Origin: Oscillospiraceae bacterium
GTDB lineage: Bacteria; Bacillota; Clostridia; UBA1381
Direction: 5' to 3'
Length of the DNA: 32,630 nucleotides
Assembly: GCA_015068965.1 (NCBI GenBank)
Contig: SVJN01000009.1
Span: forward strand, 1 to 32,630
Part shown: one piece after another, positions 1-32,630 of the stretch
How the letters are laid out: every line of letters starts with the position of its first letter
How positions within the stretch are numbered: position 1 is the stretch's first letter
The notes under the pieces: model-generated
The model's input: the letters and a program-made list of their open reading frames with translations, nothing else
Databases searched by the model: none
Told to the model about the DNA's origin: nothing
Position numbers and translations under genes: made by a program

Positions 1-437
1 TCATGGATTTGGGTGATGTGGACGGCGTGGTTGGCGATAACATTCACCCGATGGAAAAACGTGAGGTTGCAAGAAGATTGGTTCTGACAGCACAAGCAGT
101 TGCATATGACGAGGATGTAAAGCATCTCTTCCCGGTTATGAAATCAGTTACCGTAAAAGCTGACGGTAGTGTTGATGTGGTATTTGACGATGTATATGAC
201 GGTCTCCGGGTTAAGGAGGGCGATACAACCGTCACCGGTTTTCGGTTAAAGGTTGGCGACGTATATCAGGATGCGGTTGCGACAATCACTGGCAAGGATA
301 CTGTTAATGTGAAGGTTAACGGGGTTCTGGCTCCGTCCGGTGTCTGGTATGCTTATCAGGGTGCAATTAATCCCGAACTTAATCTTTTTCATTCAGAAGG
401 CTTGTCAGCGATGCCGTTTTGTGTGGACATTCAATAA
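1..437 (+). CDS. Sialate O-acetylesterase-like SGNH hydrolase, C-terminal part (5' truncated by window edge)
   Basis: The reading frame is open to the left edge, so only the last ~145 residues are visible. The segment beginning DLGDVDGVVGDNIHP and continuing EKREVARRLVLTAQAVAY matches the last catalytic block of SGNH-type sialate O-acetylesterases, where the D-x-x-H motif (here D-N-I-H-P) supplies the Asp and His of the catalytic triad. The remaining ~100 residues are a beta-rich tail typical of this family. Family members remove acetyl groups from sialic acids or from other acetylated glycans. The nucleophilic Ser block lies outside the window, so substrate and export signal cannot be judged. 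A strong terminator follows directly. Confidence 0.75.
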   Translation, partial: MDLGDVDGVVGDNIHPMEKREVARRLVLTAQAVAYDEDVKHLFPVMKSVTVKADGSVDVVFDDVYDGLRVKEGDTTVTGFRLKVGDVYQDAVATITGKDTVNVKVNGVLAPSGVWYAYQGAINPELNLFHSEGLSAMPFCVDIQ

Positions 438-442
438 ACCCA

Positions 443-480
443 AAAAAATATCTGTGGCAGTTTGTCACAGATATTTTTTT
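443..480 (+). terminator. Rho-independent terminator of the esterase-like gene
   Basis: An 11-bp stem (AAATATCTGTG with CACAGATATTT) closes a short loop and runs directly into seven or more T residues, 5 bp after the stop codon. Confidence 0.85.
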
Positions 481-483
481 GTT

Positions 484-661
484 TTATAGGAAACTTCATT
501 CCTATAAAACAAAAAGAATTGAATGCCCGTGCGAAATTTTCCGCTAATAGCGGAAACGCACATGGGCGTAACAAAGCCGTTATGCTTCTTCTTACCGCTC
601 TGTATCAGTTCAAAGTACACGATAATTTTATGGAGCGGTTGCGGCGAAGCCGCTTTGTTCT
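484..661 (+). repeat. 178-bp structured dispersed repeat, copy 1
   Basis: Nearly identical copies lie at 4403-4580 and 28645-28820, all in the same orientation. Each holds three hairpins: a 5' stem built on TTATAGGAA/TTCCTATAA, a central long hairpin (GCCCGTGCG pairing with CGCACATGGGC, with an inner CCGCTA/TAGCGG stem), and a 3' GCGGTTGCGGCGAAGCCGC hairpin. The extended 5' stem here is perfectly paired over about 17 bp including flanking T and A runs. No convincing protein is encoded; open frames through it lack ribosome sites. It sits just behind the terminator of the upstream gene. Nature unknown: structured RNA or non-autonomous mobile repeat. Confidence 0.85.
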
Positions 662-673
662 AAGCAATTGGGA

Positions 674-705
674 AATAATACGAAAAAACAATAATACGAA
701 AAAAC
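674..705. repeat. Tandem 16-bp duplication
   Basis: AATAATACGAAAAAAC is present twice head to tail without mismatch and begins a third time (AATGATA). It lies between the 178-bp repeat and the -35 box of the OPT gene, so it could be a protein-binding site or a replication slippage product. Confidence 0.8.
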
Positions 706-717
706 AATGATATTTGC

Positions 718-746
718 TTGATTTTTTCAGAATTATATGGTATAAT
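718..746 (+). promoter_or_regulatory. Sigma-A promoter of the OPT-pqqD operon
   Basis: TTGATT (718-723), a 17-bp spacer and TATAAT (741-746) lie about 50 bp before the OPT start codon. The leader is short, with no riboswitch-like fold visible. Confidence 0.75.
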
Positions 747-796
747 ATTATACTGAAAAAGAATGCCGCAAAAAGCGGGGAACAGGAGAAAAATTC

Positions 797-2701
797 ATGG
801 GAAATCAAAGTAATTTTAAGCCGTATATACCGGCAGAAAAAATTACGCCCGAAATTACGGTAACGTCAATTATTATGGGTGTGATTTTGGCAGTGGTATT
901 CGGTGCGGCAAATGCGTATTTGGGACTTCGTGTCGGAATGACGGTGTCGGCATCCATTCCGGCGGCAGTTATTGCAATGGGTGTTATCCGCATCATTATG
1001 CGCAAAAACTCTATCTTGGAAAGTAATGTGGTACAGACCATCGGCTCTGCCGGGGAATCCCTGGCGGCAGGTGCAATCTTCACCATTCCGGCGCTGTTTT
1101 TATGGGCGGCAGAAGGAACGATGGACAAGCCGGGTATTTTGGAAATTACCCTGATTGCATTAATCGGCGGCTTGTTGGGCGTGTTCTTTATGGTTCCGCT
1201 CCGTAACGCCCTGATTGTAAAAGAGCATGGAACTCTGCCTTATCCTGAGGGAACTGCTTGTGCAGAGGTACTGTTAGCCGGGGAAGAGGGCGGTGCAAAT
1301 GCTTCTACCGTTTTTGCAGGTATGGGCTTTGCCGCATTGTTCAAGTTCATCATTGACGGCTTGAAGCTGGTGGCAGGCGAGGTTGCCTTTCATGTCAAAG
1401 GCTTTGCAGGTGAAATCGGAACCCAGATTTATCCGGCGGTTATGAGTGTCGGCTATATCTGCGGTCCGCGGATTTCCTCCTATATGTTTGCCGGCGGTGT
1501 GCTTAGCTGGATGGTACTGATTCCGTTGATTGTTATGTTTGGTGAAAATCTGGTGCTTTACCCGGCAACCGAAACCATCGGTGCTTTATTTGCAGAGGGT
1601 GGAGCAAGTGCAATCTGGTCGTCTTATATCCGTTATATCGGTGCAGGTGCATTGGCTGCAGGCGGTATCATCAGCCTGATTAAGTCCTTGCCATTGATTG
1701 TCCGCACCTTCCGGGATGCACTAAAGAGTATGGCAAGCTCAACCGGTGCAGGAAATGCCAGAACCGAAAAGGACATCAGTCTGAAGATTGTTCTGATTGC
1801 AATTGCAATTCTGACCTTGTTGGTTTGGTTGATTCCGGCAATTCCGGTTTCCCTGATTGGGGCAATCATTGTAGTTGTATTCGGCTTCTTCTTTGCAACC
1901 GTATCCTCCAGAATGGTTGGTCTGGTTGGAAGCAGTAATAATCCGGTTTCGGGTATGGCAATCGCAACCCTTCTGATTGCAACCGTTATCCTGAAATTGA
2001 CCGGTTATGAGGGTGCAGCAGGTCTTTCTGCGGCAATTGCAATCGGTTCGATTATTTGTATTGTTGCGGCAATCTCCGGCGATACCTCGCAGGATTTAAA
2101 AACAGGTTATTTGTTGGGTGCAACCCCGAAAAAGCAACAAATCGGCGAAATGATCGGTGTTGTAGCTTCTGCTTTAGCAATCGGCGGAACCTTGTATTTG
2201 CTGGATTCTGCATGGGGCTTTGGTTCTAAAGAGCTGGGTGCTCCGCAGGCAACACTTATGAAGATGATTACCGAGGGCGTTATGGATGGTAATCTGCCGT
2301 GGAATCTGGTATTTATCGGTATCTTCATTGCAATCGTGGTAGAGGTAGTCGGAATCCCGGTACTGCCCTTCGCAATCGGTGTTTATCTGCCGGTTCATTT
2401 GAATGCCTGCATTATGGTCGGCGGTCTGGTGCGTCTGGCGTTGGATAAGAAAAAGGGCGACGAAAATCACAAAAAGGGTATCATCAACGATGGTATTCTG
2501 TTCTGCTCCGGTATGATTGCCGGCGAAGGTCTGGTCGGAATCCTGTTGGCATTGCTTGCAGTATTCGGTCTGGATGCAATGATTGATTTGTCCGGGTTAT
2601 TGAATCTGCCGACTGCAGTTTCCAATATCGCATCTCTGGTTGTATTTGCGCTGATTGTTTTGAGTGTACTGAAATTCTCTGTCTGGAAGAAGCGGAAATA
2701 A
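797..2701 (+). CDS. OPT-family oligopeptide/metal-chelate transporter
   Basis: A 634-residue integral membrane protein with many hydrophobic helices along its whole length. The N-terminal region (GANAYLGLRVGMTVSASIP followed by NVVQTIGSAGESLAAG) is a hallmark of the prokaryotic OPT/YSL superfamily, proton-coupled symporters for small peptides or metal chelates at the cytoplasmic membrane. Later conserved stretches include LPYPEGTACAEVL and AISGDTSQDLKTGYLLGATPKKQQIGE. Length is normal for bacterial OPT proteins. The ATG at 797 is preceded by AGGAGA at good spacing. It is the first gene of a two-gene unit with the PqqD-like gene 3 bp downstream. Substrate cannot be told from sequence. Confidence 0.93.
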   Translation: MGNQSNFKPYIPAEKITPEITVTSIIMGVILAVVFGAANAYLGLRVGMTVSASIPAAVIAMGVIRIIMRKNSILESNVVQTIGSAGESLAAGAIFTIPALFLWAAEGTMDKPGILEITLIALIGGLLGVFFMVPLRNALIVKEHGTLPYPEGTACAEVLLAGEEGGANASTVFAGMGFAALFKFIIDGLKLVAGEVAFHVKGFAGEIGTQIYPAVMSVGYICGPRISSYMFAGGVLSWMVLIPLIVMFGENLVLYPATETIGALFAEGGASAIWSSYIRYIGAGALAAGGIISLIKSLPLIVRTFRDALKSMASSTGAGNARTEKDISLKIVLIAIAILTLLVWLIPAIPVSLIGAIIVVVFGFFFATVSSRMVGLVGSSNNPVSGMAIATLLIATVILKLTGYEGAAGLSAAIAIGSIICIVAAISGDTSQDLKTGYLLGATPKKQQIGEMIGVVASALAIGGTLYLLDSAWGFGSKELGAPQATLMKMITEGVMDGNLPWNLVFIGIFIAIVVEVVGIPVLPFAIGVYLPVHLNACIMVGGLVRLALDKKKGDENHKKGIINDGILFCSGMIAGEGLVGILLALLAVFGLDAMIDLSGLLNLPTAVSNIASLVVFALIVLSVLKFSVWKKRK

Positions 2702-2704
2702 GCG

Positions 2705-3052
2705 ATGAAGAAACAAACACTTTCAAAAAACTATTTAGAACGGATTCCGATGCGTGCGGAGCATCTTGATTTTCTGAAGGAGGATTCCGGTCTGGTTACC
2801 CTGCTTTTAGAAAATAAGGGACTGTTTAACCGGATTGCGCAACGGTTTTTCAAAAAGCCGAAGGTCAGCCAGATTCACCTGGATGAAATGGGTAGCTTTC
2901 TCTGGCAGTTGATTGACGGAGAAACCGACCTGCTCAAAATGGGTGAATGTGTCCGGGAAAAGTTCGGAGAAACGGCAGAACCGCTTTATGAGCGGTTGGC
3001 AAAGTATTTTCAGATTCTGGATAGCTACGGATTTATTCGTTGGAAGGAATAA
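2705..3052 (+). CDS. PqqD-like small protein coupled to OPT transporter
   Basis: A 115-residue soluble protein. Residues ~60-112 (LDEMGSFLWQLIDG, then a helix, then YFQILDSYGFIRW) match the PqqD fold, a winged-helix-like domain that in RiPP pathways binds leader peptides and hands them to radical SAM or other modifying enzymes. The start is 3 bp after the OPT stop with only a weak ribosome site, suggesting translational coupling. No radical SAM enzyme, precursor peptide or peptidase is visible nearby, so the partner is unknown; a role with the transporter is inferred from synteny only. The N-terminal ~55 residues (basic, RFFKKPK) are unlike classic PqqD. Confidence 0.7.
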   Translation: MKKQTLSKNYLERIPMRAEHLDFLKEDSGLVTLLLENKGLFNRIAQRFFKKPKVSQIHLDEMGSFLWQLIDGETDLLKMGECVREKFGETAEPLYERLAKYFQILDSYGFIRWKE

Positions 3053-3061
3053 GAAAATAAT

Positions 3062-3213
3062 GAGGCTGTTGTGTGAAACATATATCGTGTATAAAAATTC
3101 ATTTTCTTGTAGGGGGCGATGCCCACATCGCCCCGCAATTCGGGCGGATGTGGGCATCCGCCCCTACAATTTTGAATAAAATATACACAAAAAATGTTTC
3201 ACGCAACAGCCTC
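3062..3213. repeat. MITE-like inverted-repeat element, copy 1 (also likely terminator)
   Basis: Terminal inverted repeats (GAGGCTGTTGYGTGAAAC and its complement) enclose a core of two strong hairpins, GGGCGATG/CATCGCCC and GGGCGGATG/CATCCGCCC, whose outer flanks TGTAGGGG and CCCCTACA also pair. A near-identical copy lies at 15187-15337 and an inverted, interrupted copy at 31878-32200. No gene fits inside. The right arm runs into eight T residues, so the element probably terminates the OPT-pqqD transcript. Confidence 0.85.
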
Positions 3214-3288
3214 TTTTTTTTCATCCCCCTCATTTATTTTATACATACAGAATCTGCTGAAAAAACTGAGATTTATATAATATTGATA

Positions 3289-3318
3289 TTGATTTTTTAA
3301 TAAAAAACATGGTATAAT
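3289..3318 (+). promoter_or_regulatory. Sigma-A promoter of the GMP synthase gene
   Basis: TTGATT (3289-3294), an 18-bp spacer and TATAAT (3313-3318). A shifted TTGATA at 3283-3288 is a weaker alternative -35. The leader of about 40 nt is too short for a purine riboswitch. Confidence 0.65.
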
Positions 3319-3364
3319 ATAAGAAAATTCATTTTTGTTGAAATAGAAAAAGGAGAGATTGAAC

Positions 3365-4345
3365 ATGGATACAAACAAAAGACCGGATACGATGCAACGT
3401 ATCACAACAAAAGAACTGGCAGATGCATTTATCGCAGAGCAGGTTGCGCTGGTGCAGAAGCAGGTGGGAGATAAAAAGGTTTTACTGGCACTCTCCGGCG
3501 GTGTGGATTCTTCTGTAGTTGCCGCACTTCTGATTAAGGCAATCGGCAAACAATTGGTTTGTGTTCATGTCAATCATGGCTTGATGCGTAAGGGTGAAAG
3601 TGAGCAGGTCATTGATGTGTTCGGCAAGGAGCTGGATGCCAACCTCATCTATGTTGATGCAACCGACCGTTTTCTGGATTTGCTTGCAGGTGTCAGCAAG
3701 CCGGAGGAGAAGCGTAAAATCATCGGCGGAGAATTTATCAAGGTGTTCGATGAGGAAGCCTCTAAGCTGGAAGGAATCTCTTTCCTGGCACAAGGCACCA
3801 TCTATCCCGATATTTTGGAGAGTGACGGCGTAAAAGCACATCATAATGTGGGTGGCTTGCCGGAGGATATGCAGTTTGAACTGGTAGAACCGGTGAAGCT
3901 TTTATATAAGGATGAGGTTCGTGTTGTGGGCGAAGCACTGGGACTTCCGCATAGCATGGTTTACCGTCAGCCCTTCCCGGGACCGGGTTTGGGTGTGCGT
4001 TGCCTGGGTGCAATCACAAGAGACAGACTCAATGCCCTTCGTGAAGCAGATGCAATTCTTCGGGAAGAATTTGATAAAAATAACCTTGCAGGTAAGGTGT
4101 GGCAGTACTTTATCGCAGTGCCGGACTTCAAGAGCGTAGGTGTCCGGGACGGTAAGCGCTATGAGGGCTGGTCTGCAATCATCCGTGCAGTCAATACCAC
4201 CGATGCTATGACTGCAACGATTGAGGAAATTCCTTACCCGATGCTGCATACCATCTGCGACCGTATTACGCATGAGGTTGAGGGTATCAACCGTGTTCTG
4301 CTGGATATTACACCTAAGCCGATTGGTACCATTGAATTTGAATAA
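3365..4345 (+). CDS. guaA: GMP synthase, ATP-pyrophosphatase subunit lacking the glutaminase domain
   Basis: This 326-residue protein makes GMP from XMP. It has the ATP-PPase P-loop SGGVDSS (residues 44-50), AQGTIYPD, the YRQPFPGPGLGVRC block and the C-terminal dimerisation domain ending in DITPKPIGTIEFE. The usual single-chain bacterial GuaA is ~510-525 residues because a class I glutamine amidotransferase domain precedes the synthetase; here only ~30 residues precede it, and no amidotransferase gene lies in the window. It may use ammonia or a separate subunit, as in archaea. ATG at 3365 was chosen over the in-frame TTG at 3359 because AGGAGAG sits 7 bp ahead. A clear promoter and terminator make it monocistronic. 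Confidence 0.93.
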   Translation: MDTNKRPDTMQRITTKELADAFIAEQVALVQKQVGDKKVLLALSGGVDSSVVAALLIKAIGKQLVCVHVNHGLMRKGESEQVIDVFGKELDANLIYVDATDRFLDLLAGVSKPEEKRKIIGGEFIKVFDEEASKLEGISFLAQGTIYPDILESDGVKAHHNVGGLPEDMQFELVEPVKLLYKDEVRVVGEALGLPHSMVYRQPFPGPGLGVRCLGAITRDRLNALREADAILREEFDKNNLAGKVWQYFIAVPDFKSVGVRDGKRYEGWSAIIRAVNTTDAMTATIEEIPYPMLHTICDRITHEVEGINRVLLDITPKPIGTIEFE

Positions 4346-4355
4346 AATGAAAAAT

Positions 4356-4399
4356 CCCCGAAAGCCTTGAAAATACAAAGGTTTCGGGGGTTCTTTTTT
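4356..4399 (+). terminator. Terminator of guaA (left member of a duplicated hairpin)
   Basis: CCCCGAAAGCCTT pairs with AAGGTTTCGGGG around the loop GAAAATAC, followed by a T-rich run. An almost identical hairpin including the loop recurs at 6428-6466. Confidence 0.85.
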
Positions 4400-4402
4400 G
4401 CT

Positions 4403-4580
4403 TTATAGGAAACTTCGTTCCTATAAAGTAAAAAGAATTGAATGCCCGTGCGAAATTTTCCGCTAATAGCGGAAACGCACATGGGCGTAACAAAGCCGTT
4501 ATGCTTCTTCTTACCGCTCTGTATCAGTTCAAAGTACACGATAATTTTATGGAGCGGTTGCGGCGAAGCCGCTTTGTTCT
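4403..4580 (+). repeat. 178-bp structured dispersed repeat, copy 2
   Basis: Same three-hairpin architecture as 484-661 with few differences. In the 5' stem, the base pair next to TTATAGG is C-G here but T-A in copy 1, so pairing is kept although both bases changed. It again follows a terminator on the same strand. Confidence 0.85.
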
Positions 4581-4626
4581 AATTGCAAGAAAATTATTGT
4601 TAGATAGTAAGTGCTAAGACAGAAAA

Positions 4627-4642
4627 AGTCGACTTGTCGACT
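4627..4642. repeat. Short palindrome AGTCGAC-TT-GTCGACT
   Basis: Two perfect 7-bp arms with a 2-nt centre lie between the 178-bp repeat and the AbiE promoter. It could be a recombination or repressor site; no function is established. Confidence 0.5.
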
Positions 4643-4687
4643 AAATATATCCTAAAAGTGACTATGCATAAAGATAACGAAGTTTAA

Positions 4688-4760
4688 ATCTATATGAAAG
4701 TTGAAAATAACATTGACAATTATAAGGATGTTTGATATAATATCTATATGAAAGTTGAAA
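4688..4760 (+). promoter_or_regulatory. abiE promoter flanked by two identical operator-like direct repeats
   Basis: A near-ideal sigma-A promoter (TTGACA 4713-4718, 17-bp spacer, TATAAT 4736-4741) lies between two exact copies of ATCTATATGAAAGTTGAAA (4688-4706 and 4742-4760, 54 bp apart). One copy is upstream of -35, the other just after -10 at the transcription start. AbiEi antitoxins are known to repress their own promoters through paired repeats, so these are probable AbiEi sites, although the published sites are described as inverted repeats. Confidence 0.75.
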
Positions 4761-4772
4761 GTGGGTGAAAAT

Positions 4773-5366
4773 ATGAGTTCAATTGACATATTAAGAGAAA
4801 TATCAAATGAAAATGGCGGATTGATACTGACCAAAGCAGCAGTAGAGAAAGGGATAAGCCGTTCTAATCTTTCCAAGCTATGCGATCATGGTAAAATCAC
4901 AAGAATTGCAAATGGTCAATATGTTATATCAGATGATTTGAATGATGAGTTGTTATCTTTGCAGATACGTTCAAAACACATTGTATTTTCTCATGAAACA
5001 GCATTGTTTCTTAATGGAATATCTGAAAGAACGCCTTTTGAACATACTGTAACTATACCAACATCAAAGACGTTATCGCCATCTATGAGTGAGGAATGTA
5101 AGATTTACTATATCAAGGATGAACTACATGATTTAGGCAAAGTGCAACTTACCACACCGATGGGTAACAAGGTTTGGGCGTATGACATTGACAGAACAAT
5201 TTGTGATATTGTAAGAAGCAGAAGCAGAATGGCTGATGAAACATTTATCACAGCTATAAAGAATTACGCTGCAAGTTCCAATAAGAATCTTGCTAACCTT
5301 AGTTTGTATGCAAGCAAAATGAAAGTCTTATCTCAGGTAAGACAATATTTGGAGGTGTTATTATGA
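4773..5366 (+). CDS. abiEi: AbiEi-family antitoxin / autorepressor of an AbiE toxin-antitoxin pair
   Basis: A 197-residue protein with an N-terminal winged helix (residues ~5-50: ILREISNENGGLILTKAAVEKGISRSNLSKLCDHGKITRIANGQYVI) and the AbiEi C-terminal domain (HIVFSHETALFLNGIS, TTPMGNKVWAYDIDRTICDIVR). AbiEi proteins neutralise the AbiEii nucleotidyltransferase in type IV toxin-antitoxin systems that give abortive phage defence, and repress transcription. An in-frame TTG at 4755 was rejected because it lies within the promoter-proximal repeat; the ATG at 4773 is better placed. The stop overlaps the toxin start by 4 bp (ATGA). Codon use is AT-rich compared with guaA, suggesting transfer. Confidence 0.88.
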   Translation: MSSIDILREISNENGGLILTKAAVEKGISRSNLSKLCDHGKITRIANGQYVISDDLNDELLSLQIRSKHIVFSHETALFLNGISERTPFEHTVTIPTSKTLSPSMSEECKIYYIKDELHDLGKVQLTTPMGNKVWAYDIDRTICDIVRSRSRMADETFITAIKNYAASSNKNLANLSLYASKMKVLSQVRQYLEVLL

Positions 5367-6199
5367 GCAATGCAAAGGCAATGAGCCTGAAAGCTAAAAT
5401 AAGGAATATAGCAAAATTAAAAAATCTTCCGGCACAAGTAATTTTACAGAACTATATGTTTGAGAGATTTCTGAACAGATTGTCTGCTTCGGAATATAAA
5501 GAAAAATTTGTTTTAAAAGGTGGTATGCTTGTAGCTGCTATTGTTGGAATTGATAACAGAGCAACAATGGATTTGGATACCACTCTAAAGAATTTACCAT
5601 TGACGCCTGAAGCAATCGAAAAAGCCTTGAATGAAATATTTGAAATAGATTTAAATGATGATGTGAAGTTTAAATTTAAGGGTATATCACCGATTAGAGA
5701 AGATGATATTTATGGTGGGTACAGAGTGGCATTGGATGCCATATATGAAACCATCGTTACACCTATGACGATAGATGTTTCAACCGGGGATGTTATAACA
5801 CCAAATGCTGTAAAATTTAATTTTACGGGTATATTTGATGATGAGCTCGCATTTGAAGTGTGGGCATATAACATAGAAACAGTTTTGGCGGAAAAGATTG
5901 AAACTATCTTGAGAAGAAGTATGTTTAATACAAGACCAAGAGATTTTTATGATGCTTACATACTTATCACAACACAAAGCTTTGACAAAGCTTTGTTTGC
6001 TGAAGCGTTTAAAAAAACTATTGAGCATAGGGGGACGAGAAATCAGATAAATGATTTTGCTTCTACTATGGAGATTGTTTCAGAGAGTGCAGATCTTAAA
6101 AGAATGTGGAATAACTATCAGTCGCAATTTCCATATGCTAAGGATATAAGCTTCAAGGAAGTATGTAATACGATTATGGAGTTACTCGCTAAAATTTAA
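5363..6199 (+). CDS. abiEii: AbiEii-family nucleotidyltransferase toxin
   Basis: 278 residues, normal for AbiEii/AbiGii-type DNA-polymerase-beta-fold nucleotidyltransferases. Visible motifs: FVLKGGMLV (residues 49-57), ATMDLDTTLKN with the metal-binding D70-x-D72, IDVSTGD (137-143), VLAEKIETILRR with K178, and RPRDFYDAYIL (191-201). The toxin of this type transfers nucleotides and stops growth, with AbiEi as antidote. All recognisable motif residues are present, so the toxin is probably active. Its ATG is in the ATGA overlap with the antitoxin stop, with GGAGG 7 bp upstream. A hairpin follows the stop. Confidence 0.9.
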   Translation: MSNAKAMSLKAKIRNIAKLKNLPAQVILQNYMFERFLNRLSASEYKEKFVLKGGMLVAAIVGIDNRATMDLDTTLKNLPLTPEAIEKALNEIFEIDLNDDVKFKFKGISPIREDDIYGGYRVALDAIYETIVTPMTIDVSTGDVITPNAVKFNFTGIFDDELAFEVWAYNIETVLAEKIETILRRSMFNTRPRDFYDAYILITTQSFDKALFAEAFKKTIEHRGTRNQINDFASTMEIVSESADLKRMWNNYQSQFPYAKDISFKEVCNTIMELLAKI

Positions 6200-6212
6200 C
6201 ATTATAGATTTT

Positions 6213-6241
6213 ATGCCTATTCCAAGTGATGGAATAGGCAT
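6213..6241 (+). terminator. Hairpin after the AbiE operon (weak terminator)
   Basis: ATGCCTATTCC pairs perfectly with GGAATAGGCAT around AAGTGAT, 13 bp after the toxin stop. The following tract (GTTTGTTGT) is only partly T-rich. Confidence 0.6.
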
Positions 6242-6254
6242 GTTTGTTGTGCAA

Positions 6255-6427
6255 CGAAAACCACGGACTATGCCTGTGGTTCTAAAAGGCTTTTAGCTAT
6301 GAGTAAAAAAAGAAACCTCCTATGATATAATATATGCAGGTTCGCCAACCGCATAAAAGAATCAAAGGAGGTAATCAAGAATGAAACTTGATACAGATAG
6401 TTTATCACATACGACGTGGTTATGTCT
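6255..6427 (+). mobile_element. IS200/IS605-family left-end remnant
   Basis: The segment carries a subterminal hairpin (AACCAC...GTGGTT, 6259-6281), a second small hairpin (CTAAAAG-G-CTTTTAG), a TATAAT box, and a strong AGGAGGT ribosome site before an ATG. The AGGAGGT can pair with ACCTCCT upstream, resembling the ribosome-site sequestration known for IS200. The encoded N-terminus MKLDTDSLSHTTWLC matches the start of Y1 transposases (D-x-x-SLSH-x-x-W-x-C), but the match stops there, at the terminator hairpin at 6428. The rest of the transposase and the right end are missing. Confidence 0.7.
6381..6427 (+). pseudogene. TnpA (Y1 transposase) start fragment
   Basis: Only about 15 codons of the transposase survive after an intact ribosome site (AAAGGAGGT). 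HUH and catalytic Tyr motifs are absent. The frame then reads into the terminator and XRE 3' end as unrelated sequence. Confidence 0.65.
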
Positions 6428-6466
6428 CCCGAAAGTCTTGAAAATACAAGGTTTTCGGGGTTTTTT
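6428..6466 (+). terminator. Terminator-like hairpin, duplicate of the guaA terminator
   Basis: CCCGAAAGTCTTG...CAAGGTTTTCGGGG followed by six T residues matches 4356-4399 almost base for base, including the loop GAAAATA. No intact plus-strand gene directly precedes it, which suggests it marks the right edge of an inserted or rearranged segment. Confidence 0.75.
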
Positions 6467-6815
6467 AAAATTCATATTTTTTAATTGTTTCGATTGAATC
6501 ACGAAGCATATCAAGTTGTTTTTTGCTCATGTTTTCAACATCTGCTCTGATTGTACTTAAAAAGATATTTGAATTATCTTCTTCAAAATCAATTGCAAAG
6601 GTATCAATGGGAACATTTAATGCTTTTGCGATTTTATATATCATGGTAAAGTGAGTGTCGTGATAGCCTTGCTCGATTCTGGAAATATGCTTTTGAGAAA
6701 TTCCTGATATTTCAGAAAGCTGTTCTTGTGTAAGACCTGCCTTTTGTCTGCACTCTTGTATTCTCTTTCCGACACTTTTTATGATTTGCTCTTTTTCCAA
6801 TTTATCAATACTCAT
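6465..6815 (-). CDS. XRE-family transcriptional regulator
   Basis: 116 residues. A Cro/CI-type helix-turn-helix occupies residues ~14-70 (VGKRIQECRQKAGLTQEQLSEISGISQKHISRIEQG and then MIYKIAKALNVPIDTF). A C-terminal helical tail of ~40 residues (MSKKQLDMLRDSIETIKKY) probably dimerises. It is transcribed divergently from the SLOG protein, and its own promoter contains a perfect palindrome in the spacer, suggesting autorepression. AT-rich like the AbiE genes. The target beyond its own promoter is unknown. Confidence 0.9.
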   Translation of the reverse strand: MSIDKLEKEQIIKSVGKRIQECRQKAGLTQEQLSEISGISQKHISRIEQGYHDTHFTMIYKIAKALNVPIDTFAIDFEEDNSNIFLSTIRADVENMSKKQLDMLRDSIETIKKYEF

Positions 6816-6854
6816 AATGATACAACCCTCACAATGATTATTCTACATAATTTC

Positions 6855-6883
6855 ATTATATATTCAGGAATGAATAATTGTAA
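6855..6883 (-). promoter_or_regulatory. XRE promoter with palindromic operator in the spacer
   Basis: On the minus strand TTACAA and TATAAT are 17 bp apart. The spacer contains TATTCA-GGAA-TGAATA (6861-6876), a perfect inverted repeat, where a bound dimer would block RNA polymerase. The XRE protein is the obvious candidate ligand. Confidence 0.65.
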
Positions 6884-6936
6884 CTTGATATTTGAATACA
6901 ATTTTAAATAATTCTACAAATAGGTAATATTTGTTC

Positions 6937-6965
6937 TTTGTTTTTCTATATGTTTGTGGTATAAT
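6937..6965 (+). promoter_or_regulatory. Promoter of the SLOG-fold gene
   Basis: TATAAT at 6960-6965, with a poor -35 (TTTGTT, 6937-6942) 17 bp upstream. A second TATAAT follows about 10 bp later. Confidence 0.45.
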
Positions 6966-7008
6966 ATGATATAATATTACTTTTATGTTGAATATGAGGT
7001 GGAAAGCT

Positions 7009-7521
7009 ATGAAGGTAGGTAAAGCGTGTTGCTTTTTCGGACATAGAAAAATAGACGAAACTCCCGAACTGATTGAAAGGCTTAGAAGAGAAATTGAAAT
7101 TTTAATCACAGAAAAAGAGGTCAGTATTTTCTATTTTGGTAGCAAAAGCGAATTTGATGATTTATGCCATAAAGTCGTAACAGAGTTAAAAGAAAAATAT
7201 CCCCACATAAAGCGTGTTTATGTGAGGTCAGCATTTCAACATATTCCCGATTGGTATGAGAAAAGCTTGCTTGAGCATTATGAAGAAACATACTTTCCGG
7301 AACATATAGAAAATGCAGGCAGAGCTTCTTATGTGGAACGAAATCAGGAAATGATAAACAAATCAGATTTTTGTATTGTGTACTACGACAAAAACTATGC
7401 ACCGCCGAGAAGAAGAAACAGCAAACGGGATTTATGTGACTACCAGCCCAAAAGTGGAACAAGACTTGCTTATGATTATGCCGTGAAAAAGGGAAAAGAT
7501 ATTATAAATGTATGGAATTAA
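7009..7521 (+). CDS. SLOG-family (DUF1273-like) Rossmann-fold protein
   Basis: 170 residues. It opens with KACCFFGHRKID, the nucleotide/ligand-binding FGHR signature of SLOG proteins such as YpsA, and continues with FYFGSKSEFDDLCHKVVTELKEKYPHIKRVYVR and ending SGTRLAYDYAVKKGKDIINVWN. The fold is predicted to bind nucleotide-derived ligands; some SLOG proteins act as sensors in defence systems. The ATG at 7009 follows GAGGTGG at 6 bp; in-frame ATGs at 6985 and 6994 lack ribosome sites. It is divergent from XRE and 3 kb from AbiE, in the same AT-rich stretch. No effector domain is present. Confidence 0.78.
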   Translation: MKVGKACCFFGHRKIDETPELIERLRREIEILITEKEVSIFYFGSKSEFDDLCHKVVTELKEKYPHIKRVYVRSAFQHIPDWYEKSLLEHYEETYFPEHIENAGRASYVERNQEMINKSDFCIVYYDKNYAPPRRRNSKRDLCDYQPKSGTRLAYDYAVKKGKDIINVWN

Positions 7522-7566
7522 GTGGACAAGTTGCAGTTGGATTGTAAAAAAATGAAAAAAAATATA

Positions 7567-7606
7567 TTGACATTATGATAAAACTAATGTATAATTGTAC
7601 TTGTAC
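7567..7606 (+). promoter_or_regulatory. TetR-gene promoter with GTAC repeat operator candidate
   Basis: TTGACA (7567-7572), 17-bp spacer, TATAAT (7590-7595): a consensus promoter. TTGTAC occurs twice in tandem at 7595-7606, overlapping the -10 end and probable start site, and GTAC-TT-GTAC is symmetric. This is a plausible autoregulatory TetR operator. Confidence 0.65.
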
Positions 7607-7633
7607 GAAACTAAAATAAGGGGATGATAGAAG

Positions 7634-8335
7634 ATGCTGAACAGCATTATTAAAAGACATAATATGATTGCACCTCTGTCGGATACAGAAATCAGGATTA
7701 TCAAAAGTGCAACAAAGCTATTCTTGGAGCAGGGATTTTCAAAAACGACACACCGGCAAATTGCAGAGGAGTCGGGAATCGGGCTTGGAACCATCACATA
7801 TCATTATAAAGTGAAGGAAGATTTGCTTCGGATTCTGGTGGAAGAAATTATGGATTTTCATCTGGATGTGATTGACGATTCGCTGGAAAAGATTCACGAT
7901 TGCCTGTACTCCTACGGAATTGAAATCGCTGTTCAGATTGCACTTTGCGAGGCGGACACGAAGGCGTATGATTTGTACTATGCAGCATACAGCCATCCGG
8001 CAACCTTTGATTTCATCAAGGACTGGGCGGCAAAGAAGAACTATCATCTGTTAAAGGAACAATTGCCCGACTGGTCGGAGGAGGATTTCAGAATGATAGA
8101 AAATATTGCAAGCGGAATTGAACTGGCGGCATTTACAACCCCTTGCAGCAGATATTTTTCTCTGAAGGATAAAATCAGTCTGTTTCTTGATTCCATGCTC
8201 AAAATATATAACATCCCGGAAGCAGAAAGAAAATCGACGATAGAAAAAGTAATCAAGCTCGATTGTGAGGCGATTGCAAAAGAAATGTTTTCTAAGTTTG
8301 TCGGTCGGCTGGATGGGGATAGAAAAAGAGATTGA
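7634..8335 (+). CDS. TetR/AcrR-family transcriptional regulator
   Basis: 233 residues. The N-terminal TetR helix-turn-helix spans residues ~20-66 (IIKSATKLFLEQGFSKTTHRQIAEESGIGLGTITYHYKVKEDLLRILVEEI). The remaining ~165 residues form a divergent helical ligand/dimerisation domain. The ATG follows GGGGATGATAGAAG. The next start codon lies 44 bp beyond the stop on the same strand, so it may be the first gene of an operon with the two large exported proteins and control them; this is inferred from spacing. Ligand unknown. Confidence 0.9.
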   Translation: MLNSIIKRHNMIAPLSDTEIRIIKSATKLFLEQGFSKTTHRQIAEESGIGLGTITYHYKVKEDLLRILVEEIMDFHLDVIDDSLEKIHDCLYSYGIEIAVQIALCEADTKAYDLYYAAYSHPATFDFIKDWAAKKNYHLLKEQLPDWSEEDFRMIENIASGIELAAFTTPCSRYFSLKDKISLFLDSMLKIYNIPEAERKSTIEKVIKLDCEAIAKEMFSKFVGRLDGDRKRD

Positions 8336-8379
8336 AAACAAGACCAAGCATAAATTTACATCGAAAGGAAGAGAACAAT

Positions 8380-11103
8380 ATGAAAAAAAGATTTCACAAA
8401 TTAACAGTATGGCTTTTAACAGCAGCAATGCTGATGACTTTTATGCCGGTAACCATGAATGCGGCAACAGGCGGTACTGCACCCATTGTAACCGACATCA
8501 GCTTTAACCGTGATAGCCCTGCATATGATGAAGAGACAAACACATTCTATGTCAGTGACATTTACCCCTTTATTCTGACCGTCACAGGCGAAAATCTGAC
8601 GCAGTTTCAGAATATGGGCGGTCTGGAGGCACTTTTTGAGAAAGAAATCTCCAACGCAGGCTGGGCAGTCACCAGTCTCAGTATCCGCTCGGATACCCAA
8701 GCTGTGATTTCTGTTAATACTGCTTCGTTGACCTATATCCTGAACGATCCGTTCGGGTCAAGGAAAGCTACCGCAGTTATGGTAGAAAACGGAGATACCC
8801 AGTATGGCAGAACAATCTATGTCGGGATTACCCATGCACCTACCTTTGCGCTAAAAATAAAAGACTCTGCAGGTGGAGCTGTCAGCCATGACAATCCTTT
8901 TAGCAATTATATTGTAGAGGATGCACCGGTTACCCTTACCGTAACTCCCGATGCCGGCTATCAATTGGAACGTCTTACCGTTGACGGTACAGATGTGACA
9001 GATCAGCTTGTGGGCGATACATATACCTTCACCATGCCGGATAAGGTTGTGGAGGTGGAAGCAACCTTCAAGCCCATTCCTACTGTGGGTGTCCGCATTT
9101 CTGCAGTCGATGCCGACGATGGCACAGAGCTGAAAGATGCGCTCTTCCAGATTTTGAACCCCGCAGATGAAGTTGTTGCGCAGTGGGTTTCTGGTTTAGC
9201 GGTCAAAACAGTTGAAGGGCTCAACCCTGATGTGTCCTATATCCTGCGTCCGATTGTTGCTCCTGAGGGATATACAATGCCAACCGATATCCAATTTTCT
9301 GTTGATGAGGACGGCAAAGTGAATGGCTTCGGCTATGTCAACGGAGATGGTATCCTTCTGGTTGAGTTTTCCAAGACAGTTGTTTGTGTTTCGGCTGTGG
9401 ATGCCGAAAACGGCAATGCAATTGCAGATGCACGCATTCAGGTGCTTGATTCGGAAAACAATGTCTGTGAGGAATGGATTTCGGATGGAACTGTGTATGA
9501 GATTGTCCGCCTTACTGCAGGACAGGAATATACCCTACGTGCTACCGTTGCTCCTGATGGTTATACGATTCCCAAAGATACAACCTTTACCCTCGAGAGG
9601 GATGGATATGTGTCCACCGCGGGAAAAATGACCGAAGACGGTGAGCTTCTGGTTGTGTTTGACAAAACCGTTGTGCAGATTTCGGCTGTGGATAAGAATG
9701 AGGGTGCGGAGGTGAAAGGCGCACACATCCAGCTTCTGGATGATGCGGACAAAGTGGTTGAAGAATGGGATTCCGATTTGATGGTGAAATTTATAAAAGG
9801 CCTCAAGAGCAATATTGTCTATACGTTGCATACTACCGTTGCTCCTGATGGGTATCTGGTTCCTGCAGATATGGAATTTTCCATTGATGACGTTGGTAAT
9901 GTAGTCTACACCGGCTCCAGTACCGTTGATGCAGACGGTAACACCGTTCTGTTGGTTGAATTAAAGACTGTCAAGAAGCAGATTGACCCGGATATCAAGC
10001 TGACTGCTCCGGTCAAGAACGCGACTCCGCAGACAGAGATTATAGGCGAGGGCTATACCGCAACGGTTGAATGGTCACCAATCGTAACCGGTAAATTCGG
10101 CTACAATACCGAATATACGGCAACGATTACCATTACGCCCGATGTCAACCACACAACAGAAGGAATCACGGCATACACCGTAACGAATGCAAAGCATGTA
10201 ACCAGTGTATCGAATGTGATAACGGCGGTTTTTGAAAAGACCGGCAGTAAGCCTGTAAGCTCCGGCGGCGGTGGCGGCGGTGGGTTGTCAGCAGTCTATA
10301 CCGTAAGCTTTGAAACGGACGGTGGAAGCAAGGTGTCTGCAAAATCTGTTGCAAGAAATAACAAGCTTACACAACCGGAAGCACCAACAAAAGATGGCTT
10401 TGAATTTGCAGGCTGGTACACGGATAAAGAGCTTACAAATGCTTACGACTTTGAAACAAAAGGAACAAAGAGCTTTACACTCTACGCAAAATGGACGAAA
10501 GAAAAGGAAGAGGAGCAACCGGGTGCATCCGGTCATCATTGTCCGTCGTTGAAATTTGAGGATCTTGACACCACCCAGTGGTATCATTTTGACACAGATT
10601 ATGTGATTGAGCATGATATTTTCAAGGGTACAACCGAAAAAACCTTTACACCGCACGGCGATATCACAAGAGCGATGATGATTACCGTTCTCTACCGTGC
10701 AGAGGGAGAACCGGAGGTTACCGGCAGCACAACCTTTGAGGATGTTGATGAAAATGCTTACTACAGGAGTGCTGTTGTCTGGGGACAGCAGAATGGAATC
10801 ATCAAAGGATATTCCGATACTGTCTATGCACCCGAGCAACCCATCCTGCGGGAGCAGATTGCGGCGATTATGCACCGCTATGCGAAGTTTAAGGGCTACG
10901 ATGTCAGCATCGGAGAAAGCACCAATATTCTTTCTTACGAGGATGTTGACCGGGTTTCGGAGTATGCAATTGCTGCAATGCAGTGGGCAGTCGGAAGCGG
11001 AATGATTCTGGGAAGAAGCGAATCAACACTCAATCCGCAGGATTTTGCCCAACGGGTGGAAATTGCTGCGATGCTTCACAGATTTATAGAAGCAAACAAA
11101 TAA
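8380..11103 (+). CDS. SLH-anchored surface protein with three SpaA/Cna-B-like repeats
   Basis: 907 residues. A Sec signal peptide (KKRFHKLTVWLLTAAMLMTF..., cleavage near residue 28) is followed by an IPT-like N-terminal region, a divergent InlB B-repeat (~156-230; TPDAGYQLERLTVDGTDVTD), three ~98-residue repeats (~236, ~334 and ~431 to ~529; each V-x-x-SAVD...AP-x-GY...P-x-D, similar to SpaA/Cna-B domains), a further beta domain (~536-625), a Gly-rich linker (~628-636), an InlB-type Flg_new repeat (~640-706, ending TLYAKW), and S-layer homology domains (~724-907). SLH domains bind pyruvylated wall polymers, placing it on the outer surface. The ATG at 8380 is preceded by GGAAGAG; the in-frame ATG at 8332 overlaps tetR and lacks a signal peptide start. 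Likely an adhesin; function inferred. Confidence 0.88.
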   Translation: MKKRFHKLTVWLLTAAMLMTFMPVTMNAATGGTAPIVTDISFNRDSPAYDEETNTFYVSDIYPFILTVTGENLTQFQNMGGLEALFEKEISNAGWAVTSLSIRSDTQAVISVNTASLTYILNDPFGSRKATAVMVENGDTQYGRTIYVGITHAPTFALKIKDSAGGAVSHDNPFSNYIVEDAPVTLTVTPDAGYQLERLTVDGTDVTDQLVGDTYTFTMPDKVVEVEATFKPIPTVGVRISAVDADDGTELKDALFQILNPADEVVAQWVSGLAVKTVEGLNPDVSYILRPIVAPEGYTMPTDIQFSVDEDGKVNGFGYVNGDGILLVEFSKTVVCVSAVDAENGNAIADARIQVLDSENNVCEEWISDGTVYEIVRLTAGQEYTLRATVAPDGYTIPKDTTFTLERDGYVSTAGKMTEDGELLVVFDKTVVQISAVDKNEGAEVKGAHIQLLDDADKVVEEWDSDLMVKFIKGLKSNIVYTLHTTVAPDGYLVPADMEFSIDDVGNVVYTGSSTVDADGNTVLLVELKTVKKQIDPDIKLTAPVKNATPQTEIIGEGYTATVEWSPIVTGKFGYNTEYTATITITPDVNHTTEGITAYTVTNAKHVTSVSNVITAVFEKTGSKPVSSGGGGGGGLSAVYTVSFETDGGSKVSAKSVARNNKLTQPEAPTKDGFEFAGWYTDKELTNAYDFETKGTKSFTLYAKWTKEKEEEQPGASGHHCPSLKFEDLDTTQWYHFDTDYVIEHDIFKGTTEKTFTPHGDITRAMMITVLYRAEGEPEVTGSTTFEDVDENAYYRSAVVWGQQNGIIKGYSDTVYAPEQPILREQIAAIMHRYAKFKGYDVSIGESTNILSYEDVDRVSEYAIAAMQWAVGSGMILGRSESTLNPQDFAQRVEIAAMLHRFIEANK

Positions 11104-11160
11104 AGCGACCGTTCACATGGGAATTTATCCTATATTCCGGAAAGGAAAGAAGGCGAAAAT

Positions 11161-14100
11161 ATGAAAACAAAAAGAATAATCGGTATACTACTTACACTAA
11201 CAATGATAATTGGCTTATTGCCGATTACGGCAAGTGCGACAGAACAGGACTATTCCGTTGATATTGCATCAGGTGATATAACCCTTGCCGAAACAGACGG
11301 TGTAAAATATGTAAACGGCACAGCCTATGAGGGCGAGCTTACCGTAACCGACAGCGACACAACCATAGCAAATATGCTGACGATTGAAAGCGGTGAGCAT
11401 AATGTCACAATTGATTCCGTCACAGCAAAGCAGATTAAAGTGGCAACAGGTGCAAAACTTAACCTCACCCTTACCGGCGAAAGCACAGTTACACCGTCAG
11501 ATGATGATTTGGCAGCAATACACGTGCCCGAAGGTGCCGAGCTTGTAATAACCGAAAGCTCGCAAGGCTCTGTAAGTGCTACAGGCGGCTCAAAGGCAGC
11601 AGGCATTGGTGGAGCACGCTCTGAAAGCAACGGAAAAATAACCATCGGCGGCGGCACGGTAACTGCTAACAGTGCAAGAGGAGCAAGCATCGGCGGCGGT
11701 CAAAGAGGAAATGGAACAAACATAACCATTTCGGGCGGTACGGTAACTGCTATATGCGGTGGTGACGCAGCGGGTTACGGAGCCGGAATCGGCGGCGGAG
11801 AATATGGCGATGGAACAAACATAACCATTTCGGGCGGTATGGTAACAGCTGAATCCAAGCATTACGGAGCGGGAATCGGCGGCGGTGACAGAGGTGACGG
11901 AACAGATATAACCATAACGGGCGGCACGATTGTTGCTACAGGTTTTCACGGAGCCGGCATCGGCGGTGGTGACTACTACGGTAATGGAAATAACATAATC
12001 ATTTCAGGCGGTACGGTTACAGCTGTGAGTGAAGTTTACGGAGCCGGCATCGGCGGCAGTGACGGTGGTGCCGGAACCAATATAACCATTTCGGGTGGCA
12101 CGATAACTGCCACAGGCGGCTATATGTCGTCTTATAGTATCGGCGGTGGTTCATCAGAAAACATTTTTATTTCACCTGAAGAGTTTTGTGCAATCACAGT
12201 AAAGGAAAATGTGGATGCAGCAGATATCATCAATAAATATACTGAAAAAACAAATCTTGGGAAAGATGTTTTAATGAATCTTAGCTTATATATATACACC
12301 TCCACCTGCGGCGGTAACCACATTGACGAGGACAGCGACCACAAGTGCGACATTTGCGGTGCGTATATTGATGAGTTGCATACTGACGAAGATGATAACC
12401 ATTTGTGTGATGTTTGTGATTATGTAATAACCGAATGTGACTTTGACGAAAACAACGGCTTCTGCATGGTTTGCGGAGCACTTGACGTTCCTGAACTTAA
12501 AGATAACTACTACCAGATTGAAAATGCAGGAAATCTCTATTGGTTTGCAAACCACATCAATACCGTTGACAGAACTGCAAACGCAGTTTTGCTAAATGAC
12601 ATTGACCTTGAAGGAAAGCCTGACGGCACAGGCAGAAAGTGGACGCCCATCGGCTCCACAGGTGAACACAGCAACAACTTCCGCGGTCACTTTGACGGCA
12701 GAAATCACACAATCACAAACCTTTATATTGACGAAACAAGAGCTGGCATTGGCTTGTTTGGAGAAGTGCGTCTTGGTACTGTTGAAAACTTCACTATTTA
12801 CGGCGATGTGAAGCTTTACGGCGATTGCAGCTACGTGGGCGGTGTTATCGGCTCTGCACCCGGTGCAAACGGAACGGATGTTCCGGGCCACAACGGTGCA
12901 ACCATCAGAAACATCACCTCTTATGTGGATGTAACTCTCGTCGAAAACGCTCACGGCTCAAGCTTTGTGGGCGGTTTTATGGGCTATGCGAACCACAAAA
13001 CAATTATCGAAAACTGTTCCTGGTACGGCACACTCGACCTTGGTGCTAACCGTGCAGACAGCGGTGTTGGCGGTCTTGTGGGACGTCTTTATGATGGCTC
13101 TGATGTTAGCATTCGCAACTGCGCAGCTTACGGCACAATCAAGACCTCCTACAAGAGCGGTACCTACGATAATTACGATACCATTTACATCGGCGGTGTT
13201 GTGTCCTTCAGTCCGGCAGGCACAAAGACAGTCCTTGAAAACAATCTTTGGGCAGGAACCATTGAGAATAAAACGGACCTTGGCGAAAAGGCGCATCTCT
13301 CCGCTTTCGGTACATTAAACGGCGAAGAAAGTGTGATAAATTGCTACGCACTTGGTTCTACACCCTACATAACCACCGGAAATCAATATACCGACGACAT
13401 TACTACCGTTACTGCACAGCAGCTTGCAAGCGGTGAGGTTGCGTATCAACTGGGCGATGCCTTCGGTCAGAGGCTCGGCACAGATGCTTTCCCCATACCC
13501 GGCGGACAAAGGGTATATTACGGTTATTACTCCTGTGCGGATGAAGCACCCTCCTACAGTAATAGCGAATTGACAAGCATATCACCCATTGAACATAACC
13601 TGGAATGTGAATATAACAATACGGAGCATACGGTTGTCTGCTCTGGTTGCGGTATGACTGTAACCGGGGAACACAGCTATGACGAAACCACCCTGCAGTG
13701 TATCTGCGGAAAGTTCAATCCGGATACGGGTGCTGCGGCAGTGCTTACCAAAAACGGTACACTTGTTTCGACCTATTCCACTCTGGAAGAGGCGATTGAA
13801 GCGGTAAAAACCGCAACAGAAGCTGATCATGCCGTGGTGACGCTGTTAAAGTCGTTAAGACCGGAAGGCGGTAATCTGAAGATTGAAAGCGGTGTGTTCA
13901 CCTTGGACCTTGGCGGCTATGAAATCAGAAGTGCCGTTCATAGTCTCGGTCTTGTATACATTACCGGCTCTGAAACCAAGGTGACTGTTACAGATTCCGG
14001 CACGGACGGCAGAATTGCTTTTTATGATCATGATTCAAATCATAGTTATGATTACGGTTACGGCACAACAACTGAAATAGAGGATGCTTATGGTATACTC

Positions 14101-15132
14101 GTTGACGGTGCAGATGTTACCGTTCATGGCGGAATCGTCGAAGCCTATGCTACCAGTAATGATCTCTTTACCAATTGTCGCCTTTACTGCCTGTATGCGA
14201 TGAATCATGCGAACATTACCATCACCGGCGGCAGAATGGAAAGTTTGAATATCTCTGCGTATAACACTGTTTACGGTGTGTATGCTACAGACAGTAATGT
14301 AACCATTTCCGGCGGCAGCATTGCATTCAAACCAACCGGTATCGGTAACTATCCGTTGTACGGTATGTATGCGGTGAACAGTAATGTGACGATTTCCGAT
14401 GTAAAAATGAAAGTACAAACGACTAGTTGGAATTCTCATGGGATGTATGTGGTGAACAGCGATGTCACCGTCAGCGGCGGCGAGCTTGATATCTATGGAA
14501 CAGAAATTTACAGCGAAAATTCTGACATAACCCTGACGGTTGCCGAGGGTAACAAAAAGGGAATGTATTCTGCAAACGGTTTTAGTGTTGAGGGAACAAC
14601 ACTTGCCAAAATACTTGGTGATGGCGTGGCTTACTGTCAATTCGATGAGGAGGTTGCACTGACGGAAGATCAGAACACGATTATGGAGGGGATGTTTGGC
14701 GGTAACCCCGTGACGGTAGAGAGATGCACGCATTCCTTAGCGGAATATGTGTGCGATGATACACAACATACCCTTGCCTGCCCTGCCTGCAGCTATGCCA
14801 AAACAGACATTCACGCAGATGAAAACGGCGACAGCATTTGCGATAGTTGCCAAAGGTACTCCGGAACGGAATTTGCAATTTCCGCCTTTGATAAGGAAAT
14901 AAATACCGCAACCGTTCTGATTCCGACCGAGGGAACATACACGGCCGTCTTTGCCGACTATGAGGGCGGAAGGCTTGCTAATCTTCAGCTTGTTCCGGTA
15001 ACGGTAGCTTTTGCTAAGGCTGAGCAGGTAACTGCTGCAATGAACCATGACCTTTCTGCAGGCGACAAGATTATGCTGTGGCAGGATAAGACGGATATTG
15101 TACCGATGTGCGGTGCCTACATCGTGGAATGA
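11161..15132 (+). CDS. Giant exported beta-helix/GLUG-like protein with Cys-rich spacers
   Basis: 1323 residues. Signal peptide with AxA at residues 24-26. Residues ~141-330 hold about seven repeats of the type GAGIGGG..GDGTNITISGGTVTA, forming a right-handed beta-helix-like block. Three Cys/His/Asp-rich segments (~381-440, ~807-853, ~1190-1232) carry H-x-D-x-D-x-x-H-x-CD-x-CG patterns that could bind metal. Residues ~445-750 resemble GLUG-type repeats (NAGNLYWFANHIN, LLNDIDL, GLFGEV), and ~861-1180 form a second beta-helix. No LPXTG, SLH, GW or transmembrane anchor is seen at the C-terminus. The gene starts 57 bp after its SLH neighbour with GGAAAGAAGG, so they are likely co-transcribed. Function unknown. 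Confidence 0.85.
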   Translation: MKTKRIIGILLTLTMIIGLLPITASATEQDYSVDIASGDITLAETDGVKYVNGTAYEGELTVTDSDTTIANMLTIESGEHNVTIDSVTAKQIKVATGAKLNLTLTGESTVTPSDDDLAAIHVPEGAELVITESSQGSVSATGGSKAAGIGGARSESNGKITIGGGTVTANSARGASIGGGQRGNGTNITISGGTVTAICGGDAAGYGAGIGGGEYGDGTNITISGGMVTAESKHYGAGIGGGDRGDGTDITITGGTIVATGFHGAGIGGGDYYGNGNNIIISGGTVTAVSEVYGAGIGGSDGGAGTNITISGGTITATGGYMSSYSIGGGSSENIFISPEEFCAITVKENVDAADIINKYTEKTNLGKDVLMNLSLYIYTSTCGGNHIDEDSDHKCDICGAYIDELHTDEDDNHLCDVCDYVITECDFDENNGFCMVCGALDVPELKDNYYQIENAGNLYWFANHINTVDRTANAVLLNDIDLEGKPDGTGRKWTPIGSTGEHSNNFRGHFDGRNHTITNLYIDETRAGIGLFGEVRLGTVENFTIYGDVKLYGDCSYVGGVIGSAPGANGTDVPGHNGATIRNITSYVDVTLVENAHGSSFVGGFMGYANHKTIIENCSWYGTLDLGANRADSGVGGLVGRLYDGSDVSIRNCAAYGTIKTSYKSGTYDNYDTIYIGGVVSFSPAGTKTVLENNLWAGTIENKTDLGEKAHLSAFGTLNGEESVINCYALGSTPYITTGNQYTDDITTVTAQQLASGEVAYQLGDAFGQRLGTDAFPIPGGQRVYYGYYSCADEAPSYSNSELTSISPIEHNLECEYNNTEHTVVCSGCGMTVTGEHSYDETTLQCICGKFNPDTGAAAVLTKNGTLVSTYSTLEEAIEAVKTATEADHAVVTLLKSLRPEGGNLKIESGVFTLDLGGYEIRSAVHSLGLVYITGSETKVTVTDSGTDGRIAFYDHDSNHSYDYGYGTTTEIEDAYGILVDGADVTVHGGIVEAYATSNDLFTNCRLYCLYAMNHANITITGGRMESLNISAYNTVYGVYATDSNVTISGGSIAFKPTGIGNYPLYGMYAVNSNVTISDVKMKVQTTSWNSHGMYVVNSDVTVSGGELDIYGTEIYSENSDITLTVAEGNKKGMYSANGFSVEGTTLAKILGDGVAYCQFDEEVALTEDQNTIMEGMFGGNPVTVERCTHSLAEYVCDDTQHTLACPACSYAKTDIHADENGDSICDSCQRYSGTEFAISAFDKEINTATVLIPTEGTYTAVFADYEGGRLANLQLVPVTVAFAKAEQVTAAMNHDLSAGDKIMLWQDKTDIVPMCGAYIVE

Positions 15133-15186
15133 GGGGATTTAAAAAAAGTAAGGGACATAAAAAGTCAATCATAATATAAAATGTAA

Positions 15187-15337
15187 GAGGCTGTTGCGTG
15201 AAACGCATATTGTGTATAGAAATTCATTTTCTTGTAGGGGGCGATGCCCACATCGCCCCGTAATTCGGGCGGATGTGGGCATCCGCCCCTACAATTTTGA
15301 ATAAAATATACACAAGAATGTTTCACGCAACAGCCTC
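15187..15337. repeat. MITE-like inverted-repeat element, copy 2
   Basis: 151 bp, almost identical to 3062-3213. Its terminal repeats match perfectly here (GAGGCTGTTGCGTGAAAC). It lies between two converging genes and ends in TTTT, so it may serve as their shared terminator. Confidence 0.85.
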
Positions 15338-15348
15338 TTTTAAATTTG

Positions 15349-17838
15349 TCATTTTGTTAATAGATGGTTACAATTTACCACCTTTTCCATCAGGGAGGAG
15401 CGGGTTACATAATAGTGGTTTGCCGCCTCATAGCCGATGGTACTATTGCGGAGCATCAGCTCGTATGCCATTTGTGCAAGCTCCTTTTCCGATTGAATCA
15501 GCTCGTGCATGACAGCTTGATTCTGCTCACCGTCACGTTGCATATAATAGCGAATCTGATTCAGGGAGGAGCGAAAGAGAGTGTAGCCGTACAACGCCAT
15601 ATCCTTGAATTCGCAGGTTGGCATAGCTTCTAAGACCTCCAACCCCTTTTCCCAGGATGCACATAGCTTGGCGTACTGTGATTCTAAAATTTCCGGCGTG
15701 TAAACCCTGGCACACCATGCCTTTAAATCATCATAGGGATAGCAGGTCATGGTTGCATGGATGCCGGTCGGCTTCGGATAGAGGGGATTTGCCGCACCTG
15801 CATTAGAGGGACCGTCATAGATATGCCGCACATCAAACGGATATTCCGAAAAGCCCTTGCAGAAATAGCTGACCGCTTCCCGGACAGTGTCGGCGTACTC
15901 ACCATAGGTATTTTCCAGAACCTGGTCATAGGGGGATTCTGTTTCGGTGCTGTCAAAGAAATATGCCGATGCGATTTTGATATTGTCCGACGCATATCCG
16001 CCCAACGTCCAGGAGAGCATCATATGCTCAATGCCCTGCTCTTTCAGATTTTCCATGTGTGTGACCACATTTTCATAGACCGGCAAAAACGGTGCGGTGG
16101 AGCATTCCCACGAGTTATTAATCTGCACCTTTGCCGCAACCTCCAAACCGTTTGCTCTTGCCATTTTCCATTGCCGGATTGCCGGCTTGCCCGGACCGAT
16201 TGCCGAGAGGGAGTAATCGTCTATCGTATTTGCAACGCCGCCCCGGTTGATTTCCATTCCGGTTTCGCTCACCTGCAGGACAATGACATTTTTCGGAAGC
16301 AGGCTGACCAGCTCGTCTGACTGTTCCCGGAAGTGCGAAAGCCATACCCAGGCGTAGGCAAAGAATTTGATGTCCTTGCCGGATTCTGCCGCCGCATCCG
16401 CCATTGTCTTTAGGATTTCGGCGGTGACCTGCGAGCCTCTTTTCTGACTGCACACCGGGCATGGCTCGGTTTTGATATGTTTATGCTCCGATTCTACAAT
16501 TTCTCCGATGCCTCTGGAATAGCACAAAACCGTGTTTTCACTCTGTGTGATGTTGATGAAGCCACCCAAAAGCGGTGCGTGCTTGCAAATCGTGTGGATG
16601 GTATCCCGCAGATACCGATGTGTTTCGGGATGTGAGCTGCAGAGGCAGGCAACCCCCGGTGCCTGGGAAGCACCCTTTAAATGTGGATTCTCTTCAAAAA
16701 AGCTCAGCTCCATATTGCGAGGCTCGTTGATGTACATATAGACCTTGATGCCGTAACGGGCACAACGGCGTGTCATCTCGTCTAAGTTTTTCAGGCGTTG
16801 CTCCCATCCCTCGCATTTTTCGGGTGCGAACGGATAGGGCGCAATCTTATAAAATACCCCTTGAATCCATACCCCGTTGATGCCCTGACGAGCATAGCGG
16901 CGCAACAAATCGTCCGGGAAGGAAATCCGGCTGTCACGTTCTAACACGTCGAGGTAAAGACCGCAGAAGGAGTAGATGATACGGGTTTTTATTTTTGTTT
17001 TTCGCTGATAGGTTTTTTTGTAGAAGGAAAGCATACCGGCACCGTTTGCCAAATCGAGCAGAAAGTATAATGCACGCATGATGCCGATTGGTGTACCGGC
17101 GTTGATGCCGATATAGCCGTCTCTGATTTCCAGCTCATGATATTCCTCGTCCTCTGTGCAGATGCTCTGATTGATTTCGATGACCTTGTCACTCTGTTCG
17201 CAAAGGGTAACATCGTAGCAGGTTTTGATTTCTTCACAAAATTCAGCGACATACTCCGAAACCCCGTCGCAATTGACACGCAGACACCAACTGTTGTCCA
17301 CAGTGACCTCACGGAGCTTTTTGACAGAAATCGGCTCGTACCGCTTCCGGAAGAAGGAAAACGGTGCTTCGGTGCCTTTTTCTGCAATCGGGTTCAGCTC
17401 TGCTTCCACCGTCTGTCTGATTTGCAGGGTTTTCTTCTGTTCCTCATCACTCAGCGGTCGGTAAAAAAGCTCGGGACAGTCAGTTTTTTCATCATTCCAG
17501 CCGCCAAGCTTGACTCCTAAAAAATCGTCCTCCTTTAAGACGAATTCCAGCCGTTCGGTATCCCAGCCAAGCAGTTGACAAAGCTGGTGGTAGGGGAGCA
17601 GGTTCCAGGCATGGCGGAGAATGGAGATGTAGCCTCTGCTCATCCATTCCTCTAACCATTTCTGTTCTCCTAACCCCATGTCCCGGGCAAGGCGGCAGAC
17701 GGTTTCCTCATCGGTGTTTAAAACCTCGGCTAACCGCTTTGCCGGTACCGATTCCCATAAACGGAAGATTAACGCCTGAAACCGGGTGGGGAAATGCTCC
17801 ACCTCCAGAATCAGACCTTTTTGAACCTTTGGTAACAT
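15349..17838 (-). CDS. Leaderless glycoside-hydrolase-like protein (hexosaminidase/GH20- or GH163-like) with HTH-like N-terminus
   Basis: 829 residues from ATG at 17838, chosen because GGAGG lies 7 bp ahead; an in-frame ATG at 17871 has no ribosome site. No signal peptide is present, so it is probably cytoplasmic. Residues ~20-110 contain two HTH-like units (PAKRLAEVLNTDEETVCRLARDMGL and YHQLCQLLGWDTERLEFVL). Then comes a region like the zincin-fold domain of GH20 enzymes (HELEIRDGYIGINAGTPIGIMRALYFLLDL), and a TIM-barrel-like part (RIIYSFCGLYLDVL, GGFINITQSENT, EPCPVCSQKRGSQVTAEILKTMADAAA). The CPxC segment recalls DUF4838/GH163. The classic GH20 Asp-Glu motif was not found. The neighbouring NahK-type kinase supports action on N-acetylhexosaminides. 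Family assignment tentative. Confidence 0.6.
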   Translation of the reverse strand: MLPKVQKGLILEVEHFPTRFQALIFRLWESVPAKRLAEVLNTDEETVCRLARDMGLGEQKWLEEWMSRGYISILRHAWNLLPYHQLCQLLGWDTERLEFVLKEDDFLGVKLGGWNDEKTDCPELFYRPLSDEEQKKTLQIRQTVEAELNPIAEKGTEAPFSFFRKRYEPISVKKLREVTVDNSWCLRVNCDGVSEYVAEFCEEIKTCYDVTLCEQSDKVIEINQSICTEDEEYHELEIRDGYIGINAGTPIGIMRALYFLLDLANGAGMLSFYKKTYQRKTKIKTRIIYSFCGLYLDVLERDSRISFPDDLLRRYARQGINGVWIQGVFYKIAPYPFAPEKCEGWEQRLKNLDEMTRRCARYGIKVYMYINEPRNMELSFFEENPHLKGASQAPGVACLCSSHPETHRYLRDTIHTICKHAPLLGGFINITQSENTVLCYSRGIGEIVESEHKHIKTEPCPVCSQKRGSQVTAEILKTMADAAAESGKDIKFFAYAWVWLSHFREQSDELVSLLPKNVIVLQVSETGMEINRGGVANTIDDYSLSAIGPGKPAIRQWKMARANGLEVAAKVQINNSWECSTAPFLPVYENVVTHMENLKEQGIEHMMLSWTLGGYASDNIKIASAYFFDSTETESPYDQVLENTYGEYADTVREAVSYFCKGFSEYPFDVRHIYDGPSNAGAANPLYPKPTGIHATMTCYPYDDLKAWCARVYTPEILESQYAKLCASWEKGLEVLEAMPTCEFKDMALYGYTLFRSSLNQIRYYMQRDGEQNQAVMHELIQSEKELAQMAYELMLRNSTIGYEAANHYYVTRSSLMEKVVNCNHLLTK

Positions 17839-17863
17839 TCTTGTGCCTCCAATCAATTTAATG

Positions 17864-17889
17864 TTTATCATGTGATATGATATGATAAA
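17864..17889. promoter_or_regulatory. Inverted repeat upstream of the glycosidase (operator candidate)
   Basis: TTTATCAT and ATGATAAA are arranged as an inverted repeat with a 10-bp centre made of GTGATATGAT-like sequence, about 26 bp upstream of the minus-strand start codon. Confidence 0.45.
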
Positions 17890-17919
17890 AAAAGGCTATC
17901 TTATCCTTGCAAGACAGCC
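17887..17919 (-). terminator. Terminator between the kinase and glycosidase genes
   Basis: On the minus strand GGCTGTCTT pairs with AAGATAGCC around GCAAGGAT and leads into seven T residues, 15 bp after the kinase stop. Read-through would be needed for co-transcription of both genes. Confidence 0.8.
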
Positions 17920-17934
17920 CTTCTATCAATATTT

Positions 17935-19011
17935 TTATTTCACATATTTCTTGACAATCTCTGTCATTTTCGGGAGATTTTCCTCAATCTCCGCAACCAG
18001 CTTAAGCTGTGATTTTGCACGCACCAGGTTATGCCCCTCGTAATGACATTTGAAATAGGTGTCGCCCAGCAGGTAGTCGGTTAAGAAACGGATGCCGCAT
18101 TCATAAGTCAGCAATTTTGCAGAGAAGGGGAGCAACTCAATTTCCTTTTCGGTAATGTTATCAAATTCCTCCAAAAATCCCTTGGTAAAAGCTTCAAACA
18201 GCTCTAAATCAATCGTGATTTTATCCAAATCCTTTTCGTCCTCTGCGGCGGTGTTTGCACCGAAACGGAGTGCATCGCCATAGTCAAAGAGCATAGAACC
18301 CGGCATAACGGTATCTAAGTCAATGACACAAACACCCTTTCCGGTTTCTTCGTCCAGAAGGACGTTGTTGAGCTTGGTATCGTTATGGGTAACACGCCAG
18401 GGTACCGTGCCTTCCTCCATTGCATCCATGATAATGCGTGTGTCTGCCTCTCTTGCCAAAGCAAAGTCAATCACATCACGCACACCCTCTGCACGGCCTA
18501 AGGGGTCTTTTTCGATTGCCGCCTTTAACTGTGCAAAACGGTCTCTGGTATCGTGGAACTTCGGAATGGTTTCGTGAAGCTGGTCAATCGGGAAATCTGA
18601 TAGCATTCTCTGGAATTTTCCGAACGCCTTTGCCGCTTCATAAAACTGCTCCGGATTTTCCACCTGCTCATAGGAAACCGCATTTTCTACAAATCTGTAA
18701 ACACGGAAATAATCGGTTTCGTTTGTCTGATAATAGGGCTTTCCGTCGGTGGTAGGCAGAAAGTATAAGGTCTCTCTGCTCGGGTTGCCGCCAGCGGCAG
18801 TAATTTTTTTCTGCAGGTGCTGGGTGATTGCCATAATGTTATCCATTACCAGCTCAGGCTGTTTGAACACATTCTGGTTGATTTTCTGTAAAATATATTT
18901 GGGTTCGCAATCTGCTATGTAGGTATCGTTGATATGTCCGTTTCCGTAGGATTCAATTTCAACATCAATGTTGAAGTGCTTCAGAATTTCTTTTAAATTA
19001 TATCCTGTCAT
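17935..19011 (-). CDS. nahK: N-acetylhexosamine 1-kinase-like phosphotransferase (NahK/LnpB type)
   Basis: 358 residues, the length of bifidobacterial NahK. Shared features: YGNGHINDTY near residue 22, YILQKINQNVF (39-49), RVYRFVENAVSY (103-114), the catalytic VTHNDTKLNN (207-216) and IDLDTVMPGSMLFDYGDALRFGA (230-252). NahK phosphorylates GlcNAc/GalNAc at C1 in the lacto-N-biose/galacto-N-biose pathway for mucin and milk glycans. No GH112 phosphorylase, GalT- or GalE-like partner is in the window. The ATG at 19011 follows AGGAAGGA. A minus-strand TATAAT at 19087-19082 could be its -10; no clear -35. Cytoplasmic. Confidence 0.85.
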   Translation of the reverse strand: MTGYNLKEILKHFNIDVEIESYGNGHINDTYIADCEPKYILQKINQNVFKQPELVMDNIMAITQHLQKKITAAGGNPSRETLYFLPTTDGKPYYQTNETDYFRVYRFVENAVSYEQVENPEQFYEAAKAFGKFQRMLSDFPIDQLHETIPKFHDTRDRFAQLKAAIEKDPLGRAEGVRDVIDFALAREADTRIIMDAMEEGTVPWRVTHNDTKLNNVLLDEETGKGVCVIDLDTVMPGSMLFDYGDALRFGANTAAEDEKDLDKITIDLELFEAFTKGFLEEFDNITEKEIELLPFSAKLLTYECGIRFLTDYLLGDTYFKCHYEGHNLVRAKSQLKLVAEIEENLPKMTEIVKKYVK

Positions 19012-19156
19012 GATAGTCCTTCCTTTGTTTCCCGCTTTTGGGTTTATTTTCCGTTCGGTAGTACATACTCATACACTTATTATTATACTAAAGATTTCTG
19101 CTTTTTGATTTGCATTATCGGTCATTCTTTTTGCATTTTTTAGACTATTTGCCAAT

Positions 19157-20254
19157 CTATACCCCAAAAAGGAACCGACAGAGAATTTTCAGGAAGGGAA
19201 ATGGCTTTTTCGGGGCGATTTCCCGGATTGCCGAATCGGAAAGAATGGAGACGGTGGTGATTTTTTCGCCATTTCTGAAAACCTCTGCTTCGCCGACCTT
19301 GTCGCCCCGGTTGAGCGGAGCAGAAAGCTCCTCCGGCATATGGGTGATGACCGAAATCTTTCCGGGATTTTTTGCCGGAAGAAGCACCGCGCGTTCTGCA
19401 ATAAAGCAGATTTCCTGATTGTTCACGGTTTTTCTGGAAAAGACATACCCCTCCGCTAAAAGAGTCGTAAGAGAAACCTCCGAAAATCCGTCATCCAGCA
19501 GCTTTTTGTGGTCGTTCCAGTCGTCGGGTGCGTTCAGCGTGACAGCAATCAGCAGAACGCCGTTCCGCTCGGCGGCACTTACTAAGCATCTGCCGGTTTT
19601 TTTGGTGAAGCCGGTTTTTACCCCGATTGCCCCGTCGTATTGATGGAGGAGCTTGTTGTGGTTGGAAAAGTAGAGAATATGTCCGTTTTCGAGGGTGGCG
19701 GTCTTTTGCCGGGTAGAGACGATGCTGCGGAATTCCGGGTTTTTCATAGCGGCGCTGGCAATCAGCGCAAGGTCATAGGCGGTGGTATAATGCCCGGGCG
19801 CATCCAGACCGTTGGGGTTCTGAAACTGTGTGTTGACCGCACCCAATTCGGCGGCACGCATGGTCATTTGCTCGGAAAAGGCAGGTACATCCCCGGCAAT
19901 ATGCTCTGCAACGGCAACCGCCGCATCGTTTCCGGAATTGAGCATCAGACCAAAGAGCAAATCCTCCATCCGGATTTGTTCCCCCTCACGGAGATAAAGG
20001 GAAGAACCCTCCTGGTTCTGGGCATTTCGGGAGACGGTCACCACCTCATCCGGCTGTGTTGTCTCCAACGCAAGCAGGGCGGTCATAATCTTGGTGGTGC
20101 TTGCCATTGCGTGTTGCTTTTGGGCGTTTTTTTCAAAAATCACCTCACCCGTTTCAGCAACCATTACGCAGGCACATTCTGCCGAAATTCCGCTTGCCGA
20201 CACCTGCGGCATCCAAAATGAAAGTATCAGGAACAAAGAACATATCCGCTTCAA
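19157..20254 (-). CDS. dacF: D-alanyl-D-alanine carboxypeptidase (DacF/PBP5-type, S11)
   Basis: 365 residues. A signal peptide (KRICSLFLILSFWMPQVSA) is followed by the S11 penicillin-binding domain with all three active-site motifs: S52-TT-K55, S107-G-N109 and K213-T-G. A C-terminal beta domain (~250-345; LAEGYVFSRKTVNNQE and VITHMPEELSAPLNRGDKVG) is the PBP5 C-domain, and FLKILCRFLFGV is an amphipathic membrane tail. The enzyme trims the terminal D-Ala of peptidoglycan stem peptides outside the membrane. Start: TTG at 20254 is preferred because GAGGTG lies 7 bp upstream; the in-frame GTG at 20263 is inside that ribosome site. Divergent from tspO. Confidence 0.9.
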   Translation of the reverse strand: MKRICSLFLILSFWMPQVSASGISAECACVMVAETGEVIFEKNAQKQHAMASTTKIMTALLALETTQPDEVVTVSRNAQNQEGSSLYLREGEQIRMEDLLFGLMLNSGNDAAVAVAEHIAGDVPAFSEQMTMRAAELGAVNTQFQNPNGLDAPGHYTTAYDLALIASAAMKNPEFRSIVSTRQKTATLENGHILYFSNHNKLLHQYDGAIGVKTGFTKKTGRCLVSAAERNGVLLIAVTLNAPDDWNDHKKLLDDGFSEVSLTTLLAEGYVFSRKTVNNQEICFIAERAVLLPAKNPGKISVITHMPEELSAPLNRGDKVGEAEVFRNGEKITTVSILSDSAIREIAPKKPFPFLKILCRFLFGV

Positions 20255-20328
20255 AAAAATCACCTCATAAGCAGTTTATGAGGCATTTGGAAAAAGCATA
20301 CCAAAGGAATAGAAAAGAAATAGCTTCA

Positions 20329-20334
20329 TATAAT
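20329..20334 (+). promoter_or_regulatory. -10 box of the TspO gene
   Basis: TATAAT 21 bp before the start codon, with no recognisable -35; the leader is extremely short. The AAAGGAGTGG ribosome site follows. Confidence 0.4.
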
Positions 20335-20355
20335 AGGAAAAAAGGAGTGGTTTGC

Positions 20356-20823
20356 ATGAACAAAAAAGAAATCAAAGCATTGGCAATTGCAATTTTCATC
20401 CCATTGGCGGTCGGAGGATTCGCCGCATGGATTACCCGCGGCTCTATGCAGGACTATCAGCTCCTGCAAAAACCGCCACTTTCTCCGCCCGGATGGTTAT
20501 TTCCGATTGTGTGGGGGATTTTGTATGTGCTCATGGGCGTGTCCTCCTATCTGATTGCAAAATCGCAGGACGAATGGCGCACGAAAGCACTTCGGGTGTA
20601 TGCCCTTCAGCTTGCAGTTAATTTTTTGTGGCCGATTCTGTTTTTCTCGCTTGCGTGGTACCTGTTCTCATTTTTGTGGCTGTTGTTCCTGCTTGTGCTG
20701 GTGGCAATCATGGTGATTCGGTTTTGTGAAATCCGCCCGGTTGCCGGAAAACTGCAGATTCCGTATCTTTTTTGGTGCGTGTTTGCATCCTATCTGAATT
20801 TGGGTGTGTGGTTGCTGAATTAA
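20356..20823 (+). CDS. tspO: TspO/MBR family membrane protein
   Basis: 155 residues with five predicted membrane helices, the standard TspO size. Signature stretches are LLQKPPLSPPGWLFPIVWGILYVLMGVSSYLI, LQLAVNFLWPILFF and PYLFWCVFASYLNLGVWLLN. TspO proteins bind porphyrins and other tetrapyrroles or sterol-like ligands; in bacteria the role is regulatory or photoprotective and often unclear. The ATG at 20356 follows AAAGGAG; the longer upstream frame overlaps dacF and was rejected. It faces nadE convergently, with a hairpin array between. Confidence 0.92.
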   Translation: MNKKEIKALAIAIFIPLAVGGFAAWITRGSMQDYQLLQKPPLSPPGWLFPIVWGILYVLMGVSSYLIAKSQDEWRTKALRVYALQLAVNFLWPILFFSLAWYLFSFLWLLFLLVLVAIMVIRFCEIRPVAGKLQIPYLFWCVFASYLNLGVWLLN

Positions 20824-20840
20824 AACCGAGGGATAGAAAA

Positions 20841-21001
20841 CGTAGTGTCCTTAAGGACACTACGCAGTTTTATTCGCCTATCGGCGAGTGGTATTGCTTT
20901 CAGCAGTTGGGGCGAATAAAATAACACGAAAACCAAAGGTTTTAATATCACTTTTGTTTGAACAAAAATATCACTCTGTACGAAGGTACAGAATATCACT
21001 T
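20841..21001. repeat. Modular hairpin array linked by AATATCAC motifs
   Basis: Between the tspO and nadE 3' ends lie: a 24-bp perfect palindrome (20841-20864, centred on CCTTAAGG), a long hairpin TTTTATTCGCC/GGGCGAATAAAA (20868-20921) with inner CGCC-TATC-GGCG, then AAAACC-AAA-GGTTTT, TTTTGTT-TG-AACAAAA and TCTGTAC-GAAG-GTACAGA. AATATCAC follows each of the last three (20944, 20967, 20992). Each stem differs in sequence, while the 8-nt linker is exact. Minus-strand reading gives GTGATATT linkers. Confidence 0.8.
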
Positions 21002-21051
21002 GGAAAAAATGATATACACAATGTATGAAAACATCTTTTCTATCCCTGCCA

Positions 21052-22944
21052 TTATTCAAGCGCTGTCAGCCACAGCGCAGAGACAGCATCGCTCGGCATC
21101 TGCCAATCCCCGCGGGGAGAAAGTCCCACACTGCCAACCTTCGGTCCGTCGGGGAGGCAGGAGCGTTTAAACTGCTGGGAGAAGAATCTGCGCAGGAACA
21201 CCTTGAGCCATTGCAGGATAAAGTCCTCCTCGTAGGTTCCCGAAAATGCGTGGGTTGCAAGGCGCAGAAGCTTTTTCGGTGCAAAGCCGTAGCGGACGGT
21301 ATAGTACAGGAAGAAATCGTGCAGCTCATACGGTCCGACAATATGCTCGGTCTTTTGGGAGATTTCACCGTCGGACGGCGGAAGAAGCTCCGGACTGACC
21401 GGGGTATCTAAAATATCCTCCAGCACACGTTTTAAGGCATCCGAGCCGGTTCGCTCTGCTTCATATGCTACCAGATGCCGGATCAGGGTTTTCGGAACGC
21501 CGGCATTGACACCGTACATCGACATATGGTCGCCGTTGTAGGTCGCCCAACCAAGGGCAAGCTCAGATAAATCCCCGGTGCCAATCACCAGCCCGTTTTG
21601 CTGATTGGCAACGTCCATTAACACCTGGGTGCGTTCTCTTGCCTGGGCATTTTCATAGGTAACATCCAATAAGGATGCATCGTGTCCGATGTCGGAAAAA
21701 TGCTTTAGAACCGCATCTGCAACCGGAATTTCCCTGAGGGTTACTCCCAACGCATTTGCAAAATCAATCGCATTATGATAGGTGCGGTCGGTCGTACCAA
21801 AGCAGGGCATGGTAATTGCCGTAATGCCCTTGCGGTCAAGACCTGCTGAATCAAACGCACGCACCGCAACCAACAACGCTAAGGTAGAATCCAGACCGCC
21901 CGAAACACCGATGACAACATTTTTTGTGTTGGTGTGTACGAGGCGTTTTTTCAGTCCCATCGTCTGAAGCATCAGAATTTCTTCTGCCTGCTCAGCCTGG
22001 TTTTCGGTGGGAACAAAGGGAAGCCGGGAAACCGGACGGGTAAGCGGTGTCTGTGTCCAATCCAGGCATACCGGAATCCGGACATAGTGCTCTGCTTGTC
22101 CGGAGGCAAAGTCGGGATTTCTTCTCCGCTCCTCTGTCAATTTATCCAAATCAATTTCTGTCACAATCGTCTGATTGGAAAAGGGCGTACTGCGAAGCAG
22201 TAAGGTGCCGTTTTCCGCAATCATATTATCCCCGGCAAATACCAGGTCGGTGGTGGACTCGCCCTCACCTGCCGATGCAAAGAGATATGCCGCATATAGC
22301 CGTGCCGACTGACCGGTTACCAGCTGCTTGCGATAGTCCCGTTTTGCCACAAGCTCATTGCTTGCCGAAAGGTTCACAATCACCGTTGCACCTGCTTGTG
22401 CATGAGCAGCCGACGGCGGATTTGCCGCCCATAAATCCTCGCAGATTTCCGCCGATAGTAAAAAGCTTTCCATCTGCTCATCATAAATCAGCAGATTCAT
22501 GCCGAACGGTACCTCGGTTTCCCCAAAACGAATCCATGAAACCTCGGGCTTTCCTTCAGAAAAATACCGTTTCTCGGAAAATTCCTTGTAGTTGGGAAGA
22601 TGCTTTTTCGGAACGATTCCGATCACCTCGCCCCGGTGCAGAATCACCGCACAGTTATAAATGGTCTGATGCACCGCAACCGGCGCACCGACAAAAATCA
22701 CCGCATCCAGGTCGGCGGTTTCTTTTGAAATTTTAAAAATTGCCTGCCGGGCACCCTCCAGAAGTGTTGACTGTAAAAACAAATCTCCGCAGGTGTAGCC
22801 GGTCACACAAAGCTCGGGGAATACAATCACCTTTGACCCTTCTGCCTTGCGGATGCAGGCGAGAATCTGTTGTGTGTTAAAATCGCAGTCTGCAACCCGG
22901 ATATCGGGGGTTGCACAGCATACCTTGATGAATCCGTCCTTCAT
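21052..22944 (-). CDS. nadE: Glutamine-dependent NAD+ synthetase
   Basis: 630 residues. The N-terminal nitrilase-type glutaminase has the catalytic triad E44 (VFPELCVTGY), K113 (VPKKHLPNY) and C168 (SAEICEDLW). The C-terminal NAD synthetase domain carries the ATP-PPase loop SGGLDS (348-353), GTGDLSELALGWATYNGDHMSMYG and the C-terminal SPRGDWQMPSDA. It amidates nicotinic acid adenine dinucleotide to NAD+ using glutamine. The ATG at 22944 has GGAAGG 7 bp upstream; the upstream frame start at 22989 would overlap the TM2 gene. Last gene of the minus-strand run. Confidence 0.96.
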   Translation of the reverse strand: MKDGFIKVCCATPDIRVADCDFNTQQILACIRKAEGSKVIVFPELCVTGYTCGDLFLQSTLLEGARQAIFKISKETADLDAVIFVGAPVAVHQTIYNCAVILHRGEVIGIVPKKHLPNYKEFSEKRYFSEGKPEVSWIRFGETEVPFGMNLLIYDEQMESFLLSAEICEDLWAANPPSAAHAQAGATVIVNLSASNELVAKRDYRKQLVTGQSARLYAAYLFASAGEGESTTDLVFAGDNMIAENGTLLLRSTPFSNQTIVTEIDLDKLTEERRRNPDFASGQAEHYVRIPVCLDWTQTPLTRPVSRLPFVPTENQAEQAEEILMLQTMGLKKRLVHTNTKNVVIGVSGGLDSTLALLVAVRAFDSAGLDRKGITAITMPCFGTTDRTYHNAIDFANALGVTLREIPVADAVLKHFSDIGHDASLLDVTYENAQARERTQVLMDVANQQNGLVIGTGDLSELALGWATYNGDHMSMYGVNAGVPKTLIRHLVAYEAERTGSDALKRVLEDILDTPVSPELLPPSDGEISQKTEHIVGPYELHDFFLYYTVRYGFAPKKLLRLATHAFSGTYEEDFILQWLKVFLRRFFSQQFKRSCLPDGPKVGSVGLSPRGDWQMPSDAVSALWLTALE

Positions 22945-22960
22945 TACATTGCCTTCCTTT

Positions 22961-23320
22961 CTATCGGCTGAGCCGTTTTCCCTGACCATCGTAGGGGATT
23001 TTCCCTTCCAAAATGAACAGTCCGTCCGCCAGTCCCCATAAAAAGCCTCCGATGCCTGCCGTCAGCATGGTGACCAGTATCTGAAGAAAGCCTTGCAGGC
23101 GATAGCCTAAATAAAACCGTCCCACACCGAATGCACCCAAAAACAGTTGCAGTACGCCGGCGGTTGTGCGGGATTTTTTGCTTCTGTTGGTTTCGTTTTC
23201 TGCTGAGAACCGGTTTTTGGAAAAGTCAACCGACTGCAGCTCGCTCTGCCATTGCGGCGCCTTGCAGTAGGGACAGATTCTGCAGGAGGCAATCTGCCGT
23301 CCGCATTTTTTGCAAAACAT
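22961..23320 (-). CDS. Zinc-ribbon TM2-domain membrane protein
   Basis: 119 residues. An N-terminal zinc ribbon (FCKKCGRQIASCRICPYC, two CxxC pairs) and a disordered basic linker precede a TM2 domain with two helices (AGVLQLFLGAFGVGRFYLGYRLQGFLQILVTMLTAGIGGFLWGLADGLFIL). The charged loop between helices, GxGRFYLG, is diagnostic. Function unknown. The start is uncertain between GTG 23329, ATG 23323 and ATG 23320; the last has the best spacing to AGAAGGTG. It lies 12 bp after rarA and 16 bp before nadE, consistent with an operon. Confidence 0.8.
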   Translation of the reverse strand: MFCKKCGRQIASCRICPYCKAPQWQSELQSVDFSKNRFSAENETNRSKKSRTTAGVLQLFLGAFGVGRFYLGYRLQGFLQILVTMLTAGIGGFLWGLADGLFILEGKIPYDGQGKRLSR

Positions 23321-23332
23321 CATCTTCACCTT

Positions 23333-24613
23333 CTATTTTTTCTCGTTTTTGATTTTTTCCCAGTATTCCTGCGCCGAGCGTTCCTGCTTGTTGCTTCCGT
23401 ACTCGTAGTAAACACGGTCACGGATGGCATCGGGCAGATATTGCTGCTTTACATAATGGTTCGGGAAGCTGTGCGGATAGAGATAATCCACCCCATGCCC
23501 GAGCTTTTGTGCGCCGCCGTAATGGGAATCCTTTAAATGTGCCGGAATTTCTCCGGTATCTGTTGTTTCTAAATCATGCAACGCCGCATCAATCGCCATG
23601 ACTGCGGAGTTGGATTTGGGGGCGGTTGCCAATAAAAGCACCGCCTCAGAAAGCGGAATCCTTGCTTCAGGAAAGCCCAACTGCATTGCGCTGTCCACGC
23701 AAGCCTTCACAATGGAAATTGCCTGCGGATAGGCAAGTCCGATGTCCTCTGCCGCCATGACTAAAATCCGCCGGCAGATGCTTGGCAAATCTCCTGCCGC
23801 AACCAGCCGTGCCAGATAATAGATTGCCGCATCGGGGTCGGAGCCACGGATTGACTTCTGAAAGGCACTTAATAAATCGTAATGACTGTCCCCGTCCCGG
23901 TCATAGCGCATTGCCTTTTTCTGTGTTGCCTGCTCGGAAAGCTCCTTTGAAATCAGAAGGGTTCCGTTTTTGTCCGGAACTGCCGCCAAAAATGCGACTT
24001 CCAGGGCGTTCAGGGCTTTTCGTACATCGCCGCCCGAGGTGTGTGCAAAATGCAGGATTGCGTCCTCCTGCACTTCTACCTGATACGCCGCATAGTCCTC
24101 CCGGCAAAGAATCCCGATGCCGCGGCGGATTGCTTTTTCCACCTCTTCTGCAGGGATTTCCCGGAATTCAAAGACCACCGACCGTGACAGCACCGCATTG
24201 TAAACGTAGAAGTAGGGGTTTTCGGTGGTGCTGGCAATCAGGGTGATTCTTCCGTTTTCGATATATTCCAATAAGGTTTGTTGCTGTTTTTTGTTAAAGT
24301 GCTGGATTTCGTCCAGATAAAGCAGAACACCGTTTTGTGCCATGAAGCCGTCTAAGTCACCGACAATCTGCTTGATGTCGGAAACCGACGCATTTGTTGC
24401 GTTCAAGCGATAGAGGGGCTTGCCGCTTTTTTTGGAAATGATGTTGGCAATGGTGGTTTTTCCGGTTCCGCTCGGTCCGAAGAAAATCATGTTCGGGATT
24501 TCTGCGTTTTCGATGATGTTACGCAAAAGCTTCCCTTTGCCTAATAAATGCTTTTGTCCGACCACTTCGTCTATCGTCGACGGACGAATGCGGTCTGCTA
24601 AAGGTGTATGCAA
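23333..24613 (-). CDS. rarA: Replication-associated recombination protein A (RarA/MgsA AAA+ ATPase)
   Basis: 426 residues, typical for RarA. Walker A GPSGTGKT (46-53), Walker B LLYLDE (97-102), sensor-1 ASTTENP, sensor-2 GGDVRKALNALE, and the family C-terminal tetramerisation region (DLPSICRRILVMAAEDIGLAYPQA, SHYGGAQKLGHGVDYLYPH). It acts at stalled replication forks with SSB and RecA. The start is TTG at 24613, preceded by GGGGGAG; no in-frame ATG is nearby. A repeat element is inserted just upstream, separating it from the GNAT gene. Confidence 0.95.
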   Translation of the reverse strand: MHTPLADRIRPSTIDEVVGQKHLLGKGKLLRNIIENAEIPNMIFFGPSGTGKTTIANIISKKSGKPLYRLNATNASVSDIKQIVGDLDGFMAQNGVLLYLDEIQHFNKKQQQTLLEYIENGRITLIASTTENPYFYVYNAVLSRSVVFEFREIPAEEVEKAIRRGIGILCREDYAAYQVEVQEDAILHFAHTSGGDVRKALNALEVAFLAAVPDKNGTLLISKELSEQATQKKAMRYDRDGDSHYDLLSAFQKSIRGSDPDAAIYYLARLVAAGDLPSICRRILVMAAEDIGLAYPQAISIVKACVDSAMQLGFPEARIPLSEAVLLLATAPKSNSAVMAIDAALHDLETTDTGEIPAHLKDSHYGGAQKLGHGVDYLYPHSFPNHYVKQQYLPDAIRDRVYYEYGSNKQERSAQEYWEKIKNEKK

Positions 24614-24636
24614 ACGTCTCCCCCCTTTTTGTTAAG

Positions 24637-24835
24637 TGTAAAATGCAAAGTGCAAAATGCAAAGTTAAGCGACAACCTGTAAATCAAGCATGAAGTGCGA
24701 AGATGAACAGCTTGGTGGAGCTTATGTCAAAACACACAACGATGCGAGCACGAATGTGCGATGAAGAGTTGCATGTGTTGACGGCTCAAAATGCAAAGTG
24801 CAAAATGCAAAGTGCAGAATGCAAAGTGCAAAATG
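24637..24835 (-). repeat. ~190-bp dispersed repeat with TGCAAA-rich flanks, copy 1
   Basis: A core at 24665-24790 is almost identical to the reverse complement of 32335-32462; one difference was noticed. Both copies are bordered by runs of TGCAAAGTGCAAAA-type sequence. It fills the gap between the GNAT gene and rarA, within an otherwise tightly packed operon. Confidence 0.85.
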
Positions 24836-24837
24836 AT

Positions 24838-25314
24838 TTATTGTTGTTCTGATTTTTTCTTTGCACAATCTGCACACCGATGAATCGGTTTTGTCAGGTC
24901 CTTTCTCATCGGCAGGTGCGGGCAGCCTTCCTCTGTGTACAGTTCTCCGCAAGGGGTATAGCCCTGTGTCTGATAAAATCCCACCGCCTGCTCCTGTGCA
25001 TTTAAGCGGATTTCAATCGCACAAAGCTTCACCGCTTTATCCTCCAGCGCACGCATCACCGTATCGCCGACATACTGACGGCGGTACTCCGGTGCAACTG
25101 CCACCCGACCGATGCCAAACACACCGTCTGCAATCGGGAACAGTCTGCCTGCGGCAATCAGCACATCCCCGTCATAGCCGGCAATATGCCATGCAATCGC
25201 ATCGGTATCGTCCCGGTCATAGGAAAAGCCTTGCTCGGTCATAAATACCTGCTCACGCAGTTGTTTTGTGGTCTGATAACCTTCCTCGCCTTGTCTGAGC
25301 TTGAATGTAAGCAT
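24838..25314 (-). CDS. GNAT-family N-acetyltransferase
   Basis: 158 residues. The GNAT core shows LREQVFMTEQGFSYDRDDTDAIAWHIAGYDGDVLIAAGRL, motif A GIGRVAVAPEYRRQYVGDTVMRAL (acetyl-CoA pyrophosphate loop) and motif B AQEQAVGFYQTQGYTPCGELYTEEGCPHLPMRKDL, resembling the ElaA/YjcF branch. The C-terminal tail HRCADCAKKKSEQQ is unusual and has two Cys that could bind metal. Substrate unknown. GGAGG precedes the ATG, 18 bp after the TPR gene. Confidence 0.88.
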   Translation of the reverse strand: MLTFKLRQGEEGYQTTKQLREQVFMTEQGFSYDRDDTDAIAWHIAGYDGDVLIAAGRLFPIADGVFGIGRVAVAPEYRRQYVGDTVMRALEDKAVKLCAIEIRLNAQEQAVGFYQTQGYTPCGELYTEEGCPHLPMRKDLTKPIHRCADCAKKKSEQQ

Positions 25315-25332
25315 AATTTCATCCTCCGTCCG

Positions 25333-26073
25333 TTAAAGTGCCGCATGGATGCGTTCTGCCAGCCCGGAAATCTCGTCCTCGCTGACCGTTGTCATATAGC
25401 TTCTGCGGCAATCTGCAATTTTATCCAGGCATTGCTTTGCTTTTGGAAAATCGCCCAGTGCAGCATACGCCTGTGCGGCATGGTAATAGCCTTCTGTAAA
25501 ATCGGGATAATCCTCCATTAAATCCTCACACAATTCCGCGGCACGGGCTGCATCGCCGCATTTTAAACAGGCAACCGCTAAGTTGTCCGCGATATCCCGC
25601 TCATCGGCATTGTAGTCATATGCCTCCTCGCAAAAGGCAAGCAGCTGTTCTGCCGGGCAGTCGGTCAATGCCATAATGTAGCCGGCAAGGGAGTAGGTGA
25701 GGGAGCTTTTGTTGGTTTCCAATAGCTCCTGCATTTCCTCATACGCATCCTCGATTTTTCCCTGCTTGACATACGCCATCGCCCGGTAAGCACGAGCCGG
25801 TGCCTTCTTCTCCGGCTTGATTTTCCTGTCCGAAATCACCGCAGAAAGTAACCGCTCTGCATCCTCAGGACGACCGTCACGCAGGATTAAAAGTCCGTAT
25901 GCCATTTTTGTCATCGGGGACATTCTCCCGGTTTTGTACGCACGTTGATACCATTTGAGTGCCTCCCGGAGGCTTTTGTCGTGATAGGCTCTGTTTCCTA
26001 AAACGGTCAGCACCGTCGGAAGCAGATACCAAAGAAGTCCCAGTATGAGCAGAAGTATAATGATCCATTTCAT
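25333..26073 (-). CDS. Membrane-anchored TPR-repeat protein
   Basis: 246 residues. One N-terminal membrane helix (WIIILLLILGLLWYLLPTVLTVL) anchors a cytoplasmic or external series of tetratricopeptide-like helical pairs (AYHDKSLREALKWYQRAYKTG, APARAYRAMAYVKQGKIEDAYEEMQELL, YYHAAQAYAALGDFPKAKQCLDKI). TPR domains mediate protein contacts; the partner is unknown. It lies 15 bp after the DUF896 gene with AAGGTGG before its ATG. Confidence 0.85.
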   Translation of the reverse strand: MKWIIILLLILGLLWYLLPTVLTVLGNRAYHDKSLREALKWYQRAYKTGRMSPMTKMAYGLLILRDGRPEDAERLLSAVISDRKIKPEKKAPARAYRAMAYVKQGKIEDAYEEMQELLETNKSSLTYSLAGYIMALTDCPAEQLLAFCEEAYDYNADERDIADNLAVACLKCGDAARAAELCEDLMEDYPDFTEGYYHAAQAYAALGDFPKAKQCLDKIADCRRSYMTTVSEDEISGLAERIHAAL

Positions 26074-26088
26074 CGCTTGATTCCACCT

Positions 26089-26268
26089 TTATTGTTTTTG
26101 TTCGTCGACATATTCAATGCTGTCCAAGGTCTGCTTGAAATTTGCACGGATTGTCGCAATATATTCTGCACGCAATTCAGCCTGCTCCTGCTTTTCCGCC
26201 TCGGTCAGTCCCTCGGCTCTGGATTTTCTGGAAAGCTCGCCGATACGGTCTAATTTTTTCTTTTCCAC
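26089..26268 (-). CDS. DUF896 (YnzC-like) small protein
   Basis: 59 residues, MEKKKLDRIGELSRKSRAEGLTEAE then EQAELRAEYIATIRANFKQTLDSIEYVD, the characteristic two-helix DUF896 pattern. Family members in Bacillus include SOS-linked YnzC/YneB-region proteins, but function is unsettled. GTG at 26268 was chosen since AAGGAG lies 8 bp ahead; the GTG at 26277 overlaps that site. It heads the minus-strand operon. Confidence 0.85.
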   Translation of the reverse strand: MEKKKLDRIGELSRKSRAEGLTEAEKQEQAELRAEYIATIRANFKQTLDSIEYVDEQKQ

Positions 26269-26302
26269 TATGTTCACTCCTTAAAAGATACATTCATAGT
26301 CT

Positions 26303-26331
26303 ATTGTACCTCATTTTCCCGAAAATTGCAA
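26303..26331 (-). promoter_or_regulatory. Promoter of the DUF896-TPR-GNAT-rarA-TM2-nadE run
   Basis: On the minus strand TTGCAA, a 17-bp spacer and TACAAT, about 35 bp before the DUF896 start. Confidence 0.65.
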
Positions 26332-26367
26332 GAATAACCGACGAATTTCCCTGATATTTTTGTACGA

Positions 26368-26428
26368 TTGTCAATGATATTTTTATCTTCCGGGAAGAAT
26401 TGACAATGTACCCAAGATATGATATACT
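26368..26428 (+). promoter_or_regulatory. AKR promoter overlapping a long inverted repeat
   Basis: TTGACA (26400-26405), 17-bp spacer, TATACT (26423-26428). The -35 lies in an inverted repeat, ATTGTCAA...TTGACAAT (26368-26407), with an inner CTTCC-G-GGAAG. The layout suggests a regulator binding site between the divergent promoters. Confidence 0.6.
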
Positions 26429-26459
26429 GAAAATATCAATAAAATGGGGGAGAATGGAT

Positions 26460-27554
26460 ATGTTTGAAGAGGTAAAGAAAAATTTCGGGTTTGGCTGTAT
26501 GCGGATGCAGATGGACGGTGAGCAGGTGGATTATGCCGAGTTTTGCCGGATGATTGATGCCTTTTTAGAGGCAGGCTTCTGCTATTTCGATACAGCACAT
26601 GGCTATATTGACGGCAAAAGCGAAACCGCAATCCGGGACTGTCTGGTTGCACGTTATCCCCGGGAAGCCTTTGTTCTGGCAAACAAGCTTTCCGATTGGT
26701 TTTTTCAGTCGGAGGAGGAGATTGTTCCATTGTTTGAAAGCCAGCTGAAGCTTTGCGGTGTGGAGTATTTTGATTTTTATCTGTTCCATTGCCTGAACCG
26801 TACCAGCTATCCGAAGCATAAGCAATGCAATTCCTTTGAGGTCATCAAACAACTCAAGGAGCAAGGAAAAATCAGACATATCGCAATGTCCTTCCACGAT
26901 ACCGCCGATGTGCTGGATATGATTTTGTCCGAACGTCCGGAAATCGAAGCGGTACAACTGCAGATTAACTATCTGGATTATGACGATCCCGGTGTGCAGA
27001 GTAAGGCGTGCTATGATGTTGCCGTAAAGCATGGGAAAAAGGTCATTGTCATGGAGCCGGTCAAGGGCGGTGCGCTGGTGAATTTACCGGAGGAAGCAAA
27101 ACCGGTGCTGGATGCGTTGGGCGGCGGCAGCTATGCCTCCTATGCGTTGCGGTTTGCGGCAAGCTTTCCCGAGGTGTTTATGGTGCTTTCCGGCATGGGG
27201 AATATGGAAATGGTGGAGGATAACCTCCGTACCATGGGCAATTTTGTGCCGTTTTGTGAGGAGGAGCATCAGGCGGTTGCAAGGGTGCGTGAAATCATCC
27301 GCAAAATACGGCAAATCCCCTGTACCAAATGTAATTACTGTGCCGATGTCTGTCCGAAGAAAATCCCGGTTTCGCAGATTTTTGCGACGTATAACGAGCA
27401 TCTGTCTGCAAAAAAGACCTTTGATGATGTCCGGGAACAGCTTGCGGGAATGGAAGCCTCTGCTTGTATCAAGTGCGGAAAGTGCGAGCAGGTTTGTCCG
27501 CAGAATATCAAAATCAGAGATAATTTGGACGAAATCGCAGGGAAGCTGTCATGA
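26460..27554 (+). CDS. Aldo/keto reductase with C-terminal 2x[4Fe-4S] ferredoxin domain
   Basis: 364 residues. The AKR barrel shows the catalytic tetrad D44, Y49, K76 and H110 (FDTAHGYIDG, ANKLSDW, FYLFHCL), and the cofactor part VIVMEPVKGGAL. The C-terminal domain has two iron-sulfur motifs, C288-TKC-NYC-ADVC298P and C336-IKC-GKC-EQVC346P. Such proteins (AKR with 4Fe-4S, YghZ-like clostridial type) probably move electrons between a carbonyl substrate and ferredoxin; substrate unknown. ATG at 26460 follows GGGGGAG by 7 bp; an ATG at 26454 is too close. The stop overlaps the DUF1893 gene by 4 bp. Confidence 0.93.
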   Translation: MFEEVKKNFGFGCMRMQMDGEQVDYAEFCRMIDAFLEAGFCYFDTAHGYIDGKSETAIRDCLVARYPREAFVLANKLSDWFFQSEEEIVPLFESQLKLCGVEYFDFYLFHCLNRTSYPKHKQCNSFEVIKQLKEQGKIRHIAMSFHDTADVLDMILSERPEIEAVQLQINYLDYDDPGVQSKACYDVAVKHGKKVIVMEPVKGGALVNLPEEAKPVLDALGGGSYASYALRFAASFPEVFMVLSGMGNMEMVEDNLRTMGNFVPFCEEEHQAVARVREIIRKIRQIPCTKCNYCADVCPKKIPVSQIFATYNEHLSAKKTFDDVREQLAGMEASACIKCGKCEQVCPQNIKIRDNLDEIAGKLS

Positions 27555-27988
27555 GTGTGGATTTAGAACGGGCAAAGAACAGCCTGCTGGCGCATTCGTA
27601 TACCTGCGTGCTTTGCCGGGGGGAGACGGAGTTTCATTCTGTTATGCGTGGCGTTGCACCCTTGCTTGGCTTTCTGGATTCCGGCAATTCCTTTGGTGGA
27701 TTTTCTGCCGCTGATAAAACGGTCGGGGCAGGAGCGGCACATCTGTATGTGCTTTTAAAGGTCAATAGCGTCTGGGCAAAGGTCATCAGCGAAAGCGGAA
27801 AACAAATCCTGGAGCAAAACGGAATTTCGGTCTCTTACGAACAACTCGTCCCCTATATTATAAACCGCACCGGGGATGGTAAATGCCCGATTGAGGCTTG
27901 TGTGCGTGATACTTCTGATTCCCAACAAGCACTTTTGAAAATCAGAAGTACCTTGCAAATGCTGCAGCAAAAGAAGGCAGGGATGTAA
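27551..27988 (+). CDS. DUF1893 protein (cytidine-deaminase-like fold)
   Basis: 145 residues starting LERAKNSLLAHSYTCVLCRGETEFHSVMRGVAPLLGFLD, with ADKTVGAGAAHLYVLLKVNSVWAKVISESGKQILEQNGI and CPIEACVRDTSD. This matches DUF1893, structurally a cytidine-deaminase-like fold without proven activity. The ATG overlaps the AKR stop (ATGA), so the two are translationally coupled. Function unknown. Confidence 0.85.
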   Translation: MSVDLERAKNSLLAHSYTCVLCRGETEFHSVMRGVAPLLGFLDSGNSFGGFSAADKTVGAGAAHLYVLLKVNSVWAKVISESGKQILEQNGISVSYEQLVPYIINRTGDGKCPIEACVRDTSDSQQALLKIRSTLQMLQQKKAGM

Positions 27989-28082
27989 AAGTTCCTTGTT
28001 ACAGAATCAAAAATTTTTCGATGGCTGAGGTGTCTCGTGCGTGCGTGCGCGCATACTCTTTTTAATTTTTTATTTTTATTTT

Positions 28083-28322
28083 TATTTTATTTATATTTTA
28101 TTATATGCCCGTTTTGTGTCCTGTATCATGCCCGTATCGTGTCCCGGTTTGGGTAACAGTTCTGGTATCAGTTGTGGCAACAGAATAGGTTTTAAAAAAG
28201 TGGAAAAAGCAAGAAAATATCAAGTTTTCTTGGGGTTGTTTTAGGGTACCGTTTTGTGTACCGTTTTGTGTACCGTATCATGCCCGTTTTGTGTACCGTA
28301 TCATGTCCCGTTTTGTGCCCCG
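28083..28322 (-). repeat. Degenerate 12-bp repeats of a decayed coding tail
   Basis: On the minus strand, units such as GGTACACAAAAC, GGGACATGATAC and GGGCATGATAC recur in two clusters (28244-28322 and 28083-28165). Twelve-bp units encode GTQN-like tetrapeptides in frame with the HTH gene, but a TGA and 11-bp units disrupt the frame. Confidence 0.7.
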
Positions 28323-28621
28323 GCAGAAATATCATACTCAGGGAGCACAGAACAGATGTCGTAGTACCCGGCATTCCAACGGTTTCCGTTTGTGTATTGT
28401 ATCAGACCTTTTTCGATGAGCCTTGCCCTGCAACGTGCCAGCTGCTTGCGGTCAATGTCGCAGATTTTCATTAAAACGGTGTTCGGAATGTGGAACGGCT
28501 TTTGCCAATGCATATTGTTTGCACAGTCTAAAATGGCAAAATACAAAACGGTTTCTGCATGGGAAAAATTGTAAAGCTTTTTCCATCTCCAGAATTGGTT
28601 AATCAGCTTTAAGTAATTCAA
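28301..28621 (-). CDS. Replication-initiator-like HTH protein, C-terminal tail decayed
   Basis: About 106 residues from TTG at 28621, chosen because GGGAGG sits 7 bp upstream. The sequence NYLKLINQFWRWKKLYNFSHAETVLYFAILDCANNMHW, then FHIPNTVLMKICDIDRKQLARCRARLIEKGLIQY, matches the NYIxLINxFW family of winged-helix proteins linked to phage or plasmid replication. These often end in G-x-x repeats. Here the tail reaches GAQNGT and stops at TGA within the 12-bp repeats, which then continue out of frame. A longer start inside the 178-bp repeat was rejected. Probably a remnant of a mobile element. Confidence 0.6.
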   Translation of the reverse strand: MNYLKLINQFWRWKKLYNFSHAETVLYFAILDCANNMHWQKPFHIPNTVLMKICDIDRKQLARCRARLIEKGLIQYTNGNRWNAGYYDICSVLPEYDISAGAQNGT

Positions 28622-28644
28622 AAGAATCCCTCCCCAAATTTTAC

Positions 28645-28820
28645 TTATAGGAAACTGCGTTCCTATAAGTAAAAAGAATTGAATGCCCGTGCGAAATTTT
28701 CCGCTAATAGCGGAAACGCACATGGGCGTAACAAAGCGTTCTGCTTCTTCTTACCGCTCTGCATCAGTTCAAAGTACACGATAATTTTATGGAGCGGTTG
28801 CGGCGAAGCCGCTTTGTTCT
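28645..28820 (+). repeat. 178-bp structured dispersed repeat, copy 3 (176 bp)
   Basis: Same architecture as copies at 484 and 4403. The extended 5' stem reads TTTTACTTATAGGAA/TTCCTATAAGTAAAA, differing from both other copies yet perfectly paired. It abuts the ribosome site of the minus-strand HTH gene, in opposite orientation to it. Confidence 0.85.
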
Positions 28821-28982
28821 TTCTGATTACATATTAGCACAAATGTTCGCTTTTGTCAAGTTTAAATATCAGTAAAATTAATATCAATATTGTAAAAAAC
28901 TGTTTATTTTCTTTTATTTTCTTCTGTTTTCTTAGATTTTTGTTTGATAACAATATTAAAAAAATAATGTGCGTAAAAAGGC

Positions 28983-29035
28983 TTGACAAATTGGGGTTAC
29001 AAGTGTAAACTATAGTTGAGGTTACAATTGTAAAC
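28983..29035 (+). promoter_or_regulatory. blaI/blaR1 promoter with two BlaI-type operators
   Basis: TTGACA (28983-28988), 17-bp spacer, TAAACT (29006-29011). Two palindromes GTTACA-AG-TGTAAAC (28996-29010) and GTTACA-AT-TGTAAAC (29021-29035) carry the TACAnnTGTA core recognised by BlaI/MecI repressors. The first covers the -10, the second the start region. Confidence 0.88.
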
Positions 29036-29055
29036 TGTAAAAGGAGGGAAAAGGA

Positions 29056-29439
29056 ATGAAAAAGGATTGGAATATTGCAGAAACCGAGTGGCGTGTGATG
29101 GAGGAGCTATGGAAGGAACGGGAGCTGACCATCGGAGAAATCAAAGCCCGGGTTTCGGATATGTGTTGGAGCGATTCGACGGTGAAAACATTAGTCAGAC
29201 GTCTGCACCAAAAGGGGGCAATCGGGATTGACGACAGTAAGGGACAGTTCCGCTATTATCCGATTGTAAGTGAGGAGGCGTGCCGGAAAAAGGAGACGAA
29301 AAAGCTGGTTGACCGGCTCTATCACGGTTCGGTCAGATTGCTGATGGCAAATCTGGTTTCCGAGAGTAAGCTTTCTGAGGAGGAGACCGAGCAGTTAATG
29401 CAGATGATTGATAAAATGGAATCGGGGGATGAAGCATGA
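29056..29439 (+). CDS. blaI: BlaI/MecI/CopY-family repressor
   Basis: 127 residues with the winged-helix MecI pattern NIAETEWRVMEELWKERELTIGEIKARVSDMCWSDSTVKTLVRRLHQKGAIGI and a helical dimerisation end. These repressors bind TACAnnTGTA operators, two of which lie just upstream, and are inactivated by a partner M56 protease. The ATG follows AAGGAGGG. It overlaps the sensor gene by 4 bp. No beta-lactamase is visible, so the regulated output may be elsewhere. Confidence 0.94.
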   Translation: MKKDWNIAETEWRVMEELWKERELTIGEIKARVSDMCWSDSTVKTLVRRLHQKGAIGIDDSKGQFRYYPIVSEEACRKKETKKLVDRLYHGSVRLLMANLVSESKLSEEETEQLMQMIDKMESGDEA

Positions 29440-31691
29440 CGACGATTTTAGAATATACCATGTATCTGAGCGTAACAGCAGTTTTCTTACTTATATTCAA
29501 GCAGATGTTCCGGAAAAAGCTATCTGCAAAATGGCAGGTGTGGGTTTGGGGCATTTTATTGGTACGGCTCTTTGTACCGTTTTTACCGCAGAGCGAGCTT
29601 TCGGTGTTCAATGCGGTGCCTGCGTGGGAGCAGGTGTCGGAGCCGGAAAAAACAACCCCGGTGATGGCTTGGGAGACCGCACCCGAACCGATACCGGACG
29701 GAGAAGTGCCGATGCTATCAGTTTCCTACACCGCACCAAAGGAGGAAAAAATCTCGCCAAAGGTGCTTGCAAAGGGCATCTATTGGGGTGGCATGGCAGC
29801 ATTGTTACTTTACTTTCTGACAGTTTATGGCATTTTTTGTGTCCGGGTAAAACAAGCAAAAAGAATCCGGGAGGAAAAAATCCTGCAGTTATCAGAGCGT
29901 TGCAAAGAACGGTTGGGAATCAGACGGCGTGTGGAGCTGATTTCTTTTGGGGAATGCCCGATGCTGACCGGCATTTTAAGACCGAAAATCATTCTGCCGG
30001 AGGGCTATTCTTCGGAGGAAACCGAGGATATTTTCCTGCATGAGCTATCCCATCTCAAGCACGGTGACCTGCTTTTTATCTGGCTTTCGGTTCTGATTTT
30101 AAGCACGCAATGGTTTAACCCGGTGCTTTGGTACAGCTTCTTTGTTTTCCGCCGGGATATTGAAATGTTCTGTGATGAACGGGTACTGCAATACACCGGC
30201 AACAAGCAGGCATATGCAAAATTACTGCTCCGGACAGCGGTGGGGAAAAACCGGTTTGTGGCAGGCACTACCGCATTGGGAATCGGTAAAAAGGAGCTAC
30301 AGCAAAGAATCCGCTACCTTGCACAGTTTCAGAAGCCGAAGAAAATCTGGGGTGTGGTGATGCTTCTTGCGGCGGCGGTGGTTTCTGTTTTGTGCCTCAC
30401 CAATTCAAAGCAGGACGATTCCATGAGTGGGGAGCGGTATGCACAGTACCTCGGACAAATGCCGGGTGCGATTATGGCAGAGCTGGATTATGCGGATGCA
30501 GAGCGAGTGGTGTTTCATTATATAGACGGGTTATTTGTCTATGATTTAAAAGCCGGTCAAATCGTACAGAGCTTTGATTTGCAAAAGCTCAATTGTGCAC
30601 CGCATCAGCAGGGAAGTCACGGGCTGGAGGTCAGAGCTTCGGCAGATGGCGGAAGTGCGTTACTTATAAACTATGGCGTGGCAGAGGAAATCAAGGATTT
30701 TGACAATTATATGCTTGATTTCGATTCCGGCAAGGCACGTACTACAAGAACAACAGAGCTTGAAAACGGATTTTCTGCGTTGCAGGAGACCTACACCACC
30801 GTCCCGGATGCGGTTGGGTGGTTTAGCAATACTTGTGCATCGGACGGTAATCGGATTTATTATCTGACGGTGGAGGATGCCTCCGAGCTGCGGAATCTGA
30901 AGCTGATGATTTGTGATATGGATGGAACACCTTTGGAGCAGAGATTTTTGTTCCGCCCGGAGGTGACCGCCTATAGAGGAGAGGGATTCCGACTAATGCT
31001 GCCGACCGATGCGGTTGAGGTGGGAAGCTGGTATCGGAATATGCCGATACGAAGCAATGTGATTTTACTTGATGAGCGAATCTGGATGAAGCCGGATGAA
31101 CTGGACGGAAAAGCGAAAACTGTGAGTGAGGGAGCAACGGTAACCAGAATTTACGGCTACGGTGTCCCGGTGCGGAGGATGGAGCAGAATGGTGTGATTT
31201 CCTATTTTATCCGTTACCCGGATGCAGGCGGTGATATGCTTGTGCTTTCCTTTGCAGAGGGTGCGTTTTCCGATGCGGATGTAGCCATGATGCTAAAAAG
31301 CCTGACGTTTGAGGTCTCCGAGCTGTATGAACAGACGAAAGCATATCTGCAGAAGGTATTTCATCGGGCATATTCACCGATGTATGAAATCCTGGATTTG
31401 CAGATTTCCGGCTGGGTGCAGGAGGGGGATACGGCGACCTTTGATTACACCAGAGTGGATAAGAATTATGACCGTGACCCGGATACGGTGGAGTATATCA
31501 TAAAAGCCAGAGAATCCGGCAATCAGGAATATTACGAAACCTTGAAACGGGAGTATTCAGAGCCGAAGGAGGGGAATTTTCATATGAAGGTGGTTTCCCA
31601 AAACGGAGAACTGACAATTTATAAAGGAGAGTATCTCATACCTGACGGAGAACAATGGCGGCAGCTGATTTTCTTCGAGGAGCCGTCGTAA
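29436..31691 (+). CDS. blaR1: BlaR1-type M56 membrane protease with unusual C-terminal sensor
   Basis: 751 residues. The N-terminal ~320 residues hold membrane helices and the M56 zinc protease with H202-ELS-H206 and LKHGD, plus WFNPVLWYSFFVFRRDIEMFCDE. A further helix (WGVVMLLAAAVVSVLCLT) leads to ~400 extracellular residues. These lack the STxK/SxN/KTG motifs of penicillin-binding BlaR1 sensors and instead look beta-rich (DAERVVFHYIDGLFVYDLKAGQ, DGNRIYYLTVEDAS, GDMLVLSFAEGAFSDADVAMMLKSLTFEV). It probably senses a signal other than beta-lactams and cleaves the adjacent repressor. Function inferred from family. Confidence 0.88.
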   Translation: MTTILEYTMYLSVTAVFLLIFKQMFRKKLSAKWQVWVWGILLVRLFVPFLPQSELSVFNAVPAWEQVSEPEKTTPVMAWETAPEPIPDGEVPMLSVSYTAPKEEKISPKVLAKGIYWGGMAALLLYFLTVYGIFCVRVKQAKRIREEKILQLSERCKERLGIRRRVELISFGECPMLTGILRPKIILPEGYSSEETEDIFLHELSHLKHGDLLFIWLSVLILSTQWFNPVLWYSFFVFRRDIEMFCDERVLQYTGNKQAYAKLLLRTAVGKNRFVAGTTALGIGKKELQQRIRYLAQFQKPKKIWGVVMLLAAAVVSVLCLTNSKQDDSMSGERYAQYLGQMPGAIMAELDYADAERVVFHYIDGLFVYDLKAGQIVQSFDLQKLNCAPHQQGSHGLEVRASADGGSALLINYGVAEEIKDFDNYMLDFDSGKARTTRTTELENGFSALQETYTTVPDAVGWFSNTCASDGNRIYYLTVEDASELRNLKLMICDMDGTPLEQRFLFRPEVTAYRGEGFRLMLPTDAVEVGSWYRNMPIRSNVILLDERIWMKPDELDGKAKTVSEGATVTRIYGYGVPVRRMEQNGVISYFIRYPDAGGDMLVLSFAEGAFSDADVAMMLKSLTFEVSELYEQTKAYLQKVFHRAYSPMYEILDLQISGWVQEGDTATFDYTRVDKNYDRDPDTVEYIIKARESGNQEYYETLKREYSEPKEGNFHMKVVSQNGELTIYKGEYLIPDGEQWRQLIFFEEPS

Positions 31692-31877
31692 TTGGTGGTA
31701 AATGCAAGGATGATTGACGATAGCTATCAACTGACCAAGCCGAAGAAAGATAGCAGATGAACGGAGCGCTCCTCTGCAAAATGGCTATCAATCAAACACT
31801 TTTACAATCAGCTATAAAAAAATTATTTTAAGGAGTATTGCTGTTTAAAGAAAAACAACAAACTGCATAGCAGGAAA
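31692..31877. other. Intergenic stretch after blaR1
   Basis: No gene, terminator or promoter of confidence was seen. A GGAGCGCTCC palindrome lies near 31759 and GATAGC/GCTATC segments are scattered. Confidence 0.4.
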
Positions 31878-32200
31878 GAGACTGTTGCGTAAATATTTTT
31901 GTGTACATTTTATTCAAAAATTGTAGTGCAATGTAACAACTAAAAGTTGACAATCCCTCAGTCACTTCGTGACAGCTCCCTTTACACAAGGGAGCCGGAC
32001 ATGGGAGCCTTCAAGCCCTCCTTGTGTAAAGGAGGGTGGCACGCAAAGCGTGACGGGAGGATTGATTTGTGTAAAGTTTTAGTTGATACAAGATAGTAGG
32101 GGCGGATGCCTACATCCGCCCGAATGCGGGGCGATGTTGGCATCGCCCCCTACAAGAAACTGAATTTTTATACACAATATGTATTTCATGCAACGTTTTT
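31878..32200. repeat. MITE-like element, copy 3, inverted and split by an insertion
   Basis: Outer ends resemble copies at 3062 and 15187 in reverse orientation (GAGACTGTTGCG..., core GTAGGGGCGGATGCC, right end TTTCATGCAACG). The core hairpin stems are intact, with altered loops. It is split at TTGTAG by the element at 31927-32095. Confidence 0.8.
31927..32095. mobile_element. Nested ~169-bp inverted-repeat element with GTAG duplication
   Basis: The insert has related inverted ends (TGTAACAACTAAAA and TTTTAGTTGATACA), inner hairpins GTCACTTCGTGAC, CTCCCTTTACACAAGGGAG, CCCTCCTTGTGTAAAGGAGGG and CACGCAAAGCGTG. It is flanked by GTAG on both sides (31923-31926, 32096-32099), as expected for target-site duplication on insertion into the older element. 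No coding capacity. Confidence 0.75.
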
Positions 32201-32309
32201 TTGTTCTTTGTAAGGCTCTTGCATTGTTCATAAATTGTTTTTATTTTTTACACAAGGGCGAAACGAAAGTATTGTATGATAAGGATAAAATGCATCAGCA
32301 TATCGTTTT

Positions 32310-32490
32310 GCACTTTGCATTTTGCATTTACCATCATTTTGAGCCGTCAACACATGCAACTCTTCATCGCACATTCGTGCTCGCATCGTTGTGTGTTTTG
32401 ACATAAGCTCCACCAAGCTGTTCATCTTCGCACTTCGTGCTTGATTTACAGGTTGTCGCTTAAATTTGCATTTTGCACTTTGCACTTAAA
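32310..32490 (+). repeat. ~190-bp dispersed repeat with TGCAAA-rich flanks, copy 2
   Basis: The core at 32335-32462 is the reverse complement of 24665-24790. The flanking TTTGCATTTTGCACTTTGCA tracts end 2-3 bp before the ribosome site of the next gene. Confidence 0.85.
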
Positions 32491-32508
32491 AAAAGGAGGA
32501 TTAAAAAA

Positions 32509-32630
32509 ATGGGAAGCAGATTACATAGCGCAAAAAAGCCCTGGAAGAAAATCGTTGCAATTGTTGCAGGTGTGGCGGTTCTTGCAGCTGCCGGGGTTCT
32601 GATTGCGAAAAAGAACGCGAAAAAGACCGA
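32509..32630 (+). CDS. N-terminus of a membrane-anchored protein (3' truncated by window edge)
   Basis: ATG at 32509 follows AAGGAGGA by 8 bp. The 40 visible residues are a basic segment (GSRLHSAKKPWKK), a membrane helix (IVAIVAGVAVLAAAGVLIA) and a basic stretch (KKNAKK). The N-terminal anchor would fit a membrane-fusion or other exported protein, but the family cannot be told from this fragment. Confidence 0.7.
   Translation, partial: MGSRLHSAKKPWKKIVAIVAGVAVLAAAGVLIAKKNAKKT

What the first reader, a model, noticed from the sequence alone, without database searches (positions are those of the whole stretch)
484..661. 178-bp repeat family with co-varying stems
Three copies (484, 4403, 28645) are nearly identical, yet the basal 5' stem differs between them as GTTTTATAGG/CCTATAAAAC, CTTTATAGG/CCTATAAAG and TTTACTTATAGG/CCTATAAGTAAA, each still paired; loops vary freely (ACTTCA, ACTTCG, ACTGCG). 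Compensatory change argues for a maintained hairpin. With two further internal hairpins and identical orientation, this may be a structured RNA element or a hairpin-dependent mobile DNA.
Basis: seen in the sequence. Interest (0 to 1): 0.6.

Follow-up and report, generated by a model that had tools for sequence, protein, structure and literature searches.

The report
Mobile hairpin element mimicking gene signals
The 178-base repeat is one branch of an apparently undescribed family of small mobile DNA elements in Clostridia that land exactly behind gene signals (terminators, ribosome-binding sites or promoters), carry a copy of that same signal at their far end, and base-pair with the DNA next to them.

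Summary
The host genome (2.3 Mb draft) holds at least 59 copies of the conserved core, and the hairpins covary. The element is a compact three-hairpin unit: H1, a conserved bulged core H2, and H3. A covariance model of H2 finds relatives in 41 of 291 Clostridia-level (same-class) genomes but, besides the host, in only one of a 299-genome phylum sample; Rfam has no match. A congener's empty site shows clean insertion after TTTTTA with no target-site duplication. Three target types occur: after terminator T-runs (the window's lineage), after Shine-Dalgarno sequences, and after promoter -10 boxes. In each, the element's 3' end repeats the same kind of signal. The H1 3' arm matches the native flank copy by copy, significantly in several lineages. 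Because -10 boxes are not transcribed, this pairing most likely acts in DNA. Best reading: a non-autonomous, probably single-strand DNA transposon with IS200/IS605-like guide logic. No gene-bearing copy was found, and neither Y1/RAYT nor IS110 transposases track with it, so the mobilising enzyme is unknown. Guide use versus template-switch palindrome repair cannot be separated here.

The parts
482..660 (+). Element copy 1 (179 nt); borders by homology to the copy with an empty site (5' CTTTATAGG-equivalent, 3' CTTTGTTC)
   Evidence: border rule
475..481 (+). Target flank of copy 1 (TTTTTTG), paired with the H1 3' arm CAAAAAG at 510-516
447..480 (+). Native intrinsic terminator (ATATCTGTG..CACAGATAT + T-run) behind which copy 1 sits
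   Evidence: sequence
475..516 (+). H1: flank plus element 5' end paired with the left arm
   Evidence: covariation
523..569 (+). H2: conserved bulged core hairpin
570..659 (+). H3: AACAAAGC (570-577, right arm) paired with GCTTTGTT (652-659); inner helices GCTTC/GAAGC and ACCGCTC/GAGCGGT
641..660 (+). Terminator-like 3' end GCGGCGAAGCCGCTTTGTTC, similar to the target and used as target by tandem copies elsewhere in the genome
   Evidence: sequence; tandem copies
4401..4579 (+). Element copy 2
4356..4399 (+). Native intrinsic terminator of the guaA-C-like gene (CCCCGAAAGCC..GGTTTCGGGG + T-run) preceding copy 2
   Evidence: sequence; gene
28644..28819 (+). Element copy 3 (no clear terminator hairpin upstream; flank CCAAATTTTA, one base shorter in each H1 arm)

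Best explanation
The repeat is one lineage of a family of small non-coding mobile DNA elements of Clostridia (151 bp in G078, 179 bp here, about 280 bp in a long subtype). The top strand folds into H1-H2-H3. H2 is the conserved recognition hairpin. The arm 5' of H2 is complementary to the DNA left of the insertion plus the element's own 5' end; the arm 3' of H2 is complementary to the element's own 3' end. Folding therefore brings both junctions next to H2, as guide sequences bring cleavage sites together in IS200/IS605 transposons. A strand-specific nuclease or transposase supplied in trans (not identified) is proposed to excise the folded single strand and rejoin it 3' of a target that pairs with the left arm. 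Each lineage aims at a host expression signal (terminator T-run, Shine-Dalgarno, or -10 box) and carries the same kind of signal at its 3' end, so that the host gene keeps a signal and a new target is created. Shown: the family, its structure, its placement, clean insertion without target-site duplication (type A, one locus), tandem copies, flank-arm complementarity, signal mimicry. Inferred: the single-strand intermediate, the guide role of the arms, the trans-acting enzyme, the benefit of mimicry.
For: H2: 16 of 18 pairs with both-side changes on 93 distinct sequences, 190 cells against 47.7 shuffled. Whole element. Empty site G077 ..TGTTTTTA^GTGAAC against G078 ..TTTTTTTA^[151 bp]^GTGAAC, no duplication. 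Type A placement: 49 of 50 non-tandem host-genome copies behind a T-rich hexamer; 70% against 19% of other TTTTTR sites behind a stable hairpin, Fisher p = 6e-14. Type B behind Shine-Dalgarno, congeners without it at purC, queC. Type C behind -10 boxes. Flank-arm pairing: 34 of 52 against 21.7, 0 of 20,000 shuffles; type B second flank base 29 of 41 against 16.5, 0 of 20,000; six-copy lineage of another family with runs of 5-12 matched bases, mean 9.2 against 4.0, p = 0.001. Tandem copies starting at the previous copy's 3' end in types A and B. IS608 comparison: PMC5934647.
Against: No transposase gene in any of about 100 copies examined. Y1_Tnp in 28 of 41 positive and 144 of 250 other genomes, absent from copy-rich G322 and G304; RAYT 25 of 41 and 133 of 250. 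In IS608 guides are tetranucleotides 5' of each end hairpin, not long arms on both sides of one central hairpin. One type B lineage has a fixed arm with no copy-by-copy match to the flank (p = 0.7). The 3' border of type B is not settled. Only one type A locus gave a close, clean empty site.
Confidence: 0.6

Rival explanations
1. The copies are mobile, but the match between arm and flank arises after insertion by template-switch (quasi-palindrome) correction during replication, which turns imperfect inverted repeats into perfect ones. The arms are then not guides.
For: Compensatory changes also occur well inside H1; matches of up to 12 bases in near-identical copies are longer than random target choice by a fixed arm would give; the known mutational process (own knowledge) makes exactly such changes.
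Against: H2 and inner H3 covary too, across families where palindrome repair is unlikely to keep bulges; the fixed anti-Shine-Dalgarno arm of one lineage is not corrected to its flanks; it does not explain why each lineage sits behind one signal.
Confidence: 0.3
2. A cis-acting RNA regulator (riboswitch-like: H2 as sensor, H3 as expression platform) that was spread by transposition and is kept for regulation.
For: Type B H3 can sequester the Shine-Dalgarno and offers an alternative hairpin (sequence); at least 52 copies upstream of different genes in G067; strong RNA-type covariation.
Against: Type A copies lie behind terminators and between convergent genes; type C pairs an untranscribed -10 box; genes behind type B copies are diverse; the congeners aligned at purC and queC lack the element; no Rfam family.
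Confidence: 0.12
3. A non-autonomous member of IS200/IS605 or of the REP/RAYT system, moved by a resident Y1 HUH enzyme.
For: Insertion 3' of a fixed target, no duplication, hairpins, complementary arms; host genome has one RAYT-like gene.
Against: No association with Y1 or RAYT presence; the host RAYT lies among different repeats (GTAGGGAACGAC..); H2 has no GTAG tag; no gene-bearing copy.
Confidence: 0.2
4. A minimal IS110-type element consisting of a bridge RNA and ends.
For: Guide-like pairing with both junctions and similar size (own knowledge of bridge RNA).
Against: IS110 transposase in 13 of 41 positive and 93 of 250 other genomes; none in the host genome or in copy-rich G102.
Confidence: 0.04
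5. A remnant of a group IIC intron, which also inserts behind terminators.
For: Same kind of target as type A, same orientation, no target-site duplication.
Against: No Rfam group II hit; ends CTTTATAGG..GTTC, not GTGYG..AY; the only reverse transcriptase found in the host genome is retron-like; types B and C do not fit.
Confidence: 0.02

Closest known systems
IS200/IS605 transposons (IS608, ISDra2) and non-autonomous derivatives
   Same: Insertion 3' of a short target that stays as left flank, no duplication, subterminal hairpins, element sequences complementary to left target and to own 3' end (PMC5934647)
   Different: No transposase gene, one central core hairpin with long arms on both sides, targets are expression signals copied at the 3' end, no link to Y1 genes
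REP / REPIN elements moved by TnpA-REP (RAYT)
   Same: Small, chromosomal, high copy, bulged hairpin, domesticated-enzyme logic (PMC8266576)
   Different: REPs are 20-40 nt with a GTAG or CGTC tag; here three hairpins, no such tag, no RAYT association
Bacterial MITEs, BOX, RUP and SPRITE of pneumococcus
   Same: Short non-coding repeats, insert into one another, SPRITE is terminator-like (PMC10969869)
   Different: No terminal inverted repeats or target-site duplication here; insertion exactly behind an expression signal with the signal copied; different hosts
Group IIC introns
   Same: Insertion behind terminators in one orientation (own knowledge)
   Different: No intron core, other ends, other targets in sister lineages

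Membership tests
IS200/IS605 family (non-autonomous) | Insertion 3' of a fixed target without target-site duplication | tested here: met
IS200/IS605 family (non-autonomous) | Guide sequences complementary to left and right cleavage sites | tested here: inconclusive
   Complementarity met; position and length differ; cleavage not testable
IS200/IS605 family (non-autonomous) | Y1 HUH transposase encoded or resident | tested here: not met
   No gene-bearing copy; no association with PF01797
REP/RAYT | GTAG- or CGTC-tagged 20-40 nt palindrome with RAYT in the genome | tested here: not met
   No tag at H2; RAYT 25 of 41 against 133 of 250
Classical MITE | Terminal inverted repeats and target-site duplication | tested here: not met
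   Ends CTTTATAGG and CTTTGTTC; empty site shows no duplication
IS110 bridge-RNA element | DEDD/IS110 transposase available | tested here: not met
Group II intron | Curated covariance model match and intron ends | tested here: not met
   sequence of ends
Any Rfam 15 family | Match at gathering score | tested here: not met
   None in the window at gathering score; only sub-threshold, chance-like hits to the element and its relatives in permissive scans
Riboswitch / RNA leader | Position in the transcript of the regulated gene | tested here: not met
   Not for types A and C; type B fits

The most novel reading that the evidence does not exclude
A new class of mobile DNA: elements without a gene, whose two arms read a host expression signal by base pairing, which insert behind it, copy the signal at their own far end so that insertion is neutral, and whose left arm is rewritten from the target at each insertion, all moved by an undiscovered strand-specific recombinase.
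Probability: 0.25. Interest if true: 0.93.

Novelty: new variant of a known kind. Interest (0 to 1): 0.78.

Why it matters
It would show selfish DNA avoiding damage to its host by target mimicry at three kinds of expression signal. It offers dozens of natural copies with matched arm and target, which makes DNA-guided insertion testable, and it points to an unidentified transposition enzyme in a large bacterial class. For annotation, it explains recurrent leader and terminator hairpins that could otherwise be taken for riboswitches.

Tried and rejected
Rfam at gathering and permissive thresholds: no family. Phages, plasmids and IMG/VR patterns: no match. Group II intron idea: rejected on ends, Rfam and lack of a group II reverse transcriptase. 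Y1/RAYT and IS110 as resident mobilisers: no co-occurrence. Gene-bearing copies: searched by missing or distant arms, none. Literature searches for such elements behind terminators or Shine-Dalgarno sequences: nothing relevant (64 and 73 were rejected queries). A regular expression for the 3' end failed and was redone; the lists for the f22/f50 and type C lineages took in wrong-strand or unrelated matches and are not relied on (f22 redone, type C not retested). The idea that the right arm pairs with native 3' flank in type B was dropped, since congeners suggest that most of that spacer is element sequence.

Full report
Observation. The three window copies lie at about 482-660, 4401-4579 and 28644-28819, all on the + strand. 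Folding of copy 1 gives z = -7.25 as RNA and -7.41 as DNA.

Anatomy. H1 is an AT-rich hairpin whose 5' arm begins in the flanking DNA. H2 is a bulged hairpin, GCCCGTGCGAAATTTTCC..GGAAACGCACATGGGC. H3 is a long, interrupted stem that ends in GCGGCGAAGCCGCTTTGTTC. On 44 copies of the host genome, 10 of 55 pairs show changes on both sides, against 4.0 in shuffles and at most 2 in slid controls. On 93 distinct H2 sequences from many genera, 16 of 18 pairs do, with 190 cells against 47.7 in shuffles. A long subtype carries about 104 extra bases between H2 and H3.

Distribution. The H2 model hits 32 of 95 genomes of the order and 41 of 291 of the class, in 25 genera, but only the host genome and one other of 299 in a phylum-wide sample, which also serves as a specificity control. 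No copies were found in phages, plasmids or viral contigs with the queries used.

Placement. Type A (the window's lineage and others) follows terminator T-runs: 49 of 50 non-tandem copies of the host genome have at least 4 T in the six bases before the flank base, and 70% are preceded by a hairpin of -8 kcal/mol or better, against 19% of other TTTTTR sites (Fisher p = 6e-14). Type B (G067, at least 52 core copies, those read being of this type; others, including a tandem pair on G000 contig C26) sits between a Shine-Dalgarno and a start codon. Type C sits directly after a -10 box such as TATGGTATAAT. In each type the element's 3' end carries the same kind of signal: terminator-like hairpin plus T-run, Shine-Dalgarno plus spacing, or -10 box. 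Tandem copies begin at the 3' end of the previous copy.

Insertion. For a type A copy in G078 the congener G077 has the uninterrupted site: TGTTTTTA^GTGAAC against TTTTTTTA^[151 bp]^GTGAAC. There is no target-site duplication, and the flank base is native. For type B in G067, congeners carry purC and queC leaders without the element; the exact 3' border there is uncertain. One congener (G064) has only the element's 3' end before purC, perhaps a scar.

Arm and flank. In the host genome the first flank base and the matching base of the H1 3' arm form Watson-Crick pairs in 34 of 52 copies, against 21.7 by shuffling, 0 of 20,000. In type B the second flank base does so in 29 of 41, against 16.5, 0 of 20,000. 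Unbroken pairing runs are longer than shuffled in the host lineage, the G078-genus lineage and the G067-type lineage, and in a six-copy lineage of another family with 5-12 matched bases. These shuffles do not remove shared ancestry among copies. The lineage with AACGTGAAAG..CTTTCACGTT mostly has a fixed GCCTCC arm and no copy-by-copy match (p = 0.7), which looks like a general anti-Shine-Dalgarno.

Interpretation. Pairing with -10 boxes cannot be a property of the transcript that starts there, so the common denominator is most likely DNA structure. The topology (target flank, H1, left arm, H2, right arm, H3, own 3' end) and the insertion behaviour resemble IS608, where guide sequences in the transposon pair with cleavage sites and the target is retained on the left (PMC5934647). 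REP elements with RAYT are the other relative in mechanism (PMC8266576). The enzyme is missing, however: Y1_Tnp occurs in 28 of 41 positive and 144 of 250 other genomes, RAYT in 25 of 41 and 133 of 250, IS110 in 13 of 41 and 93 of 250. The host's own Y1 gene is RAYT-like and lies among a different repeat, and its only detected reverse transcriptase is retron-like. The arm-flank match may reflect guided targeting, rewriting at insertion, or later quasi-palindrome correction; the present data do not decide.

Verdict. The finding stands and grows: a widespread, structured, mobile family without a match in Rfam or in the papers searched. Mobility and structure are well supported; the guide mechanism is a moderate inference; the enzyme is unknown. 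Absence from the searched literature is not proof of novelty, since most subscription journals and all preprints are missing from it.

Noticed in passing
window 3048-3217, 15173-15341, 31891-32194: A second repeat family: GTAGGGGCGATGCCCACATCGCCCC-type palindromes framed by GTTTCACGCAACAGCC; it looks like a GTAG-tagged REP cluster and also serves as landing site for some element copies elsewhere.
   Followed up: partly
L062 1450-1944 (G000 contig C88): A lone RAYT-like Y1 transposase gene among TGTAGGGAACGAC..GTCGTTCCGC repeats, a classical RAYT/REP arrangement.
   Followed up: partly
L061 1252-2328 (G000 contig C64): A retron St85-like reverse transcriptase; an element copy lies on the same contig.
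   Followed up: no
window 4755-6199: An AbiEi/AbiEii-type toxin-antitoxin pair directly downstream of copy 2.
   Followed up: no
window 29056-31691: BlaI/BlaR1-like regulator and sensor pair downstream of copy 3.
   Followed up: no
window 11161-15132: A 1323-residue reading frame with 87-99 bp internal repeats.
   Followed up: no
window 24630-24846 and 32293-32487: A 153-bp inverted pair (98% complementary) with short AATGCAAAGTGC repeats.
   Followed up: no
L288 (G064, purC leader): The 3' end of a type B element without H1 and H2 in front of purC: a possible excision or deletion scar.
   Followed up: partly
L152 (G080 contig C89): A copy nearly identical to the host lineage in another genus: horizontal transfer or a contaminating contig.
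   Followed up: no
L023, L031, L039, L121, L129 upstream flanks: Five copies share about 100 bp upstream ending in a hairpin and T-run: another mobile terminator-like repeat used as landing site, or co-mobilised.
   Followed up: partly
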